Part shown: positions 1 to 64,000 of the stretch, in pieces
Position numbering within the stretch: position 1 is the stretch's first letter
Layout of the letters: the number at the start of each line of letters is the position of its first letter
Assembly: GCA_947499555.1 (NCBI GenBank)
Contig: CANMOU010000002.1
Location: 755,001 to 819,000 of the forward strand
Direction: 5' to 3'
Source: an uncultured Roseovarius sp.
Lineage (GTDB): Bacteria; Pseudomonadota; Alphaproteobacteria; Rhodobacterales; Rhodobacteraceae
Length of the DNA: 64,000 nt
Made by a program: the position numbers and the translations under genes
Notes under the pieces: generated by a model
Database searches by the model: none
Told to the model about the DNA's origin: nothing
What the model saw: the letters and a program-made list of their open reading frames with translations, nothing else

Positions 1-2871
1 AAGACCCGGTTTGGAAACCTGAAGAATGTTCTGGATGAATCGAGCAGTCAGACTGAGATCATCGTTCTGGAAAGTCCGTTTGTCGGCAATGCGCAGTGGG
101 ATGTTCTGCTTGAGAGCTTTAATGCCGAGACGGCGGTTATCGATTGCACGTTCGAGTCTGGCAAGGGGGCTTTGCAGGCGGGTTTGCGTCGTATTCGTGC
201 TGAGGCTGAGGATGCCGTACGGTCTGGCACGGGGCACATTGTTCTGACGGATCAGAATGTGGATGAGACCCGTGTTGGCATGCCGATGATCCTGGCAACA
301 AGTGCGGTGCACGGGCATCTGACGCGTGAGGGTTTGAGGACGTTCACAAGTCTCAATGTGCGGTCGGCGGAATGCATTGATCCGCATTACTTTGCCGTGC
401 TGATCGGGGCGGGCGCGACCGTTGTGAACCCGTATCTGGCAGAGGACAGCCTTGCAGACCGGATTGATCGCGGCCTTCTGGAAGGGTCGCTCACCGAGGC
501 CGTCGCGCGATATAGGACGGCCATTGATCAGGGTCTTCTGAAGATCATGTCGAAGATGGGGATCAGCGTGATCTCTTCGTATCGTGGGGGTCTGAATTTC
601 GAGGCCGTGGGTTTAAGCCGGGCCATGTGTGCCGAGTATTTTCCCGGCTTGACGAGCCGGATCTCGGGGATTGGCGTTTCCGGGATCCAGGGCAAGCTGG
701 AAAAGATCCATGCCAAGGCTTTTGAAGGGGGCAAGGACGTTCTTCCGATAGGCGGGTTCTACAAGGCTCGCAAATCTGGTGAAACCCACGCCTGGGGCGC
801 GCAGACCATGCATATGATGCAAATGGCCTGCAACAAGGCGAGCTATGAGCTTTGGCAACGTTACAGCCAGGCGATGCAGGCAAATCCGCCAATCCATCTG
901 CGCGATCTGATGGCGATCAAGCCGATGGGAGACCCGATTCCAATCGAGGAGGTGGAAAGCGTGACGGCGATCCGGAAGCGGTTTGTCACGCCGGGAATGA
1001 GCCTTGGCGCGCTTAGCCCGGAGGCTCATAAGACGTTGAATGTCGCGATGAACCGCATCGGCGCGCGCAGCGACAGCGGAGAGGGTGGCGAAGATCCGGC
1101 GCATTTCGTGCCAGAGCCCAATGGCGATAACCCTTCGGCGAAAATCAAGCAGGTGGCTTCAGGCCGCTTCGGTGTCACGGCGGAGTATCTCAATCAATGC
1201 GACGAGCTTGAGATCAAGGTTGCACAAGGGGCGAAGCCGGGTGAGGGTGGACAGCTTCCGGGGATGAAAGTCACCGACCTGATTGCCCGGCTGCGGCATT
1301 CCACCAAGGGTGTGACACTGATCAGCCCGCCGCCGCATCACGATATCTACTCCATCGAGGATCTGGCGCAGCTCATCTACGATCTGAAACAGATCAACCC
1401 GACTGTGAAGGTCTGCGTGAAGCTTGTGTCGCAATCAGGTGTTGGGACGATTGCTGCCGGCGTGGCCAAAGCTAAGGCGGATGTGATCCTGATTTCCGGT
1501 CATAACGGAGGCACAGGGGCATCACCTGCAACGTCGATCAAATACGCGGGATTGCCTTGGGAAATGGGCCTTACAGAAGCGCATCAGGTTCTGTCGATGA
1601 ACAACCTCCGCAACCGGATCACACTTCGTACCGATGGCGGCTTGCGTACCGGGCGTGACATCGTCATGGCGGCGATGATGGGAGCCGAGGAATATGGTAT
1701 CGGCACCGCCGCGCTTATTGCGATGGGCTGCATCATGGTGCGCCAATGCCAGTCGAACACCTGCCCTGTCGGTGTCTGCACGCAGGACGAGAGCCTACGG
1801 GCCAAGTTCACCGGCAATGCCGATAAGGTTGTGAACCTGATCACATTCTATGCGCAGGAAGTTCGCGAGATACTGGCGAGCATCGGGGCAAAATCGCTTG
1901 ATGAAGTGATTGGACGTCCGGATCTTCTAACGCAGGTGAGCCGTGGCAGTGCGCATCTGGATGATCTTGACCTTAATCCTATGCTGATTTCTGTAGATGG
2001 TGCGCGCCATATCACCTTTGATCGTAATCGGCCGCGCAACGAGGTTCCCGACACTCTGGACGCCGAGATTGTCCGCGATGCCGCCAGGTTCCTTGATGAC
2101 GGCGAAAAGATGCAACTTCACTATGCGGTACAGAATACCCACCGGACGGTTGGTACGCGGGTCTCAAGCCACATCGTGCGGAATTTTGGCATGCGCAATG
2201 CGCTGCAGCCCAACCACCTGACGGTGAAGCTGACCGGAAGTGCCGGACAAAGCCTTGGTGCTTTTGGCGCGCCGGGCTTGAAGATCGAAGTGTCTGGTGA
2301 CGCCAATGACTACGTCGGCAAAGGGCTGTCAGGCGCGACGATTGTCGTGCGGCCGCCGATGACAAGTCCGCTTGAGGCCAGCAGCAACACGATCATCGGC
2401 AATACCGTTCTTTATGGCGCCACGGATGGGTATCTATTTGCCTCAGGGCGCGCCGGAGAGCGTTTTGCGGTTCGAAATTCAGGGGCGAAAGTTGTCGTCG
2501 AGGGCTGTGGTTCCAACGGGTGTGAGTACATGACCGGTGGTGTCGCGGTTATCCTTGGGACGGTCGGTGCAAACTTTGCTGCCGGGATGACAGGCGGAAT
2601 GGCCTATCTCTACGATCCGCAAAGGCAAACCGACAAGCTGATCAATCGGGAGACGGTTGTGACCTGCCCTGTGAGCGCGCCGTACTGGCTGGGACAACTG
2701 GAAGAGTTGATCGAACGGCATGCGTCAGAAACCGGAAGTCAGATCGCGCAGAACATTCTGCAGTATTGGGATGTGGAACGCGGCAACTTCGTTCAGGTCT
2801 GCCCGAAAGAAATGCTGGATAAACTTGAGCACCCTCTCGGCCTTGAGGAAGGCGCAATTCCGGCGGAATAG
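1..2871 (+). CDS. gltB: Glutamate synthase (NADPH) large subunit, 3' part
   Basis: The open frame runs in from the window edge and has no start here; 956 residues are visible, so about 550 of the roughly 1500 of a full GltB are missing, including the N-terminal glutaminase domain. What is seen is the end of the central domain, the FMN-binding synthase domain (GEGGEDP, PGEGGQLPG, SGHNGGTGASP), the 3Fe-4S motif CxxxxxCxxxxC starting near visible residue 577, and the C-terminal beta-helix (GSNGCEYMTGG). The enzyme makes two glutamates from glutamine and 2-oxoglutarate in the cytoplasm, together with a small GltD subunit. gltD is not seen downstream, so it must lie elsewhere, perhaps upstream of the window. 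Identification is secure. Confidence 0.97.
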   Translation, partial: KTRFGNLKNVLDESSSQTEIIVLESPFVGNAQWDVLLESFNAETAVIDCTFESGKGALQAGLRRIRAEAEDAVRSGTGHIVLTDQNVDETRVGMPMILATSAVHGHLTREGLRTFTSLNVRSAECIDPHYFAVLIGAGATVVNPYLAEDSLADRIDRGLLEGSLTEAVARYRTAIDQGLLKIMSKMGISVISSYRGGLNFEAVGLSRAMCAEYFPGLTSRISGIGVSGIQGKLEKIHAKAFEGGKDVLPIGGFYKARKSGETHAWGAQTMHMMQMACNKASYELWQRYSQAMQANPPIHLRDLMAIKPMGDPIPIEEVESVTAIRKRFVTPGMSLGALSPEAHKTLNVAMNRIGARSDSGEGGEDPAHFVPEPNGDNPSAKIKQVASGRFGVTAEYLNQCDELEIKVAQGAKPGEGGQLPGMKVTDLIARLRHSTKGVTLISPPPHHDIYSIEDLAQLIYDLKQINPTVKVCVKLVSQSGVGTIAAGVAKAKADVILISGHNGGTGASPATSIKYAGLPWEMGLTEAHQVLSMNNLRNRITLRTDGGLRTGRDIVMAAMMGAEEYGIGTAALIAMGCIMVRQCQSNTCPVGVCTQDESLRAKFTGNADKVVNLITFYAQEVREILASIGAKSLDEVIGRPDLLTQVSRGSAHLDDLDLNPMLISVDGARHITFDRNRPRNEVPDTLDAEIVRDAARFLDDGEKMQLHYAVQNTHRTVGTRVSSHIVRNFGMRNALQPNHLTVKLTGSAGQSLGAFGAPGLKIEVSGDANDYVGKGLSGATIVVRPPMTSPLEASSNTIIGNTVLYGATDGYLFASGRAGERFAVRNSGAKVVVEGCGSNGCEYMTGGVAVILGTVGANFAAGMTGGMAYLYDPQRQTDKLINRETVVTCPVSAPYWLGQLEELIERHASETGSQIAQNILQYWDVERGNFVQVCPKEMLDKLEHPLGLEEGAIPAE

Positions 2872-2986
2872 AGTCTGATAGTGCGACATGAATGGCGGTC
2901 TGTGTGACACACTGCCATTCATTTCTTTCATTGCCTGCGATCAACGGATTGACCATGCATTGCCAAGCTGCGGTATAGCTTGCGCG

Positions 2987-3721
2987 ATGGCCAAACGAAA
3001 ATCCAAACGCAAATCAAATTTTCCGGCACGGATGATTGAACGCATCCTTGCGCCGGTGCGCTGGGTCTGGCGATGGACCTTGCGAGTTGCGTTGATTGTA
3101 AGCGTCATTGTTTGCGCGACCATTGCCGTGCACCGCTTTCTTGACCCGCCAGCCACACTTTACATGGCGCAAGAGGCCGCGCGTCTTTCTGGGATCGATC
3201 ACCAATGGGTGCCAATCGATGATATCGCTGATGTTATGCCCAGATCACTTGTTGCGGCGGAAGACGCGAATTTCTGCCTGCATTGGGGATTTGATGTAAA
3301 GGCAATCCGGACAGCCCTGGAAGACGGAACAGGGCGTGGCGCGTCGACGATTTCGCAGCAGGTCGTCAAGAATGTCTACCTTTGGCACGGTCGCAGTTGG
3401 GCGCGCAAAGCGCTTGAGGCTTTGATGACGCCGCTTGTTGAGACCTTTTGGACCAAGCGGCGTATTCTGGAAGTCTATCTGAACGTTGCGGAGTTCGGTG
3501 AAGGTGTTTTTGGCATTGAGGCCGCCTCTCGCCATTACTTTGATACGGGCCCCGAAGATCTGAGTGAGCAGCAGGCTGCCCTTCTGGCTGCAATCCTTCC
3601 AAATCCGAAAGAGCGTTCCGCCTCGAAACCCAGTGATTTCGTCAGAAAACGTGCGCGACAGGTTCGCGGCGGCGCGGCCACGATCCGCCGTGACGGACGT
3701 TCGGGATGTTTCGAGGATTGA
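2987..3721 (+). CDS. mtgA: Monofunctional peptidoglycan glycosyltransferase
   Basis: A GT51 enzyme that polymerises lipid II into glycan strands at the periplasmic face of the inner membrane. The ATG before AKRKSKRKSNF is chosen because it gives a basic cytoplasmic tail, then one membrane anchor (about residues 30-47), then the catalytic domain; 244 residues fits MtgA. Catalytic motifs are EDANFCLHWGFD with the general-base Glu, GASTISQQ, and RRILEVYLNVAEFG. No transpeptidase domain follows, which separates it from the bifunctional PbpC at the other end of the window. An upstream in-frame ATG at 2888 would add 33 residues with no family match. Confidence 0.93.
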   Translation: MAKRKSKRKSNFPARMIERILAPVRWVWRWTLRVALIVSVIVCATIAVHRFLDPPATLYMAQEAARLSGIDHQWVPIDDIADVMPRSLVAAEDANFCLHWGFDVKAIRTALEDGTGRGASTISQQVVKNVYLWHGRSWARKALEALMTPLVETFWTKRRILEVYLNVAEFGEGVFGIEAASRHYFDTGPEDLSEQQAALLAAILPNPKERSASKPSDFVRKRARQVRGGAATIRRDGRSGCFED

Positions 3722-3778
3722 ATTGCCGTGCCAAACGGGGCATTGAGAGACAGTTTACGTCCAATTCCCGGAATTCGT

Positions 3779-4444
3779 ATGGCTAAGCTGTATCACGTCC
3801 CGTTGTCACCTTTTTGCAGAAAGGTGCGCTTGTGCCTCGCTGAGAAACGTATCGAATGCGAATTGGCCGAGGAGAAATACTGGGAGGCGGATGCCGATTT
3901 CCTGCGTCGCAATCCAGCAGGTAAGGTCCCGGTTCTGAAAATCGATAACCTGACCTTGTCGGAGAGCACGCCGATCTGCGAATACCTTGAGGGCAAATAT
4001 CCAGAGCCTGCATTGATGCCGAAAGGCCATGAGGCGAAGTATGAAGTCCGGCGTCTGGTGGCCTGGTTCGATGACAAGTTTCACAATGAAGTCACGTCCA
4101 AGCTTCTCTACGAGCGGGTGAACAAGAAAGTCATGGGTCAGGGGTTTCCAGATAGCGGCAATGTCAAGGCCGGTGCGAAAGCGATCAAATTCCACCTCGA
4201 TTACATGAACTGGCTGCTGGATCGGCGACGGTGGCTTGCCGGCGACGTTATGACAATGGCCGATTTTGCCGCTGCTGCCCATATGTCGAGCCTTGACTAT
4301 ATATCGGATGTCGATTGGAACCGGTCCGAGACCGTCAAGGATTGGTATGCGAAGATCAAATCGCGGCCCGCGTTTCGCAGTATTCTGGCCGATCAGGTGC
4401 CGGGCTTTCCCCCGCCTGCGCATTATGCCGACTTGGACTTCTAA
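3779..4444 (+). CDS. Glutathione S-transferase family protein
   Basis: A 221-residue soluble protein with a thioredoxin-fold N-terminal half. It shows the SPFCRKVR segment after the first strand, the conserved cis-Pro motif GKVPVL, and the [10 protein letters not shown] glutathione-binding turn; an all-helical C-terminal half follows. The start at [11 protein letters not shown] is chosen because the fold begins there; an earlier in-frame ATG at 3728 adds 17 unrelated residues. Proteins of this type conjugate or reduce electrophiles with glutathione, but the substrate cannot be read from sequence. It sits between mtgA and queG in the same direction with short gaps and may be cotranscribed with them. 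Confidence 0.85.
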
Positions 4445-4494
4445 AAAGTGTTTCAGGGTCACCAAGGCCACTGCCTCAGCCGTGGTCTGACAGC

Positions 4495-5544
4495 ATGGAT
4501 GGGCTGAAACAGAGACTGATATCGCAATCCGAGATCGAAGGGTTTGATGCGTGCCGCGTCTGCTCTCCGGATGCTGTTCCGGATGTGCCCGAGCACCTCG
4601 CGGCTTTTTTGCGGAAAGGGTATCATGGGCAAATGGCCTGGCTGGCAGATCGGGCGCATTGGCGCGGGAACCCGGCGGCGCTTTGGCCGGAAGCCCGGTC
4701 AGTGATCGTGCTTGCCGACAGTTACACGCCCGAGTTTGATCCGCTGGCCAATCTGGACCAGCCCGGGCTTGGGACGGTGTCCGTCTATGCGCGTCACAAA
4801 GACTATCACGATGTGATCAAGAAACGTCTGAAGCGCCTGGCGCGGTGGCTGATCGACGACAGCGGTGGCGAGGTAAAGGTGTTTGTCGACACAGCGCCCG
4901 TTCCGGAAAAGCCATTGGGCCAGGCGGCCGGGTTGGGATGGCAGGGCAAACACACAAATCTCCTGAGCCGGGAACTGGGGAACTGGTTTTTTATCGGGTC
5001 CGTCTTCACGACGCTGGTAATAGACCCTGATTCACCTGAAATCGACCATTGCGGTTCTTGCCGTGCGTGTCTGGATATCTGCCCGACAGACGCTTTTCCG
5101 GCGCCATATCAGCTTGATGCGCGGCGGTGTATTTCTTATCTGACGATTGAACACAAAGGGCCGGTTGATGAGGATCTGCGCGGTCAGATGGGGAACAGGA
5201 TTTACGGCTGTGATGACTGCTTAGCGGTTTGCCCTTGGAACAAGTTTGCAGTCGTGGCGAAAGAGGCTCGATATCATGCCCGCGATGATCTGATGGCGCC
5301 ACGGCTTGATGATCTAGCGGGTCTTGACGATGCTGGTTTCCGGCAAAAATTCTCAGGCAGCCCAATCAAGCGGATTGGACGGGATCGCTTCGTTCGCAAT
5401 GTGCTTTATGCGATGGGGAATTCGGGTGACGGGTCCTTGATCGGTTCGGCGCAATCGCATTGTGATGATCCGGACCCGACAGTTGCAGATGCCGCGCGCT
5501 GGGCGGTTCTGCGACTGAAAGATGCCGCAAATAAGCTGGAATAA
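4495..5544 (+). CDS. queG: Epoxyqueuosine reductase
   Basis: A cobalamin- and 4Fe-4S-dependent enzyme that reduces epoxyqueuosine to queuosine in the wobble position of tRNAs. Evidence: the family segment [22 protein letters not shown] in the first half; two ferredoxin-like clusters, [12 protein letters not shown] and [11 protein letters not shown]; and a C-terminal HEAT-like tail ([14 protein letters not shown]). The start MDGLKQRL gives 349 residues, the normal QueG length; an upstream extension inside the preceding gene is unlikely to be translated. Identification is strong because the double cluster spacing and the Lys/Gly-rich segment are both present. Confidence 0.94.
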
Positions 5545-5587
5545 CGTCGCGCAATCGGTACATCTTTCGAAAAAATAAGGAAAATTC

Positions 5588-7588
5588 ATGCCGATCCTTC
5601 TTGGCGTTGATACTGGTGGCACCTACACCGACGCTGTGCTGCTTGAAGACGAGATGCGAGTCCTTGCCAGCAGCAAGGCGCTGACCACGCGCCACGATCT
5701 TTCGATTGGCATCGGGCAGGCCATTGAAGCCGTCTTGATGCAAAGTGGCGTGTCACCGTCTGAAATTGCACTTGCGTCGCTGTCCACGACATTGGCCACA
5801 AATGCTCTGGTCGAAGGCAAAGGCGGGCGAATTGGCTTGGTCTATATCGGTTTTCGAAAGGACGATCTTAGGAACCATGGCCTGACAGATGCGTTGGCGG
5901 GAGACCCGGCAATAGCTTTGGTTGGCGGTCATAACCACGCCGGTAACGAGGCTGTGTCACTTGATGAACCTGCGCTTCTCGCGTGGTTGGAGACGATTGA
6001 TGATGTTTCCGCCTTTGCTGTCGCTGGTCAATTCGCCACTCGAAATCCCGCCCATGAATTGCGCGCTGCTGAGATTATTCGTGAACAGGTCGGCAAACCG
6101 GTGAGCTGCTCGCATCATCTTTCGGCCAAGCTGAATGGCCCCAAGCGGGCGCTTACGGCGCTTTTGAATGCCCGCCTTATCGGGATGATTGCGCAGCTGA
6201 TTGCGAAGGCCGAGGACACATTGGAGCGATTGGAGATTAGCGCGCCATTGATGGTTGTACGGGGTGACGGCGCGCTGATCTCTGCGGCGCAGGCCAAGGA
6301 ACGCCCAATCGAAACGATTCTGAGCGGGCCGGCAGCGAGCATTGTTGGTGCGCAATGGATGACGCATGTTGGTGATGCATTGGTTTCGGACATTGGTGGC
6401 ACAACAACAGATGTGGCCGTGCTGCGCGAGGGACGCCCTGCGATTGACCCTAACGGTGCGCGCGTCGGCCCCTGGCGGACAATGGTCGAGGCCGTCGCGA
6501 TGCGCACGACCGGATTGGGCGGTGACAGCGAAGTGCATGTTGTCGAAGAGGGTCTGACCGGCGGTGTGATACTGGGGCCCCGCCGCGTTGTGCCAATCAG
6601 CCTTGTGGCGCAGGACGACCCGGAACTTGTGCACGCCGTTTTGGACGAACAACTTCGCAGCGAGACGCCCGGAGAGTATGATGCGCGATTTGTTCGGATC
6701 GTGCCCGGCGTTGATCCATGTGGGATCGGAAACAAAGACGCCGCCTTGCTTGAACGGATTGATGAGCGGGTCCGGCCCGTTGGCGCAATTCTGAAAACCC
6801 GTCTTGAGAGCTCGGCCCTGCGGCGGCTTGTCAATCGAGGGATTGTGCAGGTCGCGGGCGTTACGCCCTCGGATGCCTGCCATGTGCTGGGGCTCCTTGG
6901 TGATTGGGATCGGGAGGCCGCGGAAAAAGCTCTGACACTTTACGCACGCAAACGCACCGGCAATGGCAACCGGATAGCGCAAAGCGCATTGTCGCTGTCA
7001 GAGATCATATTTGAGCAACTGGTCTCGCAGACAAGTTTGGCCTTGTTAGAGACTGTTTTTGCAGAAGAGAATGTCGAATTTGGCCAAGCGCCCGATATTC
7101 TGGCGCGGCACAGTCTTTTGCAGAAAGGCCTTGACCATCATCGCGGATTGCTTCGTCTTGAAGCCGCCGTGAACGTGCCAGTCATAGGTCTTGGTGCATC
7201 GGCCGCCACGTACTATCCAAAAGTCGGGACGCGTCTTGGATGCGATATGATCTTGCCGGAGCACGCCGAAGTCGCGAATGCCATAGGCGCGGTTGTTGGT
7301 CGGGTCACAATTCGGTGCAGTGGGACAGTGACAAGCCCTGCCGAAGGGCGGTTTCGCGTGCATCTTGATGGGGGTCCTGAGGATTTCGCAAATGTCGATC
7401 TAGCGATTGAGCGTCTGGAAAATGTGCTGGAAGAGATGGCGCGGAAGCAGGCGATGGATGCGGGCGCAGAAGATCTTCAAGTTCATCATCTGCGTGATGT
7501 AAAGACGGCTGAGGCAGAAGCGCGCGAGATTTTTCTGGACGCAGAAATCACGGTTGAGGTCAGTGGTCGACCGCGGATTGCCGTTTAA
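5588..7588 (+). CDS. HyuA-type hydantoinase/oxoprolinase subunit
   Basis: A 666-residue member of the ATP-dependent hydantoinase/5-oxoprolinase A family. The N-terminal GVDTGGTYTDAV motif is the actin-like ATP-binding signature; LASLSTTLATNALVEG and the mid-protein SDIGGTTTDVAVL motif support it. An AAGGAAA ribosome-binding site lies just before the ATG. These enzymes open lactam rings such as hydantoins or 5-oxoproline. They normally work with a HyuB partner, which is absent here, so the substrate is open; it may pair with a subunit encoded elsewhere or act alone. Its stop codon overlaps that of the convergent LysR gene within a perfect palindrome. Confidence 0.85.
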   Translation: MPILLGVDTGGTYTDAVLLEDEMRVLASSKALTTRHDLSIGIGQAIEAVLMQSGVSPSEIALASLSTTLATNALVEGKGGRIGLVYIGFRKDDLRNHGLTDALAGDPAIALVGGHNHAGNEAVSLDEPALLAWLETIDDVSAFAVAGQFATRNPAHELRAAEIIREQVGKPVSCSHHLSAKLNGPKRALTALLNARLIGMIAQLIAKAEDTLERLEISAPLMVVRGDGALISAAQAKERPIETILSGPAASIVGAQWMTHVGDALVSDIGGTTTDVAVLREGRPAIDPNGARVGPWRTMVEAVAMRTTGLGGDSEVHVVEEGLTGGVILGPRRVVPISLVAQDDPELVHAVLDEQLRSETPGEYDARFVRIVPGVDPCGIGNKDAALLERIDERVRPVGAILKTRLESSALRRLVNRGIVQVAGVTPSDACHVLGLLGDWDREAAEKALTLYARKRTGNGNRIAQSALSLSEIIFEQLVSQTSLALLETVFAEENVEFGQAPDILARHSLLQKGLDHHRGLLRLEAAVNVPVIGLGASAATYYPKVGTRLGCDMILPEHAEVANAIGAVVGRVTIRCSGTVTSPAEGRFRVHLDGGPEDFANVDLAIERLENVLEEMARKQAMDAGAEDLQVHHLRDVKTAEAEAREIFLDAEITVEVSGRPRIAV

Positions 7589-7595
7589 ACGGCAA
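7578..7595. other. 18-bp perfect palindrome over two convergent stop codons
   Basis: TTGCCGTTTAAACGGCAA reads the same on both strands and contains both TAA stops, so the two proteins end with near-identical codons (IAV and VAV). In RNA it can form a 9-bp stem with essentially no loop, so it may be a weak bidirectional transcription end or simply a compact convergent junction. Confidence 0.7.
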
Positions 7596-8496
7596 CAGCT
7601 TGGAGACCAATCAACCAGTCCCGTACATTCCTTTCTTGGGGGCTGAGCGGGATGGAGTCTGACCAGACAAGATAGAAGCCTGCTCCGGTTGACCAAGCCC
7701 ATTCTGATCTGGGGACCAGCAGGCCCTGGGCAACCAATTGCTGCGTGACGTGTTGCCATCCAAAAGCGAAGCCTTCCCCTGCAATGGCCGCCTGCAATAC
7801 CAATGCGTAATCGTTGAGGCGCAAGCCTGTTTTCGGCTCGACATAGGGGACGTTCCAGTGCTGGAAGAAATCCGCCCAGGTCGGACGCTCACGAATTGGC
7901 TCTTCAAGGTGGATTAGAGACTGATTCAGCAAGTTTGCGACGGTTCTTAGATGAATCGCTGCCGCATTTACGCGCGGTGCGGCGATGGGCATGATGACCT
8001 CCGGCGCAATCAAATGGCTGTCGCATCCTGACCAGTCACCGTGCCCGCGCCGAATGGCAAGACTGGTGCCATCGCTGCCGATTGCGGGTTCGCGCTCTGA
8101 GGTCTGGAGGCGCAGATCAATGTCAGGATGCGCATGGTGAAATTCCGCCAGTTTGGGAACCATCCAATAATGGGCAAAGGCGGTCGATGCCGAGAGTGTG
8201 ACATGCGCCTGGGCGCTGCGTGCGCTTAGGAGTTCCGCGGTGGCCTGGATGCGGGAAAAAGCCGATGATACATCATTGAAAAGGCGCTCTCCTGCCTGTG
8301 TGAGGCTGACCGAGCGGTGTGCCCGGTCGAAGAGCCGTGTGCCCAGAGACGTTTCCAACTGTTTGATGGATGCTGACACGGCAGGTTGTCGAACGTTCAA
8401 CTCGTTGGCCGCTTTGGTGAATGATCTGGTGCGTGCTGCGGCCTCAAAAACCAGCAGATGCCTTGGCGATGAAACCAGTTTCCAGAGCTTTTGCAT
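7585..8496 (-). CDS. LysR-family transcriptional regulator (GcvA-like)
   Basis: A 303-residue DNA-binding regulator. The N-terminal winged helix-turn-helix (about residues 10-70, FEAAARTRSFTKAANELNVRQPAVSASIKQLE) is followed by a type-2 periplasmic-binding-like effector domain. The spacing and the LxxFEAAARTxSFTxAAxEL pattern are typical of the GcvA branch that controls glycine- and amine-related genes. It is divergent from the MttB-like gene with 89 bp between start codons, so that gene is its likely target. Its 3' end overlaps the HyuA-type gene by 4 bp. Confidence 0.9.
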   Translation of the reverse strand: MQKLWKLVSSPRHLLVFEAAARTRSFTKAANELNVRQPAVSASIKQLETSLGTRLFDRAHRSVSLTQAGERLFNDVSSAFSRIQATAELLSARSAQAHVTLSASTAFAHYWMVPKLAEFHHAHPDIDLRLQTSEREPAIGSDGTSLAIRRGHGDWSGCDSHLIAPEVIMPIAAPRVNAAAIHLRTVANLLNQSLIHLEEPIRERPTWADFFQHWNVPYVEPKTGLRLNDYALVLQAAIAGEGFAFGWQHVTQQLVAQGLLVPRSEWAWSTGAGFYLVWSDSIPLSPQERNVRDWLIGLQAVAV

Positions 8497-8509
8497 AAAC
8501 TCAGGTTAT
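8495..8509. promoter_or_regulatory. Candidate LysR box
   Basis: ATAA-N7-TTAT, a T-N11-A dyad, covers the start codon of the LysR gene in the divergent intergenic space. The position fits autorepression plus activation of the MttB-like gene, but the motif is short and AT-rich. Confidence 0.35.
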
Positions 8510-8585
8510 CCAAAGAACTGATTTTTTCAAGCGTCACAGGACTTGGTTTTGGATTTAGATTGATTCCGCAAGTGGGAGACAGGAC

Positions 8586-10103
8586 ATGCCGCGACGTACG
8601 CGCACCCGACGTGAGACCGCCGAGCAGGCTTTGTCCGCCTTGCCGTCGCCCTTCGTAACGCGACGGCTGCCAGTCTTCGACGTGGTCGATGATAAAACGC
8701 TGGCGCGGCTTGATGCGCAGGTTGATTGGCTTATTGAGAATGTCGGGATTGAATTTCGCGACGATCCTGAGGCGCATCGTATCTGGAAATCGGGTGGCGC
8801 GGAGATCAAGGACAACCGGGTGGTTGTAGACGCCGCCCGGATCAGGGACCTGTGCAAGCTTGCGCCGACAGAATTTACGCAGGTGGCGCGCAACCCGGAG
8901 CGGAATGTGGTGATTGGTCGTGAAAACCAGGTCTTTGCGCCGATTTATGGCGCACCATTCGTCCGGGATCTTGAGGGCGGCCGGCGTTACGGGGATATCG
9001 ATAGCTTCGAGAAACTGGTCAAGCTTGCCTATCTTCATCCCAACTTGCATCACACCGGGCTTGTGATTTGCGAGCCCTGCGATGTTCCGGTGAGCCATCG
9101 GCATCTGGACATGGTCTATCTGCATATGACGCGGTCGGACAAACCGCATCTGGGCGCGATCACCGAAATGAGCCGGGCGCAGGATAGTGTCGATATGGCG
9201 GAGATCCTGCATGGCAAGGACGTGATGGAGCAGCAATGCGTCATCATGGGCAATGTGAACACCAATTCACCACTGCTGGTGGACAAGGTGGTGAGTGAGG
9301 CCATTCGCGTTTACTGTGGCCGGGGACAGGGCATCGTTGTTGTGCCATTCATTCTGTCCGGTGCGATGGGTCCGGTCAGCACCGCGGCAAGTGTGACACA
9401 GGCCTTGGCTGAGGCGATGGTGTGTTGCGCATTCGCGCAGCTTGTCCGGCCCGGTGCGCCCTTTGTCCTGGGCAACTTCCTGTCGTCGATGAGCCTGAAA
9501 AGCGGGGCGCCGACCTTTGGGATGCCAGAACCGGTAATAAGCAACTATGCGATCGGCCAAATGGCGCGTCGCCTGGGCCTGCCGCTGCGCTGTGGCGGGT
9601 CGCTGACCGCCTCAAAGATCGAGGATGCGCAGGCGGCTTATGAAAGCGCGGACTCGATGCACTCGACCGCACTGGCCGGGGCGAATTTTGTGCTCCATGC
9701 TGCGGGATGGTTGGAAGGCGGGCTTTGCACCGGGTTTGAGAAGCTGGTGATGGATGCGGATCGCTTGGGGGCTTATCAAAAAATGCTGGGTGGGCTCGAT
9801 ACTTCGGATGAGGCGATGGCACGTGACGCTTACGAGGAAGTGGATCCCGCCGGGCATTTCCTTGGTTGTGCCCACACGATGAGGAATTACCAAACCGCTT
9901 TTTATGAGCCCAAGCTCAGCGATAGCGAGAATGTCGAAAGCTGGGAGGAGGGCGGATCGAAAGACATGCGCCGACGCGCTTACGAGCGGTGGAACGCAAT
10001 GCTGGACGGATATGAGGCCCCACCGATGGACCCTGCCGTGGACGAGGCGTTGCAGGACTATGTTGCGCGGCGTAAGCGTGAGATACCGGAAGCGTGGTAC
10101 TAG
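8586..10103 (+). CDS. MttB-family (non-pyrrolysine) methyltransferase
   Basis: A 505-residue member of the trimethylamine methyltransferase family. Seen: the family N-terminal block ([16 protein letters not shown]), the TIM-barrel core with VNTNSPL and GAMGPVS, and GGSLTASK near residue 340. There is no in-frame amber codon before the terminal TAG, so it is not a pyrrolysine enzyme. Pyrrolysine-free relatives characterised so far demethylate quaternary amines such as glycine betaine or carnitine, passing the methyl to a corrinoid protein. No corrinoid protein or MtbA partner is encoded nearby, so substrate and acceptor are inference. A GGGAGA ribosome-binding site precedes the ATG. The divergent LysR gene probably controls it. 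Confidence 0.85.
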
Positions 10104-10138
10104 GGGGCTCTGCCCCCATGTCGAAACGGTGTTTCGAC
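10103..10138. repeat. Tandem intergenic hairpins after the MttB-like gene
   Basis: Two adjacent inverted repeats start at the stop codon: GGGGGC-TCT-GCCCCC, then GTCGAAAC-GGT-GTTTCGAC. There is no long T run, so they may end transcription weakly or stabilise the upstream mRNA. GGGGGCTCTGCCCCC elements after genes are, from memory, common in Rhodobacterales genomes. Confidence 0.6.
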
Positions 10139-10179
10139 GTCCCTCCAGGTGTTTTCGGACAGATGAAGGAGATTGGGAT

Positions 10180-11379
10180 ATGAGAGCATCAGCACGGTTT
10201 GATCAGGATCTCCTTGGTCGACTGGAGGGCTTGCAAGACGAGGGGCTCTATAAGACCGAACGCGTGATCACCTCGATGCAGGCTGGCGAAGTTGTGCTGG
10301 CAGGCGGGCAACAGGTCGTGAACCTGTGCGCCAACAACTATCTTGGCCTGGCCGATGATCCCGAGGTCATTGCGGCCGCCCATGAAGGGCTTGATCGATA
10401 CGGATTCGGCATGGCCAGCGTGCGGTTCATCTGTGGCACGCAGGAAGAGCACAAGGCGCTGGAGGCGCGCATCGCCGGGTTTCTTGGCATGGAAGACGCC
10501 ATTCTCTATGCCGCCGCGTTTGACGCGAATGCCGGTTTGTTCGAGACGCTTCTGGGCCCCGAAGACGCGATCATCTCGGATGCGTTGAACCACGCCAGCA
10601 TCATTGACGGTGTGCGTTTGTGCAAGGCGCAGAGGTATCGTTATGCCAATTCCGACATGGCCGATCTTGAACGGTGCTTGCAGGAGGCCGCTGACGCGCG
10701 GCACCGGCTGATCGCCACGGATGGCGTTTTTTCGATGGATGGCTACATCGCGAAGCTGGATCAGATTTGCGACCTGGCAGAGCGCTATGATGCGATGGTC
10801 ATGGTCGACGACTGCCACGCCACCGGATTTGTCGGGGCCACGGGGCGGGGCAGCTTTGAGCATTGTGGTGTGATGGGACGGGTCGATATTCTGACTGGCA
10901 CGTTAGGCAAGGCGATGGGCGGGGCCTCGGGCGGATACACTGCTGCCAGCGCGCCAGTGGTCGATTGGCTGCGCCAACGCTCACGACCTTATCTTTTCTC
11001 GAATACATTGGCCCCAGTGATCGCGGCAGCGTCTTTGAAAGTGTTCGATCTGCTGGAGGAACGCGGCGATACCTTGCGCGCGCAGCTTGGGGAGAACGCA
11101 AGCTATTTCCGTGAAAGAATGGGTAAGCTGGGCTTTGAGTTACTGCCCGGGGAGCACGCGATCGTGCCCGTGATGCTGCGGGACCCGAAGCTCGCGCAGG
11201 AGATGGCGAAGCGTTTGAACAAGCGGGGTGTCTACGTGACCGCGTTCAGCTTCCCGGTTGTGCCCAAGGGCCAGGACCGTATTCGCACGCAAATGAGCGC
11301 AGGTCTGACGCGCGACATGCTGGACCGGGCCATTGACGCATTCGAGGCTGTGGGACGCGAGTTGGAGGTTATTTCCTGA
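10180..11379 (+). CDS. kbl: 2-amino-3-ketobutyrate CoA ligase (glycine C-acetyltransferase)
   Basis: A PLP enzyme of the alpha-oxoamine synthase family, 399 residues. It cleaves 2-amino-3-ketobutyrate with CoA to glycine and acetyl-CoA, the second step of threonine breakdown. Seen: [12 protein letters not shown] near the start, [14 protein letters not shown], the [16 protein letters not shown] motif, and [15 protein letters not shown] with the PLP lysine near residue 244. The start MRASARF follows an AAGGAG site; longer in-frame starts would read through the intergenic hairpins. The stop overlaps the next ATG (TGATG), and tdh lies two genes on, which supports the assignment. Confidence 0.96.
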
Positions 11380-12296
11380 TGGTCCTGCCCTCTGTCATCG
11401 ATGCGATGAGCGGCACGCCACTGGTCGAATTAAGCCGTGTTAGAGACGAATTGCATCTCGACGGCCGCATTCTGGCTAAGCTGGATTACCTGCTGCCAGG
11501 GTTTTCCAAGAAAGACCGAGCCGCCCGCGCAATCATTGAAGGCGCGCGCGCCTCTGGCGAGTTACAGGCAGGGCAAACGGTAGTGGAATTGACCTCGGGC
11601 AACATGGGAACCGGGCTCGCCATTGTCTGTGCTGTGCTGGGGCATCCCTTTGTCGCGGTGATGAGTGAAGGCAATTCCGAAGAACGTGCCCGGATGATGC
11701 GCGCGCTGGGCGCGGACGTGGTGCTGGTTCCGCAGGCGCCCGGAAGTCTGAAAGGTGAGGTTTCGGGTGAGGATTTGAAGCTTGTCGATCAGTCCGCTGA
11801 AAAGATCACCGAAGAGCGTGGTGCCTACCGAGCGGATCAATTTGAGCGTGTCGGCAATCCCTTGGCCCACGAAACAGGGACCGGGCCGGAGATCTGGGAG
11901 CAATCGGGCGGTGAGATCACGGCGTTTTGCGACTTCATCGGGTCGGGCGGCACCCTTGCAGGCGTCGCGCGGTATCTGTCACCCAAGGGCGTTCGATGTT
12001 ATGCCATCGATCCCGATAAACCTGATCACCCGATCCAAGGTGGCGGCTATTCGATGCAGGACCTGACGCACCTGAAAGACATGAGTTTGGCGGGATCAGT
12101 GACTGTTTCAGGCCGTGACGCCAAGGAAGCCGCCCGCCTTTTGGCCCGGACCGAAGGCATCTTCGGAGGCTTCTCCGCCGGCGCAAATCTGGCTGGCGCA
12201 ATCCAGCTTTTGACCGGCGTTGAGCAGGGTGGAACCGTCGCCATCGTCATGTGCGACAGCGGATTGAAATACCTCAGCACCGATTTGTGGGACTAA
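11379..12296 (+). CDS. Cysteine-synthase-like PLP enzyme in the threonine operon
   Basis: A 305-residue fold-type II PLP enzyme. The PLP lysine is in PGFSKKDRAA, near residue 48; SGNMGTGLAIV binds the substrate carboxylate, GSGGTLAGVARYL binds PLP phosphate, and CDSGLKYLS lies near the C-terminus. It resembles cysteine synthase and cystathionine beta-synthase, but the lysine motif lacks the usual NPTGS wording. It is translationally coupled to kbl and followed by tdh. A role on threonine, serine or the unstable aminoketobutyrate intermediate is possible, but nothing in the sequence settles the substrate. Confidence 0.8.
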   Translation: MVLPSVIDAMSGTPLVELSRVRDELHLDGRILAKLDYLLPGFSKKDRAARAIIEGARASGELQAGQTVVELTSGNMGTGLAIVCAVLGHPFVAVMSEGNSEERARMMRALGADVVLVPQAPGSLKGEVSGEDLKLVDQSAEKITEERGAYRADQFERVGNPLAHETGTGPEIWEQSGGEITAFCDFIGSGGTLAGVARYLSPKGVRCYAIDPDKPDHPIQGGGYSMQDLTHLKDMSLAGSVTVSGRDAKEAARLLARTEGIFGGFSAGANLAGAIQLLTGVEQGGTVAIVMCDSGLKYLSTDLWD

Positions 12297-12299
12297 AGC

Positions 12300-13343
12300 A
12301 TGCAGAACCAGATGAAAGCCCTTGTCAAAGCCAAGCCCGAACCAGGGCTTTGGATGGAGCATGTTCCGGTGCCGGAACCGGGGCCCAGCGATGTGCTGAT
12401 CAAGGTGAAGAAATCGGCCATTTGCGGCACCGATGTGCATATCTGGAAATGGGATGAATTCAGTGCCAAGACGGTGCCGGTGCCCATGGTTGTCGGGCAT
12501 GAGTTTGTTGGAGAGATTGTCGACACCGGCGCTGCTGCGGTGAAGTACAAGATCGGGCAACGGGTTTCGGGCGAAGGTCATATCGTCTGTGGAACCTGCC
12601 GGAATTGCCGCGCAGGGCGCGGGCATCTGTGCCGCAATACCAAGGGTGTGGGCGTAAACCGGCCCGGGAGTTTTGCCGAGTACCTGTGCATCCCCGAGGC
12701 CAATGTCGTGCCCATCCCCGAGGAAATCCCGGACGAGATTGCGGCGATATTTGATCCCTTTGGCAATGCCGTGCACACGGCATTGTCTTTCGATCTGGTG
12801 GGCGAAGACGTACTTGTTACGGGTGCCGGTCCGATCGGCATCATGGGCGCGCTTGTGGCGCAGAAGGTCGGCGCGCGGAAAACCGTGATTACAGATATCA
12901 ACCCCTATCGCCTCAACCTCGCCCGCAAGATGGGCGTCCAATATGTTGTGGACGTCTCGAAAGAGCAGTTGCGCGATGTGATGGATGAAATCGGCATGAC
13001 CGAAGGCTTTGATGTTGGCCTGGAGATGTCTGGCGCGTCGGCGGCCATGCAGCAGATGATCGCCCGCATGAACAATGGTGGCAAGGTGGCCCTTCTGGGC
13101 ATTGCACCTACCGAATTTCCGGTGGACTGGAACACCGTGATCTTCAAGATGCTGCACATCAAGGGCATCTATGGCCGCGAGATGTACGAGACCTGGTACA
13201 AGATGATCGCGCTTGTGCAGTCGGGCCTGGACGTGTCGGGCCTTATCACCCACCGCATCTCCATCGACGACTTTGAAGAGGGGTTTGCCGCGATGATCTC
13301 GGGGGACAGCGGCAAGGTGGTCATGGATTGGGATGTCGCATGA
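12300..13343 (+). CDS. tdh: L-threonine 3-dehydrogenase
   Basis: A zinc-dependent medium-chain dehydrogenase of 347 residues that oxidises L-threonine to 2-amino-3-ketobutyrate with NAD. Seen: [14 protein letters not shown] with the catalytic zinc cysteine and the Tdh-specific His, GHEFVGEIV, the structural zinc cluster [15 protein letters not shown], and the Rossmann motif [14 protein letters not shown]. Co-location with kbl makes a complete threonine-to-glycine route. The end overlaps the start of the following secreted protein gene by 4 bp. Confidence 0.97.
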
Positions 13344-14041
13344 GACAGGTGTTCCTGATACTGGTTGCCTTTGTCTTTGCATCTGCTGCTTGGGCCACGC
13401 CGCCACGTGTCACCGCATCGGACGACCGGATGATTGCTGCGACCCAGACACATCTCTACGTGCTGCGCGATATCGAGGATAATCTTGGGTCTCACTATTC
13501 CGGTCTGCTGGATCAGCACTTGATTGAAATCAGTCTCGACACGGGCGAAGCCACGCGGTTTTGGCCTGTGCGGCGGATGGCCGTGAACCGCCTGCCAGAG
13601 AATGATTTCGTCAACCCCGGTGAGGTCCAGGATCTTGAGGGTGAGACGCAAGACATTACGGCGATACTCCGCGAGGTCGGTGCACAGCCGATTTCGCCAA
13701 GCTTTTGGCAAATGGATGATTTAACGTTGGAAGATGGATCCCTGCTTCTGAAGGGCAAGCCGGTGTTGACCCCTTTCTCCCTTCGCGCTCTTGGGCGCGC
13801 GCAATTGGCCATCCTGCGTGACAGATATCCGCCGATTGAAAGCGAAGCCGAATATGTCGCCGGGGCGCGCATCGATTTCTACGACCTGTACGCCGAGGGA
13901 GATTGGGAATGCATGCTGCTTCCCGAGACGCGGTTGGTTTTTCGACCAGCTGACAGCCTGATCATCGCAAAACTCACATGCGAGGACGCGGATTTGAGCG
14001 GCATCTGGTCATTTCACGCGATTCTCAAAGACGACCTTTAA
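13340..14041 (+). CDS. Secreted protein of unknown function
   Basis: I do not recognise this 233-residue protein. The start [11 protein letters not shown] gives a clean signal peptide ending at SAAWA, so the product is likely periplasmic. The mature part is acidic with scattered tryptophans, has two cysteines close to the C-terminus that could pair (ECMLLP and LTCED), and shows no repeats or membrane segments. Its ATG overlaps the tdh stop (ATGA), so it is probably translated as the last gene of the threonine operon, though its function need not be related. Confidence 0.7.
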
Positions 14042-14054
14042 TCGGAGACCAATC

Positions 14055-16529
14055 ATGAGCGACACGCTGGCACAATCGGCGCTCAACATTCAGAAGGATG
14101 AGACGGCCAGGGGCAAGCCTTTGCCCAGCCATGCCAAGGTGGCCATCATAGGCGGCGGCGTGGTGGGGTGTTCGATCTTGTTTCACCTGAGCAAGTTTGG
14201 CTGGAAAGACGTTATCCTGCTGGAACGGAACGAACTTACATCCGGCTCAAGCTGGCATGCCGCAGGGCAGATTCATACGATTTCCAGCGATCCGAATATC
14301 AGTCGGCTGCAGAGTTACACGATCGGACTATACAAGGAAATCGAAGAGCTTTCCGGGCAGTCGGTGGGCCTGCATATGACAGGTGGATTCTACCTTGCTT
14401 CGAACAAGACATGGCACGACTACCTGAAGCGCGAGCGTTCCAAGGCGCGATACATGGGGCTGCATCAGGAATGGATCAGCCCGACGGAGTTGGCTGAACG
14501 ACATCCGCTCATTGATCCCAAACATTACTATGCGGCCTTGTGGGATGATCAAGACGGCGATCTGGACCCTTCGGGGACAACTTATGCTTTTGCGAAAGCG
14601 GCACGTCATTACGGCGGGCAGTATTTCACGCATACCCCGGTCACAGCGACAACTCAGCGACCGGATGGGCAATGGGAGGTCGTCACCGAAAGAGGCTCTG
14701 TTGTTGCCGAATATGTCATAAATTGTGGAGGTCTTTGGGCGCGCGAGGTCGGGCACATGGCGGGCCTGAACCTACCCGTGCAACCGATGGAGCACCATTA
14801 TCTGCTGACTGACCGGATTGATGAGGTTGCTGATTTTGGCTCGCGCCTGCCCTGCGGGATTGACTACGAAGCCAACATCTATTTCCGGCAGGAACGTGAC
14901 GGGATGTTGCTCGGGACCTATGAACCGGTCGGCACGCCTTGGAAAGTTGACGGAACACCCTGGGATTTCGGGCATGAGCTTTTGCCGCCGAAACTGGAGA
15001 ACATAGCAGAACGGCTTGAGCTTGGGTTTGAGCGGATACCCGCATTGGCAAATGCGGGCATCAAAGACACGATCAACGGTCCGTTTACGTTTGGTCCGGA
15101 TGGCAACCCGATGATCGGCCCGGTGCCGGGCATGCGCAATTATTGGTGCGCCGTGGGTGTGATGGCGGGGTTCTGTCAGGGAGGTGGCGTTGGTCTGACC
15201 ATGGCGGAGTGGATGATCGACGGCGAGCCCTCTATCGATGTCTGGGCCATGGATGTGGCCCGATTCGGGGACTGGGCCACTCCCGATTGGGGCACGGTCA
15301 AATCTACCGAAAATTATGAACGCCGTTTCGTAATGACGTTTCCCAATGAGACCCTACCCAAGGGACGAATGCAGAAGACAACCGCGCTCTATGACCGGCT
15401 GGTGGCCAAGGGTGCGCGGATGGATCAGGGCTTTGGGCTTGAGCACGCGCTTTGGTTCGCGGATGGTCCAGAAGATGCGCATGAGGAGCCTTCCTTTGAG
15501 CGCAATCGGAGCCATGATTACGTGGCGCGTGAGGTCAAGGCGGTGCAAGAGGCCGTTGGCGGTATCGAGATTGCGAACTTTGCCAAACATGAGTTCACCG
15601 GGGCGGGCGCGAGAGCCTATTTAGACTCTGTTCTTGCCGGATATGTGCCAAAACCGGGTCGTTTGACACTTACTCCGATGCTGACACCCAATGGTCGTTT
15701 GTATGGGGACCTAACTGTGGCGTGCTTGTCCGAGGAGCATTTCACCCTCTTCGGTTCGGGCGCGATGCAGGAGGCGCATCGCCGTTGGTTTGAGAAAGAT
15801 CTGCCCGGCGATGTGAACTACCGCAATGTCTCGGATGACTGGCACGGCGTTGCATTGAGCGGGCCCAGGTCACGTGAGCTTTTGTCGCGTATCACGCGGG
15901 GGGATGTGAGCGCCGATGCGCTGAGGTTCCGTGACCTCCGGCAGACTTTTGTCGGTGGCGTGCCCGTCATTCTGAATCGAATATCGTTCAGCGGCGAGCT
16001 TGGTTACGAAATCTACTGCCGTCCTCAATACCTTTTGCGTCTCGCTGAGGCGATTGAAGACGCGGGCGCTGATCTCGGATATCGCTGGTATGGGGCGCGG
16101 GCGCTGATGTCGATGCGGCTCGAAAAAGGATGGGGCGCGTGGACGTTGGAGTTCCGACCGGATTTCAATGCCGTCGAGGCTGGCCTGGATGTCTTCATCA
16201 ACTGGAAAAAAGACTTCATCGGCAAGTCAGCGACGGAAGGCTTCGTCAAAGAGGCGGTTTCCCGCAAGTTGGTGACGCTCACGATCGATGTGGATGGCAT
16301 TGACGTGACGGGCGATGAGGCGGTTTTGCACGATGGTCAGGCGATCGGCTATATCACCGCCGGCGGATATGCGCACCGCGTCGGGCGGTCGATGGCAATG
16401 GCATATGTCGCATCCGAGTATTCAGGTGCCGGTGAGGTGCTCGACGTCGAAATCCTTGGCGAGTTGTACAAGTCGGAGGTTCAGGGCGCTCCGGTTTATG
16501 ATGCAAACGGGGCCAATATGCGTAGCTAA
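14055..16529 (+). CDS. FAD-dependent dimethylglycine/sarcosine dehydrogenase-like protein with GcvT domain
   Basis: An 824-residue two-part enzyme. Residues 27-400 form a DAO-type flavoprotein with the dinucleotide motif IIGGGVVGCS and GSSWHAAG; His68 in the latter aligns with the histidine that binds FAD covalently in dimethylglycine and sarcosine dehydrogenases. Residues about 430-820 are an aminomethyltransferase (GcvT) domain that would bind tetrahydrofolate and collect the one-carbon unit. The expected reaction is oxidative N-demethylation of a glycine derivative. A GbdR-like regulator follows directly, and tmpA-tmpB, which would generate glycine betaine, are close by. Exact substrate among dimethylglycine, sarcosine or a related amine is not decided by sequence. 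Confidence 0.88.
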   Translation: MSDTLAQSALNIQKDETARGKPLPSHAKVAIIGGGVVGCSILFHLSKFGWKDVILLERNELTSGSSWHAAGQIHTISSDPNISRLQSYTIGLYKEIEELSGQSVGLHMTGGFYLASNKTWHDYLKRERSKARYMGLHQEWISPTELAERHPLIDPKHYYAALWDDQDGDLDPSGTTYAFAKAARHYGGQYFTHTPVTATTQRPDGQWEVVTERGSVVAEYVINCGGLWAREVGHMAGLNLPVQPMEHHYLLTDRIDEVADFGSRLPCGIDYEANIYFRQERDGMLLGTYEPVGTPWKVDGTPWDFGHELLPPKLENIAERLELGFERIPALANAGIKDTINGPFTFGPDGNPMIGPVPGMRNYWCAVGVMAGFCQGGGVGLTMAEWMIDGEPSIDVWAMDVARFGDWATPDWGTVKSTENYERRFVMTFPNETLPKGRMQKTTALYDRLVAKGARMDQGFGLEHALWFADGPEDAHEEPSFERNRSHDYVAREVKAVQEAVGGIEIANFAKHEFTGAGARAYLDSVLAGYVPKPGRLTLTPMLTPNGRLYGDLTVACLSEEHFTLFGSGAMQEAHRRWFEKDLPGDVNYRNVSDDWHGVALSGPRSRELLSRITRGDVSADALRFRDLRQTFVGGVPVILNRISFSGELGYEIYCRPQYLLRLAEAIEDAGADLGYRWYGARALMSMRLEKGWGAWTLEFRPDFNAVEAGLDVFINWKKDFIGKSATEGFVKEAVSRKLVTLTIDVDGIDVTGDEAVLHDGQAIGYITAGGYAHRVGRSMAMAYVASEYSGAGEVLDVEILGELYKSEVQGAPVYDANGANMRS

Positions 16530-16549
16530 AAGCCAAGGATGGCCGTGCC

Positions 16550-17536
16550 ATGATAGAGCAATTCGACGCGCCAAGGCACTATGTTTTCCTGTTGATCCCC
16601 GGCTTTTCAATGCTTGGCTTTACCTGCGCGCTTGAGGCGCTGAGCCTTGCCAATCGTCATCCCAGCGGCAAGCAATACTATGATTGGACGTTACTGAGTG
16701 CCAATGGACGACCGGCCCAGGCGTGGAACGGTGTGACCGTCGAGGTTGACGGCGGATTGGAAGAGCTTCATCGCGAAGACACGCTGGTTGTCTGTGCGGG
16801 TGAAAACGCGGTTGAGGGCAGTACCAAAGAGGTTCTTGCGTGGCTTCGGCGTGAGACCCGAAAAGGCATGAAGTTTGGTGCGTTAAGCAGCGGAACCTAC
16901 ACGCTTGCGCTCGCAGGTTTGATCGCGGGCAAGCGCGTTACGACGCATTGGGAATATGCGGATGCGCTGACAGAAGCCTTGCCTCAGGTCAGTATGCAAG
17001 AAACGATCTATTCTCTGGATGGCCGTGTCTTTTCCTGTGCAGGTGGCGCCTCGTCCATGGATCTCATGCTCCATCTCATCGAAGAGGACTACGGGCTGAA
17101 ACTGGTGGAGTGGGTCGCGGAACAAATGGTTTATACCGCGCCCAGGGATCGAAATAGTGCTCAGCGTCTAACCCTGCCGTCACGTCTGGCGCGCGGCAAT
17201 CGCAAGGTTTTGCAGGCAATTGAGTTGATGCGCGCAGCAATCGAAGAACCTCGAAAGCTTAGCGACGTTGCGCGCGAGGTTGGGGTCTCAACTCGGCAGT
17301 TGGAGCGATTGTTTCAGACGGTGCTGAACACATCCCCTAGCCGCTACTACATCATGACAAGGCTTGAACGCGCGCGGCATCTTCTTCGACAAACAGATAT
17401 GACTGTCACTGAGATCAGCGTCTTATGCGGGTTTGCAAGTCCCACTCATTTTTCGCGTGCTTACAGAAAGATCTACAACCTGCCGCCCAGCAAGGAACCA
17501 AGTGCGGGCGGGACGCTTAACCGTCTGCCTGACTAA
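16550..17536 (+). CDS. GlxA/AraC-family regulator, GbdR-like
   Basis: A 328-residue regulator with a DJ-1/PfpI-like sensor domain (about residues 8-170; FLLIPGFSMLGFTCALEALSLAN) and a C-terminal double helix-turn-helix of AraC type (LSDVAREVGVSTRQLERLF, then TVTEISVLCGFASPTHFSRAYRK). This layout matches GbdR, CdhR and SouR, which sense glycine betaine, carnitine or sarcosine in pseudomonads. It lies 20 bp after the dehydrogenase gene and upstream of the tmpAB region, so control of methylated-amine catabolism is a reasonable inference. The last 20 bp overlap the convergent peroxidase gene. Confidence 0.88.
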   Translation: MIEQFDAPRHYVFLLIPGFSMLGFTCALEALSLANRHPSGKQYYDWTLLSANGRPAQAWNGVTVEVDGGLEELHREDTLVVCAGENAVEGSTKEVLAWLRRETRKGMKFGALSSGTYTLALAGLIAGKRVTTHWEYADALTEALPQVSMQETIYSLDGRVFSCAGGASSMDLMLHLIEEDYGLKLVEWVAEQMVYTAPRDRNSAQRLTLPSRLARGNRKVLQAIELMRAAIEEPRKLSDVAREVGVSTRQLERLFQTVLNTSPSRYYIMTRLERARHLLRQTDMTVTEISVLCGFASPTHFSRAYRKIYNLPPSKEPSAGGTLNRLPD

Positions 17537-18047
17537 GCATCGCCTCGATCGGGCCCGTGATACGCCGTGAGGTCGGTTTGACCGTTGACCGGAACGTTTC
17601 AACCAGATTGCCCTGCCGGTCGAGCAACACCTTGTTGAAGTTCCAGTTCGGCTCAAATCCGGTCTCTTCTGCAAGAGATCTGAAAAATGGATGGGCATCG
17701 TCGCCGGTCACAGATGTGATGCCCGTCATTGGCAATGTGAGATCGTAATTCACTTCGCAGAAATGCTTCACCTCGTCTTCGCTCTCCAACTCCTGGGAAA
17801 AATCGTCGGAGGGAACGGCAAGCACGACAAGACCTTGGCCGCGGTATGTTTCATGCAAGGCTTGAAGGGCGGAATATTGATCCGTGAAGCCGCAAAGCGA
17901 GGCGGTGTTGACCACAAGGATAGGTTGGCCAAGCCAATCCGACAATTTATGTGTGCCGCCATCGATGTTGGTGAATTCAGTTCGCAGATCCAGCGCAAGG
18001 GCGGGCGATGCCGCCAGTGCCAGGATAAAAGCAAGAACTTTCCGCAT
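17517..18047 (-). CDS. Glutathione peroxidase family protein, exported
   Basis: A 176-residue thiol peroxidase. The signal peptide MRKVLAFILALAASPALA puts it in the periplasm. The catalytic cysteine is Cys52 in NTASLCGFTDQY, and WNFNKVLLDR supplies the conserved Trp and Asn. The usual PCNQFG segment reads PSDDFS, so the glutamine of the catalytic tetrad is replaced; activity may differ from classic enzymes. It is a Cys, not a selenocysteine, enzyme. The ribosome-binding site GGAGA is 8 bases before the ATG. It is divergent from tmpA and convergent with the GbdR-like gene. Confidence 0.9.
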   Translation of the reverse strand: MRKVLAFILALAASPALALDLRTEFTNIDGGTHKLSDWLGQPILVVNTASLCGFTDQYSALQALHETYRGQGLVVLAVPSDDFSQELESEDEVKHFCEVNYDLTLPMTGITSVTGDDAHPFFRSLAEETGFEPNWNFNKVLLDRQGNLVETFRSTVKPTSRRITGPIEAMLSQADG

Positions 18048-18061
18048 GTCTTTGTCTCCTT

Positions 18062-18079
18062 CACCACGTTTACGTAGTG
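18062..18079. promoter_or_regulatory. Imperfect palindrome upstream of the peroxidase gene
   Basis: CACCACGT-TT-ACGTAGTG, two 8-bp arms with one mismatch, lies 15 bp before the peroxidase start in the space shared with tmpA. The position fits an operator, but no regulator can be named. Confidence 0.35.
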
Positions 18080-18196
18080 CGTCGGCTTACGGATCAAGCG
18101 AAAGGTTCAGATCCGACCGATCTGTCGCTTTCAGGCATAGTAGGGTGTCGGAAATTTGTCGGTTCCGTCCCGTTAAAAAGGCTAATCTGACCATAG

Positions 18197-19938
<1,742 letters not shown>

Positions 19939-20007
19939 CGGGGTTGCGGAAAGAGCATTTGAAAAGCTTTGGGCCTTGCGTCAGCTTTGCAAGAAAAGGC
20001 CCAATCC

Positions 20008-20931
20008 ATGAACCCGCTCAAGGGAATAGCACTAAAGCTCTGTGCGGTGATGCTCTTCATCGTGATGTCGGCCCTGATCAAGGCCGCGTCAGAAACAGTG
20101 CCACCAGGTGAGGCGGTGTTTTTCAGATCCTTTTTTGCAATTCCCGTTATCTTTGCATGGCTTGCTTTTCGCGGAGAGGTGCGCACAGGTCTCAAGGTTA
20201 CTTCGCGCATGGGGCATTTCTGGCGCGGGGTTGTTGGTACAACCGCGATGGGCTTGATGTTTGCTGGTCTTGGTCTTTTGCCTTTGCCCGAAGTCACGGC
20301 ACTGGGATATGCCGCGCCGTTGCTGGTAGTGATCTTTGCGGCGATGTTTCTCGACGAAAAAGTCGGTGTATTTCGCCTTGCCGCCGTCGCTTTGGGCCTT
20401 GCCGGTGTTCTTATCGTCCTGTCGCCACGATTAACCACCTTGAGCGGGCCGCAGGTGGAAACCGCACAGGCCGTAGGCGCAGTCCTGGTTCTTCTCGGGG
20501 CGGTCTGTGCCGCGCTCGCTCAGATCTATATTCGAAAGCTCGTGCAGACCGAGCAGACAAGCGCCATCGTCTTCTACTTCTCCCTTACCTCGACCACACT
20601 GTCGTTGCTCACACTTCCATTCGGATGGGTCATTCCGGGCGTATTGGAGACTGTTTTTCTGATCTTGGCGGGTCTAATAGGGGGCGTTGCGCAGATCTTT
20701 CTGACCTCTGCTTACAGATACGCCGATGCAAGCGTGATCGCGCCTTTTGACTACGCCTCGATGCTCTTTGCGATTGTCATAGGGTATGTGTTTTTCCAGG
20801 AAGTCCCGACGCAACAAATGCTTCTTGGGGCGGCACTGGTTATCCTGGCCGGGATCATCATCATCCTACGTGAGCGTCAATTGGGTCTCAAACGCGGTCG
20901 CGCACGGTCGGTCAAGACACCTCAGGGCTAG
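20008..20931 (+). CDS. EamA/DMT-family transporter
   Basis: A 307-residue inner-membrane protein with about ten hydrophobic segments in two EamA repeats. The repeats show the family pattern: EAVFFRSFFAIPVI with LPLPEVTALGYAAPLLVVIFAAMF in the first, and YADASVIAPFDYASMLFAIVIGYVFF in the second. It is related to riboflavin, S-adenosylmethionine and amino-acid-derivative carriers; substrate unknown. The start MNPLKGIAL is chosen because the first membrane helix follows directly. It lies 69 bp after tmpB and may be cotranscribed; export of a pathway product is possible. Its 3' end overlaps the convergent oxidoreductase gene by 4 bp. Confidence 0.85.
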   Translation: MNPLKGIALKLCAVMLFIVMSALIKAASETVPPGEAVFFRSFFAIPVIFAWLAFRGEVRTGLKVTSRMGHFWRGVVGTTAMGLMFAGLGLLPLPEVTALGYAAPLLVVIFAAMFLDEKVGVFRLAAVALGLAGVLIVLSPRLTTLSGPQVETAQAVGAVLVLLGAVCAALAQIYIRKLVQTEQTSAIVFYFSLTSTTLSLLTLPFGWVIPGVLETVFLILAGLIGGVAQIFLTSAYRYADASVIAPFDYASMLFAIVIGYVFFQEVPTQQMLLGAALVILAGIIIILRERQLGLKRGRARSVKTPQG

Positions 20932-22268
20932 CGGTCAAGCCAGGCATATTTCAGGTAGGCGGGTTTCATCAGCAACCTGCGGAAACGACCAAGTGGAAAT
21001 CGCTTTGGTGTGTGACGCATAGGCGCGGGATGCGGGAGATCGGGTTCGATGTCCCTGACAAGATCAGCGAGCAGTCGTCCGGTATAGCTTCCCATGGAAA
21101 CACCGTTGCCGTGATACGCAAATCCGGCAAATGCGCCCGGCATGTCCGGGATCGGCCCCGCATAAGGGACGAGATCGCGCGTAAGACAGACAAATCCTGA
21201 CCAATAATAAGGTGTGTCAACATGAGACCATGCCGGAAACATCGCTTCGAAATCTGAACGGATCTTCTTGCGTATATTCGCTTCGCTTTGCGCATTGTGA
21301 CTGAGGCCACCCCGCATCCCGAACAGCATACGGCCATTTGGCATCATGCGGAAATAGTGCAGCAAATGGCGTGTGTCGTAACACATCTGAGTACTCGTCC
21401 ACCCTTGTTCGCGCTGCTCATCGGGAGAGATGGGCCGGGTCACGAGGATGCTCGACTGTGTCGGTAGATATCGTCCGCTCATCCATTTGGGCACATTGTC
21501 GGAGCTGTAGCCGTTCGTTGCGAGAATGAATTTCTGCGCCGTAACAGAGCCGCTTTCGGTGCGGAGTCGGTATCCTGATCCATTGAGCCGTTCAATTTCC
21601 GTAACTGCGCTTTGTGCATAAATCCTGGCCGTCGCATGTGCTACGGCTTGGGCAAGTCCAGCTGCGTATTTCCGCGGATTCAGGGCGAAGCCAATTCTGA
21701 CAGTGGCAGCGCCATGAAATCCGCCATTCAAGCCGGCCTGCGCCAAACCCTCCGGTGGTATGAGTTGGGTGTCCAGACCATAGAGCTCGCGCGTCAATTC
21801 AACGCCAGCTTTCATTTTTTCAAAATCGCGAGGCCTGTGCGCAAGTAAGGTCTCGCCATCGGAATGCCGATCCACATCCAGGTCCAGTCGGCCAATCAGA
21901 TCATCCACGAATTCGACAGCGGCCTTTTCTGCGCGACAGAAATGACGCGCTTCGTCCTCGCCGAATTTTCTGGAAATTTTGCCGTGGCTTGCTTTTGCGC
22001 CGCCAAGGCAGCAGAAACCGCCGTTGCGCCCGGACGCGCCCCAATAAGGGTGCTGTGCTTCCAAAACGACCACGTCTATTCCCGCTTCGGCAAGGTGCAG
22101 GGCAGCAGACAGCCCTGTGAAACCTCCGCCGATTATGGCCACATCCGCTGTTACATCGCTTTTGAGCGTGGGCCATGTACCGAGTTCGACTGTTTCGGCC
22201 CACCAGCAGTTTTCGATAGGGCTGGAGCCATAGGCCTCGTCTTCCCAAATTCGGTCTAGTGTCGCCAT
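20928..22268 (-). CDS. FAD-dependent amine oxidoreductase (PuuB/DadA-like)
   Basis: A 446-residue DAO-family flavoenzyme. The FAD motif is VAIIGGGFTGLSAALHLAEAG near residue 43, preceded by the CWWAET segment typical of gamma-glutamylputrescine oxidases, with WGASGRNGGF next to the flavin and a C-terminal GFAYHGNGVSMGSYTGRLLADL. It should oxidise a secondary or primary amine to an imine. It is divergent from a GntR regulator and a SpuC-like aminotransferase, and a polyamine-type importer lies downstream, so polyamine or substituted-amine catabolism is likely. No gamma-glutamylputrescine synthetase is in the window. Confidence 0.85.
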   Translation of the reverse strand: MATLDRIWEDEAYGSSPIENCWWAETVELGTWPTLKSDVTADVAIIGGGFTGLSAALHLAEAGIDVVVLEAQHPYWGASGRNGGFCCLGGAKASHGKISRKFGEDEARHFCRAEKAAVEFVDDLIGRLDLDVDRHSDGETLLAHRPRDFEKMKAGVELTRELYGLDTQLIPPEGLAQAGLNGGFHGAATVRIGFALNPRKYAAGLAQAVAHATARIYAQSAVTEIERLNGSGYRLRTESGSVTAQKFILATNGYSSDNVPKWMSGRYLPTQSSILVTRPISPDEQREQGWTSTQMCYDTRHLLHYFRMMPNGRMLFGMRGGLSHNAQSEANIRKKIRSDFEAMFPAWSHVDTPYYWSGFVCLTRDLVPYAGPIPDMPGAFAGFAYHGNGVSMGSYTGRLLADLVRDIEPDLPHPAPMRHTPKRFPLGRFRRLLMKPAYLKYAWLDR

Positions 22269-22297
22269 TTCAGCCTTGCAGTATGTTGAGGAGCGAT

Positions 22298-22327
22298 TTG
22301 ATCAAAAAAGGCCCTTGTGTGTATAGT
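22298..22327 (+). promoter_or_regulatory. Putative sigma-70 promoter for the GntR gene
   Basis: TTGATC, an 18-bp spacer, then TATAGT, about 70 bp before the start codon. The -35 hexamer lies inside ATTTGATCA, a 9-mer that recurs at 23114-23122 in front of the aminotransferase gene, so it may double as an operator. Confidence 0.45.
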
Positions 22328-22399
22328 GGCACTCTAGACATCTGGTGATCGAGCTCGCAAGCCGAGATTGAGAGGGTGCCGTTTCAGGAGGCCGCAACC

Positions 22400-23095
22400 A
22401 TGAACAAATTAGTTGGTGCAATTGACGAAGAGGGGCAGAGCCAAGCTGCGCCGCCTGCGCATCAGGTGATTTATCAGACGCTTAGGGACATGATCTTGTT
22501 CGGTGATCTGGCTCCGGGCCAGCCAGTGACCATTCAGGGCCTGACTGATCAGCTTGGCGCGGGCATGACCCCTGTAAGAGAAGCCATTCGGCGCCTGACG
22601 GCCGAAGGCGCGCTAGAGTTCCAAGGGAACCGTCGTGTAAGTGTGCCAAGATTGAGCGCAGAGAACATCAGCGAGCTCATTCTTGCGCGTCAGTGGCTTG
22701 ATCCGCATCTGGCTTTGAGGGCAACTGAGCGTGCTACCCTAGATGATTTGCGACATTTGGCTGAGCTTGACGAGGCACTGGACGCGGCCATTGCTCAGGG
22801 GGATCTGCGGGCCTACCTGCAAAAAAATTACCTATTTCACACGCATCTCTACGCGATTGCGGATGCACCTATTCTGTGCGATCTGGCGGAAGGTCTCTGG
22901 CTGCGTTTTGGCCCGTCTTTGCGGGTTGTCTGTGGCCGGCTCGGTACACAGAACCTGCCGGACAAGCACAAGGATGTTCTTAATGCGATGCATGCTCGTG
23001 ATGCCGAAACGGCCGCGAGGGCGATCCGCGAAGATGTTATTCAGGGGATGGAACAGGTTCGGCAATCCTTGGAACTTGAAGCGCAATCTCATTGA
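22400..23095 (+). CDS. GntR/FadR-family transcriptional regulator
   Basis: A 231-residue repressor-type protein. The N-terminal winged helix (about residues 25-85; HQVIYQTLRDMILFGDLAPGQPVTIQGLTDQLG) is followed by an all-helical FCD ligand domain with metal-site histidines in FHTHLY and near KHKDVL. The ATG after AGGAGG is chosen over an upstream one. It stands between the amine oxidoreductase (divergent) and the aminotransferase (same strand, 81 bp on), so both are likely targets. Confidence 0.9.
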   Translation: MNKLVGAIDEEGQSQAAPPAHQVIYQTLRDMILFGDLAPGQPVTIQGLTDQLGAGMTPVREAIRRLTAEGALEFQGNRRVSVPRLSAENISELILARQWLDPHLALRATERATLDDLRHLAELDEALDAAIAQGDLRAYLQKNYLFHTHLYAIADAPILCDLAEGLWLRFGPSLRVVCGRLGTQNLPDKHKDVLNAMHARDAETAARAIREDVIQGMEQVRQSLELEAQSH

Positions 23096-23176
23096 GTAGA
23101 TTGACTCGGAAAAATTTGATCATATTCTGGAGCCGTCGCCTTCGAGGCCCTTTTCCGATCACTTATGAGGTGTGCC

Positions 23177-24574
23177 ATGTCGCTAATCACGAACCATATG
23201 CCAACCAGTGAACTTCAAGCGCTTGATGCGGCACACCATCTGCATCCGTTCACGCATGGCCATGATCTGGCAACAAAAGGCGCCCGCGTGATTGCGCGCG
23301 CCAAAGGCGTCATGCTTACTGATAGCGAGGGCAATGAATTCTTGGATGCCATGGCCGGGCTTTGGTGCGTAAATCTCGGCTATGGTCGGCATGAACTGGC
23401 GGAAGCTGCAGCGCGCCAGATGAAAGAGCTTCCTTACTACAACACCTTCTTTCAAACCACGCATGTGCCAGCGATCGCGCTTGCAGACCGGCTCGCCGAA
23501 TTGACCCCTTATGATCTCAATCATGTGTTTTTCGCCAGTTCAGGGTCAGAGGCGAATGATACGAATATCCGTCTCGTCCGAACCTATTGGCAGGAAAAAG
23601 GTCACCCTGAGAAAAACATAATCATCACGCGCAAGAATGCCTACCATGGATCGTCGATGGGCAGCGCGTCACTAGGTGGCATGGCGTATATGCATGCGCA
23701 GGGCGGGATGCCGATCCCTGACATTCATCATATCGACCAGCCGCATTGGTGGGCCGAAGGCGGCGATATGGATCCCAACGAGTTTGGGTTGCAGCGTGCC
23801 CGTGCCTTGGAAGAAGCTATTCTGGAACTTGGCGAAGACCGCGTGGCAGCCTTTATCGGCGAGCCTATTCAGGGTGCAGGTGGCGTGATCATCCCGCCCG
23901 AGACCTACTGGCCCGAGATCCAGCGGATTTGCGACAAATACAACATCCTGCTGATCGCCGATGAGGTCATCTGCGGATTTGGTCGCACCGGGAAATGGTT
24001 TGGCTGCGAGACCATGAACATCCGCCCACATATCATGACGGTCGCCAAAGGCATTAGCTCAGGCTACGCGCCGGTGGGCGGATCGATTGTTTGCGACGAA
24101 GTGGCCGAGGTGCTGAATAACTGCGAATTCAGCCATGGTTATACCTATTCCGGCCATCCGGTGACATGTGCAGTCGCATTGGAGAACCTTCGCATTCTCG
24201 ATGAAGAGCGTATCGTCGAGAAGGCTGGCAGCGAGACCGCGCCTTACCTGAAAGAAAAGTGGGAAGCTCTCGCTGACCATCCGCTTGTGGGCGAGGCAAG
24301 GATCATCGGCCTTATGGGCTCTATCGCTTTGACGCCGGACAAGGCGAGCCGCGCCAAATTCGCATCTGACGCTGGCACAGTGGGGCTTATGTGCCGCGAG
24401 CATTGTTTCGCCAACAACCTCGTTATGCGCCATGTTGGGGACCGAATGGTAATTTCGCCTCCACTTGTCATCACAAAAGACGAGATCGACCTTTTAATTG
24501 CCCGCGCCACAAGGGCACTTGATCTGACGCACAAGCAGTTGCTGGACGAAGGGATGATGAAAGCGGCCAGTTAA
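23177..24574 (+). CDS. Class III omega-aminotransferase (SpuC-like)
   Basis: A 465-residue PLP aminotransferase. Seen: DAMAGLWCVNLGYGR, FASSGSEANDTNIRL, YHGSSMGSASLGG, the cofactor aspartate in LLIADEVICGFGRTGKWF, and the PLP lysine in TVAKGISSGYAPVGG. This wording matches putrescine-pyruvate and related polyamine aminotransferases. The second ATG is preferred because the first one (23165) lies in the GAGGTG ribosome-binding site. Neighbours (amine oxidase, polyamine-type importer) support a diamine or omega-amino acid substrate; taurine- or ectoine-type substrates cannot be excluded. Confidence 0.87.
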   Translation: MSLITNHMPTSELQALDAAHHLHPFTHGHDLATKGARVIARAKGVMLTDSEGNEFLDAMAGLWCVNLGYGRHELAEAAARQMKELPYYNTFFQTTHVPAIALADRLAELTPYDLNHVFFASSGSEANDTNIRLVRTYWQEKGHPEKNIIITRKNAYHGSSMGSASLGGMAYMHAQGGMPIPDIHHIDQPHWWAEGGDMDPNEFGLQRARALEEAILELGEDRVAAFIGEPIQGAGGVIIPPETYWPEIQRICDKYNILLIADEVICGFGRTGKWFGCETMNIRPHIMTVAKGISSGYAPVGGSIVCDEVAEVLNNCEFSHGYTYSGHPVTCAVALENLRILDEERIVEKAGSETAPYLKEKWEALADHPLVGEARIIGLMGSIALTPDKASRAKFASDAGTVGLMCREHCFANNLVMRHVGDRMVISPPLVITKDEIDLLIARATRALDLTHKQLLDEGMMKAAS

Positions 24575-24586
24575 GGGCGCATACTC

Positions 24587-25771
24587 CTAGGTCTTGACGA
24601 AGAGCTTCCTAGGCATGTCACAGAAGGCTTCCGCAGGGCCGCTTTCCTTGATGAGGATCGACTCGGTTGTCTCAAGACCCCAGGTGTCCATCCAGAGCGC
24701 TGGCATGAAGTGGAACGTCATACCAGGTTCAAGCACAGTGGTGTCTTCAGTTCTGATTGATGCGGTCCGTTCACCCCAATCTGGCGGGTAACTGAGCCCG
24801 ATAGGGTACCCCATGCGGCCTTCGCGTTTGATGCCGTATCTCTCCAGGACAGATAAGAAGGCATTTGCGATCTCACATGTCCTGTTCCCTGCTCTTGCCG
24901 CCTCTAACCCGGCTTCAATCCCTTCGATCTGTGCCCTTTCTGCCTCGAGCATGTCGGCTGGCGGAGTGCCCAGAAAAACGGTTCGACACAGGGGCGCGTG
25001 ATAGCGGCGATGGCAGCCAGACAGTTCAAAAAATGTCGCCTCCCCTTCCTGCATCGGGCTGCCGTCCCAGGTCAAATGTGCGGCGGTTGCATCAAGGCCG
25101 GAAGGCGTCAGCGGCAGGATGGCCGGGTAATCGCCCCAAATATCGTTCACGCCCGTGATCCCGGCATGAAAGATCTCGGCGACAAGATCGTTCTTGCGCA
25201 GCCCGGGTTCAGCCCGGTCAATCGCGCATGAAATGACTTTTTCCGAGATCTTCGCGGCGCGTCGGATAAACTCAATTTCGGCGTCCGATTTCACCAGTCT
25301 TTGCCAGTTTACGAGGGCTGTGGCATCGACCAGTTTGGCATTGGGCAATTCTTCTAACAGCACCGCGTGCGCTTTTGCGGAGTAGTAATAGTTCTCCATC
25401 TCGACACCGATGCGTGCGTTTTCGAAGCCCAAACTCTTTATGTGTTGAGCGAGATCCTGCATCGCGTGGCGTTCAGTGGATTGTACGAAGTTGTCGGAGT
25501 ATCCGAGGATGCAGTCGTCATCCATCCAGCATGTGCGCCGTCCTCCAAGCATGTCCATGTACCGCCCCCACCAGATCGGTGGGCCTTCTTGTGAAAGAAG
25601 AACACCTTGGTGGACATAAAAGGACCATCCGTCATAACCGGTGAGCCAATTCTGATTTGACGGGTCTGTTGCAAACAGAATGTCGATGCCAGCGCGTTCC
25701 ATCGCGCGCCGTGTCAACGTGATTCTCCGACCGTACTCGTCAATTGAGAAAGGTGTGCGTTTGCTGTTCAT
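24587..25771 (-). CDS. M24-family hydrolase, creatinase/ectoine hydrolase-like
   Basis: A 394-residue pita-bread-fold protein with an N-terminal creatinase domain and a C-terminal M24 domain. DPSNQNWLTGYDGWSFYVHQ and the WMDDDCILGY segment resemble ectoine hydrolases (DoeA/EutD). The usual metal-binding DxG...SD pattern reads ELSGCHRRYHAPLCRT, so at least two aminopeptidase ligands are lost, as in non-peptidase members. The other ectoine genes (doeB/eutE, eutABC) are not here, so a related amide or amidine substrate is equally possible. It ends 12 bp from the convergent aminotransferase. A 23-bp palindrome lies 15 bp upstream of its start. Confidence 0.78.
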   Translation of the reverse strand: MNSKRTPFSIDEYGRRITLTRRAMERAGIDILFATDPSNQNWLTGYDGWSFYVHQGVLLSQEGPPIWWGRYMDMLGGRRTCWMDDDCILGYSDNFVQSTERHAMQDLAQHIKSLGFENARIGVEMENYYYSAKAHAVLLEELPNAKLVDATALVNWQRLVKSDAEIEFIRRAAKISEKVISCAIDRAEPGLRKNDLVAEIFHAGITGVNDIWGDYPAILPLTPSGLDATAAHLTWDGSPMQEGEATFFELSGCHRRYHAPLCRTVFLGTPPADMLEAERAQIEGIEAGLEAARAGNRTCEIANAFLSVLERYGIKREGRMGYPIGLSYPPDWGERTASIRTEDTTVLEPGMTFHFMPALWMDTWGLETTESILIKESGPAEAFCDMPRKLFVKT

Positions 25772-25785
25772 TAGGGTCTCGATAT

Positions 25786-25808
25786 TTTGGTCTTTTCAAA
25801 AGACTAAA
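25786..25808. promoter_or_regulatory. Near-perfect palindrome, probable operator of the M24 gene
   Basis: The core GTCTTTT-C-AAAAGAC is perfect and extends on both sides with one wobble pair. It lies just upstream of the M24 start. Half-site AAAAGACTA recurs in the inverted repeat at 54683-54725. Confidence 0.5.
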
Positions 25809-26171
25809 CCAGAATCGCAGGCGAAACCTGCAAAAACACGATCTTTTTCGCAGCCTGCAAATGTTACTGTTGACGCATGCCAAAAGAAGCGCACATTTGT
25901 ATATCTAGGAGGAAACGCGATCTTTGCCGCAGCGCCTGTATCTTTGGAAGATGCTGAGCGAAACTGGCTTAGTGCAATATTGCAAATCTTCTTCTTGAGC
26001 GTTCGTCCTTGCAGATAATGCTTGAACGGACATTCATGCGAGATTGTGGAGGAAAACGGGAATCCTTTACGGTCTTTATAGATTGTCCAGCGTCCAGCAG
26101 GGCGGCGAGTGACAAGCACAGTCTTTCCGGGCGACCGGGAGGACGAGGGACTGATGCGTGAGAAGGGTGAA
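25809..26171. other. Intergenic stretch without a supported gene
   Basis: A strong AGGAGG at 25908-25913 is followed only by a 24-codon frame from a TTG (25922), which I do not count as a gene. Codon pattern over the rest is not protein-like in any frame. It presumably holds promoters for the divergent M24 and reductase genes. Confidence 0.5.
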
Positions 26172-26756
26172 ATGACAAAAATCGTTTGCCTATTGGCCAG
26201 CCCGCGAAAAGCGGGCAACAGCGATGTGCTTGCCGAAAGATTTTGCTCTGCCGCAGAGATGCATGGTGCACATGCTCAGGTGCACTCTTTGCGCGATCTT
26301 CGGTTCCAGGGATATACCCCCCAAAACGGCACGATGGCTGATTATGGACCTGACGATGATCTGGGCCCTGTTTTGGCGGATATAGAAGAAGCTGATGTTC
26401 TTGTAATCGCGACACCAATCTATTTCTGCAATATCTCAGGGCTGGCAAAGCAGGCGCTCGACCGGTTCTTTACGTTCTTTGTGCCTGACTATCTGACCGC
26501 AGAGGTGCCGTCTCGATTGGGACGAGATAAGAAGCTTGTACTGGTTCAGACCCAAGGTGAAGGCGAAGAAAGATACGGCAATATTCTAGACCAGTACACG
26601 CCTGCATTTGATAAACTGGGTTTTACAAGCCGGTATCTGCTAAGAGCATGCGGCGTGCGTGATATGGGCGAAGTTGCCGCGCATACCAAGGCTCTTTCAA
26701 ATGCAGATCTTTTGGCGCGTCGTATCGTCTTGGCCGAAGAAGCAACGGTTGATTGA
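26172..26756 (+). CDS. NADPH-dependent FMN reductase / flavodoxin-fold protein
   Basis: A 194-residue flavodoxin-like protein. Strand 1 and the phosphate loop read IVCLLASPRKAGNSD, and the second flavin-binding segment is ADVLVIATPIYFCNISGLAKQALDRF, typical of iron-sulfur flavoprotein-type NAD(P)H:FMN reductases but without the cysteine cluster. The start MTKIVCLL is chosen because strand 1 begins there; an ATG six codons earlier is possible. It may supply reduced flavin or act as a quinone or nitro reductase. Its neighbours do not define the role. Confidence 0.8.
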   Translation: MTKIVCLLASPRKAGNSDVLAERFCSAAEMHGAHAQVHSLRDLRFQGYTPQNGTMADYGPDDDLGPVLADIEEADVLVIATPIYFCNISGLAKQALDRFFTFFVPDYLTAEVPSRLGRDKKLVLVQTQGEGEERYGNILDQYTPAFDKLGFTSRYLLRACGVRDMGEVAAHTKALSNADLLARRIVLAEEATVD

Positions 26757-26966
26757 GACAAGCATCCCGTTCGCTCAATAAATACTGCGTTGATCACGTG
26801 TGCAAATTGATCCGCAATACGTGAGGCCTATGAAATGAGCGCAGAAGCTTCGTTTGCGGCTGCTCGTCGATTTTTGCGTCAAGATTCTTGCATAAATTAT
26901 GGAATCCCGATTTAACTTCGTTCCGAAAGCAAGAAAACTTGCAACGGGAATAATGGGGAGAAGCTC

Positions 26967-28070
26967 TTGACTGACTCGCACTCAGGCGATGCGTTCGTCG
27001 CGTTTGAACGTGTCCAAAAGAGTTACGATGGAGAGACACTGGTCGTCAAAGATTTGAACTTATCCATACCTAAGGGTGAGTTCCTGACTATGCTTGGACC
27101 CTCGGGGTCAGGCAAGACGACATGCTTGATGATGCTTGCAGGCTTTGAGACTGCGACGCATGGCAAGATTCTTTTGGACGGCGTCTCGATCAACAACATA
27201 CCACCGCACAAGCGCGGGATCGGCATGGTTTTTCAGAACTATGCGCTCTTCCCGCACATGACAGTTGCGGAAAATCTTTCTTTCCCCTTGGAGGTCCGCA
27301 AACTTGGCAAATCTGATCGAGATGCAAAGGTAAAACGCGCTCTCGACATGGTGCAGATGGGTGCTTTTGGTGGGCGGCGGCCAGCCCAGCTTTCGGGTGG
27401 GCAACAACAGCGGATCGCGCTTGCGCGGGCTCTCGTGTTCGAGCCGGAACTCGTCTTGATGGACGAACCTTTGGGTGCGTTGGACAAGCAACTGCGCGAA
27501 CACATGCAGTTTGAGATTACAAACCTGGCCCATGACCTCGGTATCACGACGGTCTACGTGACCCACGACCAGACAGAAGCGCTTACCATGTCTGACCGCG
27601 TGGCGGTGTTTGATGATGGCAGGATCCAGCAGATCGATGCGCCCGATGTGCTTTATGAAAGCCCAAAGAACAGCTTCGTTGCGCAGTTTATCGGCGAGAA
27701 CAACACGCTTCACGGCACGATCAAAGAGATAAAAGGCGAGTTGGCTGTCGTTCAACTAGAGGACGGAGAACTCATCGATTGTAAGCCTGTCAACGTCAGC
27801 AACGTTGGCGAGCGTACATTGGTCTCAATCCGCCCTGAACGTGTTGAGTTCGATAAGAGCCGCCTTAAGAAAGGCACACATACGGTAAAAGCCGAAGTGC
27901 TCGAATTTATCTACATGGGAGATATCTTTCGGACGCGTCTTCGTGTGGCAGGAAATGATAACTTCGTCATCAAATCAAGAAATGCGCCGGATCAAGTGCG
28001 TCTCAAACCCGGCGAGACAATTGAGATAGGCTGGCTGCCAGAGGATTGCCGGGCACTGGATGCGAAGTAA
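26967..28070 (+). CDS. ABC importer ATP-binding protein, polyamine type
   Basis: A 367-residue PotA-like ATPase. Walker A GPSGSGKTT, Q-loop FQNYALFPHMTV, signature LSGGQQQRIALARAL, Walker B LVLMDEPLGALD and H-loop VYVTHDQTEALT are all intact; a TOBE domain forms the last 110 residues. The only fitting start is TTG, placed 6 bases after GGGGAG. It is the first gene of an operon with a binding protein and two permeases. The PotA/FbpC-type sequence and the neighbouring amine genes suggest spermidine, putrescine or a similar cation. Confidence 0.92.
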   Translation: MTDSHSGDAFVAFERVQKSYDGETLVVKDLNLSIPKGEFLTMLGPSGSGKTTCLMMLAGFETATHGKILLDGVSINNIPPHKRGIGMVFQNYALFPHMTVAENLSFPLEVRKLGKSDRDAKVKRALDMVQMGAFGGRRPAQLSGGQQQRIALARALVFEPELVLMDEPLGALDKQLREHMQFEITNLAHDLGITTVYVTHDQTEALTMSDRVAVFDDGRIQQIDAPDVLYESPKNSFVAQFIGENNTLHGTIKEIKGELAVVQLEDGELIDCKPVNVSNVGERTLVSIRPERVEFDKSRLKKGTHTVKAEVLEFIYMGDIFRTRLRVAGNDNFVIKSRNAPDQVRLKPGETIEIGWLPEDCRALDAK

Positions 28071-28100
28071 GATTTGAAGAATTCGGGCCGGGCATTTTCA

Positions 28101-28148
28101 CCTGGTTCGAATAAGCTGAGGCCTTGGGATTGAGTCCCGCGAACCAGG
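28101..28148 (+). other. Intercistronic stem-loop before the binding-protein gene
   Basis: CCTGGTTCG and CGAACCAGG form a perfect 9-bp stem around 30 bases, which contain a smaller GGGA/TCCC stem. There is no T run, so mRNA processing or stabilisation of the binding-protein message is more likely than termination. Confidence 0.55.
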
Positions 28149-28189
28149 GCTCACAAATGTAAAAGCGGGAATATACTTGGGAGTATGAA

Positions 28190-29311
28190 ATGAAACTGAC
28201 GACAACACTTATGGCATCGACCGCACTGGTGGTCGCGGCTGGTTCGGCTTTCGCCGATGGCCATGCCAAGATGGCCGACTCCATGACAGTGGTATCGTGG
28301 GGCGGCGCATATCAGAAAAGCCAGCAAAACGCGTATACGATCCCCTACAAAGAAATGCATGATGGTCTCGAGGTTGTTTGGGACGAAAGCTCAGCCGAGG
28401 CTGTCGCCAAACTTCGTGCGATGGACGAAGCGGGCAGCGTAACCTGGGATGTGGTGGACGTTGTTGCAGCTGATGCGCTGCGTCTTTGTGACGAAGGTCT
28501 CGCGATTGAAATCGATCCTGAGAAAGATCTCGCTGCCGCGCCTGACGGCACTTCGGCGGAAGAGGACTTTGGTGAGCTTCTGGTTGGCGACTGCTTTATC
28601 CCGCAGATCGTTTACTCGACCACGTTCGGTTATCGCACAGACATGGTTGCAGAGGGTGTGGATCCTCCAAGCCAGATCTGTGACGTCTTCGACTTGGAGA
28701 AGTATCCGGGCAAGCGTTCGCTGGAAAAGCGTCCGATCAACAACGTTGAGTGGGCCTTGCTTTGTGACGGTGTTGCCAAGGAAGACGTCTACGACGTTCT
28801 GGCTACAGAAGAGGGCCAACAACAGGCGCTCGATAAGCTGGCAACGATCAAGGATGACGTAATCTGGTGGTCAGCTGGTGCCGACACACCGCAGCTTCTG
28901 GCCGACGGTGAGGTCTTTATGGGTTCCACCTATAATGGACGTCTTTTTGCCGCGATCGAAGAGCAAAAGCAGCCCATCGGCATGATGTGGGACGCTCAGG
29001 TGTTTGACCTGGACGGATGGATCATCCCGGCGAACCTGCCCGAAGATCGTCTGCATCGCGCAATGGACTTCGTAAAATTTGCAACCGACACGCAGCGTCT
29101 TGCGGACCAGGCCAAGTACATCTCGTACGGCCCGGCACGTGCGTCGTCTGCACCTCTGGTTGGTCAGCATGCAGAGCTGGGCATCGACATGGCCCCGCAT
29201 ATGCCGACCGATCCGAACAACGCCGCGAACACGTTCCTCTATAACTACGAGTTCTGGGCGGACTATCGCGACGACATCGACGCCAAATTCCAGGCGTGGC
29301 TGGCGCAATAA
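28190..29311 (+). CDS. Periplasmic binding protein of the polyamine-type importer
   Basis: A 373-residue PotD/PotF-like protein. The signal peptide MKLTTTLMASTALVVAAGSAFA is followed by a mature domain starting with TVVSWGGAYQKSQQ, and by WDVVDVVAADALRLCDEGL, patterns shared by extracellular spermidine/putrescine and related binding proteins. It delivers the ligand to the two permeases encoded next. Exact ligand is unknown. Stem-loops flank the gene on both sides, which usually goes with higher expression than the other subunits. Confidence 0.9.
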   Translation: MKLTTTLMASTALVVAAGSAFADGHAKMADSMTVVSWGGAYQKSQQNAYTIPYKEMHDGLEVVWDESSAEAVAKLRAMDEAGSVTWDVVDVVAADALRLCDEGLAIEIDPEKDLAAAPDGTSAEEDFGELLVGDCFIPQIVYSTTFGYRTDMVAEGVDPPSQICDVFDLEKYPGKRSLEKRPINNVEWALLCDGVAKEDVYDVLATEEGQQQALDKLATIKDDVIWWSAGADTPQLLADGEVFMGSTYNGRLFAAIEEQKQPIGMMWDAQVFDLDGWIIPANLPEDRLHRAMDFVKFATDTQRLADQAKYISYGPARASSAPLVGQHAELGIDMAPHMPTDPNNAANTFLYNYEFWADYRDDIDAKFQAWLAQ

Positions 29312-29335
29312 GCCTGGCGTGATGATCTAAGAATT

Positions 29336-29359
29336 GGGATGGGCTTTTGGGCCCGTCCC
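29336..29359 (+). other. Intercistronic stem-loop after the binding-protein gene
   Basis: GGGATGGGC-TTTTGG-GCCCGTCCC, a 9-bp stem with one G-T pair, between the binding protein and permease genes. It probably protects the upstream mRNA or partially ends transcription. Confidence 0.6.
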
Positions 29360-29385
29360 GTCACCAAGAGAGCGATGGGACATAA

Positions 29386-31053
29386 ATGAGCGACGCAACG
29401 CAAACCGGGCCGGTTCTGGCCGCGGATGGATCGCCACTCAAGCGCAGTCTTGCGCGCACCTTGCGACGCCAGAAACTTCGCGCGTTGCTCCTGATCTCTC
29501 CTCTTCTGGTTTTTGTGTTGGTCACGTTCATCGTTCCGATCGTGTCAATGCTCTTTCGGTCGGTTGAAAACCAGATCGTAGCACACACTCTCCCCCAGAC
29601 CGTTGAAGCCCTTCAGGACTGGAACCCTGATGCCGGCGAGCCTCCCAGTGAGGCCGTGTTTGAGGCGCTTTACTTTGATATGTTCAAAGCGGCTGAAGCA
29701 AAGCGTCATACGCAGGTCGGCAACCGCTTAAACTATGAACAGCCGGGACTTTCCTCGATGTTCCGGGGCACAGGCCGTGATCTCGATGACATCGGCGAAG
29801 AATTCGAAGACGTGTTTGTCGGAATTGACCCGGCCTTCAAGACATCGGAGTTCTGGTTTGAGCTTTTGTCCGGTGAGGGCGGCGAAAGTTTCTTGGATGA
29901 CCGCCGTGCGCTTTATGCTGCGATGCTGGGCGAAAGTATGCGGGGTGATGTCGGATTTTTACCGTCTGCCGAGATGGTGTCTTTGTTGCCTGCGACCAGC
30001 GCGGCCTACACGGACTTTGCGATCTGGACTGCCATCGAGAAGGAAGACGTTGTGGCTGAGGAACGGCCTTGGGAGGCGGTTTACGCCGGCCTTGGGGTCG
30101 ATCTGAGGTCTCCTGAGGTTGTGGCGGAAATCGGATCCTACTCTGGCCCTGGCGCCGATATCTTGAAGGCTGCAGTTGCATCGCGGGACCAGCTTCCTCA
30201 AGCAAGTTTCCAAGAGATGTTTGCGGAATCTGACGAAGACTGGCTTGATGTCGAAGGCTGGCGCACAATGTCGCTTTACAGCCCTGACTACACGACAGGC
30301 TATTTCCTGAATTCCGTCGATTTGCAGAAAACGATTGATGGCGTTGAGGCCCGTCCGGAAACTCAACAAATCTACATCAAGCTTTTCATTCGTACGCTTT
30401 ACATGTCTCTTATCATCACCGGAGCCTGCATTTTGCTGGGTTATCCCGTGGCGTGGATTTTGGCGAACCTGCCGTTGCGAACGGCAAATGTCCTGATGAT
30501 CCTTGTGTTGTTGCCATTTTGGACATCGCTTCTTGTGCGGACAAGTGCTTGGAAGGTGCTGCTCCAGCAGCAAGGCGTGATCAATGAAATCCTTGTCTGG
30601 CTTGGTTTTGTTGCGGATGACGGTCGACTTGTGCTGATGAACAATGCGACAGGCACAATCATCGCGATGACCCATATTCTTCTGCCATTCATGATTCTGC
30701 CGCTGTACTCCGTGATGAAAACCATTCCGCCTTCCTATCTGCGGGCGGCCAAGTCGCTGGGCGCAACCAATTGGACAGCATTTTGGCGAGTCTACTTTCC
30801 ACAATCTGTGCCCGGGATTGGGGCGGGTTCGATCCTCGTCTTCATCCTTGCTATCGGCTACTACATCACGCCCGAGATTGTCGGCGGCACCGATGGCGTC
30901 TTCATCTCCAACCGGATCGCATACCATATCTCTAGTTCGCTCAACTGGGGCCTTGCCGCCGCGCTGGGTACGATCTTGCTGCTGGTGGTGCTGGCGCTTT
31001 ACTGGCTCTACGACCAGATCGTCGGCATTGACAACGTGAAGCTTGGAGGATGA
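29386..31053 (+). CDS. ABC permease with a large extracytoplasmic insertion
   Basis: A 555-residue PotB-like inner-membrane subunit. One membrane helix (about residues 32-56) is followed by some 270 soluble, acidic residues, then five helices from about residue 330 on. The cytoplasmic EAA loop YLRAAKSLGATNWTAFWRVYFP contacts the ATPase. Usual PotB proteins have about 280-310 residues, so the insertion between helices 1 and 2 nearly doubles the length. It would lie on the periplasmic side, where it could help dock the binding protein. It is followed after 3 bp by the second permease. Confidence 0.88.
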   Translation: MSDATQTGPVLAADGSPLKRSLARTLRRQKLRALLLISPLLVFVLVTFIVPIVSMLFRSVENQIVAHTLPQTVEALQDWNPDAGEPPSEAVFEALYFDMFKAAEAKRHTQVGNRLNYEQPGLSSMFRGTGRDLDDIGEEFEDVFVGIDPAFKTSEFWFELLSGEGGESFLDDRRALYAAMLGESMRGDVGFLPSAEMVSLLPATSAAYTDFAIWTAIEKEDVVAEERPWEAVYAGLGVDLRSPEVVAEIGSYSGPGADILKAAVASRDQLPQASFQEMFAESDEDWLDVEGWRTMSLYSPDYTTGYFLNSVDLQKTIDGVEARPETQQIYIKLFIRTLYMSLIITGACILLGYPVAWILANLPLRTANVLMILVLLPFWTSLLVRTSAWKVLLQQQGVINEILVWLGFVADDGRLVLMNNATGTIIAMTHILLPFMILPLYSVMKTIPPSYLRAAKSLGATNWTAFWRVYFPQSVPGIGAGSILVFILAIGYYITPEIVGGTDGVFISNRIAYHISSSLNWGLAAALGTILLLVVLALYWLYDQIVGIDNVKLGG

Positions 31054-31056
31054 GGC

Positions 31057-32274
31057 ATGTCTGATCTGACGATAACTGTTCCTCGCCCGCCCCTGCCGGG
31101 GTTCACTCTGCCTTTGACTGCGGTTCTTGGTGCCATTTTTGGCTTTGTCGCGGGCAATGTGTATGGCCAACCCTGGATCGGCGCGCTCGGCGGTGCTGCG
31201 GTTGGTGTCGTCATTGCATATCTCGCTCATGCCATGTCGCACAAAAGGACAGCGACCCGTTGGGGCATTATCGCGGTGCTGGCTCTTGCAGGACTTCTGG
31301 CAGGAGGGCTTGGCGCGGCCTTGTCAGGCGTGATTATCGGGGCGGTGATGAGCTGGTTTGCCTATTGGTTGGATTCCGGTGATTACCGGAAGAATGTGCC
31401 GATCTACTACTCGGCTGGTCAGACCCTTTGGTACAACAGTTTCTTGTTCATCTGCGGGCTGGTGTTCTTCTTTCTGATTGCACCGTTGCTGCCGGTCATG
31501 TGGCTAAGCTTCAATGCCGAGGATTTCTTTACCTTCACGCCAGAGATGCTCAACTTTCAGGCCGAGGGATATTCGCTCAAGCATTACCGGAATTTCCTGG
31601 GCACCGAAGAGTGGATGACGCCGCTCAAGAACTCACTGATCATCGCTCCCTTTGCGACGTTTATTTCCGTAAGCCTCGGCACTTTGGCCGCGATAGGCTT
31701 GTCGCAGTCGCATGTGCCAGGAAGACAGGCGATCATGGCCGTGCTGATCTCTCCGATGATTGTTCCCTTGATCATTTCGGCCACCGGAATGTTCTTTTTC
31801 TACGCGCCTTTGGGCAACTGGTTGGAAGCCAATCTGGGGCTCAGTCAGAATTTCGTCGGTTACGTGAAGGTTATTTTGGCCCATGCAGCTTTGGGTGTGC
31901 CTTTTGTGATCATCACCGTGACCGCGACGCTTGTGGGCTTTGACCGGTCGTTGACAAGGGCGGCTGCGAATATGGGAGCCGACCCGATCACAACATTCTT
32001 CCGCGTCCAGATGCCTCTTATCCTGCCCGGCGTGATTTCCGGTGGTCTGTTCGCCTTTATCACGTCCTTCGATGAAGTCGTCGTGGTGCTTTTCGTCGGC
32101 TCGGCGCAGCAACAGACTTTGCCGTGGCAAATGTTTACCGGCCTGCGCGAGCAGATCAGCCCGACCATTCTTGCAGCGGCCACCATTCTGGTGACGGTCT
32201 CGATCCTGCTATTGGCAACGGTTGAGCTTCTGAGGCGGAGATCCGAGCGGTTGCGGGGCTTGAGCCCAGGGTGA
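31057..32274 (+). CDS. ABC permease with an extra N-terminal membrane domain
   Basis: A 405-residue PotC-like subunit. Residues about 12-105 contain up to four small-residue-rich helices (LTAVLGAIFGFVAGNVYG, GALGGAAVGVVIAYLAH and two more) not found in standard PotC. The normal six-helix permease follows from about residue 122, with the EAA loop RAAANMGADPITTFFRVQMP. The extra domain resembles glycine-zipper-like membrane segments. It completes the importer with the preceding three genes; a GGAGGATGAGGC site precedes the ATG. Confidence 0.88.
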   Translation: MSDLTITVPRPPLPGFTLPLTAVLGAIFGFVAGNVYGQPWIGALGGAAVGVVIAYLAHAMSHKRTATRWGIIAVLALAGLLAGGLGAALSGVIIGAVMSWFAYWLDSGDYRKNVPIYYSAGQTLWYNSFLFICGLVFFFLIAPLLPVMWLSFNAEDFFTFTPEMLNFQAEGYSLKHYRNFLGTEEWMTPLKNSLIIAPFATFISVSLGTLAAIGLSQSHVPGRQAIMAVLISPMIVPLIISATGMFFFYAPLGNWLEANLGLSQNFVGYVKVILAHAALGVPFVIITVTATLVGFDRSLTRAAANMGADPITTFFRVQMPLILPGVISGGLFAFITSFDEVVVVLFVGSAQQQTLPWQMFTGLREQISPTILAAATILVTVSILLLATVELLRRRSERLRGLSPG

Positions 32275-32280
32275 GAGGAA

Positions 32281-32300
32281 GGGCGGTTTTTTGACCGCCC
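32281..32300 (+). terminator. Stem-loop closing the ABC importer operon
   Basis: GGGCGGT-TTTTTG-ACCGCCC, 7 bp after the permease stop. The T run is in the loop rather than behind the stem, so factor-independent strength is uncertain. Confidence 0.5.
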
Positions 32301-32336
32301 TCATTCTGAACGCCTTCGACTAGGAGAGTTTGATGC

Positions 32337-32627
32337 CTACGCCGCCCACTTGCAGTCTTGGAGACTAAGTAAGTTGTTCGGATCGTAGTCATCGGCCTCG
32401 GTCTTGATGTAGTCATTGCCAAACCGGCTTTCGGCGACAATCACATTCACACTGCGTCCAGCCGTCTCAACGAAGAAGCTCCATTTGCCGGATTTGATCC
32501 CGGCAATCGCTTCCTTCTGAGAAAGGCTCCACCGGGTGCCATCTCTGTTCTGGCCACCGACGCGTTCTATTGCTTCGGTCGGATCGAAGCGGTCGTTTTT
32601 TTCAATGCAATCTATCTGATGTCTCAT
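32337..32627 (-). CDS. DUF3892 domain protein
   Basis: A 96-residue protein whose IERVGGQNRDGTRWSLSQKEAIAGIKSGKWSFFVE region and VIVAESRFGNDYIKTEAD tail fit the DUF3892 family, small proteins of unknown function. The ATG before RHQIDCIEKND is chosen because TTGGAG lies 9 bases upstream; a longer frame to 32708 has no such site. It stands alone, convergent with the importer operon. Confidence 0.7.
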   Translation of the reverse strand: MRHQIDCIEKNDRFDPTEAIERVGGQNRDGTRWSLSQKEAIAGIKSGKWSFFVETAGRSVNVIVAESRFGNDYIKTEADDYDPNNLLSLQDCKWAA

Positions 32628-32712
32628 ATCAGGCTCCAATAGTTTGAGTTGTTGCCCGATAACTCTGCTAGGACGAAACCGGGCATATTCAGGCCTATGA
32701 TGTGACATGCCC

Positions 32713-32746
32713 TTACGTCAACTACGATATGTGGTAGTTACGTCAA
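32713..32746. repeat. TTACGTCAA direct repeat upstream of the DUF3892 gene
   Basis: TTACGTCAA occurs twice with starts 25 bp apart; the same span also forms an imperfect inverted repeat (ACGTCAACTAC against GTAGTTACGTC). It may be an operator in the promoter region of the DUF3892 gene. Confidence 0.4.
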
Positions 32747-32784
32747 AATGTGCTATTGACAGGCTCAAGCCGCTGAACTGATTG

Positions 32785-32821
32785 AAATAAAAAGAGGGGA
32801 CAGATTGCTCTGTACCCCTCT
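32785..32821 (-). terminator. Factor-independent terminator of ilvE
   Basis: On the minus strand a stem AGAGGGG(T)ACAG / CTGTCCCCTCT with a 6-base loop and one bulge is followed by TTTTTATTT. It lies about 150 bp after the ilvE stop and has no other gene to serve. Confidence 0.8.
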
Positions 32822-32967
32822 AGACGTTCCAAATAGTTGGTTCCGTCCTAGCATTTTCCTTGAATCACGAATCGAATCTTAGAGTCAACACGCGTGAAAC
32901 AGGTTTTATTGATGTCGTGGATAAGTCCGCCGATTTGTGGAAAACAAAGTGTTTAAATGTGGAAAAC

Positions 32968-33834
32968 TCACTGGCGTACCAGCGTCTCATACCCTTCCGC
33001 AATATCGCGAGTGAGCGCGCCGACTTCGAAATTGTAATCGCCGATCTGTCCGACAGGTGTCACCTCTGCGGCGGTTCCGGTGAGCCAGCACTGCTCAAAG
33101 CTTTCCAGCTCTTCCGGCATGATGTGGCGCTCATGTACTTTCACCTGCCGGTCGCGCAGCATGCCGATGACGGTCTGGCGCGTGATGCCATTGAGGAAGC
33201 AATCGGGGTCAGGCGTATGCACCTCGCCATCCTTAACGAAGAAGATGTTTGCGCCTGTCGCCTCGGCCACATAGCCGCGATAATCGAACATCATCGCATC
33301 AGAGCACCCCTTCGCTTCCGCTGCGTGCTTACTCAGAGTGCATATCATGTAAAGACCTGCGGCTTTGGCATGGCTTGGGATGGTTTCCGGGCTGGGTCGT
33401 TTCCACTTTGAGATATCAAGCTTGGCGCCCTTCATTTTGGCGTCGCCATAATACGCGCCCCACTCCCACGCCGCGATGGCCAAACGAACAGGGTTGCGTG
33501 CCGCCGCAACACCCATGTCCTCCCCCGAGGCCCGCCATGCGACTGCGCGAACATAGGCGTCGGTGAACCCGTTGGCCTGCAGCACTTCTAGCTTCGCAGC
33601 CTCAATTTCGTCGACCGTGAACGGGATTTCAAAGTCAAGTTGTCCTGCCGAGAAATGCAGGCGTTCTGAATGCTTACGGCTTTCGAAGATCTTGCCGTTA
33701 TAAGCGCGCTCGCCTTCGAAGACAGAGCTGGCATAATGTAAGCCATGAGTCAAAATGTGAACATTCGCATCCCGCCATTCGACCAGTTTACCGTCCATCC
33801 AGATCTTGCCGTCACGATCGTCATAAGCTGCCAT
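32968..33834 (-). CDS. ilvE: Branched-chain amino acid aminotransferase
   Basis: A 288-residue fold-type IV PLP enzyme that transfers amino groups between glutamate and the 2-oxo acids of leucine, isoleucine and valine. Seen: THGLHYASSVFEGERAY, RHSERLHFSA, the PLP lysine in IPSHAKAAGLYM, and GYVAEATGANIFFV. GGAG precedes the ATG by 9 bases. It is divergent from petP, and leuCDB are 2 kb away. Confidence 0.95.
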   Translation of the reverse strand: MAAYDDRDGKIWMDGKLVEWRDANVHILTHGLHYASSVFEGERAYNGKIFESRKHSERLHFSAGQLDFEIPFTVDEIEAAKLEVLQANGFTDAYVRAVAWRASGEDMGVAAARNPVRLAIAAWEWGAYYGDAKMKGAKLDISKWKRPSPETIPSHAKAAGLYMICTLSKHAAEAKGCSDAMMFDYRGYVAEATGANIFFVKDGEVHTPDPDCFLNGITRQTVIGMLRDRQVKVHERHIMPEELESFEQCWLTGTAAEVTPVGQIGDYNFEVGALTRDIAEGYETLVRQ

Positions 33835-33984
33835 ATCTCATCTCCAAGGGCACCATATTTTTCATTTATTGCGCTTATTATGTCCGCTTCGGACATTTTA
33901 TTGCGCAGAAACTGAGAATCGCTACCAGTTAGACCTTGGAATGTCAACAAGGCTGACGTATCTTGCTTTGGGAACAGGGAAGGT

Positions 33985-34500
33985 ATGAAGTCGGAACACC
34001 CGATGACAGAGACACGAAGCGGCGAAAGCTTGCTGTTCTTGACCGACGAGCAGTTGCGGCAAGGTATTGAGGCGATGTTTTTCGCCTATCGCGGGTTTAC
34101 CGCAGATCCGGACCTTATTCTGACCGAGCTCACATATGGCCGCGCCCATCACAGGGCCATTCATTTTATTGCGCGCAGGCCGGGAACGACCGTCAGTAAT
34201 TTGCTCAACATTCTTGGCGTGACGAAACAGTCTCTGAACAGGGTCTTGCGAACGCTGATTGAGGACGGGCTGGTCAAAAGTGAAAAAGGTGTTGCAGACA
34301 AGCGTGAACGACACCTGACCCTGACAGCGGATGGCGAAGCTCTTGAACAACGCCTGTCAGATGCACAGCGTGCACGGATGCGTGCGGCTTATCGAACGGC
34401 GGGGCCAAGTGCTGTCGCGGGTTTCCGTCAGGTGCTGGAAGCGATGATGGACCCGGAACTTAGGCGCCGGTACAACGCCATGAAGGAGACAGACACGTGA
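33985..34500 (+). CDS. petP: MarR-family regulator PetP
   Basis: A 171-residue winged-helix regulator (ILTELTYGRAHHRAIHFIARRPGTTVSNLLNILGVTKQSLNRVLRTL and the wing DKRERHLTLT). It overlaps an OmpR-type response regulator by 4 bp. The same MarR plus orphan response-regulator pair is petP-petR in Rhodobacter capsulatus, where it is needed for photosynthetic and respiratory growth. An alternative start at 34003 (MTETRSGES) is possible, since AAGGT lies too close to the first ATG. Confidence 0.85.
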   Translation: MKSEHPMTETRSGESLLFLTDEQLRQGIEAMFFAYRGFTADPDLILTELTYGRAHHRAIHFIARRPGTTVSNLLNILGVTKQSLNRVLRTLIEDGLVKSEKGVADKRERHLTLTADGEALEQRLSDAQRARMRAAYRTAGPSAVAGFRQVLEAMMDPELRRRYNAMKETDT

Positions 34501-35198
34501 GTGATCCCGCCCCACATCTGTTGATCGTCGATGATGATGAACGTATTCGCGATCTTCTTCGCAAGTTCCTTAACCGTCATGGTTTTCTGGTTTCCGTTGC
34601 GCGCGATGCGGAACATGCGCGTCGCGTGCTGTCTGGTCTGGAGTTCGACCTTGTTGTCATGGATGTCATGATGCCCGGGCAAGATGGGGTCGCCTTTACC
34701 AGATCTTTGCGTGAAACCATCACAACACCGATCCTGCTCTTGACGGCTAAAGGCGAGACGATGGACCGCATAAAGGGTCTCGAAGCAGGGGCGGACGATT
34801 ACCTTCCAAAGCCGTTCGAGCCCAAGGAATTGCTTCTGAGGATCAACGCAATTCTGCGACGCATGCCTGAACCAGAACCCGAGCATGTGACGCCGAAAGT
34901 TCTAAGTATGGGCTCGGTTCGCTTTGATATCGAACGCTCCGAACTCATGCGCGGTGAAGAGCTGGTCCGTCTTACGGCGACCGAAATTCAGCTGATGCGG
35001 ATCTTTGCGGAGAATCTCCGGGAACCCGTCAGCCGAACGAAGCTGGTTGAGGATTTGGGGCGGGACAAAGGTCAGGCGCAGGAACGCGCCGTCGATGTGC
35101 AGATAACGCGACTGAGGCGGAAGATCGAAGCAGACCCCAAACAACCGCGCTACCTGCAAACCGTGCGTGGCGAAGGATATATGCTCGCCCCTGATTGA
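34497..35198 (+). CDS. petR: OmpR-type response regulator PetR
   Basis: A 233-residue two-domain regulator. The receiver domain has DDDE near the N-terminus, the phospho-acceptor Asp in DLVVMDVMMPGQDG, Thr in LLTAKGE and Lys in DYLPKPFEP. The winged-helix output domain has LTATEIQLMRIF and RAVDVQITRLRRKIE. No histidine kinase gene is adjacent, which fits the orphan PetR described in Rhodobacter. The GTG start overlaps the petP stop (GTGA), showing translational coupling. Confidence 0.9.
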   Translation: MSDPAPHLLIVDDDERIRDLLRKFLNRHGFLVSVARDAEHARRVLSGLEFDLVVMDVMMPGQDGVAFTRSLRETITTPILLLTAKGETMDRIKGLEAGADDYLPKPFEPKELLLRINAILRRMPEPEPEHVTPKVLSMGSVRFDIERSELMRGEELVRLTATEIQLMRIFAENLREPVSRTKLVEDLGRDKGQAQERAVDVQITRLRRKIEADPKQPRYLQTVRGEGYMLAPD

Positions 35199-35319
35199 CG
35201 ATTGCAAAGCGTACTGAGCTGGTCGTTGGTTTCTCGCTCTGGTTTCCCCAGAGCCAGCCTGGTGATGGACACGGATGAGAATCCTTGAAGTCTCTTACTC
35301 GAGGCCGTAGATCATCTGC

Positions 35320-35412
35320 ATGACACGGATTTTTGACATGGATGATCGTGCGCGCCTGCCCTGGCGGTTCTACGGCGCGACAATGACCGTGCTGGCCCGT
35401 CTATCGGCCTAG
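35320..35412 (+). CDS. Possible 30-residue small protein upstream of leuC
   Basis: ATG to TAG encodes MTRIFDMDDRARLPWRFYGA plus ten more residues, with mixed polarity and a WRFYGAT stretch that looks protein-like. It is 45 bp before leuC in an otherwise empty 259-bp gap. No clear ribosome-binding site is seen and leucine codons are not enriched, so a classic leucine attenuator peptide is unlikely. Confidence 0.3.
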   Translation: MTRIFDMDDRARLPWRFYGATMTVLARLSA

Positions 35413-35457
35413 CCTGACCGTTCATCTATTGTTTCATCTTTGAATGGGAGAGGACCG

Positions 35458-36861
35458 ATGTCCCCCAAAACGCTCTATGATAAAATCTGGGATGCTCACG
35501 TCGCACATGAAGCCGATGATGGCACCTGCCTGCTCTATATTGATCGCCACCTCGTGCACGAGGTGACAAGCCCGCAAGCCTTCGAAGGGTTGCGCATGGC
35601 TGGCCGCAAAGTGCGCGCCCCGGAAAAGACCATTGCTGTCCCGGACCACAACGTGCCGACAACGGCAGGCCGCGAAGACCCCAAGAATATGACCGAGGAC
35701 AGCGCGATCCAGGTTGCCGCGCTTGACAAGAACGCCAAGGATTTTGGTATCCACTACTATCCCGTGTCGGATGTCCGTCAGGGCATCGTGCATATCGTGG
35801 GCCCCGAACAGGGTTGGACCCTTCCGGGTATGACCGTCGTTTGCGGCGACAGCCATACGGCCACACATGGAGCCTTTGGCGCACTGGCCCACGGCATCGG
35901 CACGTCCGAGGTCGAGCATGTTCTGGCGACACAGACGCTGATCCAAAAGAAATCAAAGAACATGAAGGTCGAAATCACGGGCAGGCTGCGCCCCGGTGTC
36001 ACCGCGAAAGACATCACCTTGTCTGTCATCGGGCATACGGGCACTGCAGGCGGCACCGGTTATGTCATCGAGTATTGCGGCGAAGCCATTCGCGATCTGT
36101 CGATGGAAGGGCGCATGACCGTCTGCAACATGGCGATTGAAGGCGGCGCACGTGCCGGGCTTATCGCTCCTGATGAAAAGACTTTCGAGTATGTTCAAGG
36201 TCGTCCGCATGCGCCAAAGGGCGCGAAGTGGGAGGCCGCGCTGGCCTGGTGGAAAACGCTCTACTCCGACGATGACGCCCATTGGGACAAGGTCGTCACC
36301 ATCAAGGGCGAAGACATCGCACCAGTGGTGACATGGGGCACATCACCCGAAGATGTCTTGCCGATCACCGCCAATGTGCCTTCCGCAGATGATTTTGAAG
36401 GCGGCAAGATCGGTGCGGCTCAGCGCTCGCTCGACTATATGGGCCTGACACCGGGCACGCCGCTTCGCGAGATTGAGATCGACACGGTCTTCATTGGATC
36501 CTGCACCAATGGCCGGATCGAAGATCTGCGCGCCGCGGCGGAAGTGCTCAAAGGAAAAAAGGTCAAAGTCAAACGCGCCATGGTCGTGCCCGGTTCGGGC
36601 CTTGTTCGTGCACAAGCCGAAGAAGAAGGTTTGGCGGACATCTTCAAAGAGGCGGGATTTGAATGGCGGCTCGCGGGCTGCTCCATGTGTCTCGCCATGA
36701 ACCCCGATCAGTTGAGCGAAGGCGAGCGCTGTGCCTCGACGTCCAACCGCAACTTTGAAGGCCGGCAAGGCTACAAGGGGCGCACGCATCTTATGTCACC
36801 GGCGATGGCCGCCGCCGCTGCTGTCACAGGACGGCTCACCGACATTCGGGAGATGAACTGA
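35458..36861 (+). CDS. leuC: 3-isopropylmalate dehydratase large subunit
   Basis: A 467-residue aconitase-family protein that with LeuD isomerises 2- to 3-isopropylmalate. Seen: [34 protein letters not shown], and the 4Fe-4S cysteines in GSCTNGR and [11 protein letters not shown]. The start MSPKTLYDK follows GGAGAGG; an ATG six codons upstream is less likely. The stop overlaps the leuD start (TGATG). Confidence 0.97.
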
Positions 36862-37466
36862 TGGATAAGTTTGACAAACTCACCGGGATCGCGGCACCAA
36901 TGCCTCTGGTAAATGTCGACACCGACATGATCATTCCAAAGCAGTTTCTGAAGACGATCAAGCGCTCCGGTCTGGGCGTCAATCTCTTTGACGAGATGCG
37001 CTATGATCGGCAAGGCAACGAAATCGCGGATTTTGTCCTTAATCAGACCCAGTATCGCGAAGCTGAGATCCTTGTGGCCGGAGAGAATTTTGGCTGCGGA
37101 TCCAGCCGAGAGCATGCGCCCTGGGCAATCAAGGATTTTGGCATCCGTTGCGTGATCGCGCCCAGCTTTGCCGATATTTTTTACAATAACTGCTTCAAGA
37201 ATGGCATCTTGCCGATCACTCTGCCCCAAGAGCAGGTGGATGTTCTTATGAAGGACGCTGAAAAGGGTTCTAATGCGCGAATGACGGTCGAACTAGAAGC
37301 GCAAACGGTCACAACTTCGGACGGGGAAACGTTATCGTTTGAGGTCGACTCTTTCAAGAAACATTGCCTGCTTCAGGGGTTGGACGACATCGGTCTCACC
37401 ATGGAGAAGGCGGGCGCGATTGACAGTTTTGAAAAGAGCGCAGCGGCCGAACGGCCCTGGGTCTGA
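36861..37466 (+). CDS. leuD: 3-isopropylmalate dehydratase small subunit
   Basis: A 201-residue swivel-domain subunit. [14 protein letters not shown] near the N-terminus, [18 protein letters not shown] and [16 protein letters not shown] are family hallmarks. Its ATG overlaps the leuC stop, giving equal synthesis of both subunits. A strong terminator follows about 55 bp on, so leuB is probably transcribed separately. Confidence 0.97.
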
Positions 37467-37519
37467 GAAGCTTTCGGGCGAGAAACTGCCTAAAACCGTT
37501 ATCGTCCAACCGACATATG

Positions 37520-37562
37520 AGGCGCAAGAGGGGGTTCATCGACCACTTTTTGCGCCTTTTTT
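37520..37562 (+). terminator. Terminator of leuCD
   Basis: AGGCGCAA and TTGCGCCT form an 8-bp stem around a 22-base loop with a small inner stem; a run of six T begins at the last base of the stem. Confidence 0.75.
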
Positions 37563-37826
37563 GTGTCTGTTAGTTTGCGAAACGCTACATCTGGTAGCAA
37601 ACTACAAGACCGCCAAACTTCCGTTCCGAAATTGATGCAATCCAGCACCACAAGGACCATCAATTTGCCGGAAATCCTAAGTCTATTCAGTGCCAGTCTT
37701 GAGCAAGGAAGCGAAAAAAGGCAGAAATTGGGCAATATTGAGGCAAGCCGCCATAATTGGTGGTCCCAGCATTGGAAACAAGGCGCAGCCAAAAAACGCG
37801 CCGGTCCAGTCAAAAGGGAATTAGTA

Positions 37827-38666
37827 GTGGTTTCAAAGTTTATCAGCGCTCTGTCCCGAGCTGTGCTTGTGGTGCTTCTGATGCTAGCGCCCGCTCTTAT
37901 TTTGCCTACAGTTGATCCTGATACGGCGCAGATTGTCGTCGTTGTTGCGCTTCTTTTCTCTTTGTTGACCTTTATCGAATACTTCGGCCGTTATCCCAGC
38001 ATCGTCGAATTCCGGTTTGCGGCGCCCTACAACCGTATGAAGTTTTTCGTTCTGTCGATCGTTGTGGTGTGGCTGTCTTTCATCGCGCGTGGACAGGTAG
38101 AGCCCAGCGCCCTGACTTTGATCCTGACCTATTTCGGCCAAGTCATCGGCAATTGGGTGGATTTCCCATTTTCACCCGTTCGGCTTCTGATCTTGCTTCT
38201 GCCCACCGAAGCTGATCCGCAAATCATCGGATCGGTACGAACCTTCGCGGGCGTGGCTTATTCCGCCTCGTTGGTGATGGTCCTGTCGTTCGTCGTCATG
38301 GTCCGCGTATTCGGATGGCCGATGCGAAACGGCGCGTTCAACGTCTGGGTCAATTTACCACTATTCGATCCAACCAGGGGCGGAGACATCGTAGAAAGGT
38401 TAAGGCGAGACGGTTCTCTTAATATTATGTTAGGGGCTTTGCTCCCATTTTTCTTTCCAGCACTTATCAAAACGATTGCGCTGCTTTTTGGATCTTTGTC
38501 CGTTGAGAGCCCTCAGACGCTTATTTGGATCACCACTCTATGGGCCTTACTTCCCGCAAGCATTCTGGTTCGGGGCATCGCGCTCTTTCGGGTTGCGGAG
38601 TTAATCGAAGAGAAGCGTCGTCGCGTTTATGCAAAGGCACAGGCCGAAGGCTTACAAGAGGCCTGA
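37827..38666 (+). CDS. Polytopic inner-membrane protein of unknown function
   Basis: A 279-residue protein with about seven hydrophobic segments (first: FISALSRAVLVVLLMLAPALIL) and a basic C-terminal tail ending in [13 protein letters not shown] do not recognise the family. A GTG at 37827, 8-9 bases after AAGGGA, is chosen; the frame stays open 88 codons upstream, but that part has no protein-like pattern and lies beyond the leuCD terminator. It forms a pair with the following secreted phosphatase-like gene, inserted between leuD and leuB. Confidence 0.7.
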   Translation: MVSKFISALSRAVLVVLLMLAPALILPTVDPDTAQIVVVVALLFSLLTFIEYFGRYPSIVEFRFAAPYNRMKFFVLSIVVVWLSFIARGQVEPSALTLILTYFGQVIGNWVDFPFSPVRLLILLLPTEADPQIIGSVRTFAGVAYSASLVMVLSFVVMVRVFGWPMRNGAFNVWVNLPLFDPTRGGDIVERLRRDGSLNIMLGALLPFFFPALIKTIALLFGSLSVESPQTLIWITTLWALLPASILVRGIALFRVAELIEEKRRRVYAKAQAEGLQEA

Positions 38667-39724
38667 TTGCGGTCGCATTCGTAGCCGGACTTTTCGCCCA
38701 TTCTGCGTCTTTTGCCCAGGACAAATTGCGCGTAGCGACTTTCAACACGGAACTAGATCGCGACGGTCCCGGCCTCCTCCTTAGGGATGTGCTTTCTCAG
38801 AACGACAAACAAGTTGAGGCGGTGGCCAAGATCGTGTCCCTGACCAGGCCTGATGTTCTTGTGCTGCAGAATGTCGACTATGATCATGATCTTTTCGCCC
38901 TGAAGGCGTTACGAGATCAAATTTCGTCCTTTGGTCATGACTTCGAGTATCTCTTTGCGCGCGCGCCAAACACCGGCGTCGCAGTGGCGCTGGACGTCAA
39001 CGGTGACGGTCGAATTGCTTTGCCGCATGACGCGCAAAGCTTTGGTGCATTTGAAGGGCAGGGCGGAATGGCGCTCCTGTCGCGATATCCAATTGACGAA
39101 AAGGGTGCCCGGGATCTGAGTCATGTGTTGTGGAAAGACAGTCCGAACTCAAACCTGCCAAAGCTGCCGCCGGTGGTTGGAAGGAACACCCAGCGACTGT
39201 CTGCAACAAGCCATTGGATTGTCGCTATTGAAACCCCTCATGGCTTGGTCGAGATCTTGGCGTTTCACGCAGGCCCCCCCGTGTTTGATGGGCCTGACGA
39301 CAGGAATGGCTGGCGAAACCATGACGAAATTGCCATCTGGCAGCCGGTTCTGGATGGCTTGTTCGGACCGGTCTCTGAGCAGTTTGTCATCATAGGCAAT
39401 GCAAATCTGGACGTGACGGATGGCGAAGGTCGCAAAGACGCATTGATCGCGCTGCTAAGTGACTCAAGGCTGCAAGACCCGATGCCAAAGCGCCTAAATA
39501 CGCCTACAATAACAATTGGCACCCGTGGTGATCCGGCACTCCACACTGTCGTCTGGCCGCACCCCGGCCCCGGTCCTCGGCGCGTAAGCTACATCTTACC
39601 CAGCCAAAGGTTCTTGGTTGCGGAATCTGGGATTTTTTGGCCGCCTGATGATGACAGGCACCGCCAACTTGTCGAAACGGCCAGTCGCCATCGCCTGGTC
39701 TGGGTTGATCTGATGATTCCCTAG
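38540..39724 (+). CDS. Endonuclease/exonuclease/phosphatase family protein, exported
   Basis: A secreted member of the EEP fold: [13 protein letters not shown] near the N-terminus, [48 protein letters not shown] and a C-terminal RVSYILPS...LVWVDL. The usual catalytic NxN/GDxN and terminal SDH positions are altered ([16 protein letters not shown]), so substrate and activity are uncertain. The start is unclear: the signal peptide core ([18 protein letters not shown]) begins at a CTG that overlaps the upstream stop, while the nearest in-frame ATG, used here, lies 126 bp inside the preceding gene and gives a long basic n-region containing GRRLTRG. Confidence 0.75.
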
Positions 39725-39822
39725 CTGCGCAGAGTGGGCATGTATCGGCAGTGCCTTTCTTGACCCTTCTGGTACTTCGCTATAGGCGAAGTTCGAAAGG
39801 CCGTTTCTTGAAAGGACACCGA

Positions 39823-40926
39823 ATGAGCACCCCTTCGCTTCTTATTTTGCCCGGTGACGGGATCGGACCGGAAGTTATGGTCGAAGTCCGCAAGGTGATA
39901 GGCTGGTTTGGTGAAAAGCGTGGGCTCAAATTTGATGTGAGCGAAGACCTTGTCGGAGGCGCTGCGTACGACGCCCATGGTAAACCTTTGCACGACGACA
40001 CGATGCAAAGAGCGCAAGAGGTCGACGCTGTGCTTCTCGGCGCGGTTGGCGGCCCCAAATACGATGATCTGGACTTTTCGGTGAAGCCAGAGCGCGGATT
40101 GTTGCGGCTGCGAAAAGAGATGGACCTTTACGCCAACTTGCGCCCGGCACAATGCTTTGATGCGTTGGCGGATTTTTCCAGCTTGAAGAAAGACGTGGTT
40201 GCCGGGCTTGATATCATGATCGTGCGCGAACTGACCTCGGGCGTGTACTTTGGCGAGCCGCGCGGAATCTTCGAAGAGGGCAATGAACGCGTTGGGATCA
40301 ACACGCAGCGCTACACAGAATCAGAAATTGAACGCGTGGCGCGATCTGCTTTTGAATTGGCCATGCGGCGCAACAAAAAGGTCTGCTCGATGGAGAAGGC
40401 CAATGTGATGGAGTCGGGGATCCTTTGGCGCGAAGTCACGACGCGCGTATCGAAGGACTATCCAGAGGTTGAGTTGAGCCATATGTACGCGGACAATGGC
40501 GCCATGCAGCTTGTGCGCGCGCCAAAACAGTTTGATGTCATCCTCACGGACAATCTTTTCGGAGATATTCTTTCGGATTGTGCGGCGATGCTGACCGGCT
40601 CGCTCGGGATGCTGCCATCGGCGTCGCTTGGGGCACCAATGGCAAATGGTCGGCCCAAAGCGCTTTATGAACCGGTTCACGGGTCAGCACCCGATATCAC
40701 GGGGCAGGGAAAGGCCAATCCGATTGCCTGCATCCTGAGCTTTGCCATGGCGCTGCGCTACTCATTTGACGCAGGCGAAGAGGCGGCGCGTTTGGAAGGG
40801 GCTGTAAACGCGGTTCTTGCCGATGGGGTGCGCACCGCGGACCTTCTTGGAGAGGAAGGCGTGAGTCCTGTCTCGACCACCGAAATGGGGGATGCAATCC
40901 TGGGGGCGCTTGACGCTTCTCTCTGA
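39823..40926 (+). CDS. leuB: 3-isopropylmalate dehydrogenase
   Basis: A 367-residue NAD-dependent decarboxylating dehydrogenase of leucine synthesis. Seen: [14 protein letters not shown], the substrate arginines in [33 protein letters not shown], the metal-binding [10 protein letters not shown], and [19 protein letters not shown]. The ATG after AAAGGA is chosen over an earlier in-frame one. Two unrelated genes separate it from leuCD. Confidence 0.97.
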
Positions 40927-40989
40927 AAACTTCCATATTTTGGTCTTTTTTTCCCTCTAGAGTTGCGTGACTTTAGAGGGATAGAGACA

Positions 40990-41874
40990 ATGAATTTCAA
41001 ACACTTTTTTTCCAGTGTCCTGTTAGCGGGACTGCTGTCATCGCCTGCATTCGCGGTCTCTGTAGAGGACGCATATCCAGAGGTATACGCTGAGATTCCG
41101 CAGGAATGGCGCGACGTCTTGGATACGATCGAGCTTAGGCAGGGTGCGCAAGACCTGTCATTGGTCGTTTTGGATGTTCCAGAAGGCTTTTACTTCATTG
41201 ACGCCGAGGATGCCGACACTGTTTTGCACACCATCTGGGGTAATCCCCCGGCCGATAACGTGATGGGAATGATCTTTCCCAAAGACGAATTCTTCGCCGA
41301 GAACTGGGGTGTCGAGATCATCTATGAAGATATCGGCCATGTCTCTGACAAGGATGCGTCCGAGATTGACTACGGCACATTGCTGCGGGATATGCAGCGC
41401 GACACGCGCGATGAGAACAAATGGCGCCGTGAAAATGGTTACCCAACAGTGGATCTTGTCGGGTGGGCAGAGCCACCGCATTACGAAGCCAACGAGAACA
41501 AGCTCTATTGGGCGAAAGAGCTCGCCTTCGAGGGAGATGACTACAACGCACTCAATTACAACATTCGCCTGCTTGGGCGTGAGGGTGTCTTGGTTCTGAA
41601 CTTCATCGCATCAATGGATGAACTTCCCGAGATCAAAGCAGCTGTTCCGGCTGTCCTTGAAATGCCGTCCTTCACGCCGGGCAACCAATATGCCGACTTC
41701 AATCCCTCTACGGATACGCTTGCAGCGGTCGGCATCGGCGGCCTGATTGCAGGTAAAACGTTGACCAAAACAGGGTTTGCAGCTGCCGCCATCCTGTTGC
41801 TCAAGAAATTCTGGTTCGTCCTGTTCTTGCCGTTGATCGCCCTGAAAAACTTTGTGTTTGGACGCCGGACTTAA
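40990..41874 (+). CDS. DUF2167 domain membrane protein
   Basis: A 294-residue protein with signal peptide NFKHFFSSVLLAGLLSSPAFA, a periplasmic domain with the DUF2167 pattern (TIWGNPPADNVMGMIFP, GYPTVDLVGWAEPPHYE, LNYNIRLLGREGVLVLNFI) and C-terminal hydrophobic segments after about residue 240 ending in a basic FGRRT. Function of the family is unknown. GAGGGAT precedes the ATG. It is the last gene before tRNA-Pro and belongs to the backbone, not to the island. Confidence 0.85.
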   Translation: MNFKHFFSSVLLAGLLSSPAFAVSVEDAYPEVYAEIPQEWRDVLDTIELRQGAQDLSLVVLDVPEGFYFIDAEDADTVLHTIWGNPPADNVMGMIFPKDEFFAENWGVEIIYEDIGHVSDKDASEIDYGTLLRDMQRDTRDENKWRRENGYPTVDLVGWAEPPHYEANENKLYWAKELAFEGDDYNALNYNIRLLGREGVLVLNFIASMDELPEIKAAVPAVLEMPSFTPGNQYADFNPSTDTLAAVGIGGLIAGKTLTKTGFAAAAILLLKKFWFVLFLPLIALKNFVFGRRT

Positions 41875-41998
41875 AGCGGGAGGCTCAGAGTATAGCCGCG
41901 GCCATCGTGCTGCGGCGACCCTCTCTACCCAAATCAGACGCTGGTCCGCTCCCGACTTGCAAATAGCCGAGTGCTTCTGTAAGCGCCTGTTTCGTAGT

Positions 41999-42075
41999 CG
42001 GAGTGTAGCTCAGCCTGGTAGAGCACTGTCTTCGGGAGGCAGGGGCCGGAGGTTCGAATCCTCTCACTCCGACCA
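41999..42075 (+). tRNA. tRNA-Pro (anticodon CGG)
   Basis: A full cloverleaf of 77 bases: acceptor stem CGGAGTG/CACTCCG, D arm GCTC/GAGC, anticodon stem CTGTC/GGCAG with loop TTCGGGA (anticodon CGG, G at position 37 as in proline tRNAs), T arm GGAGG/CCTCT with TTCGAAT, and an encoded CCA. Its 3' part is duplicated 8.3 kb downstream. Confidence 0.95.
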
Positions 42076-42077
42076 TT
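42028..42077 (+). repeat. Left attachment repeat (inside tRNA-Pro)
   Basis: This 50-bp sequence, from GTCTTCGGGAGG at the anticodon arm to GACCATT just past the CCA, is identical to 50346-50395. The bases on both sides differ, so the identity ends sharply. Confidence 0.92.
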
Positions 42078-42395
42078 AAATCAATAAGTTGTGCCAAAAG
42101 ACCGCTTAAAAACAAGATAATTGTCTCGGTTTTGTCTGGCGAAACTGAGCAAGTCTCGCAGGAAACTCGATCGATTGATTATCGTGGATCGCTCGCACAA
42201 TCGATCAACGCCAAAGCCGCCATTGGCCAATTTGCCGCGAAAGGTCAGTCAAGCCCAAAGCAGTCTTTGGGTTGCGCCTCCAAAATCTCTCTCGGTTCCG
42301 CTTCAAGTTGGCTATTTCATCCCGATCCGCACCCATAAACCTACCTACGAGCTGTTTCTGAGGGTTTTTTGAAGGTCAAAGACAATTAAAAGACG
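42078..42395. other. Left end of the island, no gene
   Basis: No frame here looks like a protein; in particular no integrase fragment is recognisable. A perfect 9-bp inverted repeat, GATCGATTG (42169-42177) and CAATCGATC (42198-42206), lies about 90 bp inside the attachment site and could be a recombinase or regulator binding site. Confidence 0.5.
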
Positions 42396-43265
42396 TCACT
42401 TCATAGGAATTGCGAATAACGTGGTCAGCGCGGATGTCACAACCAATACTAAAACAAAGGCCAACCATTCTATTTTCAAGGCCTTCGCCAAGGATTTGCC
42501 TGCCTTAGGGTCGCCAGCAACAAGTCTGGGCACAATCCGAAATTTATTGAGTGCGCCAAGCAGAAGAAGACCTGCGACGATTGCCAATTTGGCTAGAAGA
42601 TTTACCCCGTAGCTTGTTGCAAAAAGCGCATTCCAAGACCCGACTAGCTTCCAGCTAAGCAAAACACCGGCAAGCAAGAGAAGGGGAATGATCGCCGACG
42701 CGATCTGTCCAAATCGATGCCCTAATTCTCTGGCGGCCACAAGGGTTTGGGCTTGGTCAGCCAACTTACCCAGCGGAAAGAGTATTCCGATCCAAAACGA
42801 CACCACGGCTAGGTGAACGAATAAAACCACCTTGGTCCAAATCAAAGCATCGTCCGCAACATGACCAATTGCTGAGAACGACCAAAGAGCTCCGACTGCC
42901 CCAACCAAAGCCAACACCCATGCGAAACCGCCAAGAAGTAACCCCAGCATCATCAATCCAAGACCGGCGATTCGAAACGAAAGCGCCGATCCCACCGGCG
43001 TTTGCCACATCATGCCAAGGATGGTTGGGTCAGTAATGCCACTTGCATCGCCGGTTAATGCGGCTCCGCGCAGCGCAAAACCAGTTAGTGCCGCGACTAA
43101 ACCGAGCGCTGAGCAAAAAAAGGCAAAGCGTTGTATAGCTGTGAGGATTTCGTGAACCAGAGGCGCAAACACAAAGCGAACCGTCACAAGACCCGCTGCG
43201 GTAAATACACCAAAATACAAGAGTGATTTGGCAAGAATTGCCGACAGTTCAAAGACGTCCGGCAC
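42396..43265 (-). CDS. copD: CopD-family copper transport membrane protein
   Basis: A 289-residue inner-membrane protein with eight hydrophobic segments. The CopD pattern appears as FSAIGHVADD, WTKVVLFVHLAVVSFWIGILFPLG and the C-terminal WLAFVLVLVVTSALTTLFA helix. The histidines in GHVADD and LFVHL are candidate copper ligands. CopD works with periplasmic CopC in moving copper across the inner membrane. It starts 4 bp after the copC stop, so the two form one operon on the minus strand, opposite to the cus genes. Confidence 0.88.
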   Translation of the reverse strand: MPDVFELSAILAKSLLYFGVFTAAGLVTVRFVFAPLVHEILTAIQRFAFFCSALGLVAALTGFALRGAALTGDASGITDPTILGMMWQTPVGSALSFRIAGLGLMMLGLLLGGFAWVLALVGAVGALWSFSAIGHVADDALIWTKVVLFVHLAVVSFWIGILFPLGKLADQAQTLVAARELGHRFGQIASAIIPLLLLAGVLLSWKLVGSWNALFATSYGVNLLAKLAIVAGLLLLGALNKFRIVPRLVAGDPKAGKSLAKALKIEWLAFVLVLVVTSALTTLFAIPMK

Positions 43266-43268
43266 GTT

Positions 43269-43610
43269 TTATTCGACCTCGAAGGAGAATTCCCCCTGCA
43301 TGGCATGCCCATCAACCCCTAGACCTCGCCATTCAATCTCATAAATACCTGTGCCCATTGGTTCGATCGGGAGTTTAAATGCGTTCACAAATGCGTTGTG
43401 ATCACTCAAATCGATCGATTGTGTATCCCCGCTGGAATGGCTGGCTTCGACTTTGGTCAACCTCAATTTGTCTGAGAAGTTGAGTGCGATTTCCGTGGGC
43501 GGGCTTTCTAGGATCATGCCATCCTCAGGGGTCGTGGCATTCATCTTCGAATGCGCATTTGCTGCTGCGGAAGACAAAACAATACAGGCTGCCAAAGTCA
43601 GATTTTTCAC
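43269..43610 (-). CDS. copC: CopC-family periplasmic copper-binding protein
   Basis: A 113-residue protein. Signal peptide VKNLTLAACIVLSSAAANA is followed directly by His (HSKMNATTPEDG), so the mature protein begins with the histidine that binds Cu(II) through its amino terminus in CopC proteins. Further family marks are SPPTEIALNFSDKL and VDGHAMQGEFSFEV with the second ligand His. A GTG start 8 bases after GAGGA is chosen; an upstream in-frame start would bury the signal peptide. A MerR-type promoter lies 70-100 bp upstream. Confidence 0.9.
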   Translation of the reverse strand: MKNLTLAACIVLSSAAANAHSKMNATTPEDGMILESPPTEIALNFSDKLRLTKVEASHSSGDTQSIDLSDHNAFVNAFKLPIEPMGTGIYEIEWRGLGVDGHAMQGEFSFEVE

Positions 43611-43677
43611 GGTAACTGTCCTCTTTTTTGCAAGAAAATGAGCGAATTTTGCGCTTGGCAATGAACCTTGTGTACTG

Positions 43678-43713
43678 AGGCTAAGGGTTCCAGCAAGGGT
43701 AATGTCAACCCTT
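43678..43713 (-). promoter_or_regulatory. MerR/CueR-type promoter of copCD
   Basis: On the minus strand: -35 TTGACA (43703-43708), a 19-bp spacer containing CCCTTGCTGGAA, then -10 TAGCCT (43678-43683). The long spacer and the CCTTGCTGGAA core are as in the CueR-regulated copA promoter of E. coli. An outer AAGGGTT/AACCCTT dyad surrounds it. No cueR gene is in the window. Confidence 0.72.
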
Positions 43714-43801
43714 CCAAAGCACTGTCCTTCTTAGTCCGACGGCATGGCGTGACTTTGTCGTTCAGCGTTTCGACCTTTTACTGAAGTGCAAACGCGGTTA
43801 T

Positions 43802-44200
43802 ATGAGCGTCATGGTCGAAATCGAACGGATCACCAAGATTCTTTGCTTTGCACTGTTTGCTCTGGCGGTAGCTCTGGGCGGACTTGGTATGGAAGCTGCG
43901 CACGCAAAAGCGTCTCACGATGAGCATTCCGTTCAGATGGAACTTGCGCTGATTGATCTTGGCGATCTCGACAGGCACGCCCATATGGAACATCATCACC
44001 ACGTTTCAATGGAATTGTCAGAAAATCACGAGGGTCATGCTGAGTGCACGATGGCTGCTTGCTGTCACACAGGCGGTACTGAAGTGCAGTTCCGGTTATC
44101 CCTCGTCGATGAAAGTACCGCGATCTTCGCCATCTTCTCTGCCGATCAGCACTCGGACGCGGAAAAAGATCGCGCAGACAAACCTCCAAGACACATCTGA
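43802..44200 (+). CDS. Exported His/Met/Cys-rich protein, probable metal binder
   Basis: A 132-residue protein I cannot assign to a family. A hydrophobic N-terminal segment (ILCFALFALAVALGGLG) ends in EAAHAKA, a likely signal cleavage site. The mature part is crowded with metal ligands: HDEHSVQM, DRHAHMEHHHHVSM, ENHEGHAECTMAACCH. An internal ATG at 43811 is an alternative start. It is the first plus-strand gene of the copper island, 84 bp before cusB with a stem-loop between, so a role as periplasmic copper buffer or sensor is likely by context. Confidence 0.7.
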   Translation: MSVMVEIERITKILCFALFALAVALGGLGMEAAHAKASHDEHSVQMELALIDLGDLDRHAHMEHHHHVSMELSENHEGHAECTMAACCHTGGTEVQFRLSLVDESTAIFAIFSADQHSDAEKDRADKPPRHI

Positions 44201-44241
44201 TTTGATCAGTTGCTGACGCATCTTGGTGCGGCAGTTCTTTT

Positions 44242-44261
44242 GGCACGGCTGTAACCGTGCC
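44242..44261 (+). other. Stem-loop before cusB
   Basis: GGCACGG-CTGTAA-CCGTGCC, a perfect 7-bp stem in the gap between the His-rich gene and cusB; no T run behind it. Attenuation or mRNA protection is possible. Confidence 0.5.
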
Positions 44262-44284
44262 TGGTTTCAAATCAGGAACATGCT

Positions 44285-46480
44285 ATGCGTGGACGTCATA
44301 TAGCCCTCACAATCCTGGCGTTGACCGCCGGTATCGGTGGTGGTGTTTTGCTTGAACAGCAGCGCTCAAAAGCTGCCATGAACGCAGTCGATACGGGGTC
44401 TCAAATCCTTTATTGGGTTGCGCCTATGGACCCAAATTTCCGCAAGGATGGACCTGGCAAATCTCCCATGGGGATGGACCTCGTTCCGGTCTACGAGGGG
44501 GACGAGCCAAACGGGGACTCTGGAAACGTCATATTGTCGTCGGCGGAGGTGAACGCCATTGGCGTACGCACGGCAGTTGCCCGCATGGAAGATGTGGCGC
44601 GACGGATTGAGACGGTTGGTTTCGTGGCCTATGACGAGCATGAAACAAGCCACATCCACACGCGTGTCGAAGGCTGGATTGAGCGGCTTGAAGTCCGCGC
44701 AGAGGGTGATCCTGTCGCCGAAGACGAGTTGCTCTTTGAACTCTACGCACCTGAAATCACGATTGCGAGTTCCGAGCTTCAACGCGCCGTGCGCCGCAGG
44801 GATGCCGATGAGGAACGCATTGCCCGCACGAAGCTTATGAACTTTGGCGTCAGCGAACGCCAGATCGACGAAATGGCAAAGGCAGACGCCCCGGCCAAGC
44901 GCATCAGATACTACGCACCTCAAAACGGTGTTGTCTTAGGTTTGAATGCGGCAGATGGAATGTATCTTGAACCAAACACCCGTGCGATGTCCCTTGGCGA
45001 TCTTTCGACTGTCTGGATCATAGTGGACGTTTTTGAGCGTGATCTGGCGCTACTGACACCGGACATGCAGGCAAAGGCAAGTTTCGATCATCTGCCGGAC
45101 AAGATGTTGACGGGTGACATCGACTACATCTTCCCAGAGCTTGATCCGACGACACGAACACTTCGGGTGCGCTTGCGCTTTGACAACGCCGAGGGCAGTC
45201 TAAAACCGAACATGTTTGCCAGTGTCACGCTTGTTCCCAGCCAAACGCGAGAAGCGGTCACGGTGCCTTCGGAAGCCGTCATTCGAACCGGGCGCGCAGA
45301 ACGCATCATTCTGAAGACCGACGACGGCACGTTTCGACCCCGGCTTGTGACAACCGGGTTGCGCAACGGTTTTGGCGAAGGTGGCAGGACTGAGATTGCC
45401 CAGGGCCTAAGCCCTGGTGACGAAGTGGTCGCTTCCGCCCAGTTCCTCATCGACAGTGAAAGTGCGTTAAACGCGGGAATGCTGCGCTTTGCACCTATCG
45501 AAGCCGACGCAGTTGGGGCAAAGGGCACATTGGTGTCACTGGACCCAAGCGCGCGCAGTGCGGTTATCAAGCATGACGAGATTGCGGCCTTGGACTGGCC
45601 AGCCCTGACAACGGAATTTACCATCCGGTCGGATGTCTTTCTTGACGATTTGTCCGAAGGGCAAGCCGTCGAATTCGAGGTGTTTCGCGGAGCGGATAAC
45701 CTGCTGGCGATCAGTGCGATTGGCAGCGATGACGGCGTTGACGCCACGGGCACGGGCATGGTGCATGCGGTGACGCCTGACGGCAAGTTGACGATCAGCC
45801 ATGATCCGATCCCTGCATTGGGGTGGCCTTCCATGAAAATGGACATGGACGTTGCTGGTATTGAGGCGGCGGACATCCCGCTTGAAACGCAGATCGAATT
45901 TGATTTGGCCGAGGGTGAAGACGGCCTTTACGTCATCGTCGGTGTTCGCGGCGATGTGCCAATGGCCGAACAGATGGCCATGGATGCAGACGTGCCGGAT
46001 CAAGACAGTACTGCCGCCCCACCGATTGTCGTTGATGGCGTCATACAATCGGTAAACGCGGACACACGGCAAGCCACGATTGCGCATGGACCGATTGCCG
46101 AAATCGGGATGCCCGGCATGATGATGGATTTTGCCTTAGACGAGAGCCTTGATCCGTCGGCGCTGCCTTTGGATGAGGACCTGTCGCTCACCTTTGCACG
46201 ACCTGACGGGATGACCATGATTCTGACATCGGTAGACCCCAAGACAAAACCGATAAAGGTGATGGGTGTCGTCAATAGCATCAATGCTGAGGCCGCCACA
46301 GCCAACATCACGCATGGCCCTATAACTGAGATCGGGATGCCCGGCATGACGATGGATTTCCCGCTCGGCGAGACGCTGGACCCAGAGAGCCTGCCGATTG
46401 GTCAGGAAACGGGCCTCTTGCTTGAGCAAGGTGGGGATCTTTCCCTGACGGTCATCGGGATTGAGGAGGACGCGTCATGA
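44285..46480 (+). CDS. cusB: CusB-like RND adaptor with four C-terminal CusF-like domains
   Basis: A 731-residue membrane-fusion protein, far longer than CusB (about 400). An N-terminal anchor is followed by a degenerate heavy-metal-binding motif (residues 43-69: APMDP...GKSPMGMDLVP), then the lipoyl, hairpin, beta-barrel and membrane-proximal parts (about 90-400). Residues 413-479, 489-554, 583-650 and 659-726 are four CusF-like repeats. In CusF, copper is held by His36, Trp44, Met47 and Met49. The matching positions are His430/Trp438/Leu441/Thr443, His506/Trp514/Met517/Met519, His601/Met609/Met612/Met614 and His677/Met685/Met688/Met690. So the first repeat has lost its methionines, the second is complete, and the last two swap Trp for Met. 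The end overlaps cusA by 4 bp. Confidence 0.92.
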   Translation: MRGRHIALTILALTAGIGGGVLLEQQRSKAAMNAVDTGSQILYWVAPMDPNFRKDGPGKSPMGMDLVPVYEGDEPNGDSGNVILSSAEVNAIGVRTAVARMEDVARRIETVGFVAYDEHETSHIHTRVEGWIERLEVRAEGDPVAEDELLFELYAPEITIASSELQRAVRRRDADEERIARTKLMNFGVSERQIDEMAKADAPAKRIRYYAPQNGVVLGLNAADGMYLEPNTRAMSLGDLSTVWIIVDVFERDLALLTPDMQAKASFDHLPDKMLTGDIDYIFPELDPTTRTLRVRLRFDNAEGSLKPNMFASVTLVPSQTREAVTVPSEAVIRTGRAERIILKTDDGTFRPRLVTTGLRNGFGEGGRTEIAQGLSPGDEVVASAQFLIDSESALNAGMLRFAPIEADAVGAKGTLVSLDPSARSAVIKHDEIAALDWPALTTEFTIRSDVFLDDLSEGQAVEFEVFRGADNLLAISAIGSDDGVDATGTGMVHAVTPDGKLTISHDPIPALGWPSMKMDMDVAGIEAADIPLETQIEFDLAEGEDGLYVIVGVRGDVPMAEQMAMDADVPDQDSTAAPPIVVDGVIQSVNADTRQATIAHGPIAEIGMPGMMMDFALDESLDPSALPLDEDLSLTFARPDGMTMILTSVDPKTKPIKVMGVVNSINAEAATANITHGPITEIGMPGMTMDFPLGETLDPESLPIGQETGLLLEQGGDLSLTVIGIEEDAS

Positions 46481-49400
46481 TCCCCGCGCTTATCCGTTGG
46501 TCCATCGAGAACCGGTTTGTCGTTGTGGTGCTTGCCTTCATGCTGGCCGCTGCAGGTGTCTGGTCTGTCCGCACCACGCCGGTGGACGCTATCCCCGACC
46601 TTTCGGACGTGCAAGTGATCGTGAAAACATCCTACTCGGGTCAGGCCCCGCAAGTTGTTGAAGATCAGGTAACCTACCCCATTGCAACGGCGATGTTGGC
46701 CGTGCCTGGGGCCATTGACGTGCGTGGGTTTTCCTTCTTCGGCGACAGCTATGTGTATGTCGTCTTCGAGGACGGAACCGATCTTTACTGGGCGCGTTCG
46801 CGGGTGCTGGAATACCTCGCGCAGGTGCAATCCAGTCTACCGGCTGGTGTTAATCCGGAGTTGGGGCCCGACGCCACTGGGGTGGGGTGGATTTACCAAT
46901 ATGCGTTGATCGACCGCACCGGCGGGCACGACCTGTCACAGCTTCGCGCCATGCAAGACTGGTTCCTGAAGTTTGAACTGCAAACCATCGAGGGAGTGTC
47001 CGAGGTCGCCACTATTGGCGGCATGGTCAAGCAATATCAGATCGTCGTGGACCCCAACAAACTGCGCGCTTTCGACATTCCACTTTCCAAGCTGTTGGAG
47101 GCGGTGCAGGAGTCCAACCGCGAAACCGGTGGGAGCGTCATCGAGATGGCCGAAGCCGAGTATATGGTGCGCGCCACCGGCTATGTGGACGGGCTGGACG
47201 ATCTCGCCTCCATCCCCTTGATGGTAAATGAACGCGGCGCGGCGCTCACCCTGAATGACGTGGCCGAAATCCGTCTTGGGCCCGAAATGCGCCGCGGCGT
47301 CGGCGAGTTCGACGGCGAAGGCGACGCCGTGGGCGGCGTTGTCATCATGCGATGGGGCGAGAATGCACTTTCCACGATCAAGGCCGTCGAAGAAAAGCTG
47401 ACCGAGCTACGCGCGTCTCTTCCAGCGGGCGTGGAAATTGTCACCACTTATGACCGCTCCGGCGTAATTGAGCGCGCGATTGAGAACCTCCAGAAAAAGC
47501 TGAGCGAGGAGTTCATCGTGGTCATTCTGGTCTGCGGTGCATTCCTATTACATTTGCGATCCTCACTGGTGATCGTTCTGTTCCTGCCTCTGGGTGTACT
47601 CGCGGCATTCGTCGTGATGCGAATACAGGGTGTGAACGCCAACATCATGTCACTGGGAGGCATTGCAATCGCCATCGGGGCCATGGTTGACGCAGCCATC
47701 GTGATGATCGAGGCCATGCACCGAAAGATCGAAGAAGGAAAAATCACCGCACAGAACCGGTGGAAAGTCGTTGCCGAAGCGGCATCCGAAGTCGGGCCAG
47801 CGCTGTTCTTCTCGCTGGCAATCATCACGGTCAGCTTCGTGCCTGTGTTCGTATTGGAGGCCCAAGAGGGCCGCCTTTTCAAACCACTGGCCTTCACCAA
47901 GACCTATGCCATGGCGGCCGCCGCAATCCTATCGGTCACGCTGGTGCCGGTGCTGATGGGCTACTTCATTCGTGGCCGCATAATCGCGGAACGCCGCAAT
48001 CCGCTCAACGTTCTATGCCAATGGATGTACCGCCCATTTCTGGATGCCGCCGTCGCCTGGCCCTGGGCGACAACCTTGCTGGCGGGCGCGCTTGTGGCCT
48101 CCATGTGGTACCCCGCGCAACGAATTGGCACCGAGTTCATGCCCGCACTGAACGAGGGCGATTTCCTGTATATGCCGTCGCTTTACCCCGGGGTGTCCAT
48201 CGGCAAGGCACGTGAGGTTCTTCAGCAGACCAACCGATTGATCAGCGAGGTACCCGAGGTTGAGAACGTGCACGGCAAGCTGGGCCGCGCCGACACGGCC
48301 ACCGATCCGGCCCCGCTGACGATGATCGAAACAACCATTCAGCTAAAGCCCGAGGAAGAATGGCGCCCCGGCATTACGATGGAGGACATCCGCAACGAGT
48401 TGGATAAACGCGTACAGGTGCCGGGCGTCACAAATGTCTGGATACAACCTATCAAGAACCGCATTGATATGCTGGCCACCGGCATCAAAACGCCGGTGGG
48501 TGTGAAAGTGTCCGGCGCTGATTTGGACGTGATTGAAGAGATTGCCGTGTCTGTCGAACGCGCCGTGGCTGACATTCCAGGCACAACTTCTGCCTACGCC
48601 GAGCGACCCGTCGGTGGTCGCTACATAGAGATCGACATCGACCGGATGGCAGCTGCGCGTTACGCACTGTCGATCACTGACGTGCAGCAGGTTGTACAAA
48701 CAGCCATTGGCGGTCAAACCATCGCCGAAAGTGTTGAGGGTCTTGAGCGGTTTCCAATCAATTTGCGCTATCCCCGCGACTGGCGCGACAGCCCAGACAG
48801 GTTGGCCGATCTGCCGATGGTCACACCTTCTGGGGCACATATTCCTCTCTCAGCCGTAGCTGAAATCAAGCTGGTAGACGGCCCAGGTATGATCCGCTCT
48901 GAAAATGCGCGGCGCACCGGTTTCGTCTTTATCGACATCGCCGGACGTGACCTTGGCGGCTACGTGACAGAAGCGCGTCAGGTTGTGGCAGACACAGTTG
49001 AGTTGCCGCCTGGTTACTCGCTGTCCTGGTCTGGCCAGTACGAATACATCGAACGGGTGCAAGACAAACTGTCGGTCGTTGCCCCCGCGACGCTGCTGAT
49101 CATTACGCTGATGCTGTTCCTGGCTTTCAACCGCGTCACCGAAGTGGTGATTATTCTTTTGGCCTTGCCGGTGGCTCTGGCGGGCGGCGTATGGCTGATC
49201 TGGTATCTCGGCTTCGCTGTGTCCGTCGCCGTTCTGGTTGGCTTCATAGCGCTTGCAGGCGTGGCCGTAGAAACGGCGATCGTGATGCTGCTATACCTCA
49301 ACTTGGCGTGGGACAAACGGCTCAAGATGGCGCAAAATGAAGGCCGAGATTTAACCCGCAACGACATCGAAGAGGCGGTGTTCGAAGGCGCGCTTCTGCG

Positions 49401-49653
49401 ATTGCGACCAAAGCTGATGACAGTCGCTACAATTTTTGCCGGACTTATTCCGATCATGTATGGTACAGCCACAGGTTCGGAAGTCATGCAGCGTATCGCT
49501 GCCCCAATGATAGGCGGCATGGCTACTGCCACAGTTCTTACCCTGTTTGTCATCCCCGCCGTCTTCGTGATCTGGAAACGCTTCAGTCTTACGTGGACGA
49601 AACCCACACCAAATCCTGATGCGTCAAACCCAATCCCTACTCCGGGCGAATAG
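46477..49653 (+). CDS. cusA: CusA-like copper/silver efflux RND pump
   Basis: A 1058-residue inner-membrane proton-driven pump of the heavy-metal RND class. Seen: PVDAIPDLSDVQVIV near the N-terminus, two large periplasmic loops, and twelve membrane segments. FLYMPSLYPGVS and NRIDMLATGIKTPVGVKVSG match the CusA segments that carry pore methionines, which points to Cu(I)/Ag(I) rather than Zn/Co. The charged residues in the fourth helix region (GVAVETAIVMLLYLN in the second half, GAMVDAAIVMIEAMH in the first) fit proton transfer. It is coupled to cusB and followed by cusF. No CusC/TolC channel gene is in the island. Confidence 0.94.
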   Translation: MIPALIRWSIENRFVVVVLAFMLAAAGVWSVRTTPVDAIPDLSDVQVIVKTSYSGQAPQVVEDQVTYPIATAMLAVPGAIDVRGFSFFGDSYVYVVFEDGTDLYWARSRVLEYLAQVQSSLPAGVNPELGPDATGVGWIYQYALIDRTGGHDLSQLRAMQDWFLKFELQTIEGVSEVATIGGMVKQYQIVVDPNKLRAFDIPLSKLLEAVQESNRETGGSVIEMAEAEYMVRATGYVDGLDDLASIPLMVNERGAALTLNDVAEIRLGPEMRRGVGEFDGEGDAVGGVVIMRWGENALSTIKAVEEKLTELRASLPAGVEIVTTYDRSGVIERAIENLQKKLSEEFIVVILVCGAFLLHLRSSLVIVLFLPLGVLAAFVVMRIQGVNANIMSLGGIAIAIGAMVDAAIVMIEAMHRKIEEGKITAQNRWKVVAEAASEVGPALFFSLAIITVSFVPVFVLEAQEGRLFKPLAFTKTYAMAAAAILSVTLVPVLMGYFIRGRIIAERRNPLNVLCQWMYRPFLDAAVAWPWATTLLAGALVASMWYPAQRIGTEFMPALNEGDFLYMPSLYPGVSIGKAREVLQQTNRLISEVPEVENVHGKLGRADTATDPAPLTMIETTIQLKPEEEWRPGITMEDIRNELDKRVQVPGVTNVWIQPIKNRIDMLATGIKTPVGVKVSGADLDVIEEIAVSVERAVADIPGTTSAYAERPVGGRYIEIDIDRMAAARYALSITDVQQVVQTAIGGQTIAESVEGLERFPINLRYPRDWRDSPDRLADLPMVTPSGAHIPLSAVAEIKLVDGPGMIRSENARRTGFVFIDIAGRDLGGYVTEARQVVADTVELPPGYSLSWSGQYEYIERVQDKLSVVAPATLLIITLMLFLAFNRVTEVVIILLALPVALAGGVWLIWYLGFAVSVAVLVGFIALAGVAVETAIVMLLYLNLAWDKRLKMAQNEGRDLTRNDIEEAVFEGALLRLRPKLMTVATIFAGLIPIMYGTATGSEVMQRIAAPMIGGMATATVLTLFVIPAVFVIWKRFSLTWTKPTPNPDASNPIPTPGE

Positions 49654-49688
49654 CCCAGCACGCTAGCGCTTTTTCAATGGAGGATCCA

Positions 49689-50057
49689 ATGCGCAATTTC
49701 ACACTCTCACTGGCACTTATCTGTTTCATGGCCCCCCAAGGCTTCGCCAGCGATGATCAATCCGGTCACTCAGACCACTCGGGCCACACCGATCATTCCG
49801 AAAAGTCCCATGGTGATCACTCCGCAATGCACGATGGTGTGCATGCCGAAGTCACAATCAACAGCATGTCTGATAGCGCTGTGAATGTATCTCACGGACC
49901 AATTCCTGAGATTGGCTGGCCTGCAATGACTATGGACCTTAACCTCATTGAGGGTGCCGAGGTCGGCGACGTCAAAGTAGGCGAAGAAGCTATGATGATG
50001 TTGGAAAAAGGTGAAGATGGAATGTACGCGGTTCGCGCACTTGTGCCGATGGAATGA
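49689..50057 (+). CDS. cusF: CusF-like periplasmic copper chaperone
   Basis: A 122-residue exported protein. After the signal peptide (RNFTLSLALICFMAPQGFA) comes a His/Asp/Ser-rich spacer (SGHSDHSGHTDHSEKSHGDH), then one CusF-like barrel with a complete copper site: His69, Trp77, Met80, Met82, the same spacing as His36/Trp44/Met47/Met49 of CusF. The ATG after GGAGGA is chosen. It should hand Cu(I) or Ag(I) to CusB/CusA. The barrel is closely similar to the fused repeats of the CusB protein, which suggests a common origin. Confidence 0.92.
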   Translation: MRNFTLSLALICFMAPQGFASDDQSGHSDHSGHTDHSEKSHGDHSAMHDGVHAEVTINSMSDSAVNVSHGPIPEIGWPAMTMDLNLIEGAEVGDVKVGEEAMMMLEKGEDGMYAVRALVPME

Positions 50058-50345
50058 TATCAGTCCTAGCGAGCTAAAAAGACGCCGAATCTTTGAATTT
50101 TGCCGTTTGCGAGTTTTTGTTTTCAGCAGCTTTGCCCCGCAAAGCAGAAGTGTCTTCTGGATGTGGTGAAGGTCGGCTCAACCTTAGATGAGGCGGCAAG
50201 CCCGCAGCTGTCAATCTTTTGTCTCGAAGTTGACTCAGAGAAATTCGGTTGAGTTACCGGTTTGAAAATACCGGATAATTTCGACAACAAACACTGCAAA
50301 AAAAACAGTGGTCAACTAACTTGTTGATTTAATTAATGTGGTAAC
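50058..50345. other. Right end of the island, no gene
   Basis: An AT-rich stretch without a convincing frame. It contains a small stem CCGGT-N8-ACCGG (50257-50274) and a run of eight A around 50297. No transposase or integrase remnant is seen. Confidence 0.5.
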
Positions 50346-50395
50346 GTCTTCGGGAGGCAGGGGCCGGAGGTTCGAATCCTCTCACTCCGACCATT
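50346..50395 (+). repeat. Right attachment repeat (tRNA-Pro 3' fragment)
   Basis: An exact 50-bp copy of the tRNA-Pro end including CCA. The 5' half of the tRNA is absent, so this is not a working tRNA but the displaced end left by integration. Confidence 0.92.
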
Positions 50396-50452
50396 TTGGC
50401 GTAGCGCTTGCGGTCCGTTTCCCGATTCCGCGTCGAGCTCCCGTGAGCAAAT

Positions 50453-51226
50453 CTAGATCAATTGCGAAAGTTGTTCACAGGCTGTCTTTAAGGCGGGCAA
50501 GTGAGATTTGAGGTCATTCAAACCTTTCCTCTGGATCGGCGCGTGGATCGACAATGTGGTCAGAAGCCGTCCTGTATTGTCCTGAATCCCGACAGCGATT
50601 GCCGCCATGTCTTCCATGAACTCCTGATCGTCTGTCGAATAACCTCTCGCACGGGTCTCGGAGAGCTCATCCAGCAACGCGGCTGGGTCTGTCAGCGTGA
50701 AAGGCGTTTTCTGCTCCAGAGTGACCGTGGATATCCATCGATGCAGACGGTCATTGCGCATTGATGAGAGGTAAAGCTTTCCACTCGCAGTGCAATGAAA
50801 CGGCACCTGGGTTCCGACCGGGAGTTGGATACGCAGCGGCCAATGTGTCTCCACACGATCCAGATAGACCATCCCATACCTGCCTGGCGCCGCAAGGTTG
50901 CAGGTTTCGCCAACCTGTTCGGCCAACCTCTTCATGATCGCCAATCGCTCGGTTCGCATGCGCTGCGATGACAGGGTGTTGGCTGACAAACGCCGAAGTC
51001 GATGGCCGGGTCCGAATGACCGCCCATCGACATCTCTTTGGATAAACCCTTCGTCTTCGGCAGTGGCCAGCAGACGATGAACAGTAGGCTTTGGCAAACC
51101 AAGTGTTAGGCTTAGTTCCGCCGGAGACACGGGGCCTCCGGCTTTTGCCAATTCCTCAACAAGAAGCAGCAAACGCAAGTTTGTGGGTATTTGCCCTCTT
51201 GAATCGTCTGCGTCGCCTTTTGCCAT
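50453..51226 (-). CDS. IclR-family transcriptional regulator
   Basis: A 257-residue regulator with an N-terminal winged helix (LLLLVEELAKAGGPVSPAELSLTLGLPKPTVHRLL) and a GAF-like effector domain (PFHCTASGKLYLSSM, RGYSTDDQEFMEDMAAIAVGI). It lies 6 bp after the dctM stop on the same strand and so may be the last gene of the TRAP operon. Regulators of this kind respond to the transported substrate or its product. Confidence 0.9.
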   Translation of the reverse strand: MAKGDADDSRGQIPTNLRLLLLVEELAKAGGPVSPAELSLTLGLPKPTVHRLLATAEDEGFIQRDVDGRSFGPGHRLRRLSANTLSSQRMRTERLAIMKRLAEQVGETCNLAAPGRYGMVYLDRVETHWPLRIQLPVGTQVPFHCTASGKLYLSSMRNDRLHRWISTVTLEQKTPFTLTDPAALLDELSETRARGYSTDDQEFMEDMAAIAVGIQDNTGRLLTTLSIHAPIQRKGLNDLKSHLPALKTACEQLSQLI

Positions 51227-51232
51227 TTTTCC

Positions 51233-52591
51233 CTATCTGTTTGGCAGCAATGCAAGTGCCAGTTCAGGTACGAGCGAAACGATGATCCAGACACCGATCA
51301 GCGCGAACAGATATGGCACCGTGTACCGCAGCAACCGGAAATACGGAACACCGGTTACACCCGACGCCACGTAAAGGTTCAACCCATATGGCGGTGTGAT
51401 GAAGCCGATTGAAGCCCCGACCAGGAAGATCACCGAGAAGTGCACCGGATCAACACCAACGCTTGCTGCGATAGGCGCGAGGATCGGCGCAAGGATGATC
51501 GTCACAGGCAGAGATTCAAGGATCATGCCCGAGAAGAACACGATGGCCATCGCTGTGAACAGAACCGCGTGATATCCGCCCATGGAGGTCACGAAGTCAC
51601 CGATGACTTGCTGTGCACCCAACAGCGAAAGGATTTGTTGCATCACCACCGAAATCGCGATCAGCGGCGCCAGAATACCGGTGATCTGGGCAGAGCGCAT
51701 AACGATCCCCGGGATCTGCGGAATGGTGAAACCCTCCACAACCAGCATGCCCGCCATGGATTTCTGTGACCAGTCGAGTGTTTGGTCCATGGAGAAAATC
51801 TTGCTCACCACCCAGCTCAGAAGACCAGCGATCAGACCGAAGCCGACTGTCACACCCGCTGCTTCGGTGGGCGAGAATTTACCGGTGTAAATGCCCCAGA
51901 GCACAAGGCCGATGGCGAAGAAGCCAAGCCAGGCACCGATGGCGGTTTTGAGCACACGCACTGGCGAGAGACCAATAAGATAGCCCCATCCATTGCGCCA
52001 GCAGATGATGAAACAGGCCAGCATCATGCCCAGAACCATCATCGCGCCGGGAATGATGCCCGCAACAAAGAGGTCCGAGATCGGCAGGTTCATCAAGAAG
52101 CCGTAAACGATGAAGATGATCGAAGGTGGGATGATGATCCCGACCGTTCCACCCGCAGCCGCCGTGGCCGCCGAGAAGCGCTCGTCGTATCCACCTTTCA
52201 CCATTTCTGGGTGCAGCATTGAACCGATCGTAGCGGTCGTGGCCGAATTCGACCCCGAGATCGCCGCAAACAGACCACAGGCCCCCAGAGAGGCCATCGC
52301 CAGTCCGCCCCGGATCCAGCCAAGGCAGGAATAGGCGAAATCTGACAGGCGCCGGGCGATGCCCGAGCGGTTGATCAAGTCCCCGGTCAAGATAAAGAGC
52401 GGCATCGCCAGAAGGGCAAAACCATCTGTGAAGACGTCCTGCAGAGCGGCCCCCATGTTCAAGAGCGGTAGCTCAAGCAGGAAGGACATCCCGATCACCC
52501 AATAGGCAATGACAAGAAACACCGGCACGCCCATCATGAAGAGGATCGTGACCCCGATAGAGATCAGTGTGACAATGGTTGGATCGCTCAT
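51233..52591 (-). CDS. dctM: TRAP transporter large membrane subunit
   Basis: A 452-residue DctM-type protein with about twelve hydrophobic segments. Seen: MPLFILTGDLINRSGIARRL, FAAISGSNSATTATIGSMLHPEM, GIIIPPSIIFIVYGFL and FLVGASIGFITPPYGLNLYVASG, all typical of the sodium-coupled elevator domain. Its start overlaps the dctQ stop by 4 bp. With DctQ and DctP it imports an organic acid or similar anion. Confidence 0.93.
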   Translation of the reverse strand: MSDPTIVTLISIGVTILFMMGVPVFLVIAYWVIGMSFLLELPLLNMGAALQDVFTDGFALLAMPLFILTGDLINRSGIARRLSDFAYSCLGWIRGGLAMASLGACGLFAAISGSNSATTATIGSMLHPEMVKGGYDERFSAATAAAGGTVGIIIPPSIIFIVYGFLMNLPISDLFVAGIIPGAMMVLGMMLACFIICWRNGWGYLIGLSPVRVLKTAIGAWLGFFAIGLVLWGIYTGKFSPTEAAGVTVGFGLIAGLLSWVVSKIFSMDQTLDWSQKSMAGMLVVEGFTIPQIPGIVMRSAQITGILAPLIAISVVMQQILSLLGAQQVIGDFVTSMGGYHAVLFTAMAIVFFSGMILESLPVTIILAPILAPIAASVGVDPVHFSVIFLVGASIGFITPPYGLNLYVASGVTGVPYFRLLRYTVPYLFALIGVWIIVSLVPELALALLPNR

Positions 52592-53259
52592 GCGTCACCT
52601 CCGATCACGGCGGCTTCGATCATCTCGTCGCCATTGCGGTACTTTGCGATGTCTTTGGACACGTTCTCGATCACGCGCGCAGTCAAAAGAATGAATGCCA
52701 CGGGAACTGTTGCCAGGAACCACCACTGCATCACGTTGTCCGTGCCCAGCATGATTGAAAAGTTCGCAGCAGCCCGTACACTTTCCTGGGTCGTGGTCAC
52801 GACGACGATCCAAGCAAAACCGATCCACAGCACAGCGTCCAGCATCAAAAGCAGGAACTGCAGGAATCTCGGCGAGGCCTTGCGAAACTCCGCAAAGGCC
52901 AGATGGGTCCGCAGCTTGACGTTATAGCTGCACCCGACCCAGGTCATAACGAGGAACAGGAAGGGCGGAATAGTGGTTGACCAGGGTGGCTGACCCGAAA
53001 GGAAAAACCGCTGCACAACGCCCGAGAAAATAATGTAACCAATCGCTAGATAGGCAATTACCATGACTGCCTGCTCAAAGTTTTTTTCCAAGAAAGGAAC
53101 CACCCGGTAGATGTAGGCCACCGCTGCTCCACCGACCAAGGTGACAATCAAACCAAGTGGCCAAAGCCCGGGATTGCCGCGCATGACGCTTTGTAACTCA
53201 AAAGAGTCACCGCTGAACAAGGCTGAGAGAAGTTCTCCCATCCCGCTTATCATTTCCAT
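52588..53259 (-). CDS. dctQ: TRAP transporter small membrane subunit
   Basis: A 223-residue protein with four main hydrophobic segments and the DctQ-like FLVMTWVGCSYNVKLRTHLAFAEF motif. GGGAGGG precedes the ATG. It is separated from dctP by 149 bp that hold a strong stem-loop, and overlaps dctM. It braces the DctM subunit. Confidence 0.85.
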   Translation of the reverse strand: MEMISGMGELLSALFSGDSFELQSVMRGNPGLWPLGLIVTLVGGAAVAYIYRVVPFLEKNFEQAVMVIAYLAIGYIIFSGVVQRFFLSGQPPWSTTIPPFLFLVMTWVGCSYNVKLRTHLAFAEFRKASPRFLQFLLLMLDAVLWIGFAWIVVVTTTQESVRAAANFSIMLGTDNVMQWWFLATVPVAFILLTARVIENVSKDIAKYRNGDEMIEAAVIGGDA

Positions 53260-53349
53260 TGCGCACCCTCCCGACGCTCTGTCTTATCCGCGAATTTTTT
53301 TTTGATTATCTGACAAATTTTGCACCCTTATTTCAAGGGCGCTGTTTGT

Positions 53350-53374
53350 GACCTGGGCGTGTGCCGCCCAGGTC
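53350..53374 (-). other. Stem-loop between dctP and dctQ
   Basis: A perfect 9-bp stem ACCTGGGCG / CGCCCAGGT with a 5-base loop, plus one extra G-C pair, follows the binding-protein gene. Without a T run it may stabilise the dctP message against the membrane-subunit part. Confidence 0.65.
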
Positions 53375-53408
53375 GGGTTCATGGATTAAACGAACCATCC
53401 TTTGTGGA

Positions 53409-54641
53409 TCAGCCTCTCCACCAGCGGCGGGGCTCGACGTTTTCTGCCAACGTGTGCGGGTTGTTGCGCACTTCGTTGTAGATGTCTTGATAGGTGTCGA
53501 TGCCATCGGCCCAGCCGTTGATCCGCTCACGCCACTCTTCCCAGAGCTGCGGCTGGAATTCGGGCGAGCACATCTCTTCGGCTTTCTTGATCTCTTCGTC
53601 CGACAGCGCCGCGACACGGACGTTGTTTTTCGCAAAGATCGTGTCTGGGCCCTGATGTGGGTGCGAGAAGCCAACGGTGTTGACCAGCGCGGCTTCGTTT
53701 GCGGCCTGCACATGGACCTGAGACAGGTAGGATGATTCCATAACCGCATCCTGCAGTTCACCACCGAGGCTGTCGAAGGTCGCAGCGTTCATCGCTGTGT
53801 GCTCTGTGCCGCAGAAGAAGCGCAGGTCGACACATTGGCTGACAACTGGCGACATATTGGCATAAGCGACGGCAGACGCCCATGTTTCCGCGCCGTCGAT
53901 CAGGCCCTGCTTCAGACCATCAAGCGTTTCTTCCCAAGCCACCGGAACGGGGTTCAGGTTCAGGGCATTCATGGCGATACGGCCAAGCTGTGTGCCCGTC
54001 ACGCGGTTCTTCGTACCGGCAAGCTGGTCGATCGATGTCACGGTGTCTTTGTCTTCCCATGACAAGCCAAGCTGGATGCCGCGAAGTTCTGCGTGGGTGA
54101 AGAGGAACTTCAGACCGTGGCGCTTTTCAAACGGATCCCGCAGGATGCGTTGTGATTCGGGGCTGTACATAAAGTAGTACTGGTCTGCGCGGCTGCGGAA
54201 CATATACGCGTAGTCGAGCACGTTCAGATACGGCGCACCACCGGCGGAGTTCTGAGTCGACGCCGCATAGATGTCGACGATGCCCTGCTGCGCTTTCTCA
54301 ACGCAGGACAGCTGGCCACAGATTTGGTTGTTGCCGATGAATTCAATCCGAATCTCACCGTCTGTGCGCTCTTCAAGATCACGCGCGAATTCAAGGCAGC
54401 CAGCGCGTTCAATCAGGAGGTTGTCCTGGTTGAATCCAGCCGCACCAAATTTGAGATTAAATTTTGGTTCCTTTGAGAATCGTTTATCGTAAGTTGATTC
54501 TGCGGCTTTCGCCAGGTTGGCGGCGGTCATCGCGCCCCCAAAGGCACCTGCGGCTAAAAGCGTCGAGCTCATACCGTAAGTCCCTGCAATCTTAAAGAAA
54601 TCGCGGCGTGACACGCCTTTGATGCGATCGTAAACTCCCAT
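53409..54641 (-). CDS. dctP: TRAP transporter solute-binding protein, Tat-exported
   Basis: A 410-residue periplasmic binding protein. The N-terminus has a twin-arginine signal (SRRDFFKIAGTYG), then an Ala-rich h-region, so it is exported folded. The mature part has LKFGAAGFNQDNLLIERAGCLEFARDLEERTDGEIRIEFIG and GTQLGRIAMNALNLNPVPVAWEE, with the arginine that binds the ligand carboxylate in the latter. GGGAGG precedes the ATG chosen; an in-frame ATG seven codons upstream lacks one. Ligand unknown; the divergent GMC oxidoreductase suggests an alcohol- or hydroxy-acid-related compound. Confidence 0.9.
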   Translation of the reverse strand: MGVYDRIKGVSRRDFFKIAGTYGMSSTLLAAGAFGGAMTAANLAKAAESTYDKRFSKEPKFNLKFGAAGFNQDNLLIERAGCLEFARDLEERTDGEIRIEFIGNNQICGQLSCVEKAQQGIVDIYAASTQNSAGGAPYLNVLDYAYMFRSRADQYYFMYSPESQRILRDPFEKRHGLKFLFTHAELRGIQLGLSWEDKDTVTSIDQLAGTKNRVTGTQLGRIAMNALNLNPVPVAWEETLDGLKQGLIDGAETWASAVAYANMSPVVSQCVDLRFFCGTEHTAMNAATFDSLGGELQDAVMESSYLSQVHVQAANEAALVNTVGFSHPHQGPDTIFAKNNVRVAALSDEEIKKAEEMCSPEFQPQLWEEWRERINGWADGIDTYQDIYNEVRNNPHTLAENVEPRRWWRG

Positions 54642-54682
54642 TGCGTCCTCCCATGTTTGCAATTATTGAGACGTTTTATATC

Positions 54683-54725
54683 AAAAAAGACTAGAATAGC
54701 TTTCTTGTTATGGCTAGTCTTTTTT
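54683..54725. promoter_or_regulatory. 12-bp inverted repeat between dctP and the GMC gene
   Basis: AAAAAAGACTAG and CTAGTCTTTTTT are perfect mirror arms with 19 bp between, centred in the 104-bp divergent promoter space. It is a good candidate operator for the IclR regulator. Confidence 0.6.
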
Positions 54726-54745
54726 TCGTCTGGAGGAACATTACA

Positions 54746-56347
54746 ATGCAAGCGGACTATATCATAGTGGGTGCTGGCTCTGCCGGGTGTGTTTTGGCTA
54801 ACCGTCTCAGCGCTGACCCAAAGTCGCGCGTTGTGCTTCTTGAAGCCGGGCCGCCGGATCGCAATCCGTGGATCCACATTCCGGTCGGTTATTTCAAAAC
54901 CATTCATAATCCCAAAGTCGACTGGTGTTACAAAACCGAACCCGATCCGGGCCTGAACGGGCGTTCCATCGAATGGCCGCGCGGCAAGGTTCTGGGTGGG
55001 TCGTCTTCGCTCAACGGGCTTCTCTACGTGCGCGGGCAACCGCAGGACTATGATCGCTGGGCACAGATGGGCAACAAGGGCTGGTCCTGGGACGATGTGC
55101 TGCCGCTCTTCAAGCGGTCCGAGAAAAATGAACGCGGTGCTGATGAGTTTCATGGAGATCAAGGCAATCTCTCGGTCTCCAACATGCGCATCCAGCGCCC
55201 GATCACCGATGCCTGGGTCGCTGCTGCGCAGGCTGCGGGCTATCCATTCAATCCCGATTACAACGGGGCCCAGCAAGAGGGCGTAGGCTTCTTCCAGCTC
55301 ACCGCACGCAACGGGCGGCGGTGTTCTTCGGCGGTCGCATTCCTAAACCCTGTCAAAAGCCGCGAAAACCTGCAGATCATCACCAATGCGCAGGTCGAAA
55401 AGATCGAGATCGAAAACAAGCGCGCCACCGGGGTCACCTATAAAGATCGCAGTGGCAACTGGCAGACCGTACACGCCAACAAAGAGATCATCCTTTCCGG
55501 CGGGGCAATCAACTCGCCGCAATTGCTGATGCTCTCTGGCCTTGGTGAAGCGGACCAACTGAAAGAGCATGGCATCGACGTGATCGCAGATCTGCCCGGT
55601 GTCGGCAAAAACATGCAGGATCACCTGCAGGCGCGTTTGGTTTACAAATGTAATGAGCCAACGTTGAATGACGAGGTGTCGAGCCTCTTTGGGCAAGCCA
55701 AGATTGGCCTCAAATATGTGCTTTTCCGGGCCGGACCGATGACAATGGCGGCAAGCCTTGCGACCGGCTTCATGAAAACCAGCGACGATGTTGAGACGCC
55801 CGACATTCAGTTCCACGTACAGCCACTGTCGGCGGAAAATCCGGGCAAGGGCGCTGATCCTTTCTCGGCCTTCACGATGTCCGTCTGCCAGTTGCGGCCA
55901 GAGTCAAAAGGTGAAATTCGCCTCAAGAGCGCGGATGGCCGGGAGTATCCGAAGATTATCCCGAACTATCTCAGTGCGGAAACCGATTGCCGCACAATTG
56001 TTAAGGGTGTGAACATCGCGCGCAGCATCGCGCGACATGCCCCGCTTACGTCGAAAATCTCTGAAGAGTACCGTCCGCATAAGGACCTGCCAATGGATGA
56101 TTACGACGCGACGTTGGATTGGGCGCGTAACAACACAGCGTCGATTTATCACCCAACCGGCACCTGCAAGATGGGATCGGACAAGATGGCGGTGGTCGAT
56201 TCCGAGCTGCGCGTGCACGGCATTCAGGGCCTGCGCGTCGCGGATTGTTCGATCATGCCAGAGATTGTTTCGGGCAACACCAACGCTCCGGCCATTATGA
56301 TCGGCGAAAAGGCATCTGATCTGGTGTTGGAAGCCGCAAAAGCCTGA
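54746..56347 (+). CDS. GMC-family FAD-dependent alcohol/choline dehydrogenase
   Basis: A 533-residue flavoenzyme. The FAD motif is YIIVGAGSAGCVLANRLS; WPRGKVLGGSSSLNG and GAINSPQLLMLSGLG are GMC signatures 1 and 2. The catalytic His469 is in SIYHPTGTCKMG and the partner Asn in SGNTNAPA. GGAGGA precedes the ATG; a longer start at 54710 lies within the operator repeat. Sequence is of the BetA/AlkJ type, but no betaine aldehyde dehydrogenase is adjacent, so it more likely oxidises an alcohol brought in by the divergent TRAP system. Confidence 0.88.
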   Translation: MQADYIIVGAGSAGCVLANRLSADPKSRVVLLEAGPPDRNPWIHIPVGYFKTIHNPKVDWCYKTEPDPGLNGRSIEWPRGKVLGGSSSLNGLLYVRGQPQDYDRWAQMGNKGWSWDDVLPLFKRSEKNERGADEFHGDQGNLSVSNMRIQRPITDAWVAAAQAAGYPFNPDYNGAQQEGVGFFQLTARNGRRCSSAVAFLNPVKSRENLQIITNAQVEKIEIENKRATGVTYKDRSGNWQTVHANKEIILSGGAINSPQLLMLSGLGEADQLKEHGIDVIADLPGVGKNMQDHLQARLVYKCNEPTLNDEVSSLFGQAKIGLKYVLFRAGPMTMAASLATGFMKTSDDVETPDIQFHVQPLSAENPGKGADPFSAFTMSVCQLRPESKGEIRLKSADGREYPKIIPNYLSAETDCRTIVKGVNIARSIARHAPLTSKISEEYRPHKDLPMDDYDATLDWARNNTASIYHPTGTCKMGSDKMAVVDSELRVHGIQGLRVADCSIMPEIVSGNTNAPAIMIGEKASDLVLEAAKA

Positions 56348-56368
56348 CGCGGTTTCAATAAGAACTGT

Positions 56369-56390
56369 CGCAGGGGATTATGCCCCTGCG
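56369..56390. terminator. Stem-loop at the convergent GMC/serB junction
   Basis: CGCAGGGG-ATTATG-CCCCTGCG, a perfect 8-bp stem whose loop holds the serB stop codon. It may end transcription from both sides, though T runs are missing. Confidence 0.55.
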
Positions 56391-57250
56391 AATTCATCTC
56401 TCGCATACCCTTGCAAAAACAGAAGCGCGGTCAAATCGCCGTGGTTCACCCGCAGATCGCATTCTGTTGCAACGGATGGTTTGGCGTGAAGCGCAACGCC
56501 GGTTCCCGCCCGGCCAAGCATGCCCAGATCATTGGCCCCGTCACCTACGGCAATTACGTCCTGCACGCCAATACCAAGCCTTGCGCTGATTTCGACCAAT
56601 GCCTGCACCTTGGCTTCACGTCCCAGGATTGGCCGCCCCGCTTTCCCGGTTAGCTGGCCGTTCTCGACCAGAAGCGTGTTGGCGCGATTCTCGTCAAAGC
56701 CAAGTGTTTGCGCCACTTCCGCTGTAAACGCCGTGAACCCGCCCGAGACCAAGGCGCAGTAGCCGCCGTTGGCCTTCATCGTCGCGACCAATTCTCGACC
56801 ACCGGGCATGTAAGTTATCCGTTCCTGAAGAACCTTCCCAATCACCGTTTCCGGCAGGCCTTTCAAAAGACCGACCCTTTCGGTTAGCGCGCTTTCGAAA
56901 TCAAGCTCACCGTTCATGGCGCGTGCCGTGATATCTTTCACATGTGTGCCAACGCCGGCTTCGTCGGCCAGTTCATCGATGCATTCCTGCTCGATCATGG
57001 TGCTGTCCATATCGGCCAGCAGCATCGTCTTGCGCCGCCCTTCAGTGCGCTGAACAACGAGATCGACCTGTTGGTCCTGAAGGCTGTCCCAGACATCCCA
57101 TTGATTTGACGGTACGGCACCCATCTCAAATTCCGCCGCTTCATCGGCTGACAACCAGACCACTACGCCGCCACCCCAGGCATTGCGCAGGTTTTCGGCC
57201 AAAGCCGGATCAAGCCCGCCAGCCGGGGCAATCAGTGTCGTGGTAAACAT
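56378..57250 (-). CDS. serB: Phosphoserine phosphatase
   Basis: A 290-residue HAD-family enzyme that removes phosphate from phosphoserine, the last step of serine synthesis. An N-terminal regulatory part is followed by the HAD motifs: Asp80-x-Asp82-x-Thr84 ([17 protein letters not shown]), SGGFTAF, and [14 protein letters not shown]. It is divergent from serC-serA with 159 bp between. Confidence 0.96.
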
Positions 57251-57409
57251 AAGGTCAAGTTTCCGATCGTAGTCAAAGGCGTCGTATTTGATCGTTCAAA
57301 CGGCGTTCTAGCGTCCTTTCTGCACTTGCGAAAGGTCCGATCGGGGCGTATGTCGGTCAGTGGGACACCCTTCCCCAACGAAGGGCGTATATCTGGAAGG
57401 ATACCATCG

Positions 57410-58564
57410 ATGGTACTCGATACACCGGCAACGCGGCCGGGTAATCCGCGTTTTTCGTCTGGCCCTTGTGCCAAACCTCCCGTTTTCGAATTGAGTAAAC
57501 TCGCCGACGCGCCTTTGGGCCGATCCCACCGTGCTGTGGTGGGCAAGACCAAGTTGAAGGCGGCCATCGAAGGCACGCGAGAGGTGCTTGGCGTTCCGGC
57601 GGACTACAAGATCGGCATTGTTCCGGCGTCTGACACAGGCGCTGTTGAAATGGCCATGTGGAACCTACTCGGGGACCGGCCGGTTGAAATGCTTGCATGG
57701 GAGAGCTTTGGCGCTGGTTGGGTCACGGATGTGCTCAAACAGCTCAAGCTCCAGGCCGAGATCAAGACCGCCGAGTATGGTGAAATCGTCGATCTTGCGA
57801 CTGTTGATACCGACCGCGATGTCGTCTTTACCTGGAACGGCACGACCTCGGGCGTACGCGTGCCCAACGGTGACTGGATCAAAGCCGACCGTCAGGGGCT
57901 GACCATCTGTGATGCGACCTCTGCCGCCTTCGCGCAGGACCTGCCCTGGGACAAGCTCGATGTCGTGACGTTCAGCTGGCAAAAGGTGCTGGGCGGAGAG
58001 GCGGCACATGGCATGCTGGTCCTCAGTCCACGAGCCGTGGAACGGCTCGAAAGCTACACGCCACCCTGGCCCCTGCCGAAGATTTTCCGGCTGACCAAAG
58101 GTGGCAAACTGATTGATGGTGTCTTTGAAGGGGCCACGATCAACACGCCTTCCATGCTCGCGGTCGAGGACTATCTTCTCGCGCTGGATTGGGCGCGCTC
58201 TGAGGGTGGATTGGCGGGCCTCATGGCGCGCGCCGATGCCAATGCGCGGGCCGTGGCTGATTTTGTCGCGTCAGAGCCGTGGATCGAAAACCTCGCCGTG
58301 GATCCCGCAACACAGTCCAACACGTCCGTGTGTCTGAAGTTCACCGACAGTCGGATCACCGATGGAGCCGCCTTTGCCAAGGCCGTTTCCAAACGGCTGG
58401 AAGAAGAAGGCGTGGCCTTTGACATCGGCGCTTATCGCGACGCGCCTCCGGGTTTGCGGATCTGGTGCGGTGGCACGGTGGAAACCGCAGACCTCAAAGC
58501 TTTGATGCCCTGGATCAAATGGGCATTCGAGGCCGAAATCGCCAAACCGGCCCAAGTGGCCTGA
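57410..58564 (+). CDS. serC: Phosphoserine aminotransferase
   Basis: A 384-residue PLP enzyme converting 3-phosphohydroxypyruvate to phosphoserine. Seen: [38 protein letters not shown], and the PLP lysine in [23 protein letters not shown]. This wording is of the alphaproteobacterial SerC subgroup. GGAAGGA lies 8 bases before the chosen ATG. serA follows after 61 bp containing a short tandem repeat. Confidence 0.95.
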
Positions 58565-58567
58565 CGC

Positions 58568-58609
58568 ACCGACGTAATACCGACGCGATACCGACGTAAT
58601 ACCGACACT
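58568..58609 (+). repeat. 11-bp tandem repeat between serC and serA
   Basis: ACCGACGTAAT, ACCGACGCGAT, ACCGACGTAAT and a partial ACCGACACT, directly after the serC stop and just before the serA ribosome-binding site. The 11-bp period is close to one DNA turn. Confidence 0.85.
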
Positions 58610-58625
58610 AGAAATGGAGCCCAAA

Positions 58626-60221
58626 ATGGCACCCAAAGTCCTCGTATCCGACAAGCTTTCGGAAACCGCCGTTCAGATTTTCCGCGACCGTGGAATTGAT
58701 GTGGATTTCATGCCCGATCTGGGCAAAGACAAAGAAAAACTGCGTGAAATCATTGGGCAATATGATGGCCTCGCCATCCGCTCAGCCACCAAGGTGACGC
58801 CCAAAATTCTCGAAGCTGCTGATAACCTCAAGGTCATAGGCCGTGCCGGAATCGGCACTGACAATATCGATAAGGAAGCCGCCTCCAAGAAAGGTGTGAT
58901 CGTGATGAACACGCCCTTCGGCAACATGATCACCACCGCCGAGCATGCAATCGCAATGATGTTTGCCGTGGCGCGCCAGATCCCCGAGGCCTCGGCCTCA
59001 ACCCATTCAGGTAAATGGGAAAAATCAAGGTTTATGGGGGTCGAGCTAACCGGCAAGACGCTTGGTGTTATTGGCGCCGGCAATATTGGTGGGATCGTGT
59101 GCGCCCGTGCCCTGGGGCTCAAAATGAAGGTCCTCGCCTATGATCCCTTTCTTGGTCAGGAAAAGGCAGATCAAATGGGCGTCGATAAGGTCGAGCTTGA
59201 CGAGCTTCTCAAGCGCGCTGACTTCATCTCCCTGCACGTTCCGTTGACCGATCAGACGCGCAACATTCTAAGCCGTAAGAACCTGGAAAAAACGAAGCAA
59301 GGCGTTCGGATCATCAACTGCGCACGTGGCGGGCTTGTGGACGAGGCGGCGCTGGCCGAGATGCTGCAATCCGGCCATGTCGCCGGGGCCGCCTTTGACG
59401 TCTTTGCCGAAGAACCTGCCACCGAAAACCCGCTCTTCAACCTGCCCAATGTTGTCTGCACCCCGCACCTTGGTGCGGCCACGACCGAGGCGCAGGAAAA
59501 CGTGGCCTTGCAGGTCGCCGAGCAGATGTCGGATTATCTTCTGACCGGAGCGGTGAGCAACGCGCTTAACATGCCCTCTGTCACAGCCGAAGAGGCCAAG
59601 GTCATGGGGCCGTGGATCAAGTTGGCGGATCACCTTGGTAACTTCATAGGTCAAATGACGGATGAGCCGATCAAGGCGATCAACATTCTCTACGACGGTG
59701 TTGTGTCGGGCATGAACCTTGATGCGCTGACATGCGCCTCTGTGGCTGGCATCATGAAATCCGTCAATCCGGAGGTAAACCTGGTGTCTGCTCCGGTCAT
59801 CGCAAAAGAGCGGGGCATCAAGATCTCAACGACCAAGCAGGACAAGTCGGGTGCCTTTGAAGGCTACATAAAGCTCACGGTCGTCACGACCGAGCGGGAG
59901 CGCTCTATCGGAGGCACGGTCTTCAGCGATGGCAAGCCCCGGTTCATTCAGATCAAGGGCATCAACATCGATGCCGAGATCGGACAGGACATGCTTTATA
60001 CGACCAACCATGATGAGCCCGGCATCATTGGTGCGCTGGGGCAGACCATGGGAGAAAACGGCGTCAATATCGCAAACTTCACCTTGGGCCGCGCCGCGGT
60101 CGGCGGAGAGGCCATTGCGCTTCTTTACGTTGACTCACCCGTGCCGGACACGGTTATTGCCAAATTGAAAGAGACAGGTCTTTTTCAGCAGATCCGCGCT
60201 CTGAGTTTTGACGTGAACTGA
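58626..60221 (+). CDS. serA: D-3-phosphoglycerate dehydrogenase
   Basis: A 531-residue enzyme for the first step of serine synthesis. Seen: KVLVSDKLSE at the start, NAD motif GVIGAGNIGGIV, the NCARGGLVDEAAL segment with the catalytic Arg region, CTPHLGAATTEAQ with the catalytic His, then the intervening domain and a C-terminal ACT domain (TTNHDEPGIIGALGQTMGENGVNIANF) that would sense serine. The second ATG is chosen since GGAG lies 7 bases upstream and overlaps the first one. Confidence 0.97.
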   Translation: MAPKVLVSDKLSETAVQIFRDRGIDVDFMPDLGKDKEKLREIIGQYDGLAIRSATKVTPKILEAADNLKVIGRAGIGTDNIDKEAASKKGVIVMNTPFGNMITTAEHAIAMMFAVARQIPEASASTHSGKWEKSRFMGVELTGKTLGVIGAGNIGGIVCARALGLKMKVLAYDPFLGQEKADQMGVDKVELDELLKRADFISLHVPLTDQTRNILSRKNLEKTKQGVRIINCARGGLVDEAALAEMLQSGHVAGAAFDVFAEEPATENPLFNLPNVVCTPHLGAATTEAQENVALQVAEQMSDYLLTGAVSNALNMPSVTAEEAKVMGPWIKLADHLGNFIGQMTDEPIKAINILYDGVVSGMNLDALTCASVAGIMKSVNPEVNLVSAPVIAKERGIKISTTKQDKSGAFEGYIKLTVVTTERERSIGGTVFSDGKPRFIQIKGINIDAEIGQDMLYTTNHDEPGIIGALGQTMGENGVNIANFTLGRAAVGGEAIALLYVDSPVPDTVIAKLKETGLFQQIRALSFDVN

Positions 60222-60245
60222 GCATTGGTTCCGGCACTTGACGAG

Positions 60246-60278
60246 AAGCCTCGGAGAAACTCCGGGGCTTTTCTTTTT
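60246..60278 (+). terminator. Terminator of serCA
   Basis: GCCTCGGAG-AAA-CTCCGGGGC, a 9-bp stem with one G-T pair, followed by TTTTCTTTTT. Confidence 0.88.
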
Positions 60279-60324
60279 GCTAGGTTCACGACAGGTTCGT
60301 CAAGACTGAAAGAGGACGAGAAAG

Positions 60325-61407
60325 ATGTTGCCCCATCTCGAGATTTCCGCAGTTCAAGCGCGACCGGCAATGGTGCCCTTGTCACGTCCGATCACTACGG
60401 CGAAAGTCACAATCGACAAAGCGCCTTTGGTGTTGATCGATGTGAAAACGAAGCAGGGCCTTATCGGGCATAGTTACATCTTTGGCTACACGCCTTTGTC
60501 CATTGGCCCGATCGCTGCTTTCATTTCAAACCTGGCTGATACGGTGATCGGCAAACCGGCTGATCCGCTCTCACGATTTGCCGAGTTCGAGACGATGTTC
60601 CGCCTGCTTGGTCGTCAAGGTCTGGTGGGCATGGCCATAGCGGGGCTCGATATGGCTTTCTGGGACATTCGGGCCAAGGCACAAGACATGAGTGTCGCGG
60701 CAGCACTTGGCGGTGAAGAAAAACCGATACTTTGTTATGACAGCCACGGTTTTTTTGATCCTGATCGTGATGTCGGGGATGTGGAGCTGTCTTTGCGGCA
60801 AGGCTTCGAGGTTCTGAAGTTCAAACTTGGGGCAGAGACGGTGGAAGATGATCTGCGGCGGCTTCGTGCCGCGCGAGATATCGCCGGGGCCAAAAAGGTG
60901 AGACTGCTTGACTATAACCAGGCGTTTTCCTCGACCGAGGCAATTCGACGTGTTCGCTGCATTGAAGAAGAGTTCGCTCTCGACTGGATCGAAGAGCCGG
61001 TTCCGGCCGAGGATTTCGCAGGGCATCGCGCTGTCCGTGCAGCGGTTCGCACGCCTGTGCAAACGGGCGAAAACTGGTGGTTTCCTGAAGATGCCGCGCG
61101 CGCGTTGCAGGCCGAGATCTGCGACCATGCCATGCTTGATCTGATCAAGATCGGCGGGGTCACAGGCTGGATGCGCGCGGCTGCAATGGCTCAGGCCGCA
61201 TCGGTTCCGGTCTCAAGCCACCTCTTCCCGGAAGCCAGCGCGCATGTTCTTGCGGCCACGCCGAACACGCATCTTTTAGAATGGATGGATGTCACCAGTG
61301 CAATCGCCCTTGATCCCTATGAGATCACGAACGGAAATCTAATGGCGAAGGGCCCTGGTTTCGGGCTGATCTGGGACGAGAAGGCGGTGTCGAAATACCT
61401 GGTGTGA
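60325..61407 (+). CDS. Mandelate racemase-like enolase-superfamily enzyme
   Basis: A 360-residue TIM-barrel enzyme. All catalytic positions of Pseudomonas mandelate racemase are present at nearly the same numbers: Lys165 and Lys167 (KFK), metal ligands Asp196, Glu223 and Glu249 (LDYNQ, WIEEP, GENWW), and His299 (SSHLFPE). The stretches APLVLIDVKT, GHSYIFGYTP, IKIGGVTGW and SAHVLAATP are also like mandelate racemase, including the C-terminal KYLV. It therefore probably epimerises or dehydrates a 2-hydroxy acid. It is a single gene between the serCA terminator and convergent pbpC, with no mandelate pathway genes nearby. Confidence 0.88.
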   Translation: MLPHLEISAVQARPAMVPLSRPITTAKVTIDKAPLVLIDVKTKQGLIGHSYIFGYTPLSIGPIAAFISNLADTVIGKPADPLSRFAEFETMFRLLGRQGLVGMAIAGLDMAFWDIRAKAQDMSVAAALGGEEKPILCYDSHGFFDPDRDVGDVELSLRQGFEVLKFKLGAETVEDDLRRLRAARDIAGAKKVRLLDYNQAFSSTEAIRRVRCIEEEFALDWIEEPVPAEDFAGHRAVRAAVRTPVQTGENWWFPEDAARALQAEICDHAMLDLIKIGGVTGWMRAAAMAQAASVPVSSHLFPEASAHVLAATPNTHLLEWMDVTSAIALDPYEITNGNLMAKGPGFGLIWDEKAVSKYLV

Positions 61408-61415
61408 CGGGGGTT

Positions 61416-63479
61416 TCACTCGATCCAAACAGTTACGCTTGATGCGCGGCCATTTGCATCAATAACAGAGAGCTTGGAAAAGCCCTTGCCAAGCCCGTTA
61501 ATCTCGGCCTCCCGGCGCCGCTCGTCCGTCTTGACCGGGACTCCATTTGCAAGCCAGGTAAACGGGCCGACCCCATCGCGCAGCTTTACAGTCAAGGCTT
61601 CTTGCTTGAGTAGAAGTCTGGCGCCATCTGGTGGAAAAATCAGCTTGGGCGCGTCTCTTGCGGCTGCAGAAGCGGCTGCCCGACCAGAGAATTTACGCAA
61701 GGGTTTGGGCAGCTGCGCGGTTGAGAGTATCAGCGTTTCGGGAGGTGGAGGTGGCAGGGCGTCCAGCTTTGGCTTGATCTTTTGGAAAACCTCGAAAAGC
61801 ACCGGGGCAGCGATCTGACCGCCGAAGGCGCCTGGGACCGGTGTTCCATCAGGCCGACCGATCCAGACCGTCGCCACATGCCGCCCATCAAATCCAACGG
61901 CCCAGGCATCTCTATGTCCGTAGGATGTGCCGGTCTTATATGCCAGTCGATGTTTCGGGAAACCACGAGGCGGTGCAAGGCCAGCCAGAATATCTCCGAC
62001 CTGCCAGGCTGCCGAGCGAGAAAGAACCTGCCGACGGAGTTGCTCATTTTCGCCTTGCCGCCATCGCAGTTCGCTCAGACTGCCCTGCCGCGCGATCATC
62101 GCGTAAAGCTGCGTCAATCCTTCGGCAGATACGCCGATACCACCCAGGCCAACCGCAAGGCCGGCAGTGCCACCGGGCAGCTTCGTCTCGACCCGGCTCC
62201 TGTGAAGTGCATCCAAGAGATGCGCCGGACCGAGTTCGTCAAGCAGCAAAACAACCGGTATGTTAAGCGACTGGCGTAAGGCATCCGTAACGGTCAATTC
62301 TCCGCGAAAGACATTGTCGAAGTTTTGTGGTGCGTACCTGCCGAAGCTCACCGGCCTGTCATCGATCAAGGTCTGCGGGTGAGCAAGGCCATGATCAAAG
62401 GCCATGGCATAGACAAGCGGTTTGAGGGTTGAACCCGGTGAGCGGAACGCGCGTGTCATGTCTACGTAGCCTTGGCGCGTATCATCGGCGCCGTAACCCG
62501 CTGATCCGATTGAGGCAAGGATTTCACCGGTCTGATGGTCGGCGGCCACGATTGCGACCGATACATCTTGTGGCATGCCGCGTATGGCCTGCAGGGCCAA
62601 GTTTTCTAACTTGCTCTGCAATGATTTCTCGATGGTCAGGTCGTGTCGGATGGCGACCGGATCGTCTTGTTTCGCGCGATCCGACAGATGCGCGGCGAGG
62701 TTAGGAAAGGCCTGCCGGCTTTTGGGCAACGCCTCTGTCAGCGCTGTGTTATAGCCTTCTGATGTCAACAACCCCGATTGATATGCGCGGGTCAGAATGC
62801 GGGTTCGTGCGGCTTCGGCTTGCGCTACAGACCGGTCCGGCCGCCGGGCTTCCGGTGCCTGCGGGAGGGCAACCAAGAGTGCTGCCTGCGCATTGGTCAA
62901 ACGCTTTGGGCCCTTGCCGAACCACGCGTAGCTTGCCGCCCTCACACCCTCGAGATTTCCTCCAAATGGGGCGTGTTCCAAATAAAGTTGCAGGATCTGG
63001 TCTTTGCTCAGCTTTCGCTCAAGTGCTAGCGCAACGCGCATTTGGCGCAGTTTGCCATTGAGTGCGCCAGTCCCCGAATTCTCAAGAAGTCGGGCAACCT
63101 GCATCGTTAGCGTTGACCCGCCTGATACGACCTCACCCTCCCATATGGCTTGCGCTGTAGCCCTAAAAATCGCGCGTGGGTCGATGCCTGCATGCTGGTA
63201 AAACCGCTTATCCTCGTAGGCAATGAGCATATCGATATAGCCCCGATCGACAGTCTCGGGGTTTATGGCCAGACGCCAGCGCCCGTTCTCAACGGTGTAA
63301 ACGCGCAGCAATTCTCCGTTGCGGTCGCGCACTTCGGTTGAGACTTCGCGAATGAGCGGTGGCAGGTCTGTGTCTTCAACCCATTGATCAAACAGGTCTC
63401 TCGTTGTGCCGGCAACGATGAGCGCAAGGCCGAGCAAAGCTGGCCAGAGCCATGCGCGGTTGGCGATGGTTTTCATCAC
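61416..63479 (-). CDS. pbpC: Penicillin-binding protein 1C
   Basis: A 687-residue bifunctional murein synthase: membrane anchor (residues 9-25), GT51 domain (AYEDKRFYQHAGIDPRA, GGSTLTMQVARLL), transpeptidase domain with the active Ser in PGSTLKPLVYAMAF, SLN, and KTGTSYG, then the C-terminal BiPBP_C domain (LIFPPDGARLLL) specific to PBP1C. It follows an alpha-2-macroglobulin gene by 9 bp, the usual pairing thought to guard the envelope. Confidence 0.95.
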   Translation of the reverse strand: MMKTIANRAWLWPALLGLALIVAGTTRDLFDQWVEDTDLPPLIREVSTEVRDRNGELLRVYTVENGRWRLAINPETVDRGYIDMLIAYEDKRFYQHAGIDPRAIFRATAQAIWEGEVVSGGSTLTMQVARLLENSGTGALNGKLRQMRVALALERKLSKDQILQLYLEHAPFGGNLEGVRAASYAWFGKGPKRLTNAQAALLVALPQAPEARRPDRSVAQAEAARTRILTRAYQSGLLTSEGYNTALTEALPKSRQAFPNLAAHLSDRAKQDDPVAIRHDLTIEKSLQSKLENLALQAIRGMPQDVSVAIVAADHQTGEILASIGSAGYGADDTRQGYVDMTRAFRSPGSTLKPLVYAMAFDHGLAHPQTLIDDRPVSFGRYAPQNFDNVFRGELTVTDALRQSLNIPVVLLLDELGPAHLLDALHRSRVETKLPGGTAGLAVGLGGIGVSAEGLTQLYAMIARQGSLSELRWRQGENEQLRRQVLSRSAAWQVGDILAGLAPPRGFPKHRLAYKTGTSYGHRDAWAVGFDGRHVATVWIGRPDGTPVPGAFGGQIAAPVLFEVFQKIKPKLDALPPPPPETLILSTAQLPKPLRKFSGRAAASAAARDAPKLIFPPDGARLLLKQEALTVKLRDGVGPFTWLANGVPVKTDERRREAEINGLGKGFSKLSVIDANGRASSVTVWIE

Positions 63480-63488
63480 GCCGACCTC

Positions 63489-64000
63489 TTACTCGTTCGT
63501 GACTTGCACGCGTCCGGTCGCCGTTCTGGCCCGGTATTGCGGACGGTACATGTCCTCAACAGATGCTGCGGGATGATGATAGTCACCGCTCGCCAAGGCA
63601 CGCACGATATAGGCCAGTTGAAACGGTTTGTCAGAGCGCCAATCGACTGCTGCGAGAAACCTTTCAGAGCGGAATTCAGTGTGGGTTGTGGCGATACTCT
63701 CTAGCCAGGCGAGTGATTTGATGTCTCCGGCTCGAAGCAGGTTGGGGTTGTCGATCTCAAAACCTGCCGGAAGCGGGTCATTGATCATCAGCCGGGCTTC
63801 GCCGGTCTCAAACGGTCTGATTGTCAATACGGTAACCAAACGCGTTCCGGTTACGACCTGTTCAGGCGAAACAGGTTGGCCATCCAAGTCATAGTATGCG
63901 CGTTCGATCGCATAGCCGAATCCGCCGGCATCTGGGGCAACTTCTGGCACACCAATCGTCGTCAGGCTGATTTCTGATGGTGCTGTCCCGAGATTGGTCA
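63489..64000 (-). CDS. Alpha-2-macroglobulin family protein, 3' end
   Basis: Only the last 170 residues are in the window; the frame is open to the edge. The sequence fits the receptor-binding-like C-terminal domain of bacterial alpha-2-macroglobulins (LINDPLPAGFEIDNPNLL, SLAWLESIATTHTEFRSERFLAAVDW, MYRPQYRARTATGRVQV). These large periplasmic lipoproteins trap proteases. The start lies beyond 64000; a GTG at 63948-63950 is internal, since family-like sequence continues upstream of it. Confidence 0.92.
   Translation of the reverse strand, partial: TNLGTAPSEISLTTIGVPEVAPDAGGFGYAIERAYYDLDGQPVSPEQVVTGTRLVTVLTIRPFETGEARLMINDPLPAGFEIDNPNLLRAGDIKSLAWLESIATTHTEFRSERFLAAVDWRSDKPFQLAYIVRALASGDYHHPAASVEDMYRPQYRARTATGRVQVTNE

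Follow-up and report, generated by a model that had tools for sequence, protein, structure and literature searches.

In the available text of PMC5704250, CIMEs are described as elements that keep attL and attR after losing their integration and transfer genes. According to the available part of PMC7563491, such integrase-free, att-flanked elements are very common, the classical ones span 1.2-13 kb, and cadmium-resistance genes lie mostly within them. At one tRNA-Lys in S. agalactiae, cited in the same part of PMC7563491, there are 215 CIMEs versus 88 ICEs and 66 IMEs.

The locus considered here is a copper island in a 64-kb window, i.e., the whole stretch of 64,000 nucleotides analysed from an uncultured Roseovarius sp. 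Similar to a CIME, the island retains attL and attR at the 3' end of its target gene and has no genes for integration or transfer. Its 8.3 kb falls inside the size range given for classical CIMEs in the available part of PMC7563491, and metal-resistance cargo is present in both, copper here and cadmium in the CIMEs described there. The likeness concerns the anatomy of a single CIME only; an ICE or IME ancestry forms no part of the match, and neither a remnant nor an integrase-bearing version of the copper island was found in the window or the genus genomes. Unlike in the CIMEs, the integrases found at tRNA-Pro(CGG) belong to phage-like and other islands, the host is an alphaproteobacterium, and any tandem partner is now absent. 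Among the papers listed by literature searches on Roseovarius genomic islands and copper, none named this island, and those on tRNA genomic islands with direct repeats but lacking an integrase returned no matching paper.

Target tRNA and attachment sites

The features of the locus are collected in Table 1. The original prediction, made from the sequence alone, described an exact 50-bp duplication of the 3' part of tRNA-Pro(CGG), with the copies 8318 bp apart, and both copies were confirmed at this spacing. The repeat reaches from five bases before the anticodon to two bases beyond the terminal CCA, and no other exact direct repeat in the window is as long. Masking of one copy leaves a maximum of 19 bp, and 20 first-order Markov sequences of equal length had longest repeats of 14-19 bp. 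Nowhere else in the genome does the 50-bp sequence recur at up to 3 mismatches. The locus lies in the interior of its 932-kb contig. The copper island is thus bounded by direct repeats with the tRNA 3' end, as is a tRNA-targeted island.

Table 1. Features of the copper island and its attachment sites (positions within the window)
Feature	Position	Strand	Basis or remark
tRNA-Pro(CGG), intact, target gene	41999..42075	+	ARAGORN
attL, left attachment copy, within and just past the tRNA	42028..42077	+	exact repeat; copies in relatives
Gene-free left end	42078..42395	not applicable	integrase remnant: none detected
copD, copper resistance membrane protein	42396..43265	-	PF05425; NCBIfam score below cut-off
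copC, periplasmic copper-binding protein	43269..43661	-	PF04234; NCBIfam score below cut-off
132-aa protein, without Pfam or NCBIfam family	43802..44200	+	
cusB-type membrane-fusion protein, four CusF stretches	44285..46480	+	
cusA, heavy-metal RND efflux transporter	46477..49653	+	TIGR00914
cusF-like periplasmic copper-binding protein	49677..50057	+	
Gene-free right end	50058..50345	not applicable	integrase remnant: none detected
attR, right attachment copy, free-standing second copy of the 3' part of the tRNA	50346..50395	+	exact repeat

The left gene-free end also contains, at 42205-42270, a pair of imperfect direct repeats of 22 bp at a spacing of 44 bp. The first of them overlaps short weak matches in four other family genomes.

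Empty site in a related genome

The comparison set consisted of 85 genomes of one genus, Roseovarius, and the flanks were compared in 47 loci (L011-L057), for many of which the flanking sequence covered only 1.5 kb. Two of the 47, G030 and G079, have iclR, the gene to the right of the island in the window. In G030, the DUF2167 gene is followed by a single tRNA-Pro (77 of 77 bases identical to the window's) and then by iclR, with about 90 bp separating the tRNA from the iclR alignment, which is the empty site of a tRNA-targeted island. G079 likewise has one tRNA-Pro copy, but is a weaker control than G030 because 1.86 kb intervenes before iclR; this interval holds a 541-residue open frame, presumably encoding a mechanosensitive-channel-like protein. 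Neither genome has a cusB match at E 1e-60, the threshold at which cusB is found in 24 of the 85 genus genomes, the window's own genome among them. Since the same neighbours are joined at one tRNA-Pro in G030, with no cargo between them, the copper island is a true site-specific insertion, and the tRNA-targeted island without an integrase that had been proposed is real.

Copper cargo

The earlier description of the interval as holding only copper-handling genes is borne out by family for five of the six; the sixth, the 132-aa protein, matched no Pfam or NCBIfam family. CopD and CopC passed the Pfam thresholds and did not reach the curated NCBIfam cut-off. Judging from their families, the presumed roles of the copper genes are export of Cu(I) and handling of copper in the periplasm. 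A mobility family was assigned to none of the six genes, five having non-mobility families and one having none. The 132-aa protein, relatives of which (25-35% identity) precede cusB in other Roseovarius, is a candidate copper-binding protein. No match to a copper-responsive regulator family was obtained among the six cargo genes (42396-50057; Pfam and NCBIfam), and control of the module must therefore lie elsewhere or be absent. The G+C content of the island is 54.7% versus 55.8% for the rest of the window.

Two further features of the cargo were observed. The CusB-type adaptor carries its four CusF stretches at the C-terminal side, in addition to the separate CusF, and has full-length relatives in other Roseovarius, some of them shorter. 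The 132-aa protein is rich in His and Met, and its relatives preceding cusB in the copper modules of other Roseovarius are weak ones.

The tRNA-Pro(CGG) hot spot and its integrase family

Of the 85 genus genomes, 45 contain the last 22 bases of the tRNA with no more than one mismatch. Two tRNA-end copies lie within 25 kb on one contig in seven of these 45, at spacings of 8.3 (G000), 19.0 (G007), 7.9 (G008), 6.9 (G012), 8.2 (G033), 21.1 (G063) and 24.4 kb (G084). The pairs of G033 and G063 include a diverged second copy, with 15 and 11 ungapped mismatches, respectively, over 48 positions; if these two are set aside, pairs remain in five genomes, G000, G007, G008, G012 and G084. Left out of the pair count were G082, with two copies 415 kb apart, and G017, with three copies on three contigs. 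The 3' end of tRNA-Pro(CGG) is an insertion hot spot in the genus.

One tyrosine-integrase family recurs beside the repeat pairs and beside single sites in other genomes. The family integrase is intact in two genomes, G008 and G017 (contig C4), and broken or partial in seven: G007, G012, G046, G047 (counted on a 61-residue tblastn piece), G064 (counted on a piece truncated where the contig ends), G082 and G084. G027 was left out, the PF00589 fragment near its tRNA-Pro having missed the family profile at 1e-15. This profile was run on all 85 genus genomes and PF00589 on 21 of them. All seven full-length family members match PF00589, and their alignment keeps the invariant R-K, K, H and Y positions, which we take to be catalytic.

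In three of the seven repeat-bounded segments (G000, G033 and G063), the window's island included, no integrase match was found between the repeats. The missing integrase had been regarded as remarkable. With this count at the same tRNA, and with CIMEs called very common in the available part of PMC7563491, it no longer appears so: the integrase-free state is common among such islands, and the copper island is ordinary in this respect.

The exact 46-bp site also occurs in nine viral contigs. Clear relatives of the integrase are present in five of them (L131-L134 and L136), and a sixth, L129, has a weak one, at E 9e-4 only; in the remaining three, these queries found none. A complete tRNA-Pro is absent from eight of the nine within the stretch examined. 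The window has the attachment core of the Roseovarius tRNA-Pro(CGG) integrase elements, and its repeat boundary is the one used by integrase-bearing elements. G008, G017 and the five viral contigs share the window's tRNA, and their repeat boundary is also that of the window except for single-base differences on the left. They differ from the copper island in their cargo and in the integrase adjoining the site, and no cusB relative was confirmed in the viral contigs.

L134 (10191-11121) has an integrase, an att copy and, 885 bp downstream of this copy, a complete tRNA-Pro(CGG), the 3' end of which repeats the site. Comparison of the tRNA-like sequence with phages gave 281 records; the matches listed were mostly phage tRNA-Pro genes and were not used as evidence.

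Integrase search in the window and its genome

The genome from which the window comes has 11 matches to PF00589, none of them inside the 64 kb. In tblastn of the G008 integrase and one G007 piece against the gene-free ends, short chance-level matches only were obtained (best E 0.18, limit 100). The statement of the original prediction that no integrase can be recognised in these ends therefore stands. The copper island lacks the adjacent integrase of its own that an autonomous island has, and no family integrase, intact or broken, lies between its repeats. No member of the cognate family was detected anywhere in the genome by the family profile at E 1e-15, and the best match of the G008 integrase there has E 0.008. 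The 11 PF00589 matches were considered as possible helper integrases and rejected, none of them passing E 1e-15 with the family profile.

The ends of the element were sought in 394 family genomes, only two of which (G000 and G011) belong to the genus; otherwise, the genus was compared through the fetched loci only. The right end gave no match elsewhere in the 394 genomes. The left end gave matches of 28-41 bp in four of them, which look unrelated. In the fetched genus loci, the ends did not recur either.

The copper module at other sites

The gene order of the module recurs in G003, G014, G066 and G078, in none of them at tRNA-Pro. In G066, where cusA is 92% and cusB 74% identical to those of the window, the order copD-copC / small protein-cusB-cusA-cusF is kept with copD towards the tRNA. 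The G066 island differs in adjoining tRNA-Ser(GGA) and two tyrosine recombinases, and in its 15-bp repeat of the tRNA end, located 16.25 kb away. Since the G066 module lies beside recombinases, an integrase-bearing island can carry the copper module as cargo. Among the eight cargo-bearing genomes searched with PF00589, only G066 and G014 have matches in this arrangement, on the tRNA side and no more than 30 kb away; G027 has one at a distance of about 27 kb, whereas none is near in G003 or G078. Among the genus genomes searched, no relative has this cargo together with an integrase at tRNA-Pro(CGG).

In G014, tRNA-Ser(GCT) is followed by two recombinases, and the module begins just past a 14-base copy of the tRNA end with one mismatch. 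The 11-base tRNA-Ser end does not recur beyond cusF at 0-1 mismatch. Accretion, past or in progress, is possible in G014, and this arrangement hints at how an excised tandem neighbour could leave the module behind. Within the G014 loci (C2:726002-759000; L144, L145), the imperfect tRNA-Ser(GCT) end bounds the two-recombinase island and the copper module lies just beyond it.

A plasmid-borne copper module was also sought and rejected: no record covers 80% of the query, and the best, a Sulfitobacter plasmid, covers 37% at 75.2%.

Origin of the island

The copper island is most probably a decayed, CIME-like genomic island that integrated into the 3' part of tRNA-Pro(CGG) and now consists of cargo and two att sites, the integrase having since been lost. 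The insertion is precise, with an intact left tRNA, a perfect right copy and an empty site in a relative, and the site is shared with a tyrosine-integrase family found in relatives and viral contigs. Integration would have been performed by a member of this tRNA-Pro(CGG) family or by an integrase of equal specificity. The integrase could then have disappeared through a deletion between the tRNA and copD, or through excision of an integrase-bearing tandem neighbour, with the copper segment staying in place. We infer this loss rather than see it, since no integrase remnant is left in the window. Between the two alternatives of the original prediction, a lost integrase and movement in trans, the former fits better: in relatives, the integrase at this tRNA is intact in some, broken in others and absent in yet others, and the own genome has no close relative of the cognate integrase.

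The repeats themselves bear on the mode of loss. All 48 sites are unchanged, which has a chance of 0.6% at 10% neutral divergence and of 8.5% at 5%; the right flank differs from that of G030 by about 20% at the DNA level. The perfect repeats suggest that the insertion was recent. A recent event leaves little time for complete loss of the integrase by small steps, and this counts against the decayed island, as do the missing remnant and the lack, among the relatives searched, of this cargo with an integrase at tRNA-Pro(CGG). Excision of a tandem neighbour would account for both the perfect repeats and the missing remnant, and transfer in trans would do so equally.

The alternative of a minimal non-autonomous cargo, which never had an integrase of its own and was moved in trans by tRNA-Pro(CGG)-specific phage or satellite integrases, is unlikely. 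Helpers for it are plausible, integrases for the same site being supplied by viral contigs and relatives, but the own genome lacks a family member at the thresholds given above. The ends of such an element were not found twice in the 394 family genomes (two of the genus) or the fetched loci, G066 carries the same module together with recombinases, and nothing in the data requires movement in trans. It is similarly unlikely that the cassette is a hitch-hiker, i.e., cargo with att sites that would be excised and inserted in trans by any entering tRNA-Pro(CGG) phage or satellite integrase, as a tRNA-site counterpart of the integrase-less integron cassette arrays. That the copper genes are ancestral here and the repeat arose by chance or local tRNA duplication is very improbable: the G+C of the island is near that of the window remainder, but the empty site in G030 contradicts this reading, and the 50-bp identity versus 14-19 bp in the 20 random sequences, the restriction of cusB to just 24 of the 85 genus genomes and the repeat boundary shared with integrase-bearing elements speak against it.

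Implications

The principle behind a decayed island of this kind is already known, and the copper island is valuable mainly as an illustration of it and as a system in which excision in trans could be tested. In marine Roseovarius, one tRNA site can be aligned in its empty, integrase-bearing, integrase-broken and integrase-free states, and a copper module of one gene order is placed at different sites in different species.
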